Source: an uncultured Bacteroidia bacterium (GTDB lineage: Bacteria > Bacteroidota > Bacteroidia > Bacteroidales > F082). From it: DNA of 64,000 nt. The position numbers were made by a program, and so were the translations under genes. Below, one piece after another: positions 1-64,000 of this stretch. Under the pieces are notes generated by a model that worked only from the letters and a program-made list of their open reading frames with translations, made no database searches and was not told the origin of the DNA. The stretch lies in contig CACXUM010000019.1 of assembly GCA_902770835.1 (NCBI GenBank), positions 21,180 to 85,179 of the forward strand. The letters are read 5' to 3'. How positions within the stretch are numbered: the first letter of the stretch is position 1; every line of letters starts with the position of its first letter.

Positions 1-655
1 TTGTAAACTTATCAAATGTAGTTGAATATCTTACTCCATACCTATTTTGTGGAGCTCGTTTAGAAGCATCTTTTACATAATTCTCTCGTCTTTCAGTAGC
101 AAATGTTGTTATTCGAACAGATTGGTTCTTATATTTCCATTCAAAAGATTCATCATACTCTTTTTCAGCATTGTGCTCGCCCCAGGGCTCTTCATTTTTT
201 TCTGCAATTGCATATTTTGTGTTATACTTATTCTCGTACAACCTATATAGTTTTTGATATTGGTCATAAGAAGTAGTAGAAATTTCAATACTTGTAATAG
301 TATCTTCGAAAGAATTTACTTGAACTCTAACTTCCTCTGGTACATTACTATCATCAATATACAAATCAACAGAGCAATATGCAATTTTTAATGCTCCTTT
401 GTTAGGAGTGATTTTTACATCGTATATCCTTTTTTCTTTTTTTGCTTTCGCAATGGTACTGCTAAAAGGGTGATTAAGTCTAATTCCATTTAATGAAAGT
501 TCAACGGTAGAATCTGCAATGATTTCTTGCGGACTTGGTTTAGAATCAATATTTTGATTAATTTGCTGTTGAACATTTTGTTTTGGTGTTTCAGTACAAC
601 TATAAAACAACAAACAAAGTATTACAGAGTAAAGGATGTTTTTATTTATATTCAT
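1..655 (-). CDS. Putative lipoprotein, 3' end beyond the window
   Basis: An open frame runs without a stop from an ATG at 653-655 to the left edge, giving at least 218 residues. The N-terminus has a hydrophobic segment ending in a Cys (CLLFYSC, Cys20), which fits a lipoprotein signal. A Ser/Gln/Asn-rich linker follows, then a mixed alpha/beta region rich in Lys and Tyr that I cannot assign to a family. It lies 10 bp downstream of the small membrane protein gene on the same strand, so the two may be co-transcribed. The DNA is clearly more AT-rich than the neighbouring aspS, which could mean transfer. The C-terminus lies outside the window. Confidence 0.7.
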   Translation of the reverse strand, partial: MNINKNILYSVILCLLFYSCTETPKQNVQQQINQNIDSKPSPQEIIADSTVELSLNGIRLNHPFSSTIAKAKKEKRIYDVKITPNKGALKIAYCSVDLYIDDSNVPEEVRVQVNSFEDTITSIEISTTSYDQYQKLYRLYENKYNTKYAIAEKNEEPWGEHNAEKEYDESFEWKYKNQSVRITTFATERRENYVKDASKRAPQNRYGVRYSTTFDKFT

Positions 656-665
656 ATAATTTAAC

Positions 666-977
666 TTATTTGATTAAAGTTAATATCAAAGTTATAATAG
701 AAATAACAGAAGCAATAATGGACAAAATGAAACTCTTATCTTGAAAAAATGAAGGATTTTTCAATTTTGGATTGTCTAAAAAATAAATTTTCCCTTTATT
801 CGTTAGACTCGGAATTAATAATTGACCATACTCCGATTCTACACATTCAACAAGTCCTTCATAAATGAGTTTTCTCATTGATAAATAATCGTCTTTTTTT
901 ACTTCGTGTGGATAGTTGGAATTCTGAATATCTATTAGAATTTGCTTCTCTGATTTACTGAGTTTTAGTCTTTCCAT
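666..977 (-). CDS. Small protein with C-terminal membrane anchor
   Basis: A 103-residue protein starting MERLKLSKSEK. A longer frame starts at 1037, but its first codons read through the palindrome at 997-1023 that follows aspS, so I chose the internal ATG at 975-977. Residues 1-70 are charged and look like a helical, possibly winged-helix domain (SEKQILIDIQ, then MRKLIYEGLVECVES, then LTNKGKIYFLD). The last ~22 residues are a hydrophobic segment ending LILTLIK, a likely tail anchor. I do not recognise a named family. The layout suggests a membrane-tethered DNA- or protein-binding domain. It probably shares a transcript with the lipoprotein gene downstream. Confidence 0.6.
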   Translation of the reverse strand: MERLKLSKSEKQILIDIQNSNYPHEVKKDDYLSMRKLIYEGLVECVESEYGQLLIPSLTNKGKIYFLDNPKLKNPSFFQDKSFILSIIASVISIITLILTLIK

Positions 978-996
978 AGTGTATACTTTAAATTTG

Positions 997-1023
997 TAGG
1001 GCTGCCATACTATGACAGCCCTA
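997..1023 (-). terminator. Palindrome after aspS, possible terminator
   Basis: TAGGGCTGCCATA and TATGACAGCCCTA form a 13-bp stem with a 1-nt loop. The single mismatch becomes a G-U pair in the minus-strand RNA, so the hairpin suits the aspS transcript. No strong U-tract follows, and the same core recurs at 12084-12130 and 38456-38524, so it also belongs to a dispersed palindrome family. Confidence 0.5.
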
Positions 1024-1033
1024 TAATTCATTT

Positions 1034-2788
1034 TCACTTCAAATTCAAAGCAATCTGCAATTCATCCAACTGCTCTTGGGCAATCGGGGCAGGCGAGCCG
1101 CTCATCACGTCGCGACCGGCGTTGTTCTTCGGGAAGGCGATGAAGTCGCGGATGCTGTCTGCACCACCGAAGAGCGAGCAAAGACGGTCGAAGCCGAAGG
1201 CCAAACCAGCGTGAGGCGGTGCGCCATACTCGAAGGCACCCATCAGGAAGCCGAACTGCTCCTGTGCCTTCTCGTCGGTAAAGCCGAGTGTGTGGAACAT
1301 CTTGTTCTGCAAAGTGCGGTCGTGAATACGGATGGAGCCGCCGCCGACTTCCACACCGTTCATCACGATGTCGTAGGCATTGGCGCGGATGTCGCCCCAC
1401 TTTGTCGGGTCGTCAAGCAAGGCCTCATCTTCGGGTTTCGGTGCGGTGAAGGGATGGTGCATCGCATAATAGCGTTGCGTCTCCTCATCCCATTCCAAAA
1501 GCGGGAAGTCGATGACCCACAGCGGTGCGTATTCATCGGGCTTGCGCAGGCCGAGTTGGTTGCCCATCTCAAGACGCAAAGCGTTGAGTTGTGTGCGGGT
1601 CTTCATAGCCTCGCCGCAGAGGATGAGCATCAGGTCGCCGGGCTTGGCACCGAACTTGTCGGCGATAACTTTCAAGTCTTCAGGGGTGTAGAACTTATCT
1701 ACTGACGACTTGAACGTGCCATCGGCGTTGTATTTGATATACACCATACCACCAGCACCCACCTGTGGACGCTTCACGAACTCGGTAAGGGCATCAAGTT
1801 GCTTGCGGGTGTATTCCGAACAACCCTCGGCGTTGATGCCGACCACCAAATCAGCATTGTCGAAGAGGCCGAAACCCTTGCCTTTCACCACGTCGTTGAG
1901 TTCCACGAACTTCATCCCAAAGCGGATGTCGGGTTTGTCGGAGCCGTAGTATTTCATGGCATCGTGCCAAGTCATGCGCGGGAATTGGTCAAACTCGAGC
2001 CCTTTCATTTCCTTGAAAAGGTGCTTGGCCAAGCCCTCAAAAGTGTTCAGCACATCCTCTTGCTCCACAAACGACATCTCGCAGTCGATTTGCGTGAACT
2101 CGGGCTGACGGTCGGCGCGGAGGTCCTCATCGCGGAAGCAACGCACAATTTGGAAGTAGCGGTCCATACCGGCCACCATCAGCAGTTGCTTGTATTGCTG
2201 CGGGCTTTGTGGCAGGGCGTAAAACTCGCCAGGATTCATACGGCTTGGCACCACGAAGTCGCGGGCACCTTCGGGCGTGCTCTTGATGAGCATCGGGGTC
2301 TCGATTTCGAGGAAATTGAGGTTACTCAAATAGTTGCGCACGAGCATAGCCATACGATGTCGCAATTCAAGATTTTGGCGCACAGGGTTGCGGCGAATGT
2401 CCAAATAGCGGTATTTCATACGAAGATCATCGCCGCCGTCGCTGACGTCTTCAATGGTGAAGGGCGGGGTCTTGCTGCCGTTGAGCAGTGTGAACTCGCT
2501 GACTTTCAGTTCAATTTCTCCCGTCGGCATATTCGGGTTTTTCGATTCGCGCTCGATGACGGTGCCTTTGGCCTGAATCACAAACTCGCGCCCGAAGGAG
2601 CGGGCTTGTTCAAGAAGTTTCGGGTCGCTGCTGCCATCCAAGAAGAGTTGGGTGATGCCGTAACGGTCGCGGAGGTCAATCCAAACGAGGGAGCCTTTGT
2701 CGCGGGTGCGCTGCACCCAGCCGGCCAATGTCACTTGCTTGCCGGCGTCGGCAAGACGAAGTTCGCCACAAGTATGCGTTCTGTACAT
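1034..2788 (-). CDS. aspS: Aspartyl-tRNA synthetase
   Basis: Charges tRNA-Asp with aspartate using ATP in the cytoplasm. At 584 residues it has the usual bacterial length. The N-terminal OB-fold anticodon-binding domain is visible ([19 protein letters not shown], ~24-42). It is followed by the class II core with YRYLDIRR (~126), motif 2 as [18 protein letters not shown] (~218), a bacterial GAD insertion in the middle, and motif 3 as GLAFGFDRL near the C-terminus. Transcription probably starts from a TACTTTTG box at 2850-2857, leaving a ~60-nt AT-rich leader that contains the 13-mer GATTTAAAGATTT twice. Whether it also charges tRNA-Asn cannot be judged from this window. Confidence 0.98.
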
Positions 2789-2849
2789 ATTCTCTGATTT
2801 AAAGATTTATTATTTCAAGATTTAAAGATTTGTCTAATGAACGGAACTG

Positions 2850-2857
2850 CAAAAGTA
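2850..2857 (-). promoter_or_regulatory. -7 promoter element of aspS
   Basis: TACTTTTG on the minus strand, matching the Bacteroidetes TAnnTTTG element. A TTG at 2880-2882 lies at a distance suitable for the -33 element, inside the end of hicB. Confidence 0.55.
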
Positions 2858-2878
2858 GTAAAAAAACAATCCTAATTT

Positions 2879-3214
2879 TCAAACTACGGCTTGCATAAGA
2901 CTTTCTTTCACAAAAGCGTTGAGCGAAATGCCTTCTTCTTGGGCTTTGGCTGCAACTTTTGCGTGGAGTTCAATGGGAATGCGGATGTTGAAACTGCCTG
3001 TGTATGATTTATGTAGGGGAAGTCCCTTCTCTTTGCAGAAAGCGATATAGTCTTCCACGGCATTGATGAAGTCTTTCTTCAATTCGGCGAGTGTGCTGCC
3101 TTCGTAGGTCACCAAAGTTCCCTTGTCCAAACCGAGCACTTTTCCATAGAGGGTGTCGCTATCGAGTTCGGCCTCTATGCTTCCAATGAATCCTTTGTAT
3201 TTTAGTGTATCCAT
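2879..3214 (-). CDS. hicB: HicB-family antitoxin
   Basis: The 111-residue protein has the two-part structure of HicB antitoxins. The N-terminal half (MDTLKYKGFIGSIEAELDS, then LYGKVLGLDKG) is the HicB/UPF0150 fold, and the C-terminal part (FNIRIPIELHAKVAAKAQEE, then ISLNAFVKESL) is a ribbon-helix-helix DNA-binding domain. It would neutralise HicA by direct binding and repress the shared promoter. The gene starts 2 bp after the hicA stop codon, so it is the second gene of a hicAB operon. The order toxin-antitoxin is the usual one for HicAB. Confidence is high for the family; activity is untested. Confidence 0.9.
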   Translation of the reverse strand: MDTLKYKGFIGSIEAELDSDTLYGKVLGLDKGTLVTYEGSTLAELKKDFINAVEDYIAFCKEKGLPLHKSYTGSFNIRIPIELHAKVAAKAQEEGISLNAFVKESLMQAVV

Positions 3215-3216
3215 TT

Positions 3217-3474
3217 TTATATGAGTTTGTTTTCTGTCAGATAGTTCACGATGTCTTTCAAGGCTTTTTCCTTGACGATGTTGGCAGGATGAGGTTTGTG
3301 TGCCAAATATTGTAATTGCTTATCTTTGTTATAGAACCTCACTCTCGAGCCTGATGTTTTTCCTTTGTCATCTTTCTCAAAACCAAGTTGAAGAAGGACG
3401 GTTTCCAATTCGGCGAAAGTGAAGTCCTTGGGCAGGCGGCACATCCTCTCTATCAGTTTTTCCTTTTTGGTCAT
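3217..3474 (-). CDS. hicA: HicA-family toxin (mRNA interferase)
   Basis: An 85-residue protein starting MTKKEKLIERM. HicA toxins are small double-stranded RNA-binding-like mRNA interferases that stop translation when the antitoxin is lost. Here the core is FTFAELETVLLQLGFEKDD, then GSRVRFYNKD, then the catalytic-type LAHKPHPAN with the His of the family, and a helical end. A longer frame begins at 3498, but that codon lies within the promoter element at 3496-3503, so the ATG at 3472-3474 is preferred. The gene is followed at once by hicB. Confidence 0.88.
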   Translation of the reverse strand: MTKKEKLIERMCRLPKDFTFAELETVLLQLGFEKDDKGKTSGSRVRFYNKDKQLQYLAHKPHPANIVKEKALKDIVNYLTENKLI

Positions 3475-3495
3475 TGTGCAACTGTTTTTCGGTTG

Positions 3496-3503
3496 CAAAG
3501 GTA
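3496..3503 (-). promoter_or_regulatory. -7 promoter element of hicAB
   Basis: TACCTTTG on the minus strand, 21 bp before the hicA ATG, with a TTG about 18 bp further upstream. HicB dimers would be expected to bind close by. Confidence 0.6.
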
Positions 3504-3547
3504 ATAACTATTTCTGGAACACAACAGAATCACACTGATTATTTCAT

Positions 3548-3555
3548 TATTTTTG
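3548..3555 (+). promoter_or_regulatory. -7 promoter element of the T9SS cargo gene
   Basis: TATTTTTG, 30 bp before the ATG at 3586. It matches TAnnTTTG. Confidence 0.5.
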
Positions 3556-3585
3556 CCGCATAATCTTCTAAACAATCATTCAATT

Positions 3586-5277
3586 ATGAAGAAAATCATC
3601 TTTGTTTTCATTATGGCTTTTGCGACAATCACATTGATGGCGCAACAAACAGCCGAACTTACAGAAGCCTTGGACAGCCTTGTCGTTACTGATATTGACG
3701 GTGGTTTTGTAAGGGCTAAATTCAACTATGGTTACGACAGCAACAAACGCCTGAACCAAGTCATTTTCTCGAAAGTGGAAGAGTTCTCCACCGACTTGCA
3801 TTATTCCGAAAAATGGCACTACGACTACGATGACAACAATCGCTGCCTTTCCTTTTCCTACTGGAATTGGGAAAACAACGACTGGTTTCTCCATCAGAAG
3901 ACGGACAGCGTTTTCGACAATGCGGGCAACTGCGTTTTCGTATCGGAATTTCGGTGCGCTGAAATCGGAGCAGGACATTCTTATAACCGATTGGAATATG
4001 ATTATGAAAACAACAAGTGCGTTGAGTATAGAGCATACAGCCGTAGTGAGTCTGACACGACTTGGGTACCTTGCGAACGATTGAGATGGGAATATGACGA
4101 ACTGGGCTGTTTGACGATAGAATTCCGTGACTTTACCGAGGGCAACAACTGGAAGCCCTTTAGCAAACTGGTTTACACCTACGACGACCAGCACCGATTG
4201 GTTTTGGAGGAATATTTCCTTTGGAACGCCAACACGGGCAGTTGGGATTCGGGAGAGAGCACTTCCGAATATGAATACAACACGGACGGCTTGCTGTTGA
4301 GGAAATTTGAATTTTCAAACACAAACGGCATAGAAACCGAGACCGAAACAAAATATCTTTATGATGAGCACAACAATCCCATTTGGTATTATTACCGCCG
4401 TATCACGCTTCCTGATTTCATCTGGGAGCAAGACACCATCGAATTTGCTTATAATGAACACGACAGCCTCGTTTGGAAATTGGAGAACTTCACCCATCAC
4501 AATGGCGCCGCGATAGACCATCCTGTGCTATACGAATATGAGCGTGACGAGCAAGACCGCATCGTTGCAGAAACCTGTTACGACAATTGGGCGAGTGGAC
4601 AACAGCCTCGCTTCAGGTACGAAAACACTTATGACGAACAAGGCCGCGTTGCTATGAAGCGCTGCAAAAGATACAGTATGATCGATGGGGCGTTGTTGGG
4701 CGATTCCTATGTGGAATATGAGTTTGACGACCAAGGAAACTTGGTTTCAGAATGGGAAGTTTATCAGGACTATTATTTTCAGAACTATTTGGATTTCTAT
4801 TTCAGACAGGGTTTTGACTATAACACACCGTCTGACAACATATTAGGACTGGAAAGGGCTTGGAACGATTTCATTGGTTTTATGACCGACCACGAATTCC
4901 GTATGGTACTCGACGGCAATCCTTATTATTGGACAAACGACCATTTCCCGATTCATCACAAATGGGAATCAGGGGTTTGGAGGTTCAGCGACCCCAATTT
5001 GCCCGACATCATCTCGCCTGTTAATGCAGACGTGGCATTGTATTATTCCAAGCATTATGAAAACCTTCCCGAAGCATCCAGTTCCCCCGCTCGTGTTTTC
5101 AACATCGAAGGCGGTTTGGCCGTCGAATGTGATGAGCCTGCTGATATTGTGGTCTACGATATGCTCGGTCGTGCTGTGGCACAAAAGAGGCAGGTTTTGC
5201 ATAGCGAGTTTTGCCTCAAATCAGGCCTATATGTGGTGAAGGTGGGCGAAAGGGCAATGAAGGCGGTGGTGAAATGA
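3586..5277 (+). CDS. T9SS cargo protein with YD-like repeats
   Basis: A 563-residue secreted protein. The chosen start gives a clean signal peptide (MKKIIFVFIMAFATITLMAQ). Residues ~40-400 consist of repeated ~20-residue strands of the type YxYDExGR (YDELGCL, YDDQHRLV, YDEQGRVAMK), similar to RHS/YD-type beta repeats. The last ~70 residues are a T9SS type A sorting domain (IVVYDMLGRAV, then LKSGLYVVKVGERAMKAVVK), which directs export through the outer membrane and cleavage. The YD-repeat layout resembles the proteins at 30668 and 34753 and the CTD that at 36139, so it belongs to the same family of surface proteins. The function of the repeat region is unknown. Confidence 0.8.
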   Translation: MKKIIFVFIMAFATITLMAQQTAELTEALDSLVVTDIDGGFVRAKFNYGYDSNKRLNQVIFSKVEEFSTDLHYSEKWHYDYDDNNRCLSFSYWNWENNDWFLHQKTDSVFDNAGNCVFVSEFRCAEIGAGHSYNRLEYDYENNKCVEYRAYSRSESDTTWVPCERLRWEYDELGCLTIEFRDFTEGNNWKPFSKLVYTYDDQHRLVLEEYFLWNANTGSWDSGESTSEYEYNTDGLLLRKFEFSNTNGIETETETKYLYDEHNNPIWYYYRRITLPDFIWEQDTIEFAYNEHDSLVWKLENFTHHNGAAIDHPVLYEYERDEQDRIVAETCYDNWASGQQPRFRYENTYDEQGRVAMKRCKRYSMIDGALLGDSYVEYEFDDQGNLVSEWEVYQDYYFQNYLDFYFRQGFDYNTPSDNILGLERAWNDFIGFMTDHEFRMVLDGNPYYWTNDHFPIHHKWESGVWRFSDPNLPDIISPVNADVALYYSKHYENLPEASSSPARVFNIEGGLAVECDEPADIVVYDMLGRAVAQKRQVLHSEFCLKSGLYVVKVGERAMKAVVK

Positions 5278-5548
5278 TTTGCAAGAATTGATAATCCTTT
5301 TGGATTGTCGTAAAGGAGTGTTTTTTTGTAAACACTTGAGCAAATTGAGTTTACATATTATCAACATCGAAAAACCCAGAAAACTCGGAAATACATTTTT
5401 CGTCTCTTCCGTTTCTTCCGATGTCAATAATATATGTCCCGTTTAAAAATGTAGTTCGTGATCCGTTACTTATCTCGCCGAAATAAAATTGAAAATCTTG
5501 GGAATTTTTCGATGAACAATTAAAAATCCGAACAATCAAACAATTTCT

Positions 5549-5556
5549 TACCTTTG
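5549..5556 (+). promoter_or_regulatory. -7 promoter element, likely leaderless transcript
   Basis: TACCTTTG ends only 5 bp before the GTG at 5562, so transcription should begin at or next to the start codon. The rest of the 284-bp gap 5278-5561 shows only a weak hairpin around 5310-5330 (GTGTTT and AAACAC) and no convincing gene. Confidence 0.6.
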
Positions 5557-5561
5557 CAGCC

Positions 5562-7433
5562 GTGATTCGGAAACTGAAATATCTGCTTTTTTACCTCGCA
5601 ATGTTGCTGACGGCCTTCTTAGCCCAGCGTTGCGCCAATGCGGTGGCACCCACGGGCGGGCCGAAAGACGAAACACCGCCCAAGGTGGTGGCAACCGTGC
5701 CCGAAAACCATAGCGTCAATTTCATCGGGAAGAAAATCGAAATCACTTTCGACGAGTATGTCTCCCTCGAAAACGCCAACCAGAACGTGATGATTTCGCC
5801 ACCACTGAGCGAGAAACCCGACATCAAACTGAAGAACAAGACCGTAATCATAAAGTTCAAGGAAACCTTGGCGGCCAACACGACCTACACCATCAACTTC
5901 GGCGCGGCCATCAAGGACTTGCACGAAGGCAACCAATTCAAGGATTATGTGTACAGCTTTTCGACTGGCGACCACATCGACACGCTCCAAATTGCAGGAA
6001 AACTGCTCACCGCCGAGGACAAGCGGCCCGTTGAAGGTGCTTACGTTTCGCTCTATGCCGCCGACCGCGACAACCTTGATTCGTTGCCCTTGAACACCAA
6101 GCCTAACTACATCACCAAGACCGACAAGGAAGGCCATTTCCGCCTCAATGGATTGGCCGACAAGAGGTATCTGGTTTTCGCCCTCAAGGATGTGAACTCC
6201 AACCTTTTCTTCGACTTGCCGAATGAAGAAGTGGCGTTTTTGGATTCGTTGGTACCTGCCTCCTATCCGCAAACTTCGAGGCCGCAAGTGGTGGATACGA
6301 TGGCAACGGACAGCACTTTGTTCGTCAATGACACTTTGATGATGGCCAATGGCACATTGGCAAAGGACACATTGCAGATGAATGACACCTTGTTGATGAA
6401 CGATACCATCGGGATGAGGCCCGATTCCGCCATCATCGTTCAGAAAGACACTGTGCCCCAACGCATTTTCGACCAAAAAGCCTTGAACCTCACGCTTTAT
6501 ATGTTCACGGAGGTTGACTCTACGCAGGTGCTTTTGGAGAAGAAGCTCGTCGAAGAAGGATTGCTGCGATTCGTGTTCCGCCATCCCGCCAAGGAAGCCG
6601 TCGTGATGACCCCCGAAATGCTGCCCGACACTTTCAATCTCGTCTCGTTGCATTCGCCCGACCATGACACGATCAGATGGTATTTCACGCCCAATGTGAA
6701 AGACAGCCTTTGGGTGCATGTGAAACACGACACATTGATCAACGATTCCTCGCGCTACAGCTTGAAATTCAAGGAGTCGGGGGGAAACAGAAGACGGAAA
6801 CGCGAGCCCGAAAAACTGAAAGTCAGCAACAACACCATCATTCATGGCGGACTCAAGCCCGGCGATGATTTCATCCTGAAATTCTCCGAACCTATCGTCA
6901 AATACCAGATGCGCGACTCGGCAGTTTTCAAACGAGACACAATTGTTTCCTACAACGAACTTGTCTTTGAGCAAGCCGACGAATTTGGTTTGGAATACAA
7001 ACTGATGGCCGACCTTGAGGACGAAATCAACTACACTATCGAGATTCCCGACTCGGTCTTTTTCGGCATCCGTGGCCGCACGCACGAGCCTATCAAGGCC
7101 GAATTTCATCGCCTGAAGGATGACGAATATGGCAACATCTACATCACCGTGATTCCGCCCGAGGGCATGAAACAAGTGGTCGTGCAACTCACAGACGAGA
7201 ACGGGAAAGTGCTTAAGCAACAGACGATTACAAAGAAAGAAGAGGTGATGTTTGAGCATCTCGCTCCTGCGAAATACAAGCTCCGCACCATCCTCGATGC
7301 CGACGGCAACGGCAAGTGGAGCACGGGCAACTACCACCGCCGTACCCTGCCCGAAACCGTCATCGAATATAAAGACCCCCTTGACCTGAAGGCCGGCTGG
7401 GACATTGACTTGGACGAACCTTGGGAATTGTAA
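5562..7433 (+). CDS. Ig-like domain lipoprotein
   Basis: A 623-residue envelope protein. The start is GTG, chosen because it sits 5 bp behind the -7 box and gives a complete signal segment; the ATG at 5601 would cut it short. The mature end is probably Cys24 in AQRCANAVAPTGGPKD; the motif CAN..APTGGPKD is typical of a Bacteroidota lipoprotein family with an N-terminal bacterial Ig-like (SbsA-type) domain (TPPKVVATVPENHS, then ITFDEYVSLEN, ~40-130). A carboxypeptidase-regulatory-like beta domain follows (~145-210). A low-complexity Asp/Thr/Met stretch (~245-290) comes next, then further beta-rich segments. It is probably exposed in the periplasm or on the surface. The downstream glycosyltransferase gene follows closely and may be co-transcribed. 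Confidence 0.8.
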   Translation: MIRKLKYLLFYLAMLLTAFLAQRCANAVAPTGGPKDETPPKVVATVPENHSVNFIGKKIEITFDEYVSLENANQNVMISPPLSEKPDIKLKNKTVIIKFKETLAANTTYTINFGAAIKDLHEGNQFKDYVYSFSTGDHIDTLQIAGKLLTAEDKRPVEGAYVSLYAADRDNLDSLPLNTKPNYITKTDKEGHFRLNGLADKRYLVFALKDVNSNLFFDLPNEEVAFLDSLVPASYPQTSRPQVVDTMATDSTLFVNDTLMMANGTLAKDTLQMNDTLLMNDTIGMRPDSAIIVQKDTVPQRIFDQKALNLTLYMFTEVDSTQVLLEKKLVEEGLLRFVFRHPAKEAVVMTPEMLPDTFNLVSLHSPDHDTIRWYFTPNVKDSLWVHVKHDTLINDSSRYSLKFKESGGNRRRKREPEKLKVSNNTIIHGGLKPGDDFILKFSEPIVKYQMRDSAVFKRDTIVSYNELVFEQADEFGLEYKLMADLEDEINYTIEIPDSVFFGIRGRTHEPIKAEFHRLKDDEYGNIYITVIPPEGMKQVVVQLTDENGKVLKQQTITKKEEVMFEHLAPAKYKLRTILDADGNGKWSTGNYHRRTLPETVIEYKDPLDLKAGWDIDLDEPWEL

Positions 7434-7444
7434 AAACCACCGCC

Positions 7445-9043
7445 ATGAAGCCCCGAACCGATAACAACCCCTTCGGCCTACTGACCGCCTTTTTGATGAT
7501 TGTCATCGCGGGATTGTTCATCCAAAAAGACTACATGGACGAATACCCCAACCACATCCACGCATGGGCCGAGCAAGACCATTATGCGCTCGCTATCGGG
7601 TTCATTAACAATGGTTTCGACCTGTTTCACCCCGAAACGATGATTTACAACAAGCAATTCCCTGACTGGTGGAAAACTGCCTCTGAAACAACTATCACTG
7701 CCGCCGACTTCCCCATCCATGAGTATTGCGCCGCCCTGCTGATGCGTATTTTTGGCACCACCTCACCTTGGGTGTTCCGCCTTTGGACCATGCTTTGGGG
7801 CTTCGTCGGGCTGCTTTTTCTCTATCGAATCGCTTTGCGGCTCACTGATGACTGGCTGAAATCCATCCTTGTCACCACCATCGCCCTGACTTCACCCGTC
7901 TATGCCTATTTCCTCAATGGCTTTCTACCCAGTATTCCTGCTTTGTCATTGGGAATCATTGGGTTATGGTTTTATCTGAAGTATTACGACGGCCACACCA
8001 AAAGGCATTTCAACCTCGGCATGGTCTTCCTCACCTTGGCCATGCTCATGCGCACCACTTTTGCCATTGAGCTTATTGCCATCCTTTGTTTTGAGGCGTT
8101 GCGCATTTTCCGAAAGGAAAGCACTTGGCCCGACAAACTGCCTGCTGTCCTCGTTTCGGCATTGGTTTTCATGGCTTATTTCCTATGGAACAGGCACTTA
8201 CGCAATCTTTACGGCACCATTTTCCTGAACCAATTGCTGCCGCCCGAAGATTGGCAAGATGCCAAGGAACTCATCGCCAAGGCCTACGACAATTGGGGTT
8301 TCCATTATTTCCAGAAGTTCCAATACCTTGTTTTTCTGCTGATTGCGCTCATCGCCATCGGCATTGCCATTTATCAATCAACAAGGAAGGAAGCGGTCGT
8401 TTCTTCTACGCGAAAACCGCTTTCTCTTTGGTGGCTCCCCCTGATTGAAGTTTTCGGTTGCCTGCTGTTCAGCGTGGCAATGATGCAGCAGATGCCCCAT
8501 CACGATTATTATCTCATCGACACCTTCTTCCTTCCAGTTCTCATCATCATTGCATTGTTGCTCAATGTATTGCCTAAGAACCTCAATTCCAATGGGATGG
8601 CATGTTCTTTTGTAGGCATTGTTTGCACCATAATGGTGTTCAACGCCACAAAAATGCAAACCGAAAGGCGGGATGACAACGACCTGAGCCACATCAGTTA
8701 CATTAATTATAAGGATGCCGATGTGTTTTTGGACTCGCTCGGCATACCTCGTGACGCCAAAATCGTTTGTCTTTACGGCTTCCCTCAAAACGGGCCGTTC
8801 CTGCAAATGCAGCGCATGGGCTTTACTGCGATGTGGGAAAAAAACCGCCTGCCCGATGCCATCGAAAACTGGGAATTCGACTACATCGTCATAGAGGATT
8901 ACCAATTCGTTTCACATTTCGAGGAAAGGAAAGCCCTGCTCACGCGGCTGAAAAAGATAGGCAACAACGGCAAAATCTCCGTGTGTACCCTCGCCGACCG
9001 CCCCTTGCGAAACGATGCTTGGGAGTTTTTCTATTACAATTAG
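7445..9043 (+). CDS. GT39-like membrane glycosyltransferase
   Basis: A 532-residue integral membrane protein with about 10 hydrophobic segments. The N-terminal part resembles the ArnT/PMT (GT39, GT-C fold) group: a first membrane helix, then an acidic loop (KDYMDEYPNHIHAWAEQDHY) where the catalytic Asp/Glu of these enzymes normally lies, and then PIHEYCAALLMRIFG. Such enzymes transfer a sugar from a polyprenyl-phosphate donor to lipid or protein at the periplasmic face. The acceptor here is unknown. The ATG at 7445 avoids the overlap that the frame's first ATG at 7421 would create. The stop codon overlaps that of the convergent L,D-transpeptidase gene. Confidence 0.75.
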   Translation: MKPRTDNNPFGLLTAFLMIVIAGLFIQKDYMDEYPNHIHAWAEQDHYALAIGFINNGFDLFHPETMIYNKQFPDWWKTASETTITAADFPIHEYCAALLMRIFGTTSPWVFRLWTMLWGFVGLLFLYRIALRLTDDWLKSILVTTIALTSPVYAYFLNGFLPSIPALSLGIIGLWFYLKYYDGHTKRHFNLGMVFLTLAMLMRTTFAIELIAILCFEALRIFRKESTWPDKLPAVLVSALVFMAYFLWNRHLRNLYGTIFLNQLLPPEDWQDAKELIAKAYDNWGFHYFQKFQYLVFLLIALIAIGIAIYQSTRKEAVVSSTRKPLSLWWLPLIEVFGCLLFSVAMMQQMPHHDYYLIDTFFLPVLIIIALLLNVLPKNLNSNGMACSFVGIVCTIMVFNATKMQTERRDDNDLSHISYINYKDADVFLDSLGIPRDAKIVCLYGFPQNGPFLQMQRMGFTAMWEKNRLPDAIENWEFDYIVIEDYQFVSHFEERKALLTRLKKIGNNGKISVCTLADRPLRNDAWEFFYYN

Positions 9044-9669
9044 TTTTCGTCGGCCAAAATCACAACTCGCATCCCGACAAAAGCATACTTGGCTTTCAGT
9101 TCGTCCAAGTCGTTGTTTCTCAATCGGATGCAACCTTCGCTACCGCGACCCGGCACCGAACTTTCGTTGTTGGTGCTGCCATGAATGCCGATGCCCGAAT
9201 GGCCAGGCGTTTTCAGGCGCATGAACCAGTTGCCGTAGGACAAAATCGAGCCGCGACCGTCGCCGAAGTCGTGCGTCCATTTGGAGGCATCCACAATTTC
9301 AGTGATGGTAAAGGGATTTTCAGCGGTACATTCAGGGGTCTTCATGTCGCCTTTCCTTTGCTTTTGGCCTTTCGCAAGTCCCACACAGACAGGATAATGC
9401 ACACGCTTGACCGTGTCGCCGTTGACCACTTCGCAAACATACAGCCGATACTCGGGTTTGGAGATGATGATGAAGCAGTTTTTCTTGTTGACTACCTCGG
9501 AATAATATGTCGCTGTATCGGCAGGAATGGCCACAATGGTATCTTGCGTGGCGGTTTCCAAGGGTGCAACCACTTTTGTTTCAGCAGTTTGGCCTCCCGA
9601 AGAAGAACCGCATGACGGCATGGCGAACAACGCCACCAACAGACCGAAAAGCAAGGTCATATTCTTCAT
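9040..9669 (-). CDS. L,D-transpeptidase (YkuD) lipoprotein
   Basis: A 209-residue protein with a lipoprotein signal (LFAMPSC, Cys20). A short linker precedes a YkuD catalytic domain. The active-site signature is clear: GIGIHGS at ~155 and, after a GRGSEGCIRL stretch, the catalytic Cys followed by Arg. These enzymes form or remodel 3-3 peptidoglycan crosslinks or attach proteins to the wall. The domain contains YRLYVCEVVNGDTVKRV, the usual entry strand. It sits on the strand opposite the glycosyltransferase, with the stop codons overlapping, and 3 bp downstream of the next lipoprotein gene, so it may be read on that transcript. Confidence 0.88.
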   Translation of the reverse strand: MKNMTLLFGLLVALFAMPSCGSSSGGQTAETKVVAPLETATQDTIVAIPADTATYYSEVVNKKNCFIIISKPEYRLYVCEVVNGDTVKRVHYPVCVGLAKGQKQRKGDMKTPECTAENPFTITEIVDASKWTHDFGDGRGSILSYGNWFMRLKTPGHSGIGIHGSTNNESSVPGRGSEGCIRLRNNDLDELKAKYAFVGMRVVILADEN

Positions 9670-9672
9670 CGT

Positions 9673-11361
9673 TTATTCAATATCACGCACGAGACGCACC
9701 GCACAACCAAATTGGAGATTTGTTGCTGTATTGTCAACAACGTCAGTAATATCAAACCCTATATACTTGTGAAAACTTATCGTAGAGGTCCAATAATAGC
9801 CCTTGCTACCAGCATCATTTACATTAATAGTAGTTGTGGTTATAGTTGTAGGAGGTTCGCCCTCTGTCGTAGTTTCAGTTGTAACAGTACGATTGCCCGC
9901 TGCTGGCATGAATACTGCACCATAATCCGCCAAAGTATTCCATTCATCAGCACTATAATTATTGCCCGTATAAGGTGCGCCGGGCACATTGATGTTGGTA
10001 GGAGTAGTCACTTCAAGAGGTTGAGAATAATTATCTGAAAACACTATGAGTCCCGCAACATTGTTTACCATAGCCTTTGCATAACGAGCATTGGGTACAT
10101 TATTAACTTTATTGGCATCACGTTCTTTTAAAAGATAATCCCATTCATTTAGTGATAATGTGCGCCAGTCATTATGGTTGTCAAGCGTATTAGTAAATTC
10201 ACTCCAAGTATAATCTTCAAGGTCTGTTGAAACATTGAGAGGATTGCCGTTGCTGCCCCATGTGCCCCAACCGAAAAGGTCCATCCAACCTGTATAACCT
10301 TCTACTCCACTTTGTGCATTGTCACTACCATCAACGGTTCCATGTCCCGTTTGACCTTGTGGATGAGTACCCACATAATCCCATTGGTTTTCGGCAAAAC
10401 GCCAAGTGGGAGTAGGAGATGCCTGATATTGCAAATTACCTTTCGAGAACATGACTTTTTTTATTGTTTCTGTTTCATTTGAATTATCAACAGAAACAGA
10501 AAACTCTGGATGGTTATCAATGGTGATTCCAGAATTTATATAATTGTTAATCCCTAAAACAGGCACGCTTACTCCATAAGTATAGGTTTCAGTTCCGATT
10601 GTAACAAAAGTGTTGTTAACTATATTTGTTGGAAGCAAAATAGCCCATTTTTCTTTCCCGTTTTGAGAATAAAGAGTGATATTGTTTGTTTCACTATTCT
10701 CAGCCGCAGTGATTGGATCTAAACCTTCGGATGGATTTGATGGGTTACTAAGATTAAAATTAATAGACGCTTGAGTCTTAATGTTACTATTACTCATCAG
10801 TTTGACAACATTTGAAGTACTGTAATTAAGCCCGACCTTTACCAAACCACACTTGTTTTCGAGCATACAAGTGTATGATGTAGCATCCTTGGCATAAGGG
10901 GCATTTCCGTATGACAGCACTGGCAAATTGCTGCTTTGGTCACTGATGTCAACATTAAAAGTGGTAGTTGATCCTTTTGTCAGAGTACCTGTTTCAAGGC
11001 CACCCACAAAATAGAAGTGAAGCGTTTCGGAACTAGGCGAGAGAATAGTGCCTTCAAAATGCGAACTTGTTCCCCCTGTGCTGCCCGTGTTGGTCAGCGT
11101 GCCGATGTATTTCGAGCCATCGCCCACATAAATCTTGTCGCCGAATGAGTAATTCACTACTGCAGTATTTGTACCCGGAATCACTACATGCCTGCTTCCA
11201 TCTTCTACATCAAGGGTAATGTGAATTCCTTCCTCTGTTTCTTCAGGAGTCGGAGGAGTGATCGGGGTTTCCTGTTTCTTGCACTGGCTCAGTCCGAGCA
11301 GCAGAGCCGCTGCCAAACATAATGAAAGCGCATTGGCTTTTCTCTTCATAATTCTATTCAT
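9673..11361 (-). CDS. Lipoprotein, fimbrillin-like N-terminal and C-terminal domain
   Basis: A 562-residue lipoprotein (LLLGLSQCKKQE, Cys27). Residues ~45-270 match the protein at 12360-13940 closely in pattern (FGDKIYVGDGSKYIGTLT, then ETLHFYFVGGLE, then QSSNLPVLSYG, then KWAILLP), so the two are paralogues. I would compare this domain to fimbrillin-like surface modules. The C-terminal half (KVMFSKGNLQYQA, then WRFAENQWDYVG, then YWTSTI and GCAVRLVRD) is a module often seen in Bacteroidales surface proteins, with an FGE/FISUMP-like look. A TATTTTTG box lies at 11383-11390 on this strand. A second ATG at 11349 is possible. Confidence 0.7.
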   Translation of the reverse strand: MNRIMKRKANALSLCLAAALLLGLSQCKKQETPITPPTPEETEEGIHITLDVEDGSRHVVIPGTNTAVVNYSFGDKIYVGDGSKYIGTLTNTGSTGGTSSHFEGTILSPSSETLHFYFVGGLETGTLTKGSTTTFNVDISDQSSNLPVLSYGNAPYAKDATSYTCMLENKCGLVKVGLNYSTSNVVKLMSNSNIKTQASINFNLSNPSNPSEGLDPITAAENSETNNITLYSQNGKEKWAILLPTNIVNNTFVTIGTETYTYGVSVPVLGINNYINSGITIDNHPEFSVSVDNSNETETIKKVMFSKGNLQYQASPTPTWRFAENQWDYVGTHPQGQTGHGTVDGSDNAQSGVEGYTGWMDLFGWGTWGSNGNPLNVSTDLEDYTWSEFTNTLDNHNDWRTLSLNEWDYLLKERDANKVNNVPNARYAKAMVNNVAGLIVFSDNYSQPLEVTTPTNINVPGAPYTGNNYSADEWNTLADYGAVFMPAAGNRTVTTETTTEGEPPTTITTTTINVNDAGSKGYYWTSTISFHKYIGFDITDVVDNTATNLQFGCAVRLVRDIE

Positions 11362-11382
11362 CTTCTATCGTATTTGGAGGTG

Positions 11383-11390
11383 CAAAAATA
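11383..11390 (-). promoter_or_regulatory. -7 promoter element of the 9673-11361 lipoprotein
   Basis: TATTTTTG on the minus strand, 21 bp before the chosen ATG. Confidence 0.5.
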
Positions 11391-11462
11391 AACAAATTTC
11401 CGCAATTGCAAAGAAAACAGGAACAAATCATGCGGAAATCTCTCAATCAAGGATTAATTCCC

Positions 11463-11557
11463 TATTTTTGCCGCATGGAAAAACAGATACTTTTAGGCAA
11501 GACCCCCGCCGAGATACAAGAGGTGGTCGAGAAAATGGAACTGCCCAAGTTCACGGG
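11463..11557 (+). pseudogene. Truncated duplicate of rlmN promoter and 5' end
   Basis: From the ATG at 11475 to 11557, 83 bp are identical to the first 83 bp of rlmN (14665-14747). The upstream ~23 bp, including the -7 box (TATTTTTG here, TACTTTTG at rlmN), are alike with four mismatches. After the glycine codon at 11555-11557 the copy breaks off into unrelated, repeat-rich DNA and the frame ends at 11627. It lacks the whole radical-SAM domain and cannot encode the enzyme. If the promoter works, it would make a leaderless transcript of a 50-residue peptide. The copy marks one end of a rearrangement; the intervening DNA carries the paralogous lipoprotein gene and the sortase-tail gene. Confidence 0.85.
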
Positions 11558-12203
11558 TTTCCCCAGCACCGCCCCATCCCTTGGAACGGCATACCAGTTA
11601 GCAGGCGACATCACTCACAGCGTATGACCATACGGCTGCCGCAAATAGTGAGATTCGACGACGTGAAACGTGGCAGACGCCCACCAACACATCGGCAGGA
11701 GTTCACACCGCCTGCCTGCATTGCCGTCACCCCGTCGGGGTTCACCGCGTGCCCAAACAAAGTCACGGAGTGACGGTGGATATTAGGCAGGGGTGGAATG
11801 TAATGCAACCCCTGCCGAAAAAAAACGAAACCCTGTCGACAAAAAACACAACCCCTACCGAAAACAAACACATCCCTACCGATTATCGTTCATTCCCGCA
11901 TTGCAAATGCTGATATTCACGGTTTATGAACGGGAGATTGCGGGTCTTCGCCCGCAATGAGGGTTCCGCTTTCATTGGATGAGGGGCGACCCCAACGGGG
12001 TCATACTCCATTAACCGTAGGTCGCGACCTACGGCAGCACCCCGACAGGCAGCACCCCGATAGGCATACGGACATCTTACGCGGCTGCCGCAATACGATC
12101 ATTCGGCTGCCGCAGTGCGACAGCCCTACAAACCCAACCCTATATGGCTGTCGCATGGTTGCTGAGCCTGCCGAAGCAACGTGGCAGACGCAACACGCCA
12201 AAA
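11558..12203. repeat. Repeat-mosaic intergenic region
   Basis: No convincing gene in either strand; the short frames here have coding patterns dictated by repeats. The stretch is a patchwork of palindromes. Examples are GTCACCCCG/CGGGGTT at ~11729-11742, a CGTAGGTCGCGACCTACG dyad at ~12017-12034, GGCTGCCGCA copies at ~11637, 12082 and 12110, and GTTGCTGAGCCTGCCGAAGCAAC at 12158-12180. It also holds a 22-bp tandem array (listed separately) and the first copy of a 27-bp direct repeat. Confidence 0.7.
11807..11885. repeat. Tandem ~22-bp repeat, four units
   Basis: Four diverged units of the type AACCCCTRCCGAAAANAAACAC, starting near 11807, 11829, 11850 and 11872. Unit length varies between 21 and 22 bp. 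No dyad symmetry and no spacers, so it is not a CRISPR array. Confidence 0.65.
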
Positions 12204-12299
12204 CAAAAAAAGACGGCCCTCAAAAATGAAGGCCGCCTTCCATAGGTTTGATTAGGTTTATTTTATATCATTCCGCATTGCAAATGCTGATATTCACGG
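11896..12299. repeat. 27-bp direct repeat (11896-11922 and 12273-12299)
   Basis: The 27 bp beginning CCGCATTGCAAATGC and ending TATTCACGG occur twice, identically. The second copy is followed by another CCGCATTGCAAATGCGG palindrome and AGAACGGGAG. A related sequence (TTGCGAATTGCAAATCCGCA) lies at 63710-63729. This is a dispersed repeat family. Confidence 0.75.
12204..12237 (-). terminator. Rho-independent terminator of the beta-helix lipoprotein gene
   Basis: On the minus strand, GGCGGCCTTC pairs with GAGGGCCGTC (two G-U pairs) around a 6-nt loop and is followed by seven U residues. It lies 123 bp beyond the stop codon at 12360. Confidence 0.8.
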
Positions 12300-12359
12300 C
12301 TTCCGCATTGCAAATGCGGAAGAACGGGAGCCGCCTTGCGTAATTGGTTTTCAATAAAT

Positions 12360-13940
12360 TTAATGCTGGATAGTACGGGTTTTTCCGCCTTCTCCGGTGT
12401 CGCTTAGGTCAGCGGCAACAGAAACTGTAACTGTATTTGAACTACCTTGGCTCTTTCCTATGCATTCTGATTTGGGGTTACTTTCCATACCATATTGATC
12501 CCTCTTGGCTGTAACCTTAGTAATTCCATATCCGATAGTGATAATGCCGCATGTGCCATCCTTACCTTCACCAATGCCAGCACCATTATATAGGGATTCA
12601 GCAGTAACAGTGCCTCCGCTGATAGTGATGTCGCCGCAACTACCGAAAGGGCCTCCGCCTATGCCAGCGCCACCGGTTGCTCCATTGGAAGTAATGGTAC
12701 CGCCCTCAATGCTTATGTTACCGCAATTGCTACGTTTTGCTCCACCGATGCCAGCACATCCTACACCAGCCCCTAGTGCTGTGATGTTACCACTCTTGAT
12801 AACTATGTTGCCACAACTTCCGGCACCTTCATCGCCATCGCCTGCACCAATACCAGCGCCACCGTAGCCATTTGTAGTAAGAGAACCATCGCCGCGAATG
12901 GTGAGAGTGCAGTCAGAGGCAATAAAGACACCAGGATAGCCGTAATTAGATCCTCTTGTTTTATTTGTACCATCCAAGATAATGGTGGCATCGCCAAAGC
13001 ATGTGATGCCAGCATGGTTGCCATCATCCCAAGTGTCATCTCCGTTAATGTCGACATTTTTCAACATCACGGTAGCACCAGCAGCGATGGAAATCTTGTG
13101 GTTTTCGGAAAGCGTGCCTGTCAAAATAGTATTGTTCTGAGCCACATAGTCATCAGCAACTTCACCAAGATTAACGATAGTAGCATTCACGACCTCAATA
13201 CCGCCATTAATATAGCCATTGTTGGTAATGGAATAGGAACCCGAAACAGTGTATGACTTGCTTCCAATATTGACAGTAAAACTGCTAATGGCTTCATCTT
13301 GCGGCAGCAGGATGGCCCATTTTTCGGTCTCGCTCTCCGAATAGAGGGTCATAGTGCCAGTGGTTGCCGTTGGAGTAATGCCCGGAGTTGCAAAGTCTAT
13401 GGTAGCCTCGGTCAGCATGCCTGACACAGTAACAGCATCGTTTGTAGCCATGACAAGATCAAACTTCACCAAGGCGCACTTGTTCCTCAATGTGGTGGTA
13501 TAAGAGGATGCACCATAAAACTCAGTAGAACGGCCATATGCCAGAATGGGCAGATTGCTGCTTTGGTTGGCAATATTGATGGTGAAATCGGTGGTGTTTG
13601 TAGTAGGTGCAGATGCGGGTTCTTTACCACCTAAAAAATAGAAGTGAAGGTAGTCGGTTGAGACGGGGCTATCGATAGTGCCACTGAAAGTGCCGTTGCT
13701 ATAGGTCAGAGTGCCGACATAATGGCCGTCGTTGCCCACATAGAGGGCGTCGCCATTGGTGAAGACATACGCTCCCACGCTGGGTTCAATATGATGACGA
13801 CCGCCGCCGTTATCCACGTTCACGGTGATGTATACCATTCCGTCATTGGCGTTGGACGTGGTGGGTGTTTCCTGTTTCTTGCACTGGGCCATTCCGAGCA
13901 CGAGTGCCATTGCGATGATGATTGCGCTAAGTTTTTTCAT
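12360..13940 (-). CDS. Lipoprotein with fimbrillin-like domain and Gly-rich beta-helix
   Basis: A 526-residue lipoprotein (LGMAQCKKQE, Cys20). Residues ~30-250 are homologous to the protein at 9673-11361 (GDALYVGNDGHYVGTLT, then LHFYFLGGKE, then KWAILLP). The C-terminal half (~260-500) is a right-handed beta-helix-like repeat of about 22 residues with the motif GGAGIGGGxxGxCGxIxIxGG, present five to six times (e.g. GGAGIGAGD, CAGIGGAKR, GAGIGGGPFG, GAGIGEGKDG). Such repeats form long fibres and are common in adhesins and glycan-binding surface proteins. It lies 15 bp behind the small sortase-tail protein gene on the same strand, so the two probably form an operon. Confidence 0.75.
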   Translation of the reverse strand: MKKLSAIIIAMALVLGMAQCKKQETPTTSNANDGMVYITVNVDNGGGRHHIEPSVGAYVFTNGDALYVGNDGHYVGTLTYSNGTFSGTIDSPVSTDYLHFYFLGGKEPASAPTTNTTDFTINIANQSSNLPILAYGRSTEFYGASSYTTTLRNKCALVKFDLVMATNDAVTVSGMLTEATIDFATPGITPTATTGTMTLYSESETEKWAILLPQDEAISSFTVNIGSKSYTVSGSYSITNNGYINGGIEVVNATIVNLGEVADDYVAQNNTILTGTLSENHKISIAAGATVMLKNVDINGDDTWDDGNHAGITCFGDATIILDGTNKTRGSNYGYPGVFIASDCTLTIRGDGSLTTNGYGGAGIGAGDGDEGAGSCGNIVIKSGNITALGAGVGCAGIGGAKRSNCGNISIEGGTITSNGATGGAGIGGGPFGSCGDITISGGTVTAESLYNGAGIGEGKDGTCGIITIGYGITKVTAKRDQYGMESNPKSECIGKSQGSSNTVTVSVAADLSDTGEGGKTRTIQH

Positions 13941-13955
13941 TTTGATAGTGTTTTT

Positions 13956-14288
13956 TTACTTGTTCATTTTCCGTTTTTTAAATGCGTATGCAGCGCCAGC
14001 CGCTGCCATGATGAATAGACCGCCGCCAAGCGGGGCGTCGTTTCCGAATTGCTCGGTGCCAATGTTGTAGGCACCGCTTGTGCCGCTGCCAAACTGTTCG
14101 GTCGCGACGCTGTAGCCGCCTTGCGAGCGTGCCCGCAACATTCCTCCTTGGTCGCTTTGCTCCTTGTAAGGATTCTTCAGCAGCCCGTGGTTGATGACTT
14201 GGGCGTTCACGGGAGCGGCCTGAAGCATCAGCGCTGCCAGCCCAAGCGAAAACATCAACGATTTCTTCAAATGTTTGAATTTCTTCAT
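13956..14288 (-). CDS. Small exported protein with sortase-like C-terminal tail
   Basis: A 110-residue protein with a signal peptide (~1-30, ending PVNAQ). The middle holds two copies of a 13-residue repeat (GGYSVATEQFGSG at 58-70 and GAYNIGTEQFGND at 72-84). The end has three parts: a PLGGG motif at 86-90, a hydrophobic segment (LFIMAAAGAAYAF) and a basic end (KKRKMNK). This is the layout of LPXTG- or PEP-CTERM-type sorting signals, although the motif is neither. I know of no assigned function. It is the first gene of the probable operon with the beta-helix lipoprotein. Confidence 0.65.
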   Translation of the reverse strand: MKKFKHLKKSLMFSLGLAALMLQAAPVNAQVINHGLLKNPYKEQSDQGGMLRARSQGGYSVATEQFGSGTSGAYNIGTEQFGNDAPLGGGLFIMAAAGAAYAFKKRKMNK

Positions 14289-14406
14289 TTTAATTGTTGT
14301 TATAGGGATTTCTAATTATCAAGAATTTGAGAATTTAAGAATTTTCTAATTTGTTGATTATATGAATTTTATTGAATTTAAGATAAAAATTGCAGGCAAT
14401 TTATAG

Positions 14407-14492
14407 AAATGCCCTTATGTTGTTTTGAAAAATGATTCAAGGCACAAGCCCATAAGGCATCCGGCTTTTGGCCAAATGCCCGTATGTTGTGC
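14407..14492 (-). promoter_or_regulatory. Structured 5' leader with two exclusive hairpins
   Basis: In the minus-strand leader three segments lie in order: A (14490-14474, ACAACATACGGGCATTT), B (14460-14442, ATGCCTTATGGGCTTGTGC) and C (14423-14407, ACAACATAAGGGCATTT). A and B pair into a long stem, closed by GCACAA/TTGTGC and extended by GGC/GCC around an AAAA loop. C differs from A at one position and can pair with the same B segment. This is the arrangement of a switching leader. No ligand class is recognised. Confidence 0.5.
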
Positions 14493-14585
14493 AATAAAAA
14501 TCGTAACTTGTTGATTATCAGATATATTGATGGGGGGGATTATATTTCAAGCAAATACAATTCATACCCCTTTTGAAACAGGGCG

Positions 14586-14593
14586 CAAAAATA
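14586..14593 (-). promoter_or_regulatory. -7 element giving a ~295-nt leader
   Basis: TATTTTTG on the minus strand is the only good TAnnTTTG match upstream of the gene starting at 14288. It lies back to back with the rlmN promoter. The leader from here to 14288 contains the alternative hairpins at 14407-14492 and an AT-rich segment. Confidence 0.5.
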
Positions 14594-14652
14594 CGAAAAA
14601 TCCAATTCACGCAAGAATTTTTTTTAAAAAACCCCAATAATGAATAATTTCC

Positions 14653-14660
14653 TACTTTTG
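14653..14660 (+). promoter_or_regulatory. -7 promoter element of rlmN, leaderless
   Basis: TACTTTTG ends 4 bp before the ATG at 14665. Transcription starting a few bases past the box would begin at the start codon. Confidence 0.65.
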
Positions 14661-14664
14661 CGGC

Positions 14665-18012
<3,348 letters not shown>

Positions 18013-18045
18013 TTATGCGTTAAATTGTGAAACTATTAATCGAGT

Positions 18046-18690
18046 TTATGCCGTTTTGTTCCAAATTATGTCATTTGCAAAGACTTGACTCAAAACCTCG
18101 TCTTTTTTGATAATCCAATACTTGAAGCCCAGCATTTCTTTATCAATCGACAATTCTTCCCTAACGGCTTCTTCGGTAAACTTGGATGGATTGTATCTGT
18201 ATGCATCAATTAACTGATTGAACCTATTCATAACAGCCTCAATTTCTTCAAAGAATTTTTCTTCCCGAACTCTTTTTAGTACACCACCGCCATTGAATAT
18301 TGTTTCAAGTAGGGATATGGTTTCCTGAACTTCTTGCGATTCTTCATTGCTTTTGAAAACTACTGCTTTCGAAGCATAATTAATTCTTTGCTCGATAATG
18401 TCCTCAATATCATTGTCTATCGGATTCAGGATGCCGTCAAATCTATTCCCTTTCTTTGGGTTGCAGTAACTGCACGACAGCAGAAGATTTGTCCATTCGG
18501 TTTTTGACTCGGGATGATTCTGCTTGCTTTTCAAATGGTCGATTTGGAAATCGGTGGAAACCTTGCGCTCACAAAGATAACACTTGCATTGTTGGTCCAA
18601 TAGCAGTTGTCTTTTCACGTCCTCACCATCATAGGCATTGGTCGCGGTCAACGACAAAGGCTTGTTGTCTGACTTTGCTATTCGTATCAT
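18046..18690 (-). CDS. ptuB: HNH endonuclease, PtuB of Septu
   Basis: A 214-residue protein with an HNH nuclease core near the N-terminus: CYLCERKV (zinc pair, ~37), QIDHLKSKQ with the catalytic His (~51), then Asn in TNLLLSCSYCNPKKG with the second zinc pair. The C-terminal 130 residues are helical. It overlaps the preceding AAA ATPase by 4 bp. An AAA ATPase translationally coupled to this kind of HNH protein is the make-up of the Septu anti-phage system, where PtuB is the nuclease that acts after PtuA senses infection. The DNA is AT-rich compared with the neighbouring GH97 and carboxylase genes. Confidence 0.82.
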   Translation of the reverse strand: MIRIAKSDNKPLSLTATNAYDGEDVKRQLLLDQQCKCYLCERKVSTDFQIDHLKSKQNHPESKTEWTNLLLSCSYCNPKKGNRFDGILNPIDNDIEDIIEQRINYASKAVVFKSNEESQEVQETISLLETIFNGGGVLKRVREEKFFEEIEAVMNRFNQLIDAYRYNPSKFTEEAVREELSIDKEMLGFKYWIIKKDEVLSQVFANDIIWNKTA

Positions 18691-19886
18691 AGTTCCAAAA
18701 TGGGTTTGATCTTGTCAGCATATTTCACTCTCATTTGCAAATATTCGCCCACGATGGATGGCGAAACCGCTTCAGGGATTTTGTCGAAGTCCTCGACAAG
18801 CAGCCTAATGCTCATCTGTTCGGATGAAGAAAGGCTGTCCTTTGACAACAGATCTTTCAATTCATCCAATCTCATACGGACGCTGCTCGATTCTGAACGG
18901 ACACCGAAATACCCTTCAGCAAGTGATGAATAGGAGTAGTCAGTCAAATCTTCAATGGACTTTCGGTTTTCCAAATCAAATGCCACCACGTTCCTTATTG
19001 AGTTTAATACAAAAGGTGAGTGAGTAGTAACAATGAACTGAATATTCGGGAATGTTTTTGTCAAAAAAGACATAATAATTCGTTGTAATTCAAGATGCAA
19101 GTGTGTTTCAATTTCGTCAATCAGAACAATGCCTTCTTTATTATATGCTTCTGAAAGTTTTCCGCCATGCTGCATCTTCAGAATCAAATCAGTAACAATA
19201 TTGATGGCGGCCTTAAATCCGTCAGACATCTCATTAAACCCGAACTTCTGTTCTCCAAATGAAATCTTGAAGGAATACTTTTTTTCTTGATCAAAATCCA
19301 GCCTCAAGTCTTCCTTCAAAAAGATTCTTTTTAATAATGATTCAAAACCCTCGAACCAAGATTTTATTGATTGTTCTCGCTCCTTTTGCTTGTTGCTAAT
19401 GGCTAATAATTCCTGAAATTTCAAATCAACAAGAAACTTGATAAACTGGTCGGAAACTGTTTCGCGAACAAGCCCCTCGTCCTCAAGTATCGGTTTTTGA
19501 GGAGAATCGGGCTCTATCATTCTTACCTGACGATCAGCCTGATAAAATGCCATGATAAAATCGCCATTTTGATACCTGTCAAGGATATACAAAGGGCTAA
19601 TAATATCACATCTAATCCTACTATCTTTCAGCTTGTAATCTGTCGAATTATCTATATTGTATTTGTAATCACCTTGATGAAATCTACTATGTAGCATTGC
19701 AAGAAAGTTATCTTCGCTCTTCATTTGTTCCAACAGATCTGCAATCGCATTCAAAAGCACCGTCTTTCCGCTTCCATTCTTTCCCGTGATGATAAGATGC
19801 GGATATTTCTCATTCGCTATCGGGATGTCAATGTTCTCCAAATGGAACAACTTATTGATGTGGATGTTTTTGATGAAATAATTCAT
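18687..19886 (-). CDS. ptuA: AAA ATPase, PtuA of Septu
   Basis: A 399-residue ABC/SMC-type ATPase. Walker A is ITGKNGSGKTVLLNA (~34-48). The middle is helical and charged. A signature-like FNEMSDGFKAAIN (~226) precedes Walker B and D-loop VLIDEIETHLHLELQ (~262), and then comes the switch His in TTHSPFVLNSI (~295). Septu PtuA forms a complex with the HNH protein PtuB, and ATP levels control the nuclease. Its stop overlaps the ptuB start by 4 bp, and it begins 51 bp behind the 201-residue-type nuclease gene, so all four genes could be one transcript. Family is clear; the Septu call rests on the pairing. Confidence 0.82.
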   Translation of the reverse strand: MNYFIKNIHINKLFHLENIDIPIANEKYPHLIITGKNGSGKTVLLNAIADLLEQMKSEDNFLAMLHSRFHQGDYKYNIDNSTDYKLKDSRIRCDIISPLYILDRYQNGDFIMAFYQADRQVRMIEPDSPQKPILEDEGLVRETVSDQFIKFLVDLKFQELLAISNKQKEREQSIKSWFEGFESLLKRIFLKEDLRLDFDQEKKYSFKISFGEQKFGFNEMSDGFKAAINIVTDLILKMQHGGKLSEAYNKEGIVLIDEIETHLHLELQRIIMSFLTKTFPNIQFIVTTHSPFVLNSIRNVVAFDLENRKSIEDLTDYSYSSLAEGYFGVRSESSSVRMRLDELKDLLSKDSLSSSEQMSIRLLVEDFDKIPEAVSPSIVGEYLQMRVKYADKIKPILEL

Positions 19887-19937
19887 AATATGTCAGTTTA
19901 GTATTAATTTCAATAACAAAGTCTATTATGGTGAAAT

Positions 19938-20537
19938 TTAGGACTTGTAAAATTCAAGTTGAGAATCGCTTTTTATAGTTATTTCATTAGTAGGCACAAA
20001 ATGTATTCCGTGTTCCTTATAAAATGTCTTGTATTCAATGGGGTCGCTAACAATCATTTCATTGAAAACCGTTTTCTTTCTTGGAAAGGATGCTACTCCA
20101 TACACTTTATTGTTTAGAAGAATTCCTTTCCTTCGGAACTCTCCAACATTCAGTATCAGTTTGTCTTTAACCTCTTGCTTATATTTGAATACTCTGCTCC
20201 CTTTGCAATCTTTAATCTCAATGAATAAAGTCCAACTTTTTTCATCATTTTTATTCGGAAACATGCAGCATTCTCCATGCTTCATGTCTTCGTCTTCCTC
20301 ATTTTTGAATTGATTGTCGCGAAACACATTGTAGTCTATTTGAAGCGCTGATTCATTAGCGATGGCACAACAATCCATTTCAACGGTCTCATCATTGGGA
20401 TCGTTGGGCAGAACCTCATGAATTTCTACACCACGCACACTTTTGGTGCGTTCTGTGAAATCTGCAACAAATATTTGTTGGGAATTCGTGGTACCAAACT
20501 CCGATTCCGGGTATGCCGCCAAAATCCTATTCTTCAT
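19938..20537 (-). CDS. Putative PD-(D/E)XK nuclease paired with an ATPase
   Basis: A 199-residue protein, unrecognised by family. The ATG at 20535-20537 is preferred to the TTG two codons earlier. It overlaps the end of the ATPase gene by 11 bp, so translation is probably coupled. A nuclease-like core can be read: Asp68 in ALQIDYNVF, then Glu107-x-Lys109 in LFIEIKDCKG, then Gln121 in YKQEVKDKL. The order D, ExK, Q with these spacings fits the PD-(D/E)XK superfamily. An acidic stretch (NEEDEDM) lies between. I infer it is the effector of a two-gene ATPase-nuclease system next to Septu; a different fold is possible. Confidence 0.6.
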   Translation of the reverse strand: MKNRILAAYPESEFGTTNSQQIFVADFTERTKSVRGVEIHEVLPNDPNDETVEMDCCAIANESALQIDYNVFRDNQFKNEEDEDMKHGECCMFPNKNDEKSWTLFIEIKDCKGSRVFKYKQEVKDKLILNVGEFRRKGILLNNKVYGVASFPRKKTVFNEMIVSDPIEYKTFYKEHGIHFVPTNEITIKSDSQLEFYKS

Positions 20538-21801
20538 CCTCAAAGTAGTTTAGAAGTGAAAGATATTCAGCCGAATTCTCCTTGTACGCCTTGTTCAGAT
20601 AGTTGTCCTCAATGATGCCATCCTCGTCTTGGATGGTTTGCAAAGAACCGTCGTGGATTTCGTATATGGAAACCTTTTTCGGGTCAATCCAAGCGGTTTG
20701 CGAGACAAAAGAATGTCTTTCTTTTTCAGGAATGTTGTCTTTGACCAAACCACCCATCATGCAGTTGTTGAGGGCAAACAATATGTATGGACTATGCGTT
20801 GTCAAAACCAATGAATTTGACCTGCCCTTATTCGCTTGAATCAACGACAACAGCCAATACACCAATTTCTGTTGCGTTGAAGGGAAAAGATTTTGCTCCG
20901 GCTCTTCAATAAACAACTGTGTATAATGATAATCATACCTATCTGAAAACGACCTTTGCAAATCTTCCAACATTTGTTTCATTGCATCACACGACTTTAT
21001 CTTCGTGTTTATTCCCCATTGCCCCAATTGTTTCTTTACGGTTTCAACATCCGAATAATTTCTTACCAAATCCGAAATCATCTTATCCGTTTCATGGTTC
21101 AAATATGTAATTGATTGCTTCTGCTCATACGACAAAGGACGTTTCTGGCCATATATGGTTTCCAATGAATAATACAGCACCAAATACAATGGTATCAACG
21201 ATTGGACTCCACTCGAAGCATTTGCCAATAATAATTCACTGCCGTTATCAATAATATAATCATTCTCGTTCCTATATTTATAGGATAATTGATGATTAAT
21301 CAACTTATCAAATGTTTGCTCACGAATCTCATCGCGAGAGGTAAACCAATCATACATAAAATACAGAATGACATCATTACTGTCATTGTATTTTTTCAAA
21401 TTGGGAATAGTAGCAACAATATTTCTCTCAGATGGAATATATGATAATTTGGGGTATTTGTACTTTTTGCCATTTATTGATATTGTCGGATGCTCTTTCT
21501 GATGAGCATATTTTATCGTAACAAAATCCCCTCTGTATTCTATAAAACTCTTATCGTTAAAATAACCTTCCAAGCGATGGTATTCAGCCAACGAATCATA
21601 AAATGTCCTGTCTTTCTCATAGAATTTTTTAGTATACTCAATGTCCGAAAAGCATTGCTTCTCAACCCACTGGCAATGACATAGTATCTTCGCAATAGTG
21701 CTCTTGCCGCTGCTTTGAGGACCCATGAACACATTGATTTTGTTCAAGTCAAGTTCCACATTCTTGATGGGGCCGACATTCTTTATTAGAATATGAGTCA
21801 T
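20527..21801 (-). CDS. AAA_15/AAA_21-type ATPase of a defence gene pair
   Basis: A 424-residue ATPase of the OLD/ABC-like group. The start MTHILIKNVGPIKNVELDLN is chosen because the core strand begins there; the longer frame (from 21849) adds only a low-complexity leader. Walker A is MGPQSSGKSTIAKI (~26-39). A signature-like LLANASSGVQS lies at ~190, Walker B and D-loop as LFIEEPEQNLFPSTQ at ~300, and the switch His in TTHSPYILFAL at ~335. The C-terminus contains no visible TOPRIM domain, so it is not a full OLD nuclease. PARIS AriA has the same type of ATPase, but the partner here is not DUF4435-like. It is the first gene of the four-gene block. Confidence 0.75.
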   Translation of the reverse strand: MTHILIKNVGPIKNVELDLNKINVFMGPQSSGKSTIAKILCHCQWVEKQCFSDIEYTKKFYEKDRTFYDSLAEYHRLEGYFNDKSFIEYRGDFVTIKYAHQKEHPTISINGKKYKYPKLSYIPSERNIVATIPNLKKYNDSNDVILYFMYDWFTSRDEIREQTFDKLINHQLSYKYRNENDYIIDNGSELLLANASSGVQSLIPLYLVLYYSLETIYGQKRPLSYEQKQSITYLNHETDKMISDLVRNYSDVETVKKQLGQWGINTKIKSCDAMKQMLEDLQRSFSDRYDYHYTQLFIEEPEQNLFPSTQQKLVYWLLSLIQANKGRSNSLVLTTHSPYILFALNNCMMGGLVKDNIPEKERHSFVSQTAWIDPKKVSIYEIHDGSLQTIQDEDGIIEDNYLNKAYKENSAEYLSLLNYFEDEE

Positions 21802-21867
21802 AATTCCTAGTTTTTTCAAATAGCAAATTCTGTTCGATTCATTTTTCAAATTCCTTTAGCCCCCAAC

Positions 21868-23475
21868 CTACATCCTGAACACCCCAAACTGCTGCGGCGG
21901 GAAGGGCTGGTTCAAGGAGGCGGCGATGCCCAAGGCGAGGATTTTGCGTGTGTCGACGGGGTCGATGATGCCGTCGTCCCAGAGGCGGGCGGTACTGTAG
22001 AAGGCCGAGCCTTCGTAGTCGTATTTGGCCAAGATTTCCTTCTTCAGCTGCGCGATTTCGTCCTTCGGCACTTCAAGGCCTTTGTATTTGTATTGGTCTT
22101 CCTTCACCGTGGCAAGGACGCTGGCCGCCTGCTCGCCGCCCATGACGGAGATTTTGGCGTTGGGCCACATGAAAAGCAGCCTCGGACTGTAGGCGCGACC
22201 CGCCATGCCGTAGTTGCCCGCACCAAACGAGCCTCCGAAGATGACGGTGAACTTCGGCACGTTGGCATTGCTCACCGCGTGTACCATCTTGGCACCGTCC
22301 TTGGCGATGCCGCCCTGCTCGTACTGCTTGCCCACCATAAAGCCCGTGATGTTCTGCAAAAACACCAACGGGATGTTCCTTTGGCAGCATAGCTCGATAA
22401 AGTGCGTGGCTTTTAGTGCTGATTCTGAGAATAATACGCCAAAGTTGGCAAGGATGCCCACGGGGAAGCCCATCAAATGCGCGAAACCGCAAACAAGCGT
22501 GGTGGCATACCTCGACTTGAACTCCTGGAAACGGCTGCCGTCCACGATTCTGGCGATAATCTCACGAGGGTCGACCAACTTGTGGAAATCGATGGGCGCG
22601 AGGCCGTAGAGGTCGTGCGGGTCGTAGAGAGGTGCCTCAACGGGCAACATGTCCAGTTTTTGCCGATGGCTTTTCTCCAAGGTCTTGAAGATGTTGCGGC
22701 AGATCTGTAAAGCGTGTTGGTCGTTTTCGGCCAAGTGGTCTGCGACGCCTGAAATCGAGGTGTGCATCTCGCCGCCGCCCAATTCCTCTGCTGTTACCAC
22801 CTCACCCGTGGCGGCCTTCACCAAGGGAGGTCCGCCGAGGTAAATCGTGCCTTGGTTGCGCACGATGATGGTCTCATCGCTCATGGCTGGAACGTAGGCA
22901 CCGCCCGCCGTACACATACCCATCACGATGGCGATTTGCGGGATGCCCAAGGCCGACATGCGGGCTTGGTTGTAGAAAAACCGCCCGAAGTGGTCGCGGT
23001 CGGGGAAGACCGTGTCTTGCTCGGGAAGGAAGGCGCCGCCGCTGTCGACCATATAGACGCAAGGCAAGTGGTTTTCCATCGCAATCTCTTGGGCGCGAAG
23101 GTGTTTCTTCACGGTGTATTGCATATAGGTACCGCCTTTCACGGTGGCGTCGTTGGCCACAATGACCGCCTCCCTACCTTGAATCACGCCGATGCCGGTG
23201 ATGATTCCCGCCGAGGGGAAGTCATTGTTATAGGTATCGTAAGCCGCCATCGGCGAAAGTTCGAGGAACGGCGTGTTCGGGTCGATGAGCAGGTCGATGC
23301 GCTCGCGGGCAAGGAGTTTGTTGCGTTTCTTATGCTTGGCCACAGCACTTTCGCCGCCACCTTGCATCGAGGCCGACATCGCCTCGCGGTATTGCGCCAT
23401 CAGCGCGAGCATGTTTTTCTCGTTCTGCTTGAACTCTTCGGAGTCGGTGCGTATGTTGGATTTCAGGACTTGCAT
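21868..23475 (-). CDS. Acyl-CoA carboxylase beta subunit, MCC type
   Basis: A 535-residue carboxyltransferase. It transfers the carboxyl group from biotin to an acyl-CoA. The sequence is of the methylcrotonyl-CoA carboxylase beta class: [71 protein letters not shown], and the family's C-terminus FGVFRM. The ATG at 23473-23475 is taken as start; the frame's first codon, a GTG at 23494-23496, overlaps the -7 box (23496-23503). No biotin-carrier or carboxylase alpha subunit lies in the window, so the partner must be elsewhere. Propionyl-CoA carboxylase is the main alternative. It stands upstream of the defence block on the same strand with a 66-bp gap. Confidence 0.9.
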
Positions 23476-23495
23476 GGTATTATAGATTGAAAGCA

Positions 23496-23503
23496 CAAAA
23501 ATA
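23496..23503 (-). promoter_or_regulatory. -7 promoter element of the carboxylase gene
   Basis: TATTTTTG on the minus strand, 20 bp before the chosen ATG. Confidence 0.5.
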
Positions 23504-23546
23504 GTGAAAAAAACGAAAGCAAAAAGTAGGATTGAAATATTTCCCT

Positions 23547-23554
23547 TATCTTTG
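23547..23554 (+). promoter_or_regulatory. -7 promoter element of the ftsX operon
   Basis: TATCTTTG, a full match to TAnnTTTG, 40 bp before the ftsX ATG. Confidence 0.6.
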
Positions 23555-23594
23555 CCGTTTTAAATATCGTTGTTGCGAAAAACGAAGCAAGAAA

Positions 23595-24473
23595 ATGTCC
23601 GAAAAGAGTTCAAGCAAAAGCCGCGTGGCAGGGTCCTATTTCATGTCGCTGATGAGTATCACGCTGGTACTCTTTCTGTTAGGCGTGTTTGCCCTGCTGA
23701 TGATGCATGCGCAGATACTCTCCAACCACCTCAAGGAAAACATCGGCTTCGAAATCGTGATGAACAGCAACGTAAAGGAAGCCAAGATTCTGCAACTGCA
23801 ACAGGAACTCGATGCCATGCCCGCCGTGAAATCCACCGAATACATCACCAAGGAGGAGGCTATCCGCCGCCTGAGCGAAGACCTCGGCGAAGACTTCCTG
23901 CAATGGCTCGGCAACGAGGAAAACCCGCTCCTTCCTTCCCTCGATGTGCGCTTCAACGCGGCCTACGCCAACAGCGACAGCCTCAGCGTCATCCAAGCCC
24001 AACTGCTGAAAAACAAGGACGTCAAGGAGGTTTACTACCAAAAATCGCTCGTCAACCTGATTAATCAGAATGTCAGTCGCATAGGACTCGCCCTTATGGT
24101 GGCCAGCCTCATCATGCTCATCATCGCCATCACATTGATACGCAACACGATACGGCTCTCGATTTACTCGAAGCGTTTCCTTGTGCGCAGTATGCAGTTG
24201 GTGGGTGCCACGCCAGCGTTCATCCGCCGGCCTTTCATCAAGAGCGGCATTTCGCAGGGCTTCTTTGGGGCTTTGTTGGCCGACATTTTCTTGGCCTTGC
24301 TGCTTTACGGACTTATGAAACGCCTTCCCGAACTGACACTAATTCAAGACTATACCATCATCATCGGCATTTTTGCCGGCATCATCGTTTTGGGCATCCT
24401 GCTCGGCGGACTCTCCACCCGACTCGCCCTCCGGAAATACCTCAACGCCGATGTCGATCGACTATACGCATAA
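23595..24473 (+). CDS. ftsX: Cell division protein FtsX
   Basis: A 292-residue membrane protein: one N-terminal helix (~20-42), a ~130-residue extracytoplasmic domain and three C-terminal helices, the standard FtsX topology. FtsX joins FtsE in the divisome and controls peptidoglycan hydrolases. Recognisable stretches are FEIVMNSNVKEAKILQLQQE, EYITKEEAIRRLSEDLGEDF and MQLVGATPAFIRRPFIKSG. ftsE is not in the window, as usual in Bacteroidota. The chosen start MSEKSSSKSR removes an unlikely upstream extension. It heads the run ftsX, DUF3098, uppP, truB, which are close together or overlap. Confidence 0.92.
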   Translation: MSEKSSSKSRVAGSYFMSLMSITLVLFLLGVFALLMMHAQILSNHLKENIGFEIVMNSNVKEAKILQLQQELDAMPAVKSTEYITKEEAIRRLSEDLGEDFLQWLGNEENPLLPSLDVRFNAAYANSDSLSVIQAQLLKNKDVKEVYYQKSLVNLINQNVSRIGLALMVASLIMLIIAITLIRNTIRLSIYSKRFLVRSMQLVGATPAFIRRPFIKSGISQGFFGALLADIFLALLLYGLMKRLPELTLIQDYTIIIGIFAGIIVLGILLGGLSTRLALRKYLNADVDRLYA

Positions 24474-24485
24474 AAGTTAAGGGGG

Positions 24486-24503
24486 TCTGAGCCTGTCGAA
24501 GAG
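24486..24503. repeat. CTGAGCCTGTCGAAG element
   Basis: TCTGAGCCTGTCGAAGAG in the gap between ftsX and the DUF3098 gene. The same core occurs at 12158-12180 (as GAGCCTGCCGAAG), and in reverse orientation inside genes at 33135-33150 and 38203-38218. Confidence 0.6.
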
Positions 24504-24541
24504 CCCGAACAATCAAACGATAAACCATTAAACAACATAAC

Positions 24542-24814
24542 ATGGCAAAAGAAACAACAAAGAAAGAAGCGGTCGAAAACCTTGACGACCAGAAAGTCAT
24601 GCCCTTTGGCAGACAAAACTACATCATCGTGCTCATCGGCCTCGCCCTCATCGCATTGGGGTTCATCCTGATGATTGGCGGCGGCTCCACCGACCCTGAT
24701 GTGTTCAACGAGAAAATGTTTAACTTCCAGCGACTTACCCTTGCCCCGATTTTGGTCTTGGCTGGCTTTGTCGTTGAAATCGTCGCAATATTCTGGAAAG
24801 GGAAAAACAAATGA
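24542..24814 (+). CDS. DUF3098 membrane protein
   Basis: A 90-residue protein with a charged N-terminus, the family motif [20 protein letters not shown], a loop with [19 protein letters not shown] and a second helix. DUF3098 proteins are two-helix inner membrane proteins found next to ftsX and uppP throughout the Bacteroidota, and their role is unknown. The stop codon overlaps the uppP start by 4 bp (ATGA), so the two are translationally coupled. The position between a division gene and a lipid-carrier recycling gene suggests an envelope role. Confidence 0.85.
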
Positions 24815-25632
24815 ACTGGTTACAAGCATTATTACTCGGTATTATTCAAGGCTTGACGGAATACCTTCCCGTCAGCAGCAGCGGCCATTTGGCCATCGGT
24901 CAAGCACTCTTTGGTCTCGAAGACGGCGAATCGAACCTCACTTTCACGGTCTTGCTCCATGTGGCCACCGTGCTCAGCACCTTGGTCATCCTCTGGAAGG
25001 AAATCGTGTGGATTATCAAGGATTTGTTCACCAAACAATCTTGGAATGGTTACCAAAACCTGAACGGCGGCACGAAATACGCCATCAACATCCTCATTTC
25101 CATGATTCCCGTGGCATTGGTAGGCTTCTTACTCAAAGATAAGGTGGAGGAAGTTTTCGGCTCAGGTCTGCTCATCGTGGGCATCATGCTCTTGGTAACG
25201 GCCTCATTATTAGCCTTCTCCTATTTCGCTAAACCAAGACAAAAGGAAAACATCAGCCCCTTGCACGCTTTCATTATCGGTATCGCCCAAGCCTGCGCCG
25301 TCATGCCGGGTTTGTCGCGCTCAGGCTCAACGATTGCCACAGGTTTGCTCCTCGGCAACAAAAAGGAAAAACTGGCCCAATTCTCCTTCCTGATGGTCAT
25401 TCCGCCCATCTTGGGTGAGGCACTTTTGGACATCAAGGACATCTTCGAGGTCGGTTTCAGCGAGGCCATGAGCGGCATTTCGCCCGTGGCGGCCATCGTC
25501 GGGTTCTTGGCTGCGTTCATCTTCGGCTGCATCGCCTGCAAGTGGATGATCAACATCGTGAAGAAGGGCAAACTGATTTGGTTTGCAGTGTATTGTGCCA
25601 TCGTCGGCATCGTCGCCATAATCTTCGCCTGA
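24811..25632 (+). CDS. uppP: Undecaprenyl-diphosphatase UppP (BacA)
   Basis: A 273-residue integral membrane phosphatase. It dephosphorylates undecaprenyl pyrophosphate so that the lipid carrier for wall and polysaccharide synthesis can be reused. Both signature motifs are present: [18 protein letters not shown] (~10-27) with the catalytic Glu and Ser residues, and [16 protein letters not shown] (~167-182) with the second Arg/Ser. Start and stop overlap the neighbouring genes (4 bp with DUF3098, 1 bp with truB), so it is in the middle of a tight operon. Confidence 0.97.
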
Positions 25633-26375
25633 TGTTCGACTTTGAAAGCGGCGAGGTCATCCTCATCGACAAGCCCTTGGACTGGACGTCATTCGACACG
25701 GTCAACTTCATCCGGTCGTTGGTCAACCGTTGCTATGGCATCCGCAAACTGAAGGTCGGCCATGCGGGCACTTTGGACCCTTTGGCGACGGGCTTGCTCA
25801 TCATCTGCACTGGAAAGATGACCAAGCAAATCGACACCTACCAAGCGCAGGTGAAGACTTACACTGGAACGATTCTTTTAGGACAAACCACTCCGACTTT
25901 CGACTTGGAGAGCGAGCCTAATGCCTTCTTCCCTACTGACGGCATCACGCCAGAACAAATCGAAGCCGCACGAGTGCAGTTCATCGGCGACATCAAACAG
26001 TATCCGCCGAAGTATTCCGCCATCAAAATCAAGGGGAAACGCGCCTTCGACTACGCCCGCTCCGACGAGGAAATCGAACTGAAAGCCCGCGACATCCATA
26101 TTGACGACTTCAAACTCAGCCTCGACCGCTTCCCCGAACTCGACTTCGAGGTCACTTGCAGCAAAGGCACCTACATCCGCAGCCTCGCCAACGACTTCGG
26201 CAAGGCCTTGGGCAATGGCGCCTGCCTCACCTCGCTGCGCCGCACCCGCATCGGCGATTTCCGCGTGGAAGACGCTTGGCCTTTGGAGAAGTTCAGGCAG
26301 CATATCGTTGAAACTGGAGAAGCGTTTAAGGAGTGGAAGAGGGAACAAGAGGAAAAGCAGCAAAAACAAGGCTGA
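25632..26375 (+). CDS. truB: tRNA pseudouridine(55) synthase TruB
   Basis: A 247-residue enzyme that converts U55 in the T-loop of tRNAs to pseudouridine. The catalytic motif is GHAGTLDPLATGLLI, with the nucleophilic Asp in the middle (~43). Also visible are IDKPLDWTSFDTVN near the N-terminus and SKGTYIRSLANDFG (~175). The ATG overlaps the uppP stop in TGATG, which decides the start; the longer frame from 25542 lies within uppP. The C-terminus is short, as in other Bacteroidota, and lacks a full PUA domain. Confidence 0.96.
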   Translation: MFDFESGEVILIDKPLDWTSFDTVNFIRSLVNRCYGIRKLKVGHAGTLDPLATGLLIICTGKMTKQIDTYQAQVKTYTGTILLGQTTPTFDLESEPNAFFPTDGITPEQIEAARVQFIGDIKQYPPKYSAIKIKGKRAFDYARSDEEIELKARDIHIDDFKLSLDRFPELDFEVTCSKGTYIRSLANDFGKALGNGACLTSLRRTRIGDFRVEDAWPLEKFRQHIVETGEAFKEWKREQEEKQQKQG

Positions 26376-26400
26376 AAATCAACATTTTATCAAAAATCAC

Positions 26401-26431
26401 TTGACAAAATTTCGTTTTTGTCGTATCTTTG
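26401..26431 (+). promoter_or_regulatory. Promoter of queA with both elements
   Basis: TTGACA at 26401-26406 and TATCTTTG at 26424-26431, separated by 20 bp counted from TTG. This is one of the best matches in the window to the Bacteroidetes -33/-7 promoter. It lies in the short gap behind truB, so queA has its own start. Confidence 0.7.
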
Positions 26432-26470
26432 TAGTTTGTTTCGGACAAAAAGCAACAAAAACAGCATACA

Positions 26471-27520
26471 ATGAAACTATCACAGTTTAAATTCAACCTG
26501 CCCAGCGAACTGATTGCGCTGCAACCCACGCAAAACCGCGATGAGGCCCGAATGATGGTCGTCGACCGCAAGACCGGAAAGATTGAGCACCGTATCTTCA
26601 AGGACTTGGTGGACTATGTGAAGGATGGCGACGTGTTCGTCATTAATAATACTAAGGTGTTCCCCGCCAAACTCTACGGCGAGAAAGAAAAGACCGGTGC
26701 CAAGATTGAAGTGCTGCTGCTCCGCGAACTGGACCATGAGAGCCGCCTTTGGGACGTGCTCGTCGACCCGGCACGCAAAATCCGCATCGGCAACAAATTG
26801 TATTTCGGCGAAGGCGACGAGTTGGTGGCCGAGGTCATTGATAACACCACCTCGCGTGGGCGCACGCTGCGTTTCCTTTACGATGGTACATACGACGAGT
26901 TCAAGAAAACCCTTTCGGGACTTGGCCACACGCCCATCCCGAAGGAACTCAACCGCGAGGAACGTCCCGAGGATGCCGAGGACTTCCAAACCATCTACGC
27001 CAAGGTGGAAGGTGCCGTTTCGGCCCCAACCGCAGGAATGCACTTCAGCAAAATCCTGATGAAACGCCTCGAAATCATTGGTGCCTCCTTCGCCGAACTG
27101 ACCCTGCACCCCGGTATGGGCAACTTCCGCGACATCGAAGTGGAAGACCTCACCAAGCACAAGCCCGACTCGGAGGAAATGTACATCGACGAGGAATGTT
27201 GCACTTTGGTCAACGAGGCCAACGAGCGCCACAACAACGTATTTGCCGTGGGCACCACTTCTTTGAAAGCCCTCGAAACAGCCATGACCATCGGCGGAAA
27301 AATCAAGCCCTACAAAGGCTGGACGAACAAATTTATCTTCCCGCCCTACAACTTCACGGTGGCCAACTGCATGATTACCAACTTCCACCTGCCCAAGTCG
27401 CCGATGATGATGGAGGTGGCCGCCTTTGCCGGCTACGATGTGCTGATGAAGGCCTACAAGGAAGCCGTCGCCGAGAAGTACCGTTTCTTCACATACGGGG
27501 ACGCGATGCTGATAATTTAA
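26471..27520 (+). CDS. queA: tRNA preQ1(34) S-adenosylmethionine ribosyltransferase-isomerase QueA
   Basis: A 349-residue enzyme that moves the ribosyl part of SAM onto preQ1 in tRNA to form epoxyqueuosine, the penultimate step of queuosine synthesis. Family stretches are [20 protein letters not shown] at the N-terminus, [30 protein letters not shown] (~185), [16 protein letters not shown], and [20 protein letters not shown] near the end. Length is normal. It is followed after 27 bp by a perfect dyad. Confidence 0.97.
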
Positions 27521-27547
27521 GTACAAATAGTTCCAAAATGGAAATAG

Positions 27548-27572
27548 TTGAAATGCCAATTTGGCATTTCAA
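27548..27572 (+). terminator. Perfect dyad between queA and glyS
   Basis: TTGAAATGCCAA and its reverse complement are separated by one base, 27 bp past the queA stop. It would form a strong hairpin but has no U-tract, so it could be a terminator, processing site or a protein-binding dyad for glyS. Confidence 0.5.
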
Positions 27573-27607
27573 GTCAACTATAATAAAATACAGAAAATCA
27601 ACAAATT

Positions 27608-29131
27608 ATGAATCAAGAAGACTTTTTCAAAAAAATAACCGCTCATGCGAAGGAATACGGTTTCATTTTCCCTTCGAGCGAGATTTATGACGGACTATCA
27701 GCCGTTTACGACTATGGACAAAACGGTGTGGAACTGAAGAAAAACATCCGCGAATACTGGTGGAAGGCGATGGTGCAGATGCACGAAAACATCGTCGGAA
27801 TCGACGCGGCCATCTTCATGCACCCCACCACTTGGAAGGCTTCGGGACACGTCGATGCCTTCAACGACCCCCTCATCGACAACCGCGACTCGAAGAAACG
27901 CTACCGCGCCGATGTCTTAGTCGAGGACTATATGGCCAAGATTGAGGAAAAGATTAATAAAGAGGTGGAGAAAGCCCGCAAACGCTTTGGCGATGCCTTC
28001 AACGAAGAGCAATTCGTGACCACCAACCCGCGCGTGCTCGAACACAAGGCCAAAATCGAGGAAATTAGCCACCGCCTCTATGGTGCTATGGAGAAAAACG
28101 ACCTTGACGCCATCAAGCAACTGATTCTTGACCTCGAAATTGTCTGCCCCATCAGCGGCACCCGCAACTGGACCGACGTGCGCCAGTTCAACCTGATGTT
28201 TGCGACCAAGATGGGCAGTGTGGCCGACGGCTCCGACACCATCTACCTGCGCCCTGAAACAGCACAAGGCATTTTCGTCAACTACCTCAACGTGCAGAAA
28301 ACCGGCCGCATGAAGATTCCGTTTGGCATCGCCCAAACCGGAAAAGCCTTCCGCAATGAGATTGTGGCGCGCCAGTTCATCTTCCGTATGCGCGAGTTTG
28401 AGCAGATGGAGATGCAATTCTTCGTGCGCCCCGGCACGGAACTCGAATGGTTCCAGCACTGGAAGCAAGAACGCCTCAACTGGCACCTCTCATTAGGCTT
28501 GCCCGCAGAGAAATACCGCTTCCACGACCACGAGAAATTGGCTCACTACGCTAATGCCGCCACCGACATCGAGTTTGACTTCCCCTTCGGTTTCAAGGAA
28601 CTCGAAGGCATCCACAGCCGCACCGACTTCGACCTCTCGGCCCACGCCAAATACTCAGGCAAGAAACTCCAGTACTTCGACCCCGACACCAACGAGAGCT
28701 ACACGCCTTACGTCATCGAGACCTCCATCGGCCTCGACCGCATGTTCCTCGCCATGTTCAGCAACGCCTTCACCGAGGAGAAGCTGGAAGACGGCTCGGA
28801 GCGCGTGGTGCTGAAGCTGCCGGCCATCCTCGCCCCTTACAAGGTCGCCGTGCTGCCGTTGGTCAAGAAAGACGGTCTGCCGGAGAAGGCCCGCGAGATC
28901 ATCGATTCGCTGAAGGCCGATTTCATGTGCCAATACGAAGAGAAAGACTCCATCGGCAAACGCTACCGCAGACAAGATGCCATCGGCACGCCGATGTGCG
29001 TGACAGTCGACAATGACACCTTGGTCGACAACACCGTCACCGTGCGCGACCGCGACACGATGCAGCAGGTGCGCGTCCCGATAGATAACCTTCGCACGAT
29101 GATATTCGACGAATTGAAGCCGAAGAAGTAA
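27608..29131 (+). CDS. glyS: Glycyl-tRNA synthetase, alpha2 type
   Basis: A 507-residue class II synthetase that charges tRNA-Gly. It is the dimeric, eukaryote/archaea-like form (GRS1) and not the alpha2beta2 bacterial type. Visible are YDYGQNGVELKKNIREYWWK (~36), RPETAQGIFVNYLNVQ (~218), RQFIFRMREFEQMEMQFFVR (motif 2 region), ELEGIHSRTDFDL (~334), and ETSIGLDRMFLAMF (motif 3). A C-terminal HGTP anticodon-binding domain ends at ~500. The gene is followed by a clear terminator at 29175-29208. I use the symbol glyS as commonly given to this type. Confidence 0.96.
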   Translation: MNQEDFFKKITAHAKEYGFIFPSSEIYDGLSAVYDYGQNGVELKKNIREYWWKAMVQMHENIVGIDAAIFMHPTTWKASGHVDAFNDPLIDNRDSKKRYRADVLVEDYMAKIEEKINKEVEKARKRFGDAFNEEQFVTTNPRVLEHKAKIEEISHRLYGAMEKNDLDAIKQLILDLEIVCPISGTRNWTDVRQFNLMFATKMGSVADGSDTIYLRPETAQGIFVNYLNVQKTGRMKIPFGIAQTGKAFRNEIVARQFIFRMREFEQMEMQFFVRPGTELEWFQHWKQERLNWHLSLGLPAEKYRFHDHEKLAHYANAATDIEFDFPFGFKELEGIHSRTDFDLSAHAKYSGKKLQYFDPDTNESYTPYVIETSIGLDRMFLAMFSNAFTEEKLEDGSERVVLKLPAILAPYKVAVLPLVKKDGLPEKAREIIDSLKADFMCQYEEKDSIGKRYRRQDAIGTPMCVTVDNDTLVDNTVTVRDRDTMQQVRVPIDNLRTMIFDELKPKK

Positions 29132-29174
29132 TGGGATGCCCTAAAGGGCAGAAATTGATCAAAAATCTTGTTTT

Positions 29175-29208
29175 AAAATCTCTCAAAAATTATTTTTGGG
29201 AGATTTTT
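29175..29208 (+). terminator. Rho-independent terminator of glyS
   Basis: AAATCTCTCAAAAA pairs with TTTTTGGGAGATTT (one U-G pair) around a short loop and runs into a U-tract, 44 bp past the stop. Confidence 0.8.
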
Positions 29209-29222
29209 TCTGCGTATTCGTA

Positions 29223-29273
29223 TCATCATTTTATTTTTATGATGAAATTTTTATCATTTTTTTAGCATGATAA
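29223..29273 (+). promoter_or_regulatory. Two tandem inverted repeats before the 29311 ATPase
   Basis: TCATCAT-N9-ATGATGA at 29223-29245 and TTATCAT-N9-ATGATAA at 29251-29273. Both have perfect 7-bp arms and 9-bp spacers; the period is 28 bp. The second covers the -33 region of the promoter whose -7 box is at 29286-29293. They look like operators for a dimeric DNA-binding protein. Confidence 0.65.
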
Positions 29274-29285
29274 CAATAAAATGAT

Positions 29286-29293
29286 TATCTTTG
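29286..29293 (+). promoter_or_regulatory. -7 promoter element of the 29311 ATPase
   Basis: TATCTTTG, 17 bp before the chosen ATG and 12 bp behind the second inverted repeat. Confidence 0.6.
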
Positions 29294-29310
29294 CCGAAAA
29301 TTTGAACGCC

Positions 29311-30429
29311 ATGATTTACAATCCTTTCATCACATCGGGTTATGTTTCGCCCGAATACTTTTGCGACCGCGAAAACGAAACACGACAGTTGGTTCAAAAC
29401 ATACAGGGACACAGCCACACGGTGCTTATCTCGCCGCGCCGCATGGGCAAGACAGGCCTCATCGAGCATTGCTTCAACCAAGAAGTCATCAAAAACGATT
29501 ACCACACGTTTTTCCTCGACATCTACTCCACCATGAACCTCAATGATTTCGTGTTTCTGTTGGGCAACCGAATTTGCAGAAGTTTGAAAACCAAAGACAA
29601 GCAATTGATGGAAATGTTTGTCAAAGTGGTGAAATCCATCCAATTCACTATCGGTTTTGACGAGGCTGGGATGATGAACGGTTCTTTCGGCCTCGGCGAC
29701 ATCAAGGATTCACAAAAGTCGTTGGAAGAGATTTTCCAATATTTGGAGGAAGCCAAACGGCCTTGCGTGGTGGCCATCGACGAGTTCCAGCAGATTGAAA
29801 AATACCCGGAAAAGAACGTGGAGGCCCTGCTGCGCACTTATATCCAGCATTGCAACAATGCCACTTTCATCTTTGCGGGCAGTCAGCGGCATATCATCCA
29901 AAACATGTTTGCTTCGGCATCCAAACCATTCTACAACAGTTCGAACATGATGAGCCTCGCCCCTATCGCAAAGGAAAAATATGTCGAGTTTGCCGTGCGA
30001 ATGTTCGCCATTTTTGGAAAAGTGTGTGCTCCAGAATATATTGACAATCTGTATGATACCTTGGAAGGCCACACTTGGTATATGCAGGCGGTGCTATATT
30101 TGGCATTTTACATGACAGACAAAAAATGTTCACCAACCATAATTAATGAGGCGTTGATAAAGCGAGTCACCGACAATGAGGATGTCTTTGAATCCATGTA
30201 TTACGGGTTGAGCGAAAGGCAACGCTCGACACTGAAAGCCGTTGCCGCCGAAGGCAAGGCCAAACAAACGCAGTCGGTGGCGTTCATCAAGAAATACGGC
30301 CTGACCTCAGCAAGTTCGGTGCAGTCGGCCATTCGCCAGCTGATGGACAAGGATTTGGTGACGACAGAGAAAGGTTCCTATCGTGTTGACGACCGTTTCT
30401 TCGGGTTTTGGCTGAAGAATCAACTGTAA
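29311..30429 (+). CDS. STAND-like ATPase (archaeal-ATPase type) with winged helix
   Basis: A 372-residue P-loop ATPase. The N-terminus MIYNPFITSGYVSPEYFCDR with FCDRENET is typical of PF01637-like ATPases of the MNS clade. Walker A is LISPRRMGKTGLIEH (~35-49), Walker B CVVAIDEFQQIE (~152), and a sensor-like FIFAGSQRHI (~188) follows. The C-terminal ~75 residues are a winged helix (LSERQRSTLKAVAAEGKA, then TSASSVQSAIRQLMDKDLV, then YRVDDRFFGFWLKNQL). No nuclease motif is visible. The ATG at 29311 follows the -7 box at 29286-29293; the longer frame begins upstream of that box. Function unknown; the winged helix could bind the tandem inverted repeats ahead of the gene. Confidence 0.8.
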   Translation: MIYNPFITSGYVSPEYFCDRENETRQLVQNIQGHSHTVLISPRRMGKTGLIEHCFNQEVIKNDYHTFFLDIYSTMNLNDFVFLLGNRICRSLKTKDKQLMEMFVKVVKSIQFTIGFDEAGMMNGSFGLGDIKDSQKSLEEIFQYLEEAKRPCVVAIDEFQQIEKYPEKNVEALLRTYIQHCNNATFIFAGSQRHIIQNMFASASKPFYNSSNMMSLAPIAKEKYVEFAVRMFAIFGKVCAPEYIDNLYDTLEGHTWYMQAVLYLAFYMTDKKCSPTIINEALIKRVTDNEDVFESMYYGLSERQRSTLKAVAAEGKAKQTQSVAFIKKYGLTSASSVQSAIRQLMDKDLVTTEKGSYRVDDRFFGFWLKNQL

Positions 30430-30451
30430 CAACATAGACAACCACATAGAC

Positions 30452-30503
30452 AACAGTTGGATTTCAATTTTGTAACAAATTGAAGTCCAACTGTTTAGTT
30501 TTT
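30452..30503 (+). terminator. Terminator after the 29311 ATPase
   Basis: AACAGTTGGATTTCAATTT pairs with AAATTGAAGTCCAACTGTT (one G-U pair) around a 5-7 nt loop and is followed by TAGTTTTT, 23 bp past the stop. Confidence 0.8.
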
Positions 30504-30575
30504 CAAACTTTTGCGAATTGATAGACAAGGCCTCCAAAGGGCTTGACAAGTTGTTTTTCGTTTGGAGAAATGCCA

Positions 30576-30583
30576 TACTTTTG
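30576..30583 (+). promoter_or_regulatory. -7 promoter element of the T9SS cargo cluster
   Basis: TACTTTTG with a TTG at 30551-30553. It would give an ~80-nt leader before the ATG at 30668. Confidence 0.55.
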
Positions 30584-30667
30584 CGTTGCGAACATCAAGA
30601 CGATGAATGCGAAAGTTCTTGAACAGTTAAACAAAGGAATTATCAACAATAAAAAACATCAACAACT

Positions 30668-33394
30668 ATGAAAAAGTTATTTGCTACACTACTTCTAATG
30701 GCAATGGCAATGAGCGCCTCTGCCTATGATTTTTCTGCCGTGTGCGAAACAGGACAGACCTTGTATTACAACATTCTCAACGACCATGAAGTGGAAATAA
30801 CCTATCCGAATAATGCAAATGGTGGTTGTTGGCTTGGCTATAATACACCTGCGGGCAATCTCAGCATCCCCGCAACAGTTGTGAATGAAGGTATCTCTTA
30901 TGTTGTGGTGTCTGTTGGAAATCGTGCGTTTTATCAATGCTTTGACCTTACTGGCGTGGAAATTCCAAATACTATCATTTCCCTTCAGGAACAAGCATTT
31001 GCAGGCGCAGGACTTACTTCATTGGAAATTCCTAATTCCGTGACATCAATTGACGGATGGGCTTTTAATGCTTGTACTAATCTCTTGTCCCTCACCATTG
31101 GAGCTTCGGTTTCCACCATTGGATCAGGAGCTTTCGCAAGTTGCTGGAACTTGCAAAACATCCATTGCAATACACCAACACCGCCCAGTTATGCCTTTTT
31201 CTATGGTTTTGGAGGTCTTTTTAACGAAAATATATTTAGAGGTGTCCATAGTTACATCCCTGTTTATGTCAATTGTCTTTCTCTCAACCAATTCCAGTCA
31301 AATCCTCAATGGAAGCAGTTTACCAATTTAATAGGTATGTTTGTTGGAGTTCCTGAGCTGAATGTGTGTTGCAATATTTCAGGATTTGGGACTACCGAGA
31401 TAGTCTCACTTCCAGAAGATTGTGACCATTACACCGCTACGGTACGAGCCATCCCGAATCCAGGGCATGAATTCAGTTATTGGAAAAAGGGTATTGAAAT
31501 GGTCTCCTTTTCACCGGAATACACCTTTGCTTTAGATCAAAACACGACTCTCGTTGCCTGTTTCGACAATGCCCCTATTGTCTATGACTCCATTGCCTTC
31601 CCCGACCATGTCATCGGACGCATTTTTGATACTACCAGTCAAGTTTCCCATGAGCGTCCCTCCAACTTCATCTATGACACATTCGGGCAACTGATAAAGT
31701 ATGATCTTCCAGGGGTTATTGTAAGCGACTATGTTTTTGTCGAAAACCCCACTTTGCCCAACGGCATCCAAACAACTCGTTTCTACTACCCTGACATAGA
31801 AGAGCCTGAGTGGTTTTTCTACACATACGATAACAATAGGATAAAGCATAGTGAGAAATTTGCTGAGGGTATGGCCAGAGTGTTTGCATACGATTATTAC
31901 TATGATGAGAATTGGCACATCATTAAAAAAGACAGGATTAATATTGATGGACGAATAATTGAACAAAACCTTTTTGAATATGCAGATAACTACAGGACCA
32001 AGATAGATTCATATTACGACTTATTTCACTTATACCCAAACGAGTTACTAAAAATGCAGACAACGAGCCATTATAATGAACGGCTGCAAATATTATCTTC
32101 ACAAGTCGATACATACGACGAAGCAGGTGACATCACTTCCAAAGTATTGGATACTTATTCATACGCCTCAAACAATAAGACAGAAAGCATCATCACCCAA
32201 ACCTTCACCGAAGAAGAATGGGTCAACACGAAAATTGTCCGTTTTGTTTATGATGACAAGAACCGAGTTGTCGAATACAAAACAGGAATATGGTCGCCTG
32301 AAAACCAAGATTGGAATATCACCAGAAAAACCGTTTATGACTTCAACGACGAAGAGCAAAAACTCATTGTGTCGTTCTTTCAGAAAAGCGGTGACGAATG
32401 GGTATGGCATCATTATACAGGCCAGCAACCCATCTTCTTTGAACCAGGCTTGGATGAATGGGAAAAGGCAATTTATAGTTATCATGGTTTTGGAATCAAC
32501 CAATTTGAAATCACCCTGCATTATATGACGAAAGAAAAAGAAGAGGTGTTCCCGAGTCAATCGGAATGGTACTACGAAATCCAAAACGACGATGGCAGCA
32601 TCACCTACCAGCACCTTGAATATGTTGCCGACACGGTGTTTGAAGGCGGGAACCGCCCAAAAATCATCGTGCGCAGCAACACACATTACGACCGCGACAC
32701 AACTATGGAAGTAACTCACGAATATATCTACGAAGAAGGCGGCAAAGTGTATTGGTGGAACAAAGACCTTGAAGAGTTTACGATTCTCTACGATTATGCC
32801 GCCGAAGTTGGCGACGAATGGGAAATCAAGGTGGGAACGGAAAGTATCACGGTTCATGTTGACGAAGTGGATGTTTTCGAATATGATGGCGATACCCGTA
32901 AACGATTGCATATTAGCGATATAGGAGATGTGTTTGGCGGTGACATCGTGGTAGGTTTCGGCCACATGACCAATTTCTTCCCCGAAAAACTGATGAACCA
33001 AGGCAAAGGCTACCGCGTGGAAGGCTTACGTTGCTATTGGGTAGAAGACGCACTGCTCTACCACAACGGCGACGGCGATTGCGATGCAATTTATGACGAA
33101 TTGCATGGCATTGAGGAAGATGACCCCTCGGCTTCTTCGACAGGCTCAGGAACCGAAGGCTCAGGGGCCTTAACGGTCTATCCCAATCCGGCAAACAATG
33201 TTTTGTTTTTAGAGACGCGGCGCGCCACGTCTCTACCAGCGGAACAGGAATACCGCATCACCAACCTCATGGGACAAACCTTGCTGCAAGGCACAATCAC
33301 CGCTGAAAACCAGCAGATTAATATTGAAAAATTGCCTGCGGGGATGTATTTCTTTAGCGTAGATGGTGAAACAGTGAAATTTGTGGTGAAATGA
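30668..33394 (+). CDS. T9SS cargo protein with BspA-type leucine-rich repeats
   Basis: A 908-residue surface protein with signal peptide MKKLFATLLLMAMAMSASA. Residues ~50-190 carry BspA-like LRR_5 repeats (VGNRAFYQCFDLTGVEIPNT, AFAGAGLTSLEIPNSVTSI, AFNACTNLLSLTIGASVSTI). YD-like strands follow at ~330-600. From ~636 there is a ~190-residue module (EWYYEIQNDDGSITYQHLEY to GYRVEGLRCYWVED) shared with the protein at 36139-38448. The C-terminus is a type A sorting domain (LTVYPNPANNVLF to GMYFFSVDGETVKFVVK). The linker and the domain contain peptide encoded by two dispersed DNA repeats (33135-33150, 33212-33237). The stop overlaps the next gene by 4 bp. Confidence 0.82.
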   Translation: MKKLFATLLLMAMAMSASAYDFSAVCETGQTLYYNILNDHEVEITYPNNANGGCWLGYNTPAGNLSIPATVVNEGISYVVVSVGNRAFYQCFDLTGVEIPNTIISLQEQAFAGAGLTSLEIPNSVTSIDGWAFNACTNLLSLTIGASVSTIGSGAFASCWNLQNIHCNTPTPPSYAFFYGFGGLFNENIFRGVHSYIPVYVNCLSLNQFQSNPQWKQFTNLIGMFVGVPELNVCCNISGFGTTEIVSLPEDCDHYTATVRAIPNPGHEFSYWKKGIEMVSFSPEYTFALDQNTTLVACFDNAPIVYDSIAFPDHVIGRIFDTTSQVSHERPSNFIYDTFGQLIKYDLPGVIVSDYVFVENPTLPNGIQTTRFYYPDIEEPEWFFYTYDNNRIKHSEKFAEGMARVFAYDYYYDENWHIIKKDRINIDGRIIEQNLFEYADNYRTKIDSYYDLFHLYPNELLKMQTTSHYNERLQILSSQVDTYDEAGDITSKVLDTYSYASNNKTESIITQTFTEEEWVNTKIVRFVYDDKNRVVEYKTGIWSPENQDWNITRKTVYDFNDEEQKLIVSFFQKSGDEWVWHHYTGQQPIFFEPGLDEWEKAIYSYHGFGINQFEITLHYMTKEKEEVFPSQSEWYYEIQNDDGSITYQHLEYVADTVFEGGNRPKIIVRSNTHYDRDTTMEVTHEYIYEEGGKVYWWNKDLEEFTILYDYAAEVGDEWEIKVGTESITVHVDEVDVFEYDGDTRKRLHISDIGDVFGGDIVVGFGHMTNFFPEKLMNQGKGYRVEGLRCYWVEDALLYHNGDGDCDAIYDELHGIEEDDPSASSTGSGTEGSGALTVYPNPANNVLFLETRRATSLPAEQEYRITNLMGQTLLQGTITAENQQINIEKLPAGMYFFSVDGETVKFVVK
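33135..33237. repeat. Two dispersed repeats inside the T9SS tail coding sequence
   Basis: CTTCGACAGGCTCAGG (33135-33150) encodes part of the Ser/Gly linker. The palindrome TAGAGACG-N10-CGTCTCTA (33212-33237) encodes ETRRATSL within the sorting domain. Both elements occur elsewhere between genes (24486 and 63645). Confidence 0.8.
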
Positions 33395-34734
33395 AAACTC
33401 GATGTATTATAATTGCGTTCTTTGTGATGGCAGGTCTGACAGCCTGCCACCACGAAGCACGCTACCTCAAAGAGGCTGAAACGCTTTATCAGCAAGGCCT
33501 TGAACAACGCGCCGCCAAACAGAGCGAAGCCGCCGCCGAGTCGTTCAGCCAAGCCTTGCTCGCCCTTGAGCAATGCAAGCCCGACAAACCCGAAACGAAA
33601 CGGATGAAAGCCCAAATCGAGGACAACCTCGGCTTCTGCTACTGGAAGCACGAACTGTTTGAGGAAGCCCTGCCGCTGCACGAAGATGCCGCAAAGATAG
33701 CCCGCGAACTCGGCGACTCCACCCTGTTGATGAACGCCCTGCGCAACTGCGGTAGGGCGGCGGCCTCATTGGGCGACATCGACGCGGCAGAACAACATTA
33801 CGACGAAGCCCTCATCCTCGCCAAAGCCTTGAACAACAAAACAATGCAAAACGAAATCCTTTTGGAATCAAGTCGTGATGTGCTGTTGGTGACGGAAGAT
33901 TTTAAGCAAGTGATTGAGCGCGTCAGTCAAGCCTTGGCCGACGGTGCTTCTGGCGATGGTCCACTGACTTTGGGCTTGGCCTACTATTATTTGGAGCAAG
34001 ACAGCCTCGCCATCGTCCACCTCACCGAAGCCACCCGAAACGAGATGGCTGGCGTGCGCATGTCGGCCTACCAAGCCCTTTGTTACTTGCATCAAATGCA
34101 AGGCGATTATGCGCAAGCCCTTGAATGTCACGAACTTTTCAACGAAAACATGATGCAGGCCGACCGCGAGCATCGCAGCGAACAGGTGCAGCGCATCAAG
34201 GCGGAATACGACCTGCAAATGCAGAAAAACAGCCTTGAAGCCGACCAAAAACTGCGAAGCCTTTACCTCTACCTCATCCTTGGCGGCTTGGTCGTGGCCT
34301 TGGCCGTTGTGCTATTGCTTTTGCGACAGAAAACGTTGAACGCCAAACTGAAAGCCGAGGAAATGAAGAACCAATTGGAAACGGCGTTGAAGAAAAACAA
34401 GGTGTATGTGACCGCCCTTGCCCTCACCGAACAAATCACCGCCTCGACCCTCGACTTCGACCTGAAAGAAACAGAATGGGACGACTTCGTGACGCTCATC
34501 GACAAGGTTTACAGCGACTTCACCAAAAGGCTGATGGAAAAGTACCCCACCCTCACCAAGAGCGACCTGCAAATCTGCTGCCTCACCAAGCAAGGCTTCA
34601 GCAACCAAGTCATTTCCATACTGATGAACCTGCAAACCAACAGCTACGCCCGCCGCAAGTCGCGCATCAAGCAAGAAAAGATGAACGGCTTGGAGGACGA
34701 GCGGAGTTTTGAAGAGATTATCAACGGAATATAA
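33391..34734 (+). CDS. TPR lipoprotein with membrane helix and C-terminal HTH-like region
   Basis: A 447-residue protein. The signal ends in LTAC (Cys19), so the N-terminal part is probably a lipid-anchored periplasmic TPR domain (~24-270; AETLYQQGLEQRAAKQSEAA, LPLHEDAAKIARELGDST, AAEQHYDEALILAKALNNKT). A transmembrane helix at ~290-310 is followed by a coiled-coil linker and a cytoplasmic end (YPTLTKSDLQICCLTKQGFS, then QVISILMNLQTNSYARRKSR). That end resembles a degenerate LuxR-type HTH, as in the Bacteroidota TPR-HTH regulators. It overlaps the T9SS cargo gene by 4 bp, so it may sense something linked to export of its neighbours. Confidence 0.75.
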   Translation: MKTRCIIIAFFVMAGLTACHHEARYLKEAETLYQQGLEQRAAKQSEAAAESFSQALLALEQCKPDKPETKRMKAQIEDNLGFCYWKHELFEEALPLHEDAAKIARELGDSTLLMNALRNCGRAAASLGDIDAAEQHYDEALILAKALNNKTMQNEILLESSRDVLLVTEDFKQVIERVSQALADGASGDGPLTLGLAYYYLEQDSLAIVHLTEATRNEMAGVRMSAYQALCYLHQMQGDYAQALECHELFNENMMQADREHRSEQVQRIKAEYDLQMQKNSLEADQKLRSLYLYLILGGLVVALAVVLLLLRQKTLNAKLKAEEMKNQLETALKKNKVYVTALALTEQITASTLDFDLKETEWDDFVTLIDKVYSDFTKRLMEKYPTLTKSDLQICCLTKQGFSNQVISILMNLQTNSYARRKSRIKQEKMNGLEDERSFEEIINGI

Positions 34735-34752
34735 ATCATAAAAATATATACC

Positions 34753-36126
34753 ATGAAAAAGTTATTCACAATCATAGTTTTAATGGCTTGGGTGATGAGC
34801 AGCATCGCTCAGGAAATCATTTGGCAACCTTCCTCCATCAACCTTCATTGGTTGGGTGGCGACGGACAGGAAAATGCCTTCTACGACCACGTGACACTCC
34901 AATACGACTCATGCGGCCACATCTCCCAGTTGAAACACTCCATCAACTATCCTTATCCTCAAATCCAGGAGACAAGCTACGAGTACGATTCCGTCGGAAA
35001 CCTTTCATACAAGTCTTACAGTTTTATACAAGGATCCAGTTGGGGTGGCAATTACTATTATTACACCTACGACCAACAATCCAATCTCACCGAACTGTAT
35101 GTGGAAGAATGGGGGAGATTGTTTAATCACCGCCCCGTGAGCAAACGTGTCTATGAATATACGGACAACACGCCGACTAAAATGTACTATTACTATTTTG
35201 ACTTGTGGGAAGGCGTGTTGGTTTTGTCCTACCACATAGACCATGTTTACTCGAGCGATGGGAAAACGAAAACAGAAACCAAGATTGCGGCCAACGACCT
35301 GCCTATGGAACGCAACACCTACATCTATTCCGACAACAACGAACTGATGAACCAACTGCATGAAACCGTTGATTCGTTGAATCAGTTTGTGAATCAATAC
35401 CTTATCAACTATGAATACAACAATGACGAACTCATATCGAAAACTGAGATGGCTTGGTCTAAGGCGTTGTCAGCTTGGGTCGACTCGACCTACACGGAAT
35501 TCCGTTACGAGAACGGTCTTCTCGTTGAAAAGGATTTCACTCGCTGGGCTGCAGACACGCTAAACACTCGAACCCAAGAGCAGCGCACCTACGACGATTA
35601 TGGAAACTGCATCCTCATTTTATATAAGGATTTGGTAAACGGAGCTTTAACTGAAACAAACAGAGCCTTTTATGCTTATGATGAAAACAACCTTTGCATT
35701 GCAGCCTTGGCACAAACCTATTCCGATTCCGCTTGGGTGAAAGGCTTGTTCTCACATTCCGAGCAACTGTTTCTGAATGTTGGTTTCGACCATATCAACA
35801 AGGAATTGGGAACGCTCCAAAACAGATTCAGAGCCGAAGTCGCTGGGTATGTATCCACGCCAAATCCCTATTTCGCAGTGACCGAAATACCCACAATCCA
35901 CTGCACTACATTCCCTAATCCAGGGAACGGCGTCATGAAAGTGTCGTGCGATCTCGACAACGCCTCCATCCACATTTTTGACATGCACGGAAGGTGGGTT
36001 AAGTCGCAACGCATCAACAATGGTATCACTCCCGTTGTGATGGATGACGCGCCCTCGGGTCTATACATTTGGCAAGTCTGGTCAGACGGAACCATGAAAA
36101 CGTCAGGAAAATGGATTAACAATTAA
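34753..36126 (+). CDS. T9SS cargo protein with YD-like repeats
   Basis: A 457-residue secreted protein (signal MKKLFTIIVLMAWVMSSIAQ). The main part is made of YD-like strand repeats (SYEYDSVGNLSYKSYSF, YTYDQQSNLTELYVEEW, YEYTDNTPTKMYYYYF, FRYENGLLVEKDFTRW), close in style to the protein at 3586-5277. The C-terminus is a T9SS type A sorting domain beginning TTFPNPGNGVMKVSC and ending IWQVWSDGTMKTSGKWINN. It lies 18 bp behind the TPR gene and 12 bp ahead of the next cargo gene, so the four genes 30668-38448 look like one transcription unit. Confidence 0.78.
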   Translation: MKKLFTIIVLMAWVMSSIAQEIIWQPSSINLHWLGGDGQENAFYDHVTLQYDSCGHISQLKHSINYPYPQIQETSYEYDSVGNLSYKSYSFIQGSSWGGNYYYYTYDQQSNLTELYVEEWGRLFNHRPVSKRVYEYTDNTPTKMYYYYFDLWEGVLVLSYHIDHVYSSDGKTKTETKIAANDLPMERNTYIYSDNNELMNQLHETVDSLNQFVNQYLINYEYNNDELISKTEMAWSKALSAWVDSTYTEFRYENGLLVEKDFTRWAADTLNTRTQEQRTYDDYGNCILILYKDLVNGALTETNRAFYAYDENNLCIAALAQTYSDSAWVKGLFSHSEQLFLNVGFDHINKELGTLQNRFRAEVAGYVSTPNPYFAVTEIPTIHCTTFPNPGNGVMKVSCDLDNASIHIFDMHGRWVKSQRINNGITPVVMDDAPSGLYIWQVWSDGTMKTSGKWINN

Positions 36127-36138
36127 AACTTTATGGTC

Positions 36139-38448
36139 ATGAAAAAACTCATTTTACTATCAGTCATTATGTGCCTTTCCCTAATTGGCACATCCCAAGA
36201 GAGCTATTTCGACTTTTCGGCTGCTAACGAGTCGGGGCAGATGCTGTATTACAACATCCTTGATTCCGTAGCCCACACTGTGGAATTCACCTGCCCGGGG
36301 CAAGTCGTAGACTATCAAAATGGCTGGGAAGGCTATCAACAACCTACGGGTCAATTGATTCTGCCCTCCACCGTAAGCCACAACGGGCAAGACTACATAG
36401 TGGTCGCCGTAGGCGATAATGCATTCTATCGATGCGATGGGATCAGAGGCAACCTAAGCATCCCCTCTTCTGTAACACGTCTTGGAAAACGCTGCTTAGA
36501 ATGGTTTAATGCTAACACGGATACCTTGTTCCTTTCCGAAGGACTCATTGAAGCAGATGAGGAAGCTTGCGCTGGCACTCGTTTTTATATTGGCCATTTG
36601 CCCAGTACAATGGAAAAAATTGGCTTCGCGGCTTTTGCCGAAAAAGATTTCCCACGCCACCTCGTTCTTCCACAATCATTACGGATTATGGGAGCTGCCG
36701 CCTTTTCGGAGTGTTTTACCATCAAAGAAGTGACCATCCCAGAAAATGTGGACAGCATCGGAGGAAACGCTTTCTATTTCAATACCCAATTGCAGCAAGT
36801 CAATTTCAATGCGAGGAATTGTGCCTACATCCACTCAAACGCTTTCCAAGACAGTAGCATCAAGCGTCTTGTGATAGGCGAGCAAGTGCAGTCTCTCGAA
36901 TGTTGGATATATATCCCCGGTGTGTCTACGGTCACCTTCAAGGGACAAAACCCACCTGCCATCAACGAGAACTCCTTTGCATACTACAATGCCAACTTTT
37001 ATGTCCCAAAAGGTTGTTGGGAAAGATACCACAACGCGCCGCATTGGGCCAATATCACCAAATTATTTGAGCTGCCAGGAAGCTTCGCATCTGAAGGCGC
37101 CGAATGGTATTTCAACAAGCTCTCAACGCAATCCATCCTAAACGACTATCATCGCATGGAGGTGTTGGGCAAAGACACAATAATCGTGAACGGTGAAGCG
37201 ACGGAAGTTTCAGTCATCAGCAACCCGTTACATTCCGACACGTTACAATTAGTGTATGAAAAGGACGATGTTGTATATTGGTACAACCCCGTAAAACATT
37301 CTTTTACGACCTTATATGACTATAATGCAAGGGTTGGCGATTCGTGGACTGTTTCTATCGACACCGTCGATTATGACATTTTGGTGATTGCCATCCAAAA
37401 CGTCATCTACAATCACCGCTCCTACCAAATCCAATGGGTTCGCAACATAAGCCCCGGAATGAGTTTCGACGGCAGAATCATCAAGGGAATAGGTTATGAA
37501 CACGGCATATTCCCATTTGCCATGCAACCAGATTCCCAAGACACGACTTATATCAATGGCATTAGATGCTATCTGGAAAACGACACCATCATGTACCACA
37601 ATGGTTATTTGGATTGTGACCAAGTTGTCGGCTGGAATGGTTTTGAATGGTACTACGAAATCCAAAACGATGATGGGAGCACTACCTACCAACACTTGGA
37701 ATACACGTCTGACACCACCATCAACGGCAAACGCCCGAAAATCATCGTGCGCAGCAACACGCACTACGACCGCGATACTGTCACAGAAGTGACGCACGAA
37801 TACATCTATGAGGAAAACGGGAAGGTGTATTGGTGGAACAAACAACTGCAACAGTTCACCACATTGTATAATTATGCAGCTGAGATAGGCGACGAATGGG
37901 AAGTCTTGGTGGGTACGGAAAGACTGTCCATGCATGTTGACACCGTGGAAAATATCGAACACGAAGGAAACCCGTACACCTTGCTGCGGGTAAGCGACGC
38001 AGACGGCCTCTTCAGCGGCGACATCGTGTGTGGCATCGGCCACATGACGAGTTTCTTCCCTGAGCGACTAATGAACCGAGACAAAAACTACCGCGTGGAA
38101 GGCATGAGGTGTTATTGGGTGGATGGAGAATTGGTCTTCAAACTCGGCGACAAGGACTGCGACGAGGTGTATGAACAACTGCACAACGGCGTAGAGGACA
38201 GCCCTTCGGCAGGCTCAGATACCTTCACGGTCTATCCCAATCCAGCAAACAATGTTTTGTTTGTAGAGACGCGGCACGCCACGTCTCTACCAGCGGAACA
38301 GAAATACCGAATCACCAACCTCATGGGACAAACCTTGCTGCAAGGCTGCATCGATGCCGAAATCCAGCAGATTAATATTGAAAAACTGCCTGCGGGGATG
38401 TATTTCGTCAGCGTGGATGGACAAACTTTGAAATTTGTGGTGAAATAA
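36139..38448 (+). CDS. T9SS cargo protein with LRR and duplicated surface module
   Basis: A 769-residue secreted protein; the start at MKKLILLSVIMCLSLIGTSQ is chosen over an ATG two codons earlier. BspA-like LRR segments cover ~80-290 (VGDNAFYRCDGIRGNLSIPS, AFSECFTIKEVTIPENVDSI, AFQDSSIKRLVIGEQVQSL). The ~170-residue module with EWYYEIQNDDGST and YRVEGMRCYWVDGELV occurs twice in tandem: a diverged copy at ~343-495 (EWYFNKLSTQ to GIRCYLENDTIMYHNGYLDC) and a closer one at ~500-670. The last ~80 residues are a type A sorting domain. The linker and domain carry the same two dispersed DNA repeats as the paralogue at 30668. Confidence 0.8.
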   Translation: MKKLILLSVIMCLSLIGTSQESYFDFSAANESGQMLYYNILDSVAHTVEFTCPGQVVDYQNGWEGYQQPTGQLILPSTVSHNGQDYIVVAVGDNAFYRCDGIRGNLSIPSSVTRLGKRCLEWFNANTDTLFLSEGLIEADEEACAGTRFYIGHLPSTMEKIGFAAFAEKDFPRHLVLPQSLRIMGAAAFSECFTIKEVTIPENVDSIGGNAFYFNTQLQQVNFNARNCAYIHSNAFQDSSIKRLVIGEQVQSLECWIYIPGVSTVTFKGQNPPAINENSFAYYNANFYVPKGCWERYHNAPHWANITKLFELPGSFASEGAEWYFNKLSTQSILNDYHRMEVLGKDTIIVNGEATEVSVISNPLHSDTLQLVYEKDDVVYWYNPVKHSFTTLYDYNARVGDSWTVSIDTVDYDILVIAIQNVIYNHRSYQIQWVRNISPGMSFDGRIIKGIGYEHGIFPFAMQPDSQDTTYINGIRCYLENDTIMYHNGYLDCDQVVGWNGFEWYYEIQNDDGSTTYQHLEYTSDTTINGKRPKIIVRSNTHYDRDTVTEVTHEYIYEENGKVYWWNKQLQQFTTLYNYAAEIGDEWEVLVGTERLSMHVDTVENIEHEGNPYTLLRVSDADGLFSGDIVCGIGHMTSFFPERLMNRDKNYRVEGMRCYWVDGELVFKLGDKDCDEVYEQLHNGVEDSPSAGSDTFTVYPNPANNVLFVETRHATSLPAEQKYRITNLMGQTLLQGCIDAEIQQINIEKLPAGMYFVSVDGQTLKFVVK
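38203..38290. repeat. Second pair of dispersed repeats inside a T9SS tail
   Basis: CCTTCGGCAGGCTCAG at 38203-38218, and the palindrome GTAGAGACG-N10-CGTCTCTAC at 38263-38290, encoding VETRHATSL. Same positions in the protein as in the paralogue ending at 33394. Confidence 0.8.
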
Positions 38449-38455
38449 CACGGAA

Positions 38456-38524
38456 CTTGTAGGGCTGTCGTACCACGGCAGCCGTCTGAAAAAAACGGCT
38501 GCCACGATGTGACAGTCCTACAAG
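38456..38524. terminator. Large inverted repeat between convergent genes
   Basis: CTTGTAGGGCTGTCG... at 38456 and its imperfect complement ending GACAGTCCTACAAG at 38524 form a ~30-bp stem, with GGCAGCCGT/ACGGCTGCC inside and an A-rich loop. It probably ends transcription from both sides. It belongs to the same GTAGGGCTGCC family as 997-1023. Confidence 0.65.
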
Positions 38525-38526
38525 CA

Positions 38527-39696
38527 TCAATAATTCAGCCCGAAAGCCCAAATGGGAATCACATTGCCGTAGCCATATTCGATGTCGTCCTTCACTACAT
38601 AGCCTTCCCTTGCATCGGTAATCTGTTTCTTTCCCTTGCTCTTCCCGCCCACCTCAAAAGTCTTACCCTGAACCTCAAAATCGGAAATGGGCGACGACAC
38701 AACTTTATGATTTACACGCATTTGGTTGAGGAAAAAAGTTTCCCGCAGCGTTCCCGCATCTTCCTGGCCTTCACCTAAATTGTACATCAGATTCGTGTTG
38801 TCCAAATACACTTTCTCCACTTTTCCGAGCTCGCCCAAGCCACCTGTCCCGTCGCGCAATTGGGCCAACAAGCCCGCTTTTTCCATATAAACAAGGTAAT
38901 CCTCCACATTGTTTCTGCTGGCCTGAATCTGGCTTCCCAAACTTGACATATTGGGCTTGTAAGGCACCAATCCGGCAATAATCGCCATCAGTTTTTTCAG
39001 TTTTCTTGCCGTACCGATGTTCATGCCTGCAAACTGCGGAATGTCGACTTCAATCGTTCTTGTAATCACCTGACTCAACTCTGTTTCAAAGTCAAGGTCT
39101 TGACTGAAAGGGTAATAGCCTTCTTTCAAATACTGCTTGAAATACACCAAAGGATGGCTTACACCCGGAATTTTCGCTTCATGGTTCAAGATTTGCTCCA
39201 TGCTTAAAACGGGCGTTTCAATGTGGTGCCGAATGGCCAAAAATTCACGGAACGACAAACCTTGCATCATGTATTTCGGTGCCCGCCGACTCAGGTCGGC
39301 CTCGCCTTTCTCGATGTCGAGGATGGACGAACCCGTGAAATAAACATGCAAGTCGGGAAACGAATCGTACATCAGTTTCAGTTCCTGCGACCAATTGGCA
39401 TATTTGTGTACCTCATCGATAAACAAAAACTTTCCGCCGTTTTTATTGAAACTTTCCGCCATTTCATACAAGCTGTAGGTCGAAAAATACAGGTGATCCG
39501 CCGTCACATACAACGTGTCGTGAAGTGAATGGCACTTTTTGATGTGCTGAAGAAACAGCGTCGTTTTGCCCACGCCTCTTGGTCCGACCAAGCCCAACAT
39601 GCGGTTATTCCATTGAATGTCAGCATACTTGTAACGGACAAACTCGCTCGTTGTCGTGTCAAGTTGCTTCTGCATAAACTCATACAACTTTTCCAT
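38527..39696 (-). CDS. AAA_14/DUF4143 ATPase
   Basis: A 389-residue ATPase of the widespread AAA_14-DUF4143 group. Walker A is LVGPRGVGKTTLFLQ (~35-49), Walker B KFLFIDEVHKYANWSQ (~88), and then comes the family's FTGSSILDIEKGEADLSRRA (~116). A winged-helix part (SSLGSQIQASRNNVEDYLVY, ~250) is followed by the DUF4143 region. It ends with the PD-(D/E)XK-like DFEVQGKTFEVGGKSKGKKQ. Role is unknown for the whole group. Three identical-type inverted repeats at 32-bp intervals lie immediately upstream. Confidence 0.85.
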   Translation of the reverse strand: MEKLYEFMQKQLDTTTSEFVRYKYADIQWNNRMLGLVGPRGVGKTTLFLQHIKKCHSLHDTLYVTADHLYFSTYSLYEMAESFNKNGGKFLFIDEVHKYANWSQELKLMYDSFPDLHVYFTGSSILDIEKGEADLSRRAPKYMMQGLSFREFLAIRHHIETPVLSMEQILNHEAKIPGVSHPLVYFKQYLKEGYYPFSQDLDFETELSQVITRTIEVDIPQFAGMNIGTARKLKKLMAIIAGLVPYKPNMSSLGSQIQASRNNVEDYLVYMEKAGLLAQLRDGTGGLGELGKVEKVYLDNTNLMYNLGEGQEDAGTLRETFFLNQMRVNHKVVSSPISDFEVQGKTFEVGGKSKGKKQITDAREGYVVKDDIEYGYGNVIPIWAFGLNY

Positions 39697-39716
39697 TTTG
39701 CATTAATTTGACACCG

Positions 39717-39724
39717 CAAAATTA
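39717..39724 (-). promoter_or_regulatory. -7 promoter element of the AAA_14 gene
   Basis: TAATTTTG on the minus strand, 20 bp before the ATG at 39694-39696; the nearest inverted repeat begins 8 bp further upstream. Confidence 0.5.
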
Positions 39725-39731
39725 CTAAAAT

Positions 39732-39812
39732 TGCACTGTGTGAGTGCAATTTTCTCAATTTTTTGCACTATGAGAGTGCATTTTCTCAGCTTTTTTGCAC
39801 TATGAGAGTGCA
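39732..39812 (-). promoter_or_regulatory. Three tandem inverted repeats before the AAA_14 gene
   Basis: TGCACT-N5-AGTGCA occurs at 39732-39748, 39764-39780 and 39796-39812, with an exact 32-bp period (about three helical turns, same face of the helix). The spacers are GTGTG, ATGAG and ATGAG. The copy nearest the gene covers the -33 region. The stretch is also the end of the gap behind the Nudix gene, so a role as terminators is an alternative. Confidence 0.7.
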
Positions 39813-39816
39813 ATTT

Positions 39817-40263
39817 TTACGATAATTCCGCTTTCACTTCGGTATTTGATAAGGCTCTCGCGATGATTTGTGCATGGTCGAAGGCCAAATCGGGCAGACG
39901 GTTGAGGGCAAACCATTGCGCCTTGGCTGCATCGTCGCCGCCAACGGCTTTTTGTTGGGTGTCGTCAACACCCCAATAGGCCACGCTGACGGTGCGGTGA
40001 CGCGGATCGCGGTCGATGGCACCGAAAGCGTACAATTGGTGCAATTCGATGCCCGTCAGACCCGTTTCTTCTTGCAGTTCACGCGCCGCACAGGTGTCCA
40101 AGTCCTCTTCCATCTCCAAAAAACCGCCCGGCAAAGCCCAACAACCCTTGAAAGGCTCTTTGCCCCGCTCGATGAGGAGCAAATGCCAAACACATTCTAT
40201 CTTCTTGAAAATCAAACAATCAGTTGTAACACACGGACGCGGATAATTGTAAGTGAAACTCAT
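39817..40263 (-). CDS. Nudix hydrolase
   Basis: A 148-residue hydrolase of nucleoside-diphosphate-linked compounds. The Nudix box is complete: GGFLEMEEDLDTCAARELQE followed by ETG (pattern GX5EX7REUXEEXGU), at ~47-69. The N-terminal TYNYPRPCVTTDCLIFKK is typical of MutT-like ADP-ribose or 8-oxo-dGTP hydrolases; the substrate cannot be told. It is divergently transcribed from the omega-amidase gene, with a TACTTTTG box on its strand at 40281-40288. Confidence 0.9.
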   Translation of the reverse strand: MSFTYNYPRPCVTTDCLIFKKIECVWHLLLIERGKEPFKGCWALPGGFLEMEEDLDTCAARELQEETGLTGIELHQLYAFGAIDRDPRHRTVSVAYWGVDDTQQKAVGGDDAAKAQWFALNRLPDLAFDHAQIIARALSNTEVKAELS

Positions 40264-40280
40264 AATGACCTATTTTTCGG

Positions 40281-40308
40281 CAAAAGTAAGATTATTTCTC
40301 TATTTTTG
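40281..40308. promoter_or_regulatory. Divergent promoters of the Nudix and omega-amidase genes
   Basis: Minus-strand TACTTTTG at 40281-40288 and plus-strand TATTTTTG at 40301-40308, both matching TAnnTTTG. The two genes start 66 bp apart. Confidence 0.55.
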
Positions 40309-40328
40309 CGTCAATTATTCATCGAATC

Positions 40329-41123
40329 ATGCAAAACCTTAACATCGCCTACATCCAAGCCGACCTCAAATGGGAGGACAAAACGGCCAATTTGCAACAT
40401 TTCAGCCAATTATTAGAACAAGTGCAGCCCGAAACCGACCTGATTCTCCTGCCCGAGACCTTCACCACGGCTTTCCCCGTCGACCCGAAATTCTTCGCCG
40501 AAACCGAAGACGGCCCGACGATGCAATGGCTTCAATATCAAGCTAAAGCGAAAAACGCTGTCATCGCTACCACTTTCCCGTTGGAAAAAGACGGGCTTTA
40601 TTACAACAGCCTCGTTTGGATGCGCCCCGATGGGAGTTATGAACTCTATTTCAAGCGGCACACTTTCACGATGGGCGGCGAGGACAAGTTGGTGGAACGC
40701 GGTGACCGTCAATTGATTGTGGAACTGAAAGGCTGGCGCATCCGCCCGATGGTGTGCTACGACATCCGTTTCCCCGTGTGGGCGAGAAACCGCTACCAAA
40801 ACGGACAATACGAGTACGATTTGGCTTTCTATTTGGCCAACTTCCCCGATTCGCGAATGGTGGTTTGGAACACGCTCCTTGTGGCCCGCGCCATCGAGAA
40901 CCAAGCCTATTGGATTGGCGTAAACCGCGTAGGCGAGGATGCCAACGATTTGCATTATAGTGGTGAATCTCAGGTGATTAATTCACGCGGCGAGGTCATT
41001 TCCAAAGCCGAACCTTACCAAGAAGCTGTGCTGCATTGCACTTTGGATGGTGAAAAACTGGAACGTTTCCGGCAGAAATTCCCTTTGGGACCGGATTGGG
41101 ATGGGTTTGAAATCAAAATGTAA
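40329..41123 (+). CDS. Nitrilase-superfamily amidase (omega-amidase, YafV-like)
   Basis: A 264-residue C-N hydrolase. The catalytic triad of the superfamily can be read: Glu43 in LPETFTTAFP, Lys109 in LYFKRHTF and Cys143 in MVCYDIRFPVW. The YFKRHTFTMGGED and ANFPDSRMVVWNTLLVARA stretches match the YafV/NIT2 branch, which hydrolyses alpha-ketoglutaramate and alpha-ketosuccinamate formed by transamination. The family attribution is firm. The exact substrate is inference from the branch. Confidence 0.88.
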   Translation: MQNLNIAYIQADLKWEDKTANLQHFSQLLEQVQPETDLILLPETFTTAFPVDPKFFAETEDGPTMQWLQYQAKAKNAVIATTFPLEKDGLYYNSLVWMRPDGSYELYFKRHTFTMGGEDKLVERGDRQLIVELKGWRIRPMVCYDIRFPVWARNRYQNGQYEYDLAFYLANFPDSRMVVWNTLLVARAIENQAYWIGVNRVGEDANDLHYSGESQVINSRGEVISKAEPYQEAVLHCTLDGEKLERFRQKFPLGPDWDGFEIKM

Positions 41124-41128
41124 TTGAC

Positions 41129-41968
41129 ATGCAGCAAACCGGCGAAATCATATTATACCAGCCTAATGAAAACGTGCAACTTGAAGTGCGTTTGGAGGAG
41201 GAAACCGTTTGGCTTACTCAGGCGCAGATGGCGGAATTGTTTCAAAAGGACAGAACCGTCGTAACAAGACACATTAATAATGTGTTTGCGGAAGGAGAAC
41301 TTGACCAAGAAAGCAATGTGCATTTTTTGCACATTCCTTTTTCTGACCGTCCTGTGAAACTTTACAGCCTTGATGTCATCATATCGGTAGGCTATCGCGT
41401 CAAATCGCAACGCGGTATCCAATTTCGCCAATGGGCAAACAAAGTCCTAAAAGACTATTTATTAAAAGGTTATGCCCTAAACCAACGGCTCTTGAAAATC
41501 GAAAACCAATTGGAAAGCCAACAAAATCTGCTTGCTGAACATTCCGAAAAGATAGACTTTTTCGTCCGCACCTCGCTCCCTCCTGCTGAAGGCATTTTTT
41601 TTGAAGGTCAAGTGTTTGATGCCCATGTTTTTGTCAGCGACTTGGTTCGAAGTGCAAAAAAAAGTATTGTCCTCATTGACAATTACTTGGATGATACCGT
41701 GCTGAAACTGCTTGACAAACGCGCCCCAAATGTCAAAGCCACTGCTTATACCCGTCAGATAAGCCCTTCCCTACAAAACGACATCAACCTGCACAATGCA
41801 CAATATGAACCAATTGATGTCGTTGAATTTGCCAATTCCCATGACCGTTTCCTGATGATTGACGAAACCGTTTATCATATCGGTGCATCGATGAAAGACT
41901 TGGGCAAGAAATGGTTCGCTTTCAGCAAGATGGAAATCACTTCGAGCCAACTTCTATCCAAAATGTAA
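41129..41968 (+). CDS. RhuM-family protein fused to a PLD-like domain
   Basis: A 279-residue two-domain protein. Residues 1-115 are a RhuM-type DNA-binding module (VRLEEETVWLTQAQMAELFQ, then DRTVVTRHINNVFAEGEL, then YSLDVIISVGYRVKSQRG). After a coiled-coil linker, residues ~150-275 form a phospholipase-D-like region (FDAHVFVSDLVRSAKKSIVL and IDNYLDD). It has one altered HKD motif, His238-x-Arg240-x4-Asp245 in SHDRFLMIDE, followed by GASMKDLGKKWFAF. A single motif means a dimer would be needed for catalysis, as in small PLD nucleases; Arg in place of Lys may weaken it. It lies 5 bp behind the amidase gene and 4 bp ahead of tadA. Confidence 0.75.
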   Translation: MQQTGEIILYQPNENVQLEVRLEEETVWLTQAQMAELFQKDRTVVTRHINNVFAEGELDQESNVHFLHIPFSDRPVKLYSLDVIISVGYRVKSQRGIQFRQWANKVLKDYLLKGYALNQRLLKIENQLESQQNLLAEHSEKIDFFVRTSLPPAEGIFFEGQVFDAHVFVSDLVRSAKKSIVLIDNYLDDTVLKLLDKRAPNVKATAYTRQISPSLQNDINLHNAQYEPIDVVEFANSHDRFLMIDETVYHIGASMKDLGKKWFAFSKMEITSSQLLSKM

Positions 41969-41972
41969 AACC

Positions 41973-42419
41973 ATGACTTTTAGCGTTTTCTCCGACGAAT
42001 ATTATATGAAACAAGCCTACCAAGAGGCTGAAATGGCTCTCGAAGCCGACGAAATTCCGATTGGTGCCGTTGTGGTGTGCAACAACAAAATCATCGCCCG
42101 CGCTCACAACCAAACCGAAACCCTCAACGACGTGACCGCCCACGCCGAAATGCTCGCCATTACCGCTGCCGCCAATGCTTTGGGAGCCAAATATTTGGAT
42201 GAATGTACGCTTTATGTCACTTTGGAGCCGTGCCCCATGTGCGCCGGTGCCTTGTGCCATGCCCACATAGGGAAAATCGTTTGGGCCGCCGACGACCCCA
42301 AGAATGGTTTTTCGCGTTTCGGCAAGATGCTACATTCCAAGACGAAAACCGAAACGGGCATCCTGCGTGATGATTGCTTGGCATTGCTGACGGAGTTTTT
42401 CAAGAATAAAAGGATATGA
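41973..42419 (+). CDS. tadA: tRNA-specific adenosine deaminase TadA
   Basis: A 148-residue zinc enzyme that converts A34 to inosine in tRNA-Arg(ACG). Zinc and catalytic residues are in AHAEMLAI (His-Ala-Glu, ~56) and EPCPMCAGALCHAHIGKIVW (two Cys, ~87-106). NQTETLNDVTAHAE fits TadA rather than cytidine deaminases. The start at MTFSVFSDEYYMKQAYQEAE is 4 bp behind the RhuM-PLD gene. A second ATG at MKQAYQEAE (42006) is also possible. Confidence 0.93.
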   Translation: MTFSVFSDEYYMKQAYQEAEMALEADEIPIGAVVVCNNKIIARAHNQTETLNDVTAHAEMLAITAAANALGAKYLDECTLYVTLEPCPMCAGALCHAHIGKIVWAADDPKNGFSRFGKMLHSKTKTETGILRDDCLALLTEFFKNKRI

Positions 42420-42439
42420 ATAATTGGGCTGAAAATGAA

Positions 42440-42471
42440 GAAGGTCACACCGCGTTTGCGATGCGACCTTC
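42440..42471. terminator. Hairpin between tadA and the lipoprotein gene
   Basis: GAAGGTC at 42440-42446 pairs with GACCTTC at 42465-42471, with CGC/GCG inside. It lies between convergent stop codons. There is only a weak T-rich stretch after it on the minus strand. Confidence 0.5.
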
Positions 42472-42495
42472 CATGTTTAGGTTTGAATTAAGGGT

Positions 42496-43419
42496 TTACA
42501 TCTTTTCGGGCGAAAGCACCTTAGGCAAATAGGTCTTGCCCGTGCCTTGCATACCCTTGCCACCGATTTCAAAGGTGCAGGTGGGTTCAAGATTGCTCAG
42601 ACTGCTTCCTGTACTGGGTGCACCTACAGGGAATGTGCCAGTAACCGTGTTCAACACACGACCATTGTAACGCACAGTCAGAACATAGTTCGTGGCAACC
42701 GACTCGTCGCAATTGCTGTACATCACGACGTATGCCTTGTACGTACCAGCCTCAACAGTGGCATCATCTTCGTAATAGATGTTCTCGTTGTTGATGTTGT
42801 CGATGCCGCAACCCGCATTGGAGTCGAGGTCAAGCTGGCCACCGTTGCTGCTCGTACTGTTGCCAAAATAGATGTGAGCGCCATTAGGCTCAATCAGGTG
42901 AAGGTCAATGTCCTTGGCATTGTCAAACGAGACGCTGACTTGCAACTTACCAGTCCCAACTTGAATCAAGGAGACATCAACATCGTAGATCTGACTGACT
43001 TCACCTGACATGTCAACATAGGCGAATTGCAGCGTGAACTCTTCGAGCGAAATGTCCTGCTTAACGATGAGGACAACAGAACAAGTGCCATCGTTGTTGC
43101 GCACTGGAGAAGCCTCGCAGTAGCCGAATTGCTCCTTGATGCCAACAATCACACGGGCCATGTCGCTCGGAACGGTGAGTGTGACGAATGCCGTGCCTCC
43201 AGCAACGAGGTTGCCGTTCATGCTCACGTTGGAGATTTGCTTGTTGTTGTCAGGCTCGGGGAAGTCGAAGCCATGATAAATGCCTTCTTCAATCTCGAGG
43301 AAATCCTTGACTCCTGCCTTTAGCAGGTCTTCTTTTTGATTGCCAGTCTTGAAACAACCGACAAGAAGAATTGCGCTAACAATCAAAGCGCCGAAAGCCG
43401 TTAATTTGTGCTTTGTCAT
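42496..43419 (-). CDS. Lipoprotein with DUF2135-like domain
   Basis: A 307-residue lipoprotein (AILLVGC, Cys22). Two beta domains follow. The first (~55-150) looks Ig-like (VAGGTAFVTLTVPSDMARVI). The second (~155-270) resembles DUF2135/YfaP-like domains: KDIDLHLIEPNGAHIYFGN, then GGQLDLDSNAGC, then NENIYYEDDATVEAGTYKAY. Such domains are found in surface or periplasmic proteins and are thought to bind Ca2+ or ligands; no function is assigned. The promoter on this strand is TACCTTTG at 43499-43506, which gives an ~75-nt leader. Confidence 0.72.
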   Translation of the reverse strand: MTKHKLTAFGALIVSAILLVGCFKTGNQKEDLLKAGVKDFLEIEEGIYHGFDFPEPDNNKQISNVSMNGNLVAGGTAFVTLTVPSDMARVIVGIKEQFGYCEASPVRNNDGTCSVVLIVKQDISLEEFTLQFAYVDMSGEVSQIYDVDVSLIQVGTGKLQVSVSFDNAKDIDLHLIEPNGAHIYFGNSTSSNGGQLDLDSNAGCGIDNINNENIYYEDDATVEAGTYKAYVVMYSNCDESVATNYVLTVRYNGRVLNTVTGTFPVGAPSTGSSLSNLEPTCTFEIGGKGMQGTGKTYLPKVLSPEKM

Positions 43420-43498
43420 AATGTTTGATTTTTAATGATGAAATTTTATGATAAAATGTGATTTCAATTGCCTGTCTGCGTTGCTTGCATTTTATGGG

Positions 43499-43672
43499 CA
43501 AAGGTATTCCTTTCAACATGCTTCGCTCTTTGCATTTATGCAGAAAAAAATGTCGTTTTTGCAGAAATGACAAGTTTGTTGCCACGAAATCCGACATTTT
43601 TTGCTGTAAATTTGACAAAAGCAGCCATTTGACGGCCATAATGGTTGCACAAGGCTTTTTTTGCTATTTTTG
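43499..43672. promoter_or_regulatory. Divergent promoters in the gap 43420-43691
   Basis: Minus-strand TACCTTTG at 43499-43506 serves the lipoprotein, and plus-strand TATTTTTG at 43665-43672 serves the AraC gene (19 bp to its ATG). The region between them is AT-rich with no clear gene. Confidence 0.5.
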
Positions 43673-43691
43673 CAACCTAAATCAGAGCGAA

Positions 43692-44828
43692 ATGTTCCAT
43701 TCCGTGTTCTCCACAATGCCCATGTTCGTATGTGGGTTTTGGTCGGTGTTGTTCTTGCTCCAATTCGATAGGAAGAACATGCCAAAAGTCGTATTTACCG
43801 TTTTCATGTTGGTCGCTACGATGCTCTATTTCTGTCACAGCCTTTATTTCAACAGTTGTTTTTCGGTTCTGTCCTTCTCTGATACCTTATATAAAATGGC
43901 TTCTTTGTCAGTATATCCGCTGTTCTATATTTACATCAGGACGCTCACCGACGTGAAACCCCTCACACTGAAAGACTTCGCCATTCTTTTGCCAGCCTTG
44001 CTTGTATCGTTGGCGATAGGTGTGGTTTACCTTCTCATGTCGGAGTCGGAAAGGATGGACTTCGTCATGGCTTATCTTTACCACCAAACGAAAATGCCGT
44101 TTACAACCATGATGCAGGTACAGAGGGCTTTGCATACCGCCTCAAATATACTATTTGCGGCTCAGATCGTGGCAGTCCTTGGATTGGGCCTCAAGCGTTT
44201 GGAAACGCACAAACGGCGAATCGAGTCCTATTTCTCGAATACCCAAAAGTTGGACCTGTCGCCAGTGAAACGACTACTTGTGCTTTTTGCCCTTACCTCG
44301 TTGATGTCGTTTGTGGCCAACCTGCTCGGACGCTATCGTTTCTTCAATTCCGACTTTATGTTAGCAATACCATCCACCTTGTTCTCCTTGGCACTCTATG
44401 CCTTGGCCTATGTGTGTTTCTGTCAGGAACATTCAGCATTGAGCCTGATGGAGATGGACACCATTACCGACGAAAAGCACGAGGTGGATCACTATCCAAA
44501 CAATCTGAAAGATTTGATTGTTAATAAAATGGAAGAAGAGCAAGTATATCTTCAGCCCAACTTGAAGATTTCGGACTTAGCTGCCCTTTTGGGCACCAAC
44601 CGCAATTATCTCTACAACGCCATCAATGTTGGAATGGGTATCTCATTCTCTGAGTTCGTCAACCGTTATCGGGTCGGCCACGCGCAACGGCTACTCTTGG
44701 AAAACCCAGCGGCTAACATAGAGGAAATCGCCACACAGTCGGGGTTCTCATCGGAAGTCACTTTCTATCGCAATTTCAAGGCCGTGACAGGAACAACCCC
44801 TTACAAATGGCTAAAGTCACAGAAATAG
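43692..44828 (+). CDS. Membrane-bound AraC-family regulator
   Basis: A 378-residue protein. The start at MFHSVFSTMPMF follows the -7 box by 19 bp and removes a Cys-rich extension. The N-terminal ~230 residues contain about seven hydrophobic segments (SVLFLLQFDRKN, VVFTVFMLVATMLYFCHSLY, LPALLVSLAIGVVYLLM, LLVLFALTSLMSFVANLLG). A linker precedes an AraC DNA-binding domain at ~280-378 (LKISDLAALLGTNRNYLYNA, then IEEIATQSGFSSEVTFYRNF, then VTGTTPYKWLK). Such 7TM-AraC proteins are common in Bacteroidota. The signal and target are unknown; the divergent lipoprotein gene is one candidate target. Confidence 0.85.
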   Translation: MFHSVFSTMPMFVCGFWSVLFLLQFDRKNMPKVVFTVFMLVATMLYFCHSLYFNSCFSVLSFSDTLYKMASLSVYPLFYIYIRTLTDVKPLTLKDFAILLPALLVSLAIGVVYLLMSESERMDFVMAYLYHQTKMPFTTMMQVQRALHTASNILFAAQIVAVLGLGLKRLETHKRRIESYFSNTQKLDLSPVKRLLVLFALTSLMSFVANLLGRYRFFNSDFMLAIPSTLFSLALYALAYVCFCQEHSALSLMEMDTITDEKHEVDHYPNNLKDLIVNKMEEEQVYLQPNLKISDLAALLGTNRNYLYNAINVGMGISFSEFVNRYRVGHAQRLLLENPAANIEEIATQSGFSSEVTFYRNFKAVTGTTPYKWLKSQK

Positions 44829-44858
44829 TTTAGATTCTTCAGGTGCTGATAAAGAGGC

Positions 44859-46637
44859 TTAATCTTCCGAAATCTCGCTCATCATACTGCGGTAGGCCGA
44901 GAACACATTGGCACGCGATATGTAGCCCAAATATTTCCCGCCCTGAATGACAGGAATGTTGTATTTGCCCGACTTCTGGAACTTGTAAACAATCTCCTCC
45001 ATCGGCTCCTCGGGGTGGATGACATAGTCAGGAAGGACGGCGAAATTCTGTATGGATTGGTCGTAATATTGCGTGTCGAAAAGGATGCCGCGCACGTCGT
45101 CGAACAGCACATGGCCGCAGAAGAAACCCTCCTTGTCGACCACGGGGAAAATGTTGCGTTTCGAAGAAGAAACCAAAGGCAACAAATCGCGGAAGAGGCA
45201 GTCGGGATGGATGGGGGAGAAATTGGTTTCAATCAACTGATTGATAGCCATCATATTGAGGATGCTCTTGTCTTTGTTGTGGGTCACCTCAACGCCTTTC
45301 TCCGCCACGGCATTGGTGTAAATCGAATGGCTGAAAAACAGCCGATTGATGGCGTAGGCCAAGGCCGAGACAATCATCAGCGGCACGATGAGCGCATAGC
45401 CGTTGGTGATTTCGGCGATGAGGAAAAGTCCCGTCAGCGGGGCGTGAAGCATACCCGCCACAAGGCCGCTCATCCCGACAAGGGCAAATTTGGCTGGGTC
45501 TAAATCGCCAAGGCCCAAATAGTTGACCAAAGTGGCAAAAAACAATCCCGTGAACGCCCCGATGAACAAGGCGGGAGCGAAAGTGCCGCCCACGCCGCCA
45601 GCCCCGAAAGTGAAGGCTGTGGCAAAGGCTTTCAGCAAAATCATGCCCGCAAACAGGATGATGACCACCAAATCATATTCCTTGAAATGCGCAAACCAAG
45701 GATTGTTGAACACAGGGCTGTAGTCGCCGCGCAAAGCCGAGTTGATGGCCTCGTAGCCTTCACCGTAAAGTGCTGGAAACAAGAAAATTAGGATACCAAG
45801 CAAAGTTCCACCGACGAGCAGTCGCTTCCACGGCGAAGTGATTTTCTTGAATTGTTTCTCCACGCTGAAAGTCACTTTCAGGAAATAGGCCGAAACCAAA
45901 CCCGCGAAAACGCCCAACAGCACATAATATATGGCATTGGACGGGATGAAACCCTCGGCGATGGCGGCAGGGTATTCCACCGTTTGGCCAAGGAAGAAAT
46001 AAGCGGTCAAAATGGCGACAAACGAGGAGCAAATGATAGGCACTAACGCATTGAGCGACAAGTCAATCATAAACACCTCAAGGGCGAAAACGATACCCGT
46101 AATAGGCGCTTGGAAAATAGCCGCCAATGCCGCCGCGCCACCCATTCCGATGAGTTGGATGGTGTGCTTGTAGTCCAATTTCAGCAATTGCGCGATGTTG
46201 GAGCCAATGCTTCCACCCGTCGAAACCGAAGGGCCTTCCAATCCCACCGAACCGCCAAAACCGACCGTCAAGGCACTGGTGACAATGCTCGACCAAGTGC
46301 TGCTGCGGCTCACCTTGCCCTTGTTTTTCGAGATGGCGTAAAGGATGCCTGGTATGCCGTGCCCGACCTCTTTTTTCAAGATGTACTTGCAAAACAGGAT
46401 GGTCAGCAGGATACCAATGGCGGGACAAATGAAATAGAGGAAATGCGCGTAGTTGAACTGCGCATTGATGACCAAATCGCGAATGCCATGCGCCAATTTC
46501 TTGATGATGACTGCGGCGGCACCCGCACAAAAACCCGTCGGGATGCTGAGTATCAGCATGAAACGGCGGTCGGTCATGTGTGTCGCCCGCCATTCGTTGA
46601 ATTGGTCAATCCACCCGTTGATTTTGTCTTTCAGCAC
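44859..46637 (-). CDS. ClC-family chloride channel or antiporter with CBS domains
   Basis: A 592-residue membrane protein. The three anion-pathway motifs are present: GHGIPGILYAISKNKG (GSGIP type), GGSVGLEGPSVSTGGSIGSN with the gating Glu, and GAGGVGGTFAPALFIGAFTG (GxFxP). The gating Glu suggests a proton-coupled antiporter, which is inference. The last ~130 residues form two CBS domains (LLPLVSSSKRNIFPVVDKEG, YVIHPEEPMEEIVYKFQKSG), regulatory nucleotide-binding units. The start is uncertain: a GTG at 46635-46637 is chosen, a TTG at 46733 would overlap the divergent region, and the ATG at 46574 is another option. Confidence 0.88.
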   Translation of the reverse strand: MLKDKINGWIDQFNEWRATHMTDRRFMLILSIPTGFCAGAAAVIIKKLAHGIRDLVINAQFNYAHFLYFICPAIGILLTILFCKYILKKEVGHGIPGILYAISKNKGKVSRSSTWSSIVTSALTVGFGGSVGLEGPSVSTGGSIGSNIAQLLKLDYKHTIQLIGMGGAAALAAIFQAPITGIVFALEVFMIDLSLNALVPIICSSFVAILTAYFFLGQTVEYPAAIAEGFIPSNAIYYVLLGVFAGLVSAYFLKVTFSVEKQFKKITSPWKRLLVGGTLLGILIFLFPALYGEGYEAINSALRGDYSPVFNNPWFAHFKEYDLVVIILFAGMILLKAFATAFTFGAGGVGGTFAPALFIGAFTGLFFATLVNYLGLGDLDPAKFALVGMSGLVAGMLHAPLTGLFLIAEITNGYALIVPLMIVSALAYAINRLFFSHSIYTNAVAEKGVEVTHNKDKSILNMMAINQLIETNFSPIHPDCLFRDLLPLVSSSKRNIFPVVDKEGFFCGHVLFDDVRGILFDTQYYDQSIQNFAVLPDYVIHPEEPMEEIVYKFQKSGKYNIPVIQGGKYLGYISRANVFSAYRSMMSEISED

Positions 46638-46765
46638 AGTTTTAGTCGTTTTGCGGCGGCTAAAATAGGAAAAAGTAACGCGCGAAGGAAAAAGAAATGA
46701 CTTTTTCCCTAATTTCGCACCGTCGAACAACAATTAAACATTTCAACAATCAACAATTCAACCCG

Positions 46766-47527
46766 ATGAAAATCGTCAGTTACAACGTGAACGGCATCCG
46801 AGCAGCCATCAACAAAGGCCTGCTGCAATGGATTCAGGAATACCAACCCGACGTGCTTTGCTTTCAGGAACTGAAGGCCACGCCCGACCAAATCCCCCTG
46901 ATGGACTTTGAGATGATGGGCTATCACCATTATTGGCTGCCCGCGCAGAAGAAAGGCTACAGCGGCGTAGGTCTCATCACCAAACAAGAGCCTGATAACG
47001 TAGTCTACGGCATGAACGAGCCTTTGTATGACAACGAAGGTCGCTTCCTTCGTGCTGATTTCGGCGACCTTTCGGTGGTGAGCGTCTATCATCCCTCGGG
47101 CACCACGGGCGACGAGCGCCAAGCCTTCAAGATGGTGTGGTTGGACTTTTTCCGCCAGTATGTCAACGAGTTAAGGAAAGAAAGGCCGCAGTTGGTGCTT
47201 TCGGGCGACTACAACATCTGCCACGAGGACATCGACATCAACAACCCGCGAAAGCACGACACCTCGTCGGGATTCCTGCCCGAGGAGCGGCAATGGATGA
47301 CCGACTTCCTCAGCGATGGCTACATCGACAGTTTCCGCCACTTGGTGAAGGAGCCAAACCGATACAGTTGGTGGAGTTTCCGTGCCGGTGCCCGCGCCAA
47401 AAACCTCGGCTGGCGCATCGACTACCATGTTGTGACTGACAACCTCGCCGACCGCATCGCCCAAGTAGACATTCTGCCACAAGTGATGCACTCCGACCAC
47501 TGCCCCATCGTCCTCGATTTGAAATGA
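46766..47527 (+). CDS. xth: Exodeoxyribonuclease III
   Basis: A 253-residue AP endonuclease/3'-exonuclease of the ExoIII-EEP superfamily for base excision repair. Metal and catalytic residues appear in YNVNGIRAAINKGL (Asn7), CFQELKATPDQIP (Glu), GDYNICHEDIDINNP (Asp, Asn), WSFRAGARAKNLGWRIDYHV and SDHCPIVLDLK at the end (Asp-His). The chosen ATG at 46766 gives the canonical MKIVSYNVNG start. The gene is divergent from the ClC gene and is followed after ~65 bp by tRNA-Arg. Confidence 0.95.
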   Translation: MKIVSYNVNGIRAAINKGLLQWIQEYQPDVLCFQELKATPDQIPLMDFEMMGYHHYWLPAQKKGYSGVGLITKQEPDNVVYGMNEPLYDNEGRFLRADFGDLSVVSVYHPSGTTGDERQAFKMVWLDFFRQYVNELRKERPQLVLSGDYNICHEDIDINNPRKHDTSSGFLPEERQWMTDFLSDGYIDSFRHLVKEPNRYSWWSFRAGARAKNLGWRIDYHVVTDNLADRIAQVDILPQVMHSDHCPIVLDLK

Positions 47528-47541
47528 TTTTCGCGAAAAGG

Positions 47542-47571
47542 TTGGCGTTTCAGAAAAAATCCGTACCTTTG
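47542..47571 (+). promoter_or_regulatory. Promoter of tRNA-Arg(CCU)
   Basis: TTG at 47542-47544 and TACCTTTG at 47564-47571 with 19 bp between. The tRNA begins 22 bp downstream. Confidence 0.65.
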
Positions 47572-47592
47572 CAGGCGGATTTTTCATCCGAT

Positions 47593-47664
47593 GGCCTCAT
47601 AGTTCAAGGGATAGAACGGAAGTTTCCTAAACTTTAAATCTAGGTTCGAGTCCTAGTGGGGCTA
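47593..47664 (+). tRNA. tRNA-Arg (anticodon CCU)
   Basis: A 72-nt cloverleaf: acceptor GGCCTCA/TGGGGCT (first pair G-U), D stem GTTC/GAAC, anticodon stem GAAGT/ACTTT with loop TTCCTAA giving anticodon CCT, and T stem CTAGG/CCTAG with loop TTCGAGT. It reads AGG codons. The discriminator is A. CCA is not encoded (ACAAG follows). Confidence 0.93.
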
Positions 47665-47794
47665 CAAGAGAAAGCAAATAGTTGATTTTCAATTGTTTGC
47701 TTTTTATGTTTTGTTTTTCATGCACACAATAAAACCTACAAATTTCCGTTATCATCCCATAATTTCGTATTTTTACCGCCCAAATTATTTCATT

Positions 47795-50119
47795 ATGAAG
47801 AAACTCAACCTTTTTGCTCTCATCATAGCATCAATCTTTTCGACGACCGCTTTCGCCCAAGATGGCGTTTCCATCGGCAACTGGCGCACACACCTTCCCT
47901 ATCAGAAAGTGATTGGCGTTGAGCCTGTTGGCAACAAGATTTTCGCCGCCACGGAGTATGAGTTGTTCTACTACGACACGGAGGACAACTCCATAAATAT
48001 CCTCAACAAAATCAATGGCTTGTCAGACATCGGCATCAGCACTATCGGCTACAACCAAAGCCAGCGCAAATTATTTGTAGCCTATACCAACGCCAATGTC
48101 GACCTCATCGACCGCGACGGCAACATCAAGAACATGAGCGACATCAAAAACAACAAGAACATCGTTGGCAACAAAAGCATCAACCATGTCTTCTTCGATG
48201 GCGACCTGGCTTATGTGGCTTGCGGTTTCGGCATCGTCGTTTTTGACCTAAAGAAAGAAGAAGTAAAGGACACCTATTACATTGGCAACCAAGGCGATGC
48301 GGTGAATGTTACCGATGTGGCCATCTTCAACGGTAAAATCTATGCATGCTCCGATGATGGCGTTTATTTTGCCTCGCAAGATGCACAAAACCTCGCCAAC
48401 TACGCCGCGTGGCACTTCGATAACTCGCTGATTCATCCGCATTTGGCCTATACCGAGATGGAGGTCTTCAACGGCAAACTCTACCTTAACTTCGATGGTG
48501 GTTTCCAAACCGACACGCTTTTCGTCAACGATGGCTCACGATGGGATTATTTCAACAAAGAGGACATCGACCAGAAATGGGAACTTCGTGCCTACGACGA
48601 CCAATTCCTCATCACCAACCGCTACAATGTGGCCGTCTACGACCGCAACATGAACCAGAACCACAACATTTATTCGCCCGGCGGAGGCATTGAGCCACTC
48701 TCGACCGCCATTGACAACAGCGGCAACTTTTGGATTGGCGACTCAAGACGAGGCCTCATCAGGACTTCGGACGGCTGGAACAATATGGATGTGCTTCCCA
48801 ACGGCCCCGCCTCGAAAAACGCATTTGAACTGCAAGCCTTTGACGACCAAGTGTGGGTGGCCACGGGTGGACATGCCTCCAACTGGGGCAAACGCTACAT
48901 GAAGGAAGGCGTGGCACGCTTCGACGGCCTTTGGACCATCCTCAATTCAAGCACCGTGACCGACCTTGGAACGATTTCCGACTTCGTTTGCACCGCCACC
49001 GACCCCTTAGACCCGTCCGTAACCTATGTAGGGACTTGGGGCGACGGCCTGCTGAAATTCAAGGACAACGACTTGGTTGAGATTTTCAACGCCGACAACA
49101 GCACCCTCACGCATTGGGTTAGCGATGCCAATCTCATCAATATCAGCGGATTGGCATTCGACAGCAGAGGCAACCTTTGGGTAGCCAACACGGGTGCCAG
49201 CCATCTCCTTTCAATGATGGAGCGCAACGGCACGTGGCACGCCTTCAACCTTGGCGGCAGCCTCAGCGGTGCCGACATTGGGCCTCTCATCATCGACAAG
49301 AACGACTACAAATGGATCATCAAGCGCGGCGGTGAACTCATCGTTTTCAACGACAACGGCACTTTCGATGTCGCTTCCGACGACCAGGCAGTCACGCTCA
49401 ACACTGCCGTTGGCAACGGTCACCTGACTGGCGCGGTCAATTGCTTGGCCGTCGACCATAACGGCGTTGTATGGGTCGGCACCGACAAAGGGCCTTGCCT
49501 ATTCAACGACAGCCGCAAAATCTTCAATGGCTCCACCAATTTCGATGCTGTGCAGAAGGAAGTGCCACGCAACGACGGAACCTCGCAGTACGATTACCTT
49601 TTCGATGGCTCCAATGTGCTTTCCATGGCCGTCGATGGAGCCAACCAGATTTGGTTTGGCCTCGAATCGGGCGTCTATTTGATGTCGTTTGAGAGCAAGC
49701 CCAAGCAAATCCACAACTTCAACATCAGCAACAGTCCCCTGCTCGACAACGCCGTCACCACTATGGCCATCGACAAGAGCGGCGAGGTGTTTTTCGGCAC
49801 GAGCAGTGGCATCATTTCCTATCGTGGCGAGTCGTCCACCCCCGACCCAAGCGTCAGTGAGGTGATGGTCTATCCCAATCCCGTCAGACGCGGATTCTCT
49901 GGGTTTGTGGGCATCAAAGGTTTGGCTGCCAATTCGTTGGTCAGGATTACCACAGTCGATGGTGCTTTCGTCACCCAATTGGTTTCGGAAGGCGGGCAAG
50001 CCATTTGGGACTGCACCAACATCAACGGCGAGAAGGTTGGGGCTGGTGTGTATTTCATCTTCGTCAGCACCAAGAATGGCTCCAACAAATTCGCCACCAA
50101 GATTCTCATTCAGAATTGA
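47795..50119 (+). CDS. porZ: PorZ-like beta-propeller protein of the T9SS
   Basis: A 774-residue secreted protein, about the length of P. gingivalis PorZ. The signal is MKKLNLFALIIASIFSTTAFA. The mature start GVSIGNWRTHLPYQKVIGVE leads into beta-propeller repeats (NKIFAATEYELFYYDTEDNS, KIYACSDDGVYFA, GNFWIGDSRRGLIR, GNLWVANTGASHLLSM, GVVWVGTDKGPCLF). The C-terminus is a T9SS sorting domain (MVYPNPVRRGFSGF to NKFATKILIQN). PorZ is part of the surface attachment complex with PorU, PorV and PorQ that processes T9SS cargo and binds A-LPS. The start is set by the signal peptide. recO follows with a 1-bp overlap (TGATG). Confidence 0.85.
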   Translation: MKKLNLFALIIASIFSTTAFAQDGVSIGNWRTHLPYQKVIGVEPVGNKIFAATEYELFYYDTEDNSINILNKINGLSDIGISTIGYNQSQRKLFVAYTNANVDLIDRDGNIKNMSDIKNNKNIVGNKSINHVFFDGDLAYVACGFGIVVFDLKKEEVKDTYYIGNQGDAVNVTDVAIFNGKIYACSDDGVYFASQDAQNLANYAAWHFDNSLIHPHLAYTEMEVFNGKLYLNFDGGFQTDTLFVNDGSRWDYFNKEDIDQKWELRAYDDQFLITNRYNVAVYDRNMNQNHNIYSPGGGIEPLSTAIDNSGNFWIGDSRRGLIRTSDGWNNMDVLPNGPASKNAFELQAFDDQVWVATGGHASNWGKRYMKEGVARFDGLWTILNSSTVTDLGTISDFVCTATDPLDPSVTYVGTWGDGLLKFKDNDLVEIFNADNSTLTHWVSDANLINISGLAFDSRGNLWVANTGASHLLSMMERNGTWHAFNLGGSLSGADIGPLIIDKNDYKWIIKRGGELIVFNDNGTFDVASDDQAVTLNTAVGNGHLTGAVNCLAVDHNGVVWVGTDKGPCLFNDSRKIFNGSTNFDAVQKEVPRNDGTSQYDYLFDGSNVLSMAVDGANQIWFGLESGVYLMSFESKPKQIHNFNISNSPLLDNAVTTMAIDKSGEVFFGTSSGIISYRGESSTPDPSVSEVMVYPNPVRRGFSGFVGIKGLAANSLVRITTVDGAFVTQLVSEGGQAIWDCTNINGEKVGAGVYFIFVSTKNGSNKFATKILIQN

Positions 50120-50844
50120 TGGACGACAAGACAGAAGGCATCGTCCTGCAATCCGTGAGATATGGCGATACAAGCCTGATTGTGAAGGTATTCACTCGCA
50201 ATTTCGGCTTGAAATCCTACATGGTGAAAGGTGTGTTCAACCGCACCTCCAAACTTCGTGCGGCCTTGTTCCAGAATCTCAACCTCATCCATTATGTGGA
50301 AGCGGGAAAACCCAACAAAAGCACTTTGGGCTACCTGAAGGATGTACAACTTGCCACCGTTTACCAAAGCATCCCTTTCGTGATGAACAAAAGTGCCATT
50401 TTGATGTATGTCAGTGAGTTGCTTGTGAAAACCATCACGGAACAGGAACAAAACACGGCCTTGTTTGATTTCATTGTCCGGACCATGCAATGGCTTGATT
50501 TGGTGGAACGCGATTATGCCAATTTCCCCCTGTTTTTCACCTTGGAAATGACCCGACATTTGGGCTTTTACCCCAAAACCAACCATGAAGCCAACTTCTG
50601 TTTCGACATGATGGAAGGCTCGTTTGCCCACGATTACCCGCTCCATCCCTACTATTTCGATGCAAATGCTGCCGCCTTGCTCGCCCGATTCCTTAATTTG
50701 GGCATCGACGAGGCCTGCCGCCTGCCGCTCTGCGCAAGCCAACGCCGCGAACTGCTTGACGGCCTCATAGTCTTCATGCGGCTCCATGCCCCAGTGATGA
50801 AGGACTTCCATTCACACGAGGTGCTGAAGTCGGTGCTGGAATGA
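50119..50844 (+). CDS. recO: DNA repair protein RecO
   Basis: A 241-residue protein of the RecFOR pathway that loads RecA on SSB-coated DNA. The N-terminal OB fold is recognisable (TEGIVLQSVRYGDTSLIVKV, then FGLKSYMVKGV), followed by the helical RecO domain (KSAILMYVSELLVKTITEQE, then LEMTRHLGFYPKTN). It lacks the four-Cys zinc site of some RecO proteins. The start codon overlaps the porZ stop. Pairing of porZ with recO is seen in other Bacteroidota. Confidence 0.93.
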   Translation: MDDKTEGIVLQSVRYGDTSLIVKVFTRNFGLKSYMVKGVFNRTSKLRAALFQNLNLIHYVEAGKPNKSTLGYLKDVQLATVYQSIPFVMNKSAILMYVSELLVKTITEQEQNTALFDFIVRTMQWLDLVERDYANFPLFFTLEMTRHLGFYPKTNHEANFCFDMMEGSFAHDYPLHPYYFDANAAALLARFLNLGIDEACRLPLCASQRRELLDGLIVFMRLHAPVMKDFHSHEVLKSVLE

Positions 50845-50867
50845 AAAAAGCCAACCCGAAGGCTGGC
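50844..50867 (-). terminator. Terminator of the coiled-coil membrane protein gene
   Basis: On the minus strand GCCAGCC and GGTTGGC pair (one G-U pair) around a UUCG tetraloop and are followed by TTTTTT, 31 bp past the stop at 50898. It starts at the very last base of recO. Confidence 0.85.
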
Positions 50868-50897
50868 TCCAAAAAATACCAAAAAAGTAAAAAAACC

Positions 50898-51821
50898 TTA
50901 TCTCAATTCCAATGAGGTCTGACCGATGAGTTTTCCGCCTTGTTCGTACACATCGATGAAATAAGTGCCCGGACGCATTTCCACACCCTCTGGCTTAACA
51001 TAATAGGCACGCACACCCGTTTCCTTGCCCTCATAATTAACCCTCACTTTTTCAGTGAATTGCAGCGTTTCGCCATTCGACTGGAAAGCGTATTCGTCGC
51101 CCGAGCCCTTGCTGATGATGGCTCGAGTGGGGTCGGCAATGCGGATGTAGAACAACTTTGTACCCGGCTGAACCAAGTCGTTGGCAGCCAAGGTGAAGTC
51201 GATTTTGATGCGCTCGGCACGGTTGGCCCTGTCAGTCGAGGCCTCCTTGCTCCCACCCTTGAAACGGACGGCCTGAGCCGTGTAGTTATAGAGTTTCAAG
51301 ATGGCTGCTTGGTTCACCATATTGGTAAGTTCCTCTTTCTGGCGGGTCAAGTTGGTGTTTTGGCGACGCTCGGCTTGATATTCTTCGCGGATGCGCTCGT
51401 TTTCGGCCACCAATTCGCGGTTGACGGTATACAGCGAATCCATTTGGCGCACATATTTCTGGGAGATGGCTTGCAGCGAGGCCACTTTCTTCTTGATTCT
51501 GTAGTAATCCCACTGTGAATCAAGAAGTTTCTTGATTTCAACGGCATCGGCTTGGATGATGCTGTCTTTTTCGGCCAATTCAAGGCTCAGCTCGCCATAA
51601 CTCTCTTTCAGTTGATTGTGAACCTTTATCAAACTATCAACTTCATACTGAAAATCAATGCGTTGCATTTCCTTTTCGGCTTCCAATGCCTTCAAGTCAT
51701 TCTTGATGGAAGCGTTTTTCTTTCCCAGCATGATGACAAACACCAGTGCCAGCACCAAAGCCGCGAGAAGGACATAGAGCAACACCCTTCCTGTGCGGTT
51801 ATTTCTTTCCTCTGAATCCAT
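50898..51821 (-). CDS. Membrane protein with long coiled coil
   Basis: A 307-residue protein, family not recognised. One transmembrane helix at ~12-33 (VLLYVLLAALVLALVFVIML) is preceded by a short charged cytoplasmic end. Residues ~35-170 are a continuous coiled coil rich in Glu, Lys and Gln (LKALEAEKEMQRIDFQYEV to RQNTNLTRQKEELTNMVNQA). The last ~130 residues form a beta domain (KLFYIRIADPTRAIISKG, VRVNYEGKETGVRAYYV, PGTYFIDVYEQGGKLIGQTS). It lies 17 bp behind upxY on the same strand, at the end of the capsule export gene run, so an envelope role is likely but unproven. Confidence 0.7.
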   Translation of the reverse strand: MDSEERNNRTGRVLLYVLLAALVLALVFVIMLGKKNASIKNDLKALEAEKEMQRIDFQYEVDSLIKVHNQLKESYGELSLELAEKDSIIQADAVEIKKLLDSQWDYYRIKKKVASLQAISQKYVRQMDSLYTVNRELVAENERIREEYQAERRQNTNLTRQKEELTNMVNQAAILKLYNYTAQAVRFKGGSKEASTDRANRAERIKIDFTLAANDLVQPGTKLFYIRIADPTRAIISKGSGDEYAFQSNGETLQFTEKVRVNYEGKETGVRAYYVKPEGVEMRPGTYFIDVYEQGGKLIGQTSLELR

Positions 51822-51838
51822 GACTTATTCTTTTTGGG

Positions 51839-52387
51839 TTATTCTTTAATTTTCTTCATTTCACTTTCGTAAACGGGCTCCACCTTGGCCCGTGAGATAT
51901 GTACTGGGATATATTGGCCGACCACATCGATGAAGACAATCAAATGACGCTTGTTTTGGATGGTGTCGAGCCGTCCTGTGAGACCTTTCATCGGGCCGGT
52001 GATAATGCGCACGAGTTGGCCTTCCTTCAAATCCTCATTGTTCAGCATCTTGAACTCTTCGCCGTGTTCATAATCCTCCACAAACTTCTTGATGGCAAGA
52101 ATCTGGTTTTCAGGAACAATGACGGCCTTACGCTCGAAGGTGACAAACTTGACCACACCATACACATTCAGGATGGGGATATACTCCTTTTCGTTGGAAA
52201 ACACGAACACATACGACCTGAACAAAGGCTCCTGCACCTTCATGCGCCGGTCGCTCCACTGCTTCATTTGGGTAATCAGCGGCAGATAAGCCTGCACGCC
52301 CATATCCTCAAGTTGCATAAGCACCTTTTTCTCGGCCCGCGACCTGACGTATACGGCATGCCAATATCTTTCAACTGAGTAGCCCAT
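51839..52387 (-). CDS. UpxY-family transcription antiterminator
   Basis: A 182-residue NusG paralogue. The NGN domain is at ~8-110 (WHAVYVRSRAEKKVLMQLED, then SYVFVFSNEKEYIPILNVYG). A KOW motif region follows (LKEGQLVRIITGPMKGLTGR, ~120-140). UpxY proteins in Bacteroidota bind RNA polymerase early in capsule operons and prevent premature termination. Here the gene stands behind wzc and wza on the same strand and not at the start of a full capsule locus. So it may act on another locus or be a relic of a larger cluster. Confidence 0.88.
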   Translation of the reverse strand: MGYSVERYWHAVYVRSRAEKKVLMQLEDMGVQAYLPLITQMKQWSDRRMKVQEPLFRSYVFVFSNEKEYIPILNVYGVVKFVTFERKAVIVPENQILAIKKFVEDYEHGEEFKMLNNEDLKEGQLVRIITGPMKGLTGRLDTIQNKRHLIVFIDVVGQYIPVHISRAKVEPVYESEMKKIKE

Positions 52388-52398
52388 GTCCCGATGAT

Positions 52399-54876
52399 TT
52401 AGTCATTCTTTTCATTCTTATGCCGACGGTGCTTTTTCTTGTTGCCATTTTCGCCTTCGCCGTAATAGTCGCTGCCGTAGCCATAACCGTAGCCATAGCC
52501 GTAGCCATAACCATAGCCGTATTTCTTGCTGCCATAGCCATAGCCTTTCTCGATATGGAGTCCGTTGACGACAATGTAGAACTGCATATTACGGTCTTCA
52601 AGGTCTTTGACGATGCTTCCGAAAGCGTTCTTGTTGGTCACGCCCTGACGGACGATGAACAAGTTGGCATCGGTGTAGCGCATGAGCAACAAGGCATCCG
52701 TGACCAAGGCGATGGGCGGCGTGTCGATGACGATATAGTCGTAGCGTTTCTTCAGCTCCGCAAACAACTCGTCGCACTTCTCTGAGGCAATCAATTCGGC
52801 GGGATTGGGCGGGATGGGCCCGCTTGTGATGATGTCAAGTGTCGGAATCTTGCCCGAAGGCTGGATGATGTTGTCGAGGTCCTCTTGGTTGCTCAAGAAA
52901 CTGCTCAAACCGACATTGTTGTTGATGCTGAACTCTTGGAACAGCTTGGGTTTGCGCAAGTCGAAGCCGAGCAATATAGTCTTTTTGCCATAAAGGGCAT
53001 AAATGGAAGCGATATTAATGCTGTTGAAGGTTTTTCCGATGCTCTGCACATCGCCTGTAACCAGCACTGTGCAAGGCAGTTTGCTCTGCGTGATGAACTC
53101 GATGTTGGTACGAATGGAGCGGAACGACTCCGACACGGGCGACTTGGGGTTGTTGACTACCAAAAGCGGGTCTTTGTCGGCGGCTTGAGCCACCTGCCCG
53201 ATGATGGGGAACTTGGTCAGTTTCTCCACATCCTTGCGGTCGACGATGGACACATTGAAAAAGTCTTTCAGGAAAAGGAACAACGCCGGAATCAGTAGAC
53301 CGATAATCAAGGCGATGAGGTAGTTCATCGAAGTGCGGGGCGAAATCATCCTCGTCTTGTCAAGACGAGCTTCGTCGAGAATCTCGTTGTCGGGCGTGTT
53401 TGATGCCTTAAGGATTTGTGCCTCGGCACGACGGCGCATCAGGTATTTGTAGGTTTCGTCGGTGAAACTGAAGTTGCGCTGATAATTGATGAGTTGCTGC
53501 TGTTTGCTGGGCAGTTTGCGCGACTGCTCTTCCAATACCGAAATGCGGCGCTCAATTTCCCTAAGACTCATCTGGGCATTGCTGACGAGGTTGTTGACAT
53601 TCTCCAGCAAAGCACGCTTGGTGGTGATAATCTGTTCGTTGAGTTTCACAATCTGTGGGTGCTGCTCGGTTTGCGTAAGCAATTGGGTAGCCTTCAATTG
53701 CGACAATGAAACGAGGTCGCGGGCCAATTGGTTGAGCAAGGGGTCGTTGATGCCCATCGTACTAGGTGCAGCAAGGTTTTCAGGGTCATTGATTTGCACT
53801 CTGATATACTCCTGCAACTGTTTGTAAATCTTTACATTGACCGTCATTTCGGCCCTTTCCTTCTCCAAGGCTTGGATGTTGGTGTACACCTGATTGGCCT
53901 GAAGATCAAGGTTCATAAGGTCGTTCTGCTGACGGAAGTCTTTCAGTTCGGTTTCGGCCTGTTTCAGAGAATCCTTGATGCCAAGCAACTCATTGTCAAT
54001 GAAAAGGATGGTGTTTTCAGAAACCACATTCTTCTTTTCCAAGCCACGGCTGACATATTCGTTCATCAGCAAATTGACGAATTCCACAATCTTCAATCTG
54101 TTGCTGCCCTTCATGCTCACCGAAACGACCGAGGCCTGCTTGGTGAGGGGACTAACGCTGAAGGAGCTCGATTGCCTGACGAGCGACGAATAACTATTGA
54201 GCCAGAAGTACAACTTTCTGTTCACATCAGACTCTGGTCTAAACAGTTCCGTTTTGGTGATGCGGATGCGGTTGTAGCCGTTGTCAATCCAATCGCCTTC
54301 CTGATATTCGCCACTAATATCGATTTGGGCGAAAGGATTGTTTTCTGTCATCTGGCAAAGGATGTAGTCGTACATGTTGAGGCCTTCGCCCACGGCGTGA
54401 AGCCTGATGTGGCCGTTTTCGAGGAAGGTGATTTCGTAGGTCAGTCCAACGGCCTGCGGCACACTATGCTCAAACTCGACGAGGAAAGGAGTGCTTTTGT
54501 ACAACTCTCTGTTAGTGATTCGGCCTTTCTCCAGATAGGTCACTTCGATGCCCATCTTCTTGACGACACGCTCACTCAAGGTATACGAGGTCAGGATGGC
54601 GATTTCGTTATCCAAGTTTTGGGAGGTACCATACGACGAACTGGTCATGATGGATGTCGGGTCAAAACCGGAACGGTCGTCCTTGATGATGACCGTACCC
54701 GAGGTTTGATATATCTTGGTCGAATAGCGGTTGATAACAAAGCCGATGGCCAAGGCCACTACTGCAAATATGACGAACAAATACCAATGATTCAAGAAGT
54801 TGAATATCATCTGTCTCACATCGATGACTGGTTCTTCTTTGACCACTTGTTTCCTTGATGCTCTTTCGTTTGCCAT
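52399..54876 (-). CDS. Polysaccharide biosynthesis tyrosine autokinase (Wzc-like)
   Basis: An 825-residue inner membrane protein. Parts in order: a Wzz domain with the first helix at ~30-50, a long periplasmic coiled coil with GNVR region (~270-470), a second helix at ~517-540, and a BY-kinase domain. The kinase has GDVQSIGKTFNSINIAS (Walker A), LLGFDLRKPKLFQEF (Walker A') and YDYIVIDTPPIALVTDALLL (Walker B). The tail has an unusual run of GYGYGYG repeats followed by a Lys/Arg-rich end. The tyrosines are the likely autophosphorylation sites that control polymer export. It is translated with wza and upxY in a tight row. Confidence 0.93.
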   Translation of the reverse strand: MANERASRKQVVKEEPVIDVRQMIFNFLNHWYLFVIFAVVALAIGFVINRYSTKIYQTSGTVIIKDDRSGFDPTSIMTSSSYGTSQNLDNEIAILTSYTLSERVVKKMGIEVTYLEKGRITNRELYKSTPFLVEFEHSVPQAVGLTYEITFLENGHIRLHAVGEGLNMYDYILCQMTENNPFAQIDISGEYQEGDWIDNGYNRIRITKTELFRPESDVNRKLYFWLNSYSSLVRQSSSFSVSPLTKQASVVSVSMKGSNRLKIVEFVNLLMNEYVSRGLEKKNVVSENTILFIDNELLGIKDSLKQAETELKDFRQQNDLMNLDLQANQVYTNIQALEKERAEMTVNVKIYKQLQEYIRVQINDPENLAAPSTMGINDPLLNQLARDLVSLSQLKATQLLTQTEQHPQIVKLNEQIITTKRALLENVNNLVSNAQMSLREIERRISVLEEQSRKLPSKQQQLINYQRNFSFTDETYKYLMRRRAEAQILKASNTPDNEILDEARLDKTRMISPRTSMNYLIALIIGLLIPALFLFLKDFFNVSIVDRKDVEKLTKFPIIGQVAQAADKDPLLVVNNPKSPVSESFRSIRTNIEFITQSKLPCTVLVTGDVQSIGKTFNSINIASIYALYGKKTILLGFDLRKPKLFQEFSINNNVGLSSFLSNQEDLDNIIQPSGKIPTLDIITSGPIPPNPAELIASEKCDELFAELKKRYDYIVIDTPPIALVTDALLLMRYTDANLFIVRQGVTNKNAFGSIVKDLEDRNMQFYIVVNGLHIEKGYGYGSKKYGYGYGYGYGYGYGYGSDYYGEGENGNKKKHRRHKNEKND

Positions 54877-54899
54877 TGTTCCTGTTTTTTGAATTGTGA

Positions 54900-55703
54900 T
54901 TAATCATTGAATCTCCTGAAAGCCACATACAAAGTAGCCGCAAGGGAAAGGATGGAGAACACCGTGGAATAGGGGAAGGTGGTGAAGCCCCATTGCTTGA
55001 TTTTGAGCGGCTCAACATAAATGATGTCATTGGGTTTCAGATAATAATAAGGTGACGAAAGAATGTCGGCCTGACCCATGTCGACAGTAAGGATTTCGGA
55101 GCCATTGTCGGTTTGCCTAATAATCTTCACATCGCTTTTCTTTGCAAAATTGGTCATGTTGCCAGCCAACGCCATCGCTTCAAAGAGGTTGATTTGCGAC
55201 TGGTAGACCTTATACATGCCCGGACGGGTCACTTCGCCCAACACCGTCAGGTTGAAGTTCGAAAGTTTCACGATGATGGTGGTTTGGTTGACGAACTTGT
55301 CGACTTCCGTCTGCAATCTTGCCTTGGCCTCGTCTACGGTCAGGTTTTTGAGTTCAATTTTTCCCGTCAGAGGCAGTTCTATGCAACCTTCCTCATCCAA
55401 AGTGTAGGATTGGAGATAAATGCTTGCATCCGTGCTGCTATTTGACCTACCAGAAAAGTCGACTGCCAAGGCAGATGCGCTCCGCTCATCAATGGTGTTG
55501 ATGAAGCGAATATAGAGATTGTCGCCGGGCTGCAACTTGTAATCGATGGTGCGTTCATTGATATAATTAATGGATTGGTTTTCGGCCACCATCTGGGCTT
55601 CTTTCAGATAGAGCATCTTCTCTTGGGGCACGCATGAGGCAAAGACCAAGGCCAGCAGCAAGGCGACCATCCCCGTTTTCATTATTCTATTCGTGTATTT
55701 CAT
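54900..55703 (-). CDS. Polysaccharide export lipoprotein (Wza-like)
   Basis: A 267-residue outer membrane lipoprotein (LVFASCVPQ, Cys24). The Poly_export domain is at ~50-145 (DYKLQPGDNLYIRFINTIDE, then SYTLDEEGCIELPLTGKIEL) and an SLBB domain follows (SNFNLTVLGEVTRPGMYKVY, ~160). Near the C-terminus is a single hydrophobic stretch (GFTTFPYSTVFSILSLAATLY), the amphipathic or membrane end of Wza-like channels. It forms the exit channel that works with the Wzc-like kinase encoded 23 bp downstream. Confidence 0.92.
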   Translation of the reverse strand: MKYTNRIMKTGMVALLLALVFASCVPQEKMLYLKEAQMVAENQSINYINERTIDYKLQPGDNLYIRFINTIDERSASALAVDFSGRSNSSTDASIYLQSYTLDEEGCIELPLTGKIELKNLTVDEAKARLQTEVDKFVNQTTIIVKLSNFNLTVLGEVTRPGMYKVYQSQINLFEAMALAGNMTNFAKKSDVKIIRQTDNGSEILTVDMGQADILSSPYYYLKPNDIIYVEPLKIKQWGFTTFPYSTVFSILSLAATLYVAFRRFND

Positions 55704-55709
55704 GACTGT

Positions 55710-56177
55710 TTATTTTTCATTGTTTAAGAGTGTCAATTCCTTGACGCCGACAAGTGGGGTTATCGGCATTCGTTGTTCGATCTTGAACTGGTATTTTCCC
55801 GCATCGGTGATTTGCAATTGCTTGTTGATAGGCAACTCAAAAGTGTAGCAGCCATCTTTCATTTCAGAGTTCCAGCGGCCTTCATCGTCTTTCAGGTTGA
55901 ATTTGTAGGCCCGGGCGCGATAAGGGTTTCCCTCGCTGTCGAGCACGGCAAACACCATCGAGAAATAATCGTAAGAATACTCCTCGGTGAAACTAATCCT
56001 CAAACTCAAGTCATAGGTGACAGCCTCCTTGATTTCCATCTCATCACGCACATAATCAAAGCGTTCCCAACTTTCGTTGTAGAAACTCCTTTGCAGCAAT
56101 GCCGCATCCTTTCCTTGTTGCTTGCATCCGCACAAGAAGAAAAGGCAAGCCCAAACCAACAAAACAGATTTCTTCAT
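55710..56177 (-). CDS. gldH: GldH-like gliding-motility lipoprotein
   Basis: A 155-residue lipoprotein (FFLCGCKQQG, Cys18). The start at MKKSVLLVWACLFF is set by the signal; an upstream frame passes over the -7 box TATATTTG (56199-56206). The core (YDLSLRISFTEEYSYDYFSM, then GKYQFKIEQRMPITPLVGVK) has the pattern of GldH, found in gliding and non-gliding Bacteroidota. In gliding species GldH is needed for movement. In Bacteroidales its job is unknown, possibly in envelope assembly. It diverges from mrdA. Confidence 0.75.
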   Translation of the reverse strand: MKKSVLLVWACLFFLCGCKQQGKDAALLQRSFYNESWERFDYVRDEMEIKEAVTYDLSLRISFTEEYSYDYFSMVFAVLDSEGNPYRARAYKFNLKDDEGRWNSEMKDGCYTFELPINKQLQITDAGKYQFKIEQRMPITPLVGVKELTLLNNEK

Positions 56178-56198
56178 ATTAAAGAGTGAAAAAACGCG

Positions 56199-56206
56199 CA
56201 AATATA
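56199..56206 (-). promoter_or_regulatory. -7 promoter element of gldH
   Basis: TATATTTG on the minus strand, 21 bp before the gldH ATG. Confidence 0.55.
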
Positions 56207-56310
56207 CGAAAAAAAGGTCAGTTGGCACTTTCTTCATCGATTTTTCGCCGAAAAGGCAGGCTTGCAGAAAAAAAACTTGCCCGAATCATGCCCAATCAAG
56301 AAAAAACATT

Positions 56311-56318
56311 TACTTTTG
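56311..56318 (+). promoter_or_regulatory. -7 promoter element of mrdA-rodA
   Basis: TACTTTTG, 17 bp before the chosen mrdA ATG. Confidence 0.55.
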
Positions 56319-56335
56319 TAACCCACGAAAAAGCC

Positions 56336-58198
56336 ATGAAAACGAAAAGCAACAATCTGTCATCGAGGAAATTACTCATTATGGGCATCTTCATTGCCGT
56401 GGGGGTGGTTTTCATCATCAAATTGTTTTCGCTCCAAGTCATCGACAAACACTACAAACAGTTGGCCGACAACAATGCCTTGCGTTTCGTGACCCAATAT
56501 CCCGCCCGAGGCAAGGTTTTCGACCGCAACGGCGAACTTTTAGTGTTCAACGAGGCGGTCTATGACCTTATGGTGATTCCCAAACAAACCATCATCAAGG
56601 ACACGCTCGACCCCTATTATCCCTTCGACACGATTGGGTTCTGCATCCTGCTCGACATCGACAAAAACTCGTTCATCGAGCGGATGAAGAAGGCGAAAAA
56701 CGAATCCTACATGAAGCCCTCGCCTTTCATGACCCAAATCTCGAAAGAAAACTACACCCACATCGCCGAGGTGCTTTACCGCTATCCGGGGTTCTATTTC
56801 CAGACCCGCACAGTGCGCCACTATCCGCAAGCCATTGCCGCACACACTTTGGGCGACATCGGCGAAATCAGTCAAAGCGAACTCGACAAGGACCAAGAAG
56901 GCTACTATAAGCAAGGCGACTACATCGGGAAGTCGGGCATCGAAAAGTTTTACGAAAAGGAACTGCGCGGCGTGAAAGGCCTGAAAGTGATGATGGTGGA
57001 TGTCCACAACCGCGTGATGGGCAGCTTCATGGATGGCGAGCTCGACAAGGAACCCATCGCCGGAAAGGACATCTACCTCGGCATGGACGCCGAACTGCAA
57101 GCCTACGGCGAGCGACTGATGGAGGGAAAAATTGGCTCCATCGTGGCCGTCGAACCCTCAACGGGACAAATCTTGGCCTTCGTCACCAGCCCTACTTATG
57201 ACCCCAACCTCCTCGTGGGTCGCGAGCGAGGTAAACACTATCTGGAACTGCAAAAAGACCCGATGAAACCCTTGATTAACAGGGCCATCAGCGGCACCTA
57301 TCCGCCCGGGTCCACCTTCAAGACGGTGGTCGGGCTTATTGCCATGCAAAGCGGCACCATCACCCCTAAAACTGTGTTCCATTGCAGCGGTGTCGCTTCC
57401 CTCCCCATCAAATGCACCCACTCCCACGGTTCCAGCCCCGACTTCGCCAATGCCATCATGAACTCGTGCAACCCTTATTTCTATGAGTCTTTCAAAGCCA
57501 CCATCAACAACCCGAAATTCGGCAACATCAAGAACGGCTACCAATATTGGAAGAACATGACCTACAAAATGGGGCTCGGTCACAAGTTCAACACTGATAT
57601 TCCATACGAGCGCTCGGGCAACATCCCTTCTTTGGAATACTACGACAGAATGTATAAAGGACAATGGAACTCGTTGACAATCCGCTCGTTAGGTATCGGT
57701 CAAGGTGAGGTTTTGGTCACGCCGCTGCAATTGGCCAACATCGCGGCCATGATTGCCAACGAGGGCTACTATTATCCGCCCCATCTCATCAAATGTTTTG
57801 GCGACACAACGGCCATCCCCGAAGTGATGACCACCCGCATTGATCCGGGCATCGACAAGAGTTATTTCAAGGTGATGAAGGCTGGACTGCGCACCGTGTT
57901 CAGCGGCCCTGCGGGCACTGCACGACGCTTCGAATTGAGCGACATCCCCCAATGCGGCAAGACCGGCACAGCCCAAAACCCGCATGGAAACTACCACTCC
58001 AACTTTATCGCCTTCGCGCCCGCCAACGACCCGAAAATCGCCCTCGCCGTCATCATCGAAAATGGAGGTTATGGTGCCACATGGGCGGCACCCATCGCCA
58101 GTTTGATGATTGAGAAATACATCCGAGGCTACACAGTGCGCGAAGAGTTGGAAAAACGCATAATGGAAGGCAGAATCTCATACAAGAACGAAAGATGA
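56336..58198 (+). CDS. mrdA: Penicillin-binding protein 2
   Basis: A 620-residue class B PBP, the transpeptidase of the elongasome. An N-terminal helix (LLIMGIFIAVGVVFIIKLFS) is followed by the dimerisation domain (YPARGKVFDRNGELLVFNEA) and the transpeptidase domain with all three active-site motifs. These are STFK in YPPGSTFKTVVGLIA, SCN in AIMNSCNPYFY and KTG in CGKTGTAQNPHGN. The start is set by the -7 box at 56311-56318; the longer frame is unlikely. The stop overlaps the rodA start by 4 bp, coupling the SEDS polymerase with its partner PBP. Confidence 0.95.
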   Translation: MKTKSNNLSSRKLLIMGIFIAVGVVFIIKLFSLQVIDKHYKQLADNNALRFVTQYPARGKVFDRNGELLVFNEAVYDLMVIPKQTIIKDTLDPYYPFDTIGFCILLDIDKNSFIERMKKAKNESYMKPSPFMTQISKENYTHIAEVLYRYPGFYFQTRTVRHYPQAIAAHTLGDIGEISQSELDKDQEGYYKQGDYIGKSGIEKFYEKELRGVKGLKVMMVDVHNRVMGSFMDGELDKEPIAGKDIYLGMDAELQAYGERLMEGKIGSIVAVEPSTGQILAFVTSPTYDPNLLVGRERGKHYLELQKDPMKPLINRAISGTYPPGSTFKTVVGLIAMQSGTITPKTVFHCSGVASLPIKCTHSHGSSPDFANAIMNSCNPYFYESFKATINNPKFGNIKNGYQYWKNMTYKMGLGHKFNTDIPYERSGNIPSLEYYDRMYKGQWNSLTIRSLGIGQGEVLVTPLQLANIAAMIANEGYYYPPHLIKCFGDTTAIPEVMTTRIDPGIDKSYFKVMKAGLRTVFSGPAGTARRFELSDIPQCGKTGTAQNPHGNYHSNFIAFAPANDPKIALAVIIENGGYGATWAAPIASLMIEKYIRGYTVREELEKRIMEGRISYKNER

Positions 58199-59466
58199 AC
58201 GAAAGAAACAGCATCATAGGAAGAATCGATTGGGTGACCTTGCTCATCTATCTGGCCTTGGTCTTGATAGGTTGGTTCAGCATCTTTTCCGCCCGCTACA
58301 ACGAGGCGCATCCCAGCATCTTCGACATGTCGCAAGTGTATGGAAAACAGTTGATTTGGATTGGTGCAGCCTTGCTCATAGGCTTCATCATCCTCCTCAT
58401 CGACGCGAAGTTTTTCAACGCTTTTTCGCTATGGATTTATATTGCAGTGTTGGCCTCGCTTTTCATGGTGTTGGTCTATGGCAAAGCCACCAAAGGCGCC
58501 ACTGCGTGGATTGACCTTGGCGGCGGCATCAAGTTCCAGCCATCGGAATTTGCGAAAATGGCCACGGCTTTGGCGGTTGCGGGTTATCTTGACCGATTGG
58601 ATGTAGACCTGCAAAAACGCAAGGACCAAATAGTTACAGCAGCATTAATCCTTGTCCCGATGGCCTTGGTGCTGATGCAAAACGACACGGGTTCGGCCAT
58701 CGTTTTTGTTTCCTTCATCTTTGTCCTTTACCGTGAGGGCTTCCCCGGCACGGGCGTGGCCATGACTGCGGGTGTAGTGGCCATCATCCTGTTCATTTTC
58801 ACCTTGCTTTGGTCGCAAAAAATCATGTATGTCATCTTGGGTGGCCTGTTTGTCCTCACCCTAACTTTCTACCTGATTAACAAGAAGAAAGACATCATCA
58901 CAATGGTGGCGGTCTTTGCCTTTTCTTTCGCTTTCGTGTTCTCCGTCGACTATGCCTTCAACAAGGTACTGCAAACGCACCAGCGCAACCGCATCCTCGT
59001 CATGTTAGGCAAACTCAACGACACCAAGGATGTGGGCTACAATGTACACCAGTCGAAGATTGCCATCGGCTCTGGCGGCTTGACGGGCAAAGGCTTCTTG
59101 GAAGGCACACAGACCAAATACGACTTCGTTCCCGAGCAGCATACCGACTTCATTTTCTGCACGATAGGAGAAGAAGCAGGTTTCTTGGGCACCTCGGCGG
59201 TGGTATTGCTTTATGTGGCTTTGCTGTTGCGCATCATCATTTTGGCCGAGCGACAACGCTCCACCTTCAGTCGAGTGTATGGCTATGCGATTGCGGGCAT
59301 TTTCTTCGTACACATCACCATCAATATCGGCATGACCATCGGCCTGATGCCCGTCATCGGGATTCCACTTCCTTTCCTAAGTTACGGTGGATCAAGCATG
59401 TTGGCTTTCACGATGATGCTGGCGATTTTCATGAAGCAAGATGCCAACCGCTTGAATGTTCTTTAA
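58195..59466 (+). CDS. rodA: Rod shape-determining protein RodA
   Basis: A 423-residue SEDS glycosyltransferase that polymerises lipid II in the elongasome with PBP2. About ten membrane helices are visible. Family stretches are GGGIKFQPSEFAKMATALAV, LIPMALVLMQNDTGSA-like (LVPMALVLMQNDTGSAIV), GTQTKYDFVPEQHTDFIFCT and GEEAGFLGTSAVVLLYVALL. Near the end lies GIPLPFLSYGGSSMLAFTMM, the most conserved SEDS motif. Overlap with mrdA is ATGA at 58195-58198. Length and order agree with other Bacteroidota. Confidence 0.96.
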   Translation: MNERNSIIGRIDWVTLLIYLALVLIGWFSIFSARYNEAHPSIFDMSQVYGKQLIWIGAALLIGFIILLIDAKFFNAFSLWIYIAVLASLFMVLVYGKATKGATAWIDLGGGIKFQPSEFAKMATALAVAGYLDRLDVDLQKRKDQIVTAALILVPMALVLMQNDTGSAIVFVSFIFVLYREGFPGTGVAMTAGVVAIILFIFTLLWSQKIMYVILGGLFVLTLTFYLINKKKDIITMVAVFAFSFAFVFSVDYAFNKVLQTHQRNRILVMLGKLNDTKDVGYNVHQSKIAIGSGGLTGKGFLEGTQTKYDFVPEQHTDFIFCTIGEEAGFLGTSAVVLLYVALLLRIIILAERQRSTFSRVYGYAIAGIFFVHITINIGMTIGLMPVIGIPLPFLSYGGSSMLAFTMMLAIFMKQDANRLNVL

Positions 59467-59477
59467 CCATAATTTTC

Positions 59478-59485
59478 TATTTTTG
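59478..59485 (+). promoter_or_regulatory. -7 promoter element of dnaG
   Basis: TATTTTTG, 17 bp before the dnaG ATG. Confidence 0.55.
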
Positions 59486-59502
59486 CCGATTATTTCACGA
59501 CT

Positions 59503-61458
59503 ATGGCCATACCACGGGAAACGGTTGAACAAATCCTGCAAGCCGCTCATATCGAGGAGGTTGTGGGAGAGTTCGTCACGCTGAAGAAGCGAGGGTCGAA
59601 CATGTGGGGCAATTGTCCGTTCCACAACGAGAAAACGCCATCGTTCAGTGTCAATCCCGCACGCAACATCTTCAAGTGCTTCGGCTGCGGCAAGGCCGGC
59701 GACTCGGCCAAGTTCCTCATGGAACACGAACATTTCTCCTATCCAGAAGCGTTGCGCTATTTGGCCAAGAAATACAACATCAAAATCGAGGAGAAGGAGC
59801 AGACCGCTGAGGAAATCATGCAGCAGAGTATCCGCGAGAAGATGTTCAACATCAATGAGTTTGCCGACAAGTATTTCGTTGATACACTGTGGAATACGGA
59901 CGAAGGCAAGACCATCGGACTGCAATATTTCCGCGAGCGCGGCTATTTCGACCCGATTATCCAAAAATTCCACCTCGGCTACAGCCCAGCCCAATGGGAC
60001 GCTTTCACCGAACACGCCAAAAAAAACGGTTACAGCGATGAACTGTTGGAGCAAATCGGTCTGTCCATCAAGGGACAGAAAGGTCTTTACGACCGCTATC
60101 ACGGTCGCGTGATGTTCCCCATCCACGGCCTCACTGGGCGCGTCATCGGCTTCGGCGGGCGCATCCTCACCAACGACAAGAAAAGCCCGAAATACCAGAA
60201 CTCGCCCGAGTCGGAGATTTACGACAAGAAACAGACGCTCTACGGCATCTATTTCGCCAAAAACGCCATCGCGAAAAACGACGAGTGCATCCTCGTGGAA
60301 GGCTATTTCGACGTACTGCGGATGCACCAAATTGGCATTGAAAACGTGGTGGCCAGCAGCGGCACCTCGCTCACGATGGAGCAAATCCGCCTCGTCAAGC
60401 GCTACACGAAAAACATCACCATGCTCTACGACGGCGACGCGGCGGGCATCCATGCGGCCTTGCGCGGCACTGACATGATTCTCTCCGAAGGCATGAACGT
60501 GCGCGTTGTTGTTCTTCCTCCCGAGCACGACCCCGACACTTTCGGCAAGGAGTTTTCGGTGGAATACGTCAGCAACTACCTGAAAGACAACGCCAAGGAT
60601 TTCGTCCGATTCAAGACGGAACTTTTGCTGAAAGACGCGCAAAACGACCCCATCAAACGTGGGCAGGTGATTCGTGACATTGTGGAAACCATTTCTGTCA
60701 TCCCCGACAGCATCTTCCGCATTACATACGTCAAGGAATGCAGCCGACTGTTGGACATGCCCGAACAGACCCTCACCAATGAGTTGAACAAGATATTGCG
60801 GGCAAAACTCAAGAAATCTTTGGGCGTGGATGAAAATGTGGTCACCGAGCCGGAAACCACGACAACGATGCCCAAGCAAGAGGAAGCCATAGAAGACCAA
60901 CTGCCTGCTGGCTATTACCAAGAGCGTGAGTTGGTGAAACTGCTGCTGCTTTACGGCTCCAAGTTGATTACGGATGAGCGCATCGATGAGGACGGACAGA
61001 AGATTTACGAGCAAGTCACTGTGGCCCAATTCATTATCGATGATTTGAAAAACGACGGTTTCGTCTTCACCAACGCTGTCAACAAGAAAATCTTCGACAT
61101 TTTCGACCATGCCATTGATGAAGGTCGCATCCCCGATGATTCATTTTTTGTTTCTCACGAGGATGAAACCATCGCTCAACTCGCCGCCGACTTGCTTTCG
61201 TCGCCCTACAAACTCGACCAATGGGACAAATTCAGCATCTTCGTCAAGAGTGAGGAAAACAACCTGAGAGCCACCGTGTTATCCTCGATTTACCGCTACA
61301 AGGACCTCATCATCGAAGACAGGCGCAAGGCCGTTGAGGAGGAACTGAAAAACACCGAGGACATGGACGACCAACTCATTTTGCTCAAACGCAAGAAAGA
61401 CCTCGACGACATCCGCAAACAAATTAATAAGGAGTTGGGGATAGTGATTGCGAAGTGA
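59503..61458 (+). CDS. dnaG: DNA primase DnaG
   Basis: A 651-residue primase that makes RNA primers at the replication fork. The N-terminal zinc domain is CPFHNEKTPSFSVN followed by FKCFGCGKAGD (three Cys and one His, ~38-66). The catalytic core holds RVMFPIHGLTGRVIGFGGRI and a TOPRIM region with LVEGYFDVLRMHQIG (~265) and LYDGDAAGIHAALRG (~309). The C-terminal ~200 residues form the DnaB-binding helical domain. The gene stands alone, not in the rpsU-dnaG-rpoD arrangement of Proteobacteria. Confidence 0.97.
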   Translation: MAIPRETVEQILQAAHIEEVVGEFVTLKKRGSNMWGNCPFHNEKTPSFSVNPARNIFKCFGCGKAGDSAKFLMEHEHFSYPEALRYLAKKYNIKIEEKEQTAEEIMQQSIREKMFNINEFADKYFVDTLWNTDEGKTIGLQYFRERGYFDPIIQKFHLGYSPAQWDAFTEHAKKNGYSDELLEQIGLSIKGQKGLYDRYHGRVMFPIHGLTGRVIGFGGRILTNDKKSPKYQNSPESEIYDKKQTLYGIYFAKNAIAKNDECILVEGYFDVLRMHQIGIENVVASSGTSLTMEQIRLVKRYTKNITMLYDGDAAGIHAALRGTDMILSEGMNVRVVVLPPEHDPDTFGKEFSVEYVSNYLKDNAKDFVRFKTELLLKDAQNDPIKRGQVIRDIVETISVIPDSIFRITYVKECSRLLDMPEQTLTNELNKILRAKLKKSLGVDENVVTEPETTTTMPKQEEAIEDQLPAGYYQERELVKLLLLYGSKLITDERIDEDGQKIYEQVTVAQFIIDDLKNDGFVFTNAVNKKIFDIFDHAIDEGRIPDDSFFVSHEDETIAQLAADLLSSPYKLDQWDKFSIFVKSEENNLRATVLSSIYRYKDLIIEDRRKAVEEELKNTEDMDDQLILLKRKKDLDDIRKQINKELGIVIAK

Positions 61459-61511
61459 GTTTCCCATCCACTTCAAATCGTGGGCATTTGTCTTCAAAGA
61501 ACTTAATTTTA

Positions 61512-61593
61512 GCCAAAACTCCAAAATTTTCATAGTTTTGGCTGAAAATCATACAAAATTCCGCCAAAACTCGTCTTTTTATGGAGTTTTGGC
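61512..61593 (+). promoter_or_regulatory. Two tandem inverted repeats before the 61645 ATPase
   Basis: GCCAAAACT-N13-AGTTTTGGC occurs at 61512-61542 and 61563-61593, with an exact 51-bp period. The spacers differ but the arms are identical; each copy is followed by TGAAAAT. The second ends at the -33 region of the promoter at 61614-61621. Confidence 0.7.
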
Positions 61594-61613
61594 TGAAAAT
61601 TAAAACTTTTTTG

Positions 61614-61621
61614 TATTTTTG
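61614..61621 (+). promoter_or_regulatory. -7 promoter element of the 61645 ATPase
   Basis: TATTTTTG, 23 bp before the ATG at 61645. Confidence 0.55.
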
Positions 61622-61644
61622 CAGTGTCAAATAACGGGAAAAGT

Positions 61645-63081
61645 ATGGAACAGACATCAACTATCATCGGAAGGAAAAAGGAAATCGCCGAGTTTGAGAA
61701 ATATGTCAGGTCGGGAAAGCCGGAATTTATTGCCGTTTATGGTCGGCGCAGGGTCGGGAAGACATTTCTAATCAATCAAATCTTCCATGGAAAGATGGCT
61801 TTTTCCATGACAGGTGTCCTTGAAGGCGATTTCGACGAACAGGTGGATGCTTTCTTGGATGCCATGGACCTTTACGGCTTTGAAATCAAGGAACGGCCCG
61901 CCACTTGGATGCGAGCGTTCACCTTGCTTCGCAAGGCCTTGCAACCCAAGGTGAAAACGGGCGAAGATTGCATCGTTTTCTTGGACGAAATCCCCAGTTT
62001 TGACACGTACGGCTCGGGGTTCGCCAAAGCCTTGGGGCATTTCTGGAACAGTTGGGCATCGCTTTATGGCAACATGAAACTCATCGTTTGCGGAAGTGCC
62101 ACCACATGGATGATCAAGAACATCATCGACAGTCACGGCGGACTGCATGACCGCATTACGCACGAGATGAAACTGCTGTCTTTTACGCTCAAGGAAACGG
62201 AGCATTACCTTATTAATAATGGATTCCATTGGAGCCGTCTCTCGATAGTGCAGTCTTATATGATGTTCGGCGGCGTGGCCTATTATCTGAGCCTTTTGGA
62301 TTCCAAACTAAGCCTGACGCAAAACATTGACAGCCTGTATTTTGATGTCAATGGACAATTGCGCCGCGAATACAAACGCTTGTTCAAGACCTTGTTCCGA
62401 TCGCCGGAGCCTTATACTGAAATCGTGGAGTTGCTGGCCCGTCACAAAAAGGGACTGACACGCACCGAACTGATGCAGAACTTGAACAAGGATTCGGGTG
62501 GAAACCTGTCGGAACTGCTTGACAATCTGTTGGAATGTGGTTTCGTGCGGAAATACAAAGTGCGCGAGAAAAACGTGGTGAAAAGCAAGGGCAGCATTTA
62601 TCAATTGATTGATTTGTTCTCCTTGTTCCACATTCATTTTGCCGACAAATCGGGGAGCGACAGCCATTATTGGGCCAATCATTTGGGAACGCCAGAAACC
62701 AACACATGGTTGGGATTGGCCTACGAGCGTGTCTGCCTTTTGCATGTCGGCCAAATCAAGGAAACGCTACACATCGACACTATTGCGTCGGAGCAATACA
62801 GTTGGCGGAGCAAGGAAAGCACGCCCGCCGCGCAAATCGACCTGATTATTGACCGCGCCGATGATGTGGTCAATGTTTGCGAAATAAAATACTCAGGCAA
62901 GGAATACAGCCTATCGGAAGAGGAATCGAGGAAGATGGCCTACCGGTTGGAGACTTTCCGCCGCGAAACGGGGACAAAGCAAAGCCTTTATCTCACGCTG
63001 ATTACCGCCGCGCCATTGGCCGAAAACGCCAGTTCCGACGACATTCCCGTCAAATTGGACATGGACGCGCTGTTTGGGTAA
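61645..63081 (+). CDS. ATPase with DUF234-like C-terminal domain
   Basis: A 478-residue P-loop ATPase of the MNS clade. Walker A lies in VYGRRRVGKTFLINQIF (~31-47), Walker B in CIVFLDEIPSFDTYG (~111), and a sensor-like LIVCGSATTWMIKNII (~143). A winged-helix part (HKKGLTRTELMQNLNKD, then LSELLDNLLECGFVRKY) follows at ~270-315. The C-terminal ~110 residues are of the DUF234 type with a PD-(D/E)XK-like core: AQIDLIIDRADDVVNVCEIK, Asp then Glu-x-Lys. The GTG seven codons earlier is an alternative start. The role of the group is unknown. It is flanked by inverted repeats specific to it. Confidence 0.83.
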   Translation: MEQTSTIIGRKKEIAEFEKYVRSGKPEFIAVYGRRRVGKTFLINQIFHGKMAFSMTGVLEGDFDEQVDAFLDAMDLYGFEIKERPATWMRAFTLLRKALQPKVKTGEDCIVFLDEIPSFDTYGSGFAKALGHFWNSWASLYGNMKLIVCGSATTWMIKNIIDSHGGLHDRITHEMKLLSFTLKETEHYLINNGFHWSRLSIVQSYMMFGGVAYYLSLLDSKLSLTQNIDSLYFDVNGQLRREYKRLFKTLFRSPEPYTEIVELLARHKKGLTRTELMQNLNKDSGGNLSELLDNLLECGFVRKYKVREKNVVKSKGSIYQLIDLFSLFHIHFADKSGSDSHYWANHLGTPETNTWLGLAYERVCLLHVGQIKETLHIDTIASEQYSWRSKESTPAAQIDLIIDRADDVVNVCEIKYSGKEYSLSEEESRKMAYRLETFRRETGTKQSLYLTLITAAPLAENASSDDIPVKLDMDALFG

Positions 63082-63099
63082 TAGCACTTGTTTTTCCTC

Positions 63100-63529
63100 T
63101 TTTCCCCATCCACTTCATCCATTTCCAACCCATATTATCCATTTTGGACAAAGTTTTCCTCGCGGTAATTCTTGAATTGGCGGGCTGTAAAAATAATATT
63201 ATTTGTTATCTACCCGATTCGGAACAAGTCGTCCATGACAAAAGATATTGTCGATGTTTTGTGCAATTGTTTTCGCCGCAAAAATACTGTTTTTCTGTAA
63301 GATAGAAACAAAAAGTTTACTTAAAATTCAGCGAAAACGAGATTTTTTTCTCTGATTTCGCTGAGTTTTAAACAGACTACGCACTGCAAGACACTAAAAT
63401 ACGGCCGAAAAATGATTCTGAACATTTCCTATACCGCATTTTTCGACTTCTTCCAATACAATACCGTCGAATTCCTTTCTTTTTCCCCATCCACTTCATC
63501 CGTTTCCAACCCAAATTATCCATTTTGGA
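63100..63529. repeat. 49-bp direct repeat (63100-63148 and 63481-63529)
   Basis: Both copies begin TTTTCCCCATCCACTTCATC and end ATTATCCATTTTGGA, with two mismatches over 49 bp. They are 381 bp apart and bracket an AT-rich segment. This could be the footprint of an element that has lost its genes. Confidence 0.75.
63328..63364. repeat. Inverted repeat TCAGCGAAA/TTTCGCTGA
   Basis: Arms of 9 bp with a 19-bp spacer that itself contains GAGA/TCTC. In style it is like the operators before the ATPase genes, but only one copy is present and no ATPase gene follows. Confidence 0.6.
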
Positions 63530-63644
63530 TACAGTTTCTGTATCTGGTTTGGATAATTAATGTGTTGATAATCAGCTGTTACTTTGTTTCAGGTTGTCTC
63601 ACTTCTTGTTTCCTAACGCACAATCCCGCCAAGGCAAAAAAAAC

Positions 63645-63673
63645 GTAGAGACGCCACATTGTGGCGCCTCTAC
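63645..63673. repeat. GTAGAGACG palindrome, intergenic copy
   Basis: GTAGAGACGCCACA and TTGTGGCGCCTCTAC form a near-perfect hairpin. The same element type lies inside the two T9SS cargo genes at 33212 and 38263. Confidence 0.75.
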
Positions 63674-63759
63674 AAATCATGCGGGAATCGGAAATTCCCT
63701 CCTCACCGCTTGCGAATTGCAAATCCGCAAGAACGGGGGGGTATCCCTTGTGTATCCCA

Positions 63760-63924
63760 TTAATACATTAAGTTGTATCCTTCACCGCTGCCAATTACAC
63801 TGTCACGGTTGACATAATTACTTTCGCCATCATAAAGATAATAATAATCTCCATACTTAACAAAACCAAATCCATATTCAATAAGAGACTCCCATCCATT
63901 ATCCTGACTTTGACAATGATTCAC
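63760..63924 (-). CDS. Short AT-rich frame, possible gene end or small gene
   Basis: A 54-codon frame from a GTG at 63922-63924 to a TAA at 63760-63762. The peptide is rich in Tyr and Gly (GWESLIEYGFGFVKYG, then YYYLYDGESNYVNR). That composition looks like a real beta-rich protein end. The GTG overlaps the stop of the frame entering from the right edge (GTGA), so it is either a coupled small gene or the shifted 3' end of a broken one. Confidence 0.35.
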   Translation of the reverse strand: MNHCQSQDNGWESLIEYGFGFVKYGDYYYLYDGESNYVNRDSVIGSGEGYNLMY

Positions 63925-63998
63925 CCTTCACGCGTGCGCGCGGAGGCATCCCCTTCAATTAGCGGCCTTAGCTTTTCCTGTTGGGGCGTGTTGTAAAG
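63921..63998 (-). CDS. 3' end of a gene entering from the right edge
   Basis: Twenty-five codons open to the edge (LYNTPQQEKLRPLIEGDASA, then RTREG) and a TGA at 63921-63923. The last residues come from a GC-rich stretch (CGCGCGCACGCG) unlike the DNA before it, so the original end may have been replaced by a repeat. No family can be assigned. Confidence 0.3.
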   Translation of the reverse strand, partial: LYNTPQQEKLRPLIEGDASARTREG

Positions 63999-64000
63999 TG

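Follow-up and report, generated by a model that had tools for sequence, protein, structure and literature searches.

Four neighbouring genes of a gut bacterium encode two ATPases, each paired with a nuclease or predicted nuclease. Two questions follow: whether they form one defence system or two, and whether the pair without a familiar name, here called A–B, is new. The window is the whole 64,000-nucleotide stretch of DNA that was analysed. Its open reading frames and translations confirm the four genes, all on the minus strand, with an 11-bp overlap between A and B, a 51-bp gap between B and PtuA and a 4-bp overlap between PtuA and PtuB, exactly as the earlier note had described:

20527..21801, minus strand: gene A, an OLD-type ABC ATPase related to PDC-M29A; 424 aa, ATG start
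19938..20537, minus strand: gene B, a predicted PD-(D/E)XK nuclease and remote homologue of PDC-M29B; 199 aa, ATG start
18687..19886, minus strand: PtuA, the Septu ATPase; 399 aa; PADLOC PtuA1 (PDLC00268), E = 4.5e-104
18046..18690, minus strand: PtuB, the Septu HNH nuclease; 214 aa; PADLOC PtuB1 (PDLC00323), E = 1e-86; Pfam HNH, E = 1e-7

The block is AT-rich, as had been claimed, with a GC content of 0.35–0.40 per kilobase across 18–22 kb against 0.563 and 0.570 in the adjoining kilobases to the left and right. The best explanation as a whole, to which we give a probability of about 0.78, is that two separate two-gene anti-phage modules lie side by side in a chromosomal defence hotspot, A–B being a tightly coupled relative of the PADLOC candidate PDC-M29 with a putative mechanism.

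On its profile matches, PtuA–PtuB (18046–19886) is an ordinary Septu type I pair, in agreement with its earlier assignment as an AAA ATPase plus HNH nuclease. Both hallmarks of the type are present, a PtuA ATPase and an adjoining PtuB HNH nuclease, and the sole unusual trait of the pair is its neighbour A–B.

Gene A matches Pfam AAA_15 (E = 9e-18) and AAA_21 (E = 7e-12) and a domain search found no TOPRIM match in it, which bears out its description as an AAA_15/21-type ATPase without TOPRIM. The Walker A motif (residues 27–35), SSG (196–198), EEP (299–301) and TTHSP (334–338) are conserved among 24 aligned sequences. Compared by sequence with solved structures, A gives a best E-value of 0.18, to an OLD-family entry. 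By fold, its neighbours are PtuA, GajA and Eco8, the closest being E. coli Septu PtuA (8eea; Foldseek E = 1.6e-9).

Gene B has no match up to E = 1 among Pfam, NCBIfam or PADLOC models, and the pair is accordingly a deep-branching variant. Sequence searches of solved structures gave best E-values of 0.067 and 0.1 for B profiles, and 0.74 for a PDC-M29B-type profile. The structure check proposed earlier for this 199-residue protein places nuclease folds among its top neighbours: the AlphaFold2 model (pLDDT 92.6, pTM 0.90) resembles the DNA nucleases FokI, N.BspD6I and R.BspD6I2 and the cyclic-nucleotide-activated nucleases Can2, Cdn1 and Card1. The residues concerned are as follows:

20271..20273, minus strand: codon 89 of B (E), the predicted first catalytic acid; invariant in 30 aligned sequences
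20211..20219, minus strand: codons 107–109 of B (E-I-K), the predicted catalytic (D/E)xK motif, from the same 30-sequence alignment

The catalytic set first put forward was D68, E107, K109 and Q121. Across the alignment K109 is invariant and E107 is present in 29 of 30 sequences, with D in one. D68 and Q121 are both present in B and neither is conserved; E89 takes their place as the invariant acid, and K126 of B occupies a position that is Q in most relatives. B is thus a predicted PD-(D/E)XK protein in which the E...ExK motif is intact.

The block lies between two genes that border a hotspot, with flanks shared with a sister species, G102:

21868..23496, minus strand: carboxyltransferase gene, hotspot border; Pfam Carboxyl_trans, E = 9e-149
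15676..18006, minus strand: GH97-type glycosidase gene, the other hotspot border; Pfam Glyco_hydro_97, E = 7e-94
21685..22100, minus strand: left-hand flank shared with G102, 94.5% identity; from the 3' end of the carboxyltransferase gene to the first 117 bp of A
17500..18041, minus strand: right-hand flank shared with G102, 98.7% identity; starts 4 bp past the PtuB stop codon (18046–18048)

Among 99 genomes of the genus, 88 have a match to the carboxyltransferase at E = 1e-150 and 83 to the GH97 glycosidase at E = 1e-100, some of the latter being partial or about 41–44% identical. Twenty-six copies of the site are readable; defence cargo is present in 10 of them, and 7 are empty. Related species repeatedly exchange defence modules at this site; among the matches listed, the literature on Bacteroidales hotspots held no precedent.

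It had been proposed that the unnamed pair is either independent or one half of a four-component system with Septu, in which both ATPases and both nucleases would cooperate and the order A–B–PtuA–PtuB would be the unit. The common strand, the distance of just 51 bp between the pairs and the fold likeness of A to PtuA are in keeping with such a unit. Each pair nevertheless occurs alone at the identical site, A–B without PtuAB in G102 and PtuAB without A–B in G103, so the block does not form a single system. Furthermore, PtuB occurs in 0 of 34 A–B loci (L007 and L103 being the same contig and several of the loci short), and G126 and G132 carry PtuAB without A–B inside type III restriction operons, with mod to one side and res to the other. 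A four-component system is therefore highly improbable and was rejected: A–B and PtuAB are separate systems.

The coupling within A–B is, by contrast, tight. A search for the pair beyond the window, as the earlier note had advised, found A directly upstream of B in all 30 named loci, fetched through B, which argues that the pairing is not due to chance. The distribution of B is sparse: it is present in 5 of 173 genomes of the family and 6 of 393 of the order, the host's own included in each. A search of 394 further genomes from the phylum gave no match to its profile at 1e-8, nor was B found in the viral contigs, plasmids or phages searched. A search with the PDC-M29A family gave matches in 44 of 100 relatives, but 8 of 14 control genomes matched as well; its short, weak matches therefore mean only that some OLD-type ATPase is present.

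A second setting links these modules to restriction. In L075, L076, L080 and L074, A–B occupies the junction of mod and res in a type III restriction operon. Hma was considered as the host operon in L076 and dropped, the gene in question matching a DrmD-like SNF2 helicase at 9e-197 and HmaA only at 1.7e-55; the other two genes match a type III methyltransferase (3e-187) and a type III restriction enzyme (9e-155). In twelve loci retrieved with a res query taken from an A–B-bearing operon, and therefore its kin, the mod–res junction holds PtuAB in two, A–B in one, a DUF3800 pair in two, a Bro-N gene in one and nothing in six. The DUF3800 pair of L109 matches the PADLOC candidate PDC-M04A/B (3.5e-97 and 3.1e-67), and that of L110 is assigned by likeness. 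In G102, about 30 nt directly after B resemble the start of res, at a score reached by 0 of 500 base shuffles. Among the matches listed, the literature holds no relevant precedent for Septu within type III mod/res.

PrrC acts as a guard alongside type I restriction systems. A guard-type response to blocked restriction has also been described for PARIS and Ocr (PMC12839542). A–B and PtuAB might likewise be accessories to type III restriction-modification operons, triggered once restriction is blocked by a phage, the copies in the window being left-overs that lost mod and res. The occupied junctions and the res-like stretch favour this reading, yet we consider it doubtful. The twelve junctions come from related operons, the common slot may reflect merely a tolerant insertion point, and the window's own block has no recognised remnant of mod or res. 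Neither gene adjoins the pair in 27 of the 30 named A–B loci, which indicates that the pair persists without them. The common slot does suggest a testable link between these modules and restriction.

Two parts of gene A have different histories:

20932..21675, minus strand: central region of A, residues 43–290, likely the sensor part; recombinationally exchanged relative to L075/L076
20530..20901, minus strand: C-terminal part of A, residues 301–424, which travels with B by identity comparison and AU test

Identity between A and its counterpart in L075 is 88% over residues 1–42, 34% over 43–300 and 80% over 301–424, and that of B is 82%. An AU test on residues 43–290 rejects the clade recovered from the C-terminus plus B (p = 0.004). 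On these comparisons, recombination has exchanged the central domain of A but left its C-terminus with B, a pattern that suggests a sensor that can be swapped while the effector stays fixed. More tentatively, A–B and PtuAB may be interchangeable ATPase–nuclease cartridges for the mod–res slot that kill when restriction is disabled, escape to hotspots alone or stacked, and are re-targeted by central-domain swaps with the docking end and nuclease kept; we consider this doubtful as well.

For A–B as a separate module, a mode of action can be proposed. A would dimerise, its variable central domain sensing infection and its conserved C-terminal part holding B. Upon sensing, an ATP-driven change would free B to act and to halt growth, so that the phage could not mature; the target of B is probably tRNA or rRNA, whose cleavage has been suggested for WonB. 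Exchange of the central domain would alter what is sensed and leave the effector untouched. In PMC13096335, tRNA cleavage on infection is demonstrated for another Septu. Both A–B and PtuAB would most likely be abortive-infection modules. Alternatively, B could act much as a small restriction enzyme does, cutting invading DNA under A's control and sparing the cell. The DNA nucleases among its top fold neighbours would suit this role, although they stand there beside Can2, Cdn1 and Card1. Direct restriction seems unlikely, since no methyltransferase adjoins the pair in the window, mod is likewise absent next to it in 27 of the 30 named loci, and overproduction of the analogue WonB halted translation with the genomic DNA still intact.

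A–B is a compact and testable addition to a little-studied family in which ABC-ATPase sensors are joined to nuclease effectors. The site occurs empty, with either pair or with both, and one ATPase has a changed middle with its ends and partner kept; these clean natural experiments mean that the phage-sensing part of the ATPase can be probed directly.

Among known systems, PARIS (AriA–AriB) and PD-T4-4 were each rejected as the identity of A–B. A resembles AriA ATPase models (E = 1.3e-19), but B lacks an AriB or DUF4435 (TOPRIM) match. Likewise, A resembles PD-T4-4_A (E = 1.5e-13) in a shared two-gene layout, but B, matching no PADLOC model up to E = 1, is not a PD-T4-4_B partner. The statement that known systems lack such a partner holds for PARIS. 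The pair does have precedents, PDC-M29 and WonAB being of like make-up, and the earlier interpretation is supported in part. WonAB, an experimentally tested defence pair, combines an OLD-ABC ATPase with a PD-(D/E)xK nuclease in two genes (PMC12137116), a likeness by description; A–B, for its part, resides in a hotspot of Bacteroidales type as well as within type III restriction operons. PDC-M29, a PADLOC candidate of two proteins (PDC-M29A and PDC-M29B), had no mention in the literature searched. A matches PDC-M29A over its length (residues 1–418, 250 bits, E = 1e-74). B is unmatched by the PDC-M29B model and its homology is remote, B and its kin measuring about 186–207 aa against about 165–173 aa in the PDC-M29B-type partners examined. 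Among four other B-type partners, PADLOC gave no match for G102 and L011, 0.02 for L032 and 6e-5 for L027; among ten partners scanned, the PDC-M29B match was strong in three, weak in three and absent in four (L006, L011, L024 and L033). Profile comparison (hhalign) nonetheless aligns B with PDC-M29B-type loci at 97.4% (E = 9.6e-12), with C-(D/E)-x ... E-x-K in common. By sequence, then, A–B is a deep-branching relative of the catalogued candidate PDC-M29.

A block of four genes occupies positions 18046 to 21801, with the following open reading frames:

20527 to 21801, minus strand: A, OLD-type ABC ATPase, 424 aa
19938 to 20537, minus strand: B, predicted PD-(D/E)XK nuclease, 199 aa
18687 to 19886, minus strand: PtuA, Septu ATPase, 399 aa
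18046 to 18690, minus strand: PtuB, Septu HNH nuclease, 214 aa

These frames and their spacing (overlaps of 11 bp in A-B and 4 bp in PtuA-PtuB, with 51 bp between the pairs) agree exactly with the earlier note. Its description of the block as AT-rich is likewise borne out, the GC content being 0.35-0.40 versus 0.563 and 0.570 in the flanking kilobases. At window positions 1-1000 GC is 0.29, below that of the block. The source assembly is 3.26 Mb, with a completeness of 85.8%. The second pair had been called Septu, and by sequence this is confirmed: PtuA and PtuB match PADLOC models over their full lengths (4.5e-104 and 1e-86) and PtuB carries a Pfam HNH domain (1e-7).

Residues 1-418 of A match the PADLOC candidate PDC-M29A (1e-74), with weaker matches to AriA (1.3e-19) and PD-T4-4_A (1.5e-13) among the other models. 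At E-values up to 1, Pfam, NCBIfam and PADLOC all lack a match for B; PHROGs gives only weak ones (best 0.0076). Among ten scanned partners of PDC-M29A-like genes in related genomes, three match PDC-M29B (4.2e-42 to 1.5e-50), three do so weakly (1.6e-6, 6e-5 and 0.02) and four do not. Profile-to-profile comparison of B homologues with PDC-M29B-type partners gives a probability of 97.3-97.4% (E about 1e-11) over 120-121 columns, in which C-E-C falls on C-D-G/C, and the E-x-K motif falls on E-L-K. Judged by these profiles, B is thus a remote homologue of PDC-M29B, yet one which the PDC-M29B model does not match. In L066, an SNF2-mod operon (G087:C14:33000-47000), mod is flanked on both sides by PDC-M29A-like ATPases with small partners of 200 and 221 aa; the 200-aa partner has no PADLOC match and no clear Pfam match.

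A and B are one unit. A profile-derived scan of genome contigs yielded 30 loci with B homologues, and an A homologue lies directly upstream of B in all 30; A is broken into two frames in one (L092) and truncated by the contig end in four. Taking the first ATG of the B frame, the genes overlap by 4-44 bp in 29 loci and are separated by 2 bp in the other. B is rare, being present in 5/173 genomes of the family and 6/393 of the order, the window's own included in each; it was found in 0/394 other genomes of the phylum at 1e-8, and in none of the plasmid, phage or viral collections. The neighbourhoods of the pair weigh against reading it as defence. In 7/30 loci a defence-type gene is no more than two genes away from A-B, a raw count without a chance baseline from scans of selected genes among 97 neighbours: type III restriction-modification in L075, L076 and L080, AbiEii with a sub-threshold AbiEi in L091, PIN in L097, TIR in L101 and STAND-Mrr in L103. 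The locus of genome G102 (L077) adds to these by its hotspot location. The remaining pairs resemble lone insertions amid ordinary genes; this pattern agrees with an autonomous module while falling short of proof for defence.

The block lies between a carboxyltransferase gene and a GH97 glycosidase gene. These borders (Carboxyl_trans and GH97 by Pfam) were sought in 99 genomes of the genus and matched in 88 and 83, respectively. Both lay on one contig and strand, less than 20 kb apart, in 26 readable intervals, which were read by hand from match tables. Seven are empty (14-36 bp) and ten hold defence cargo, as assigned from scans of part of the cargo proteins.

Defence cargo between the carboxyltransferase and GH97 genes, by genome
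G000 (the window's own): A-B and Septu
G102: A-B
G103: Septu
G126: PDC-S27, type III R-M, Septu
G096: PDC-S27, HKD-SNF2-like helicase, type IIG
G117: PDC-S27
G129: R-M methylase and specificity genes
G134: HerA, SIR2, PDC-S27
G104: two methylases, type II REase
G099: type II methylase

This interval is a hotspot for defence genes. One further copy (G064) holds an AlbA_2-like protein only and two hold a 191-aa protein. A 490-aa ATPase that matches PADLOC PDC-S27 recurs in the cargo of four genomes (L040, L041, L043 and L050; E about 1e-187 each). An RlmN-type gene, which in the window lies beyond the glycosidase (14665-15681), has a counterpart inside the interval in six of the 26 (L038, L039, L045, L054, L055 and L057), so that gene order near the hotspot changes too.

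A-B and Septu can each occur without the other. At this site G102 has A-B but no Septu; it matches the window at 94.5% on the flank that runs from the end of the carboxyltransferase gene 117 bp into A, and at 98.7% on the other flank, from window position 18041, 4 bp past the PtuB stop. G103 carries PtuA-PtuB alone (PADLOC 4.6e-114 and 3.2e-76), and PtuB was found in 0/34 A-B loci, of which L007 and L103 are one contig and several are short. Of the two possibilities raised earlier, an independent module or one four-component system with Septu, these observations favour the former and speak against the latter. The window and G103 (L035) PtuA are identical at 38 of the first 40 aligned positions, against about 55% identity for PtuA overall and for PtuB; the 5' end of PtuA therefore looks anchored, similar to gene A.

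A second setting is the junction of mod and res in type III restriction operons, which A-B occupies in L075, L076, L080 and L074; an SNF2 helicase opens the operon in the first three, that part of L074 being outside view. The L076 operon matches DrmD (9e-197), type III MTase (3e-187) and type III REase (9e-155), and has ResIII and RE_endonuc domains. A search with its res gene gave 12 loci, in 4/173 family and 8/295 order genomes. The junction is empty in six (G073, G171, G310, G394, G416 and G359) and holds PtuAB in two (G126 and G132), A-B in one (G413), a DUF3800-led pair in two (G250 and G344) and a Bro-N gene in one (G312), so that 5/6 filled slots are taken by a two-gene defence module, either known or candidate. 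The G250 pair (L109:7481-8675) matches PADLOC candidate PDC-M04A/B (3.5e-97 and 3.1e-67), whilst the G344 pair (L110:3804-5127) was assigned by DUF3800 and likeness; the two represent two genera. Directly after B in G102, about 30 nt resemble the first res codons (alignments of 29-32 columns to L075 and L043, and of 14 nt to L076), with a score reached by 0/500 base shuffles in each comparison. A-B at the hotspot site probably once preceded a res gene.

Comparison of the window with L075 points to domain exchange within A. B is 82% identical and A residues 301-424 are 80% identical, against 34% for residues 43-300, where L075 is nearer to G102 (56%) than to the window; G102 B is only 42% like that of either. 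Trees were built from 18 A-B pairs. With the C-terminus plus B, the window groups with L075 and L076 (99/99), and a group of L075, L076 and G102 is rejected (p-AU 3e-5). With residues 43-290, it is the grouping of the window with L075 and L076 that is rejected (p-AU 0.004), the window branch being long (2.18). By these alignments and trees the middle of A, the likely sensor part, was exchanged.

The suggestion that the pair lacked precedent did not hold. PADLOC already catalogues PDC-M29, and OLD-ABC ATPases with PD-(D/E)XK, HNH or PIN partners have been reported from 594 taxa, in BREX and loci related to it (PMC12839542). Defence genes embedded within other systems, including Septu in Hma, are likewise described (PMC12255303; PMC8565338). 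As far as a literature search shows, with bioRxiv's own holdings and most papers behind subscriptions outside its reach, the novelty lies in the A-B branch, with B beyond current models, in its placement in the type III mod-res slot and the carboxyltransferase-GH97 hotspot, and in the domain exchange in A.

WonAB, an experimentally tested ATPase-nuclease pair, requires both genes with intact ATPase and nuclease residues (PMC12137116), and its activation is reported to inhibit translation; a Septu system is reported to cleave tRNA-Tyr (PMC13096335). By analogy, A-B would most likely work through abortive infection, with A as sensor and B as effector. In the WonAB paper, WonB is modelled as sitting on C-terminal extensions through which WonA dimerises, and related ATPases are described as differing in insert regions and C-terminal extensions (PMC12137116). 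This division of labour in WonA would resemble that in A between the exchanged middle and the B-linked C-terminus.
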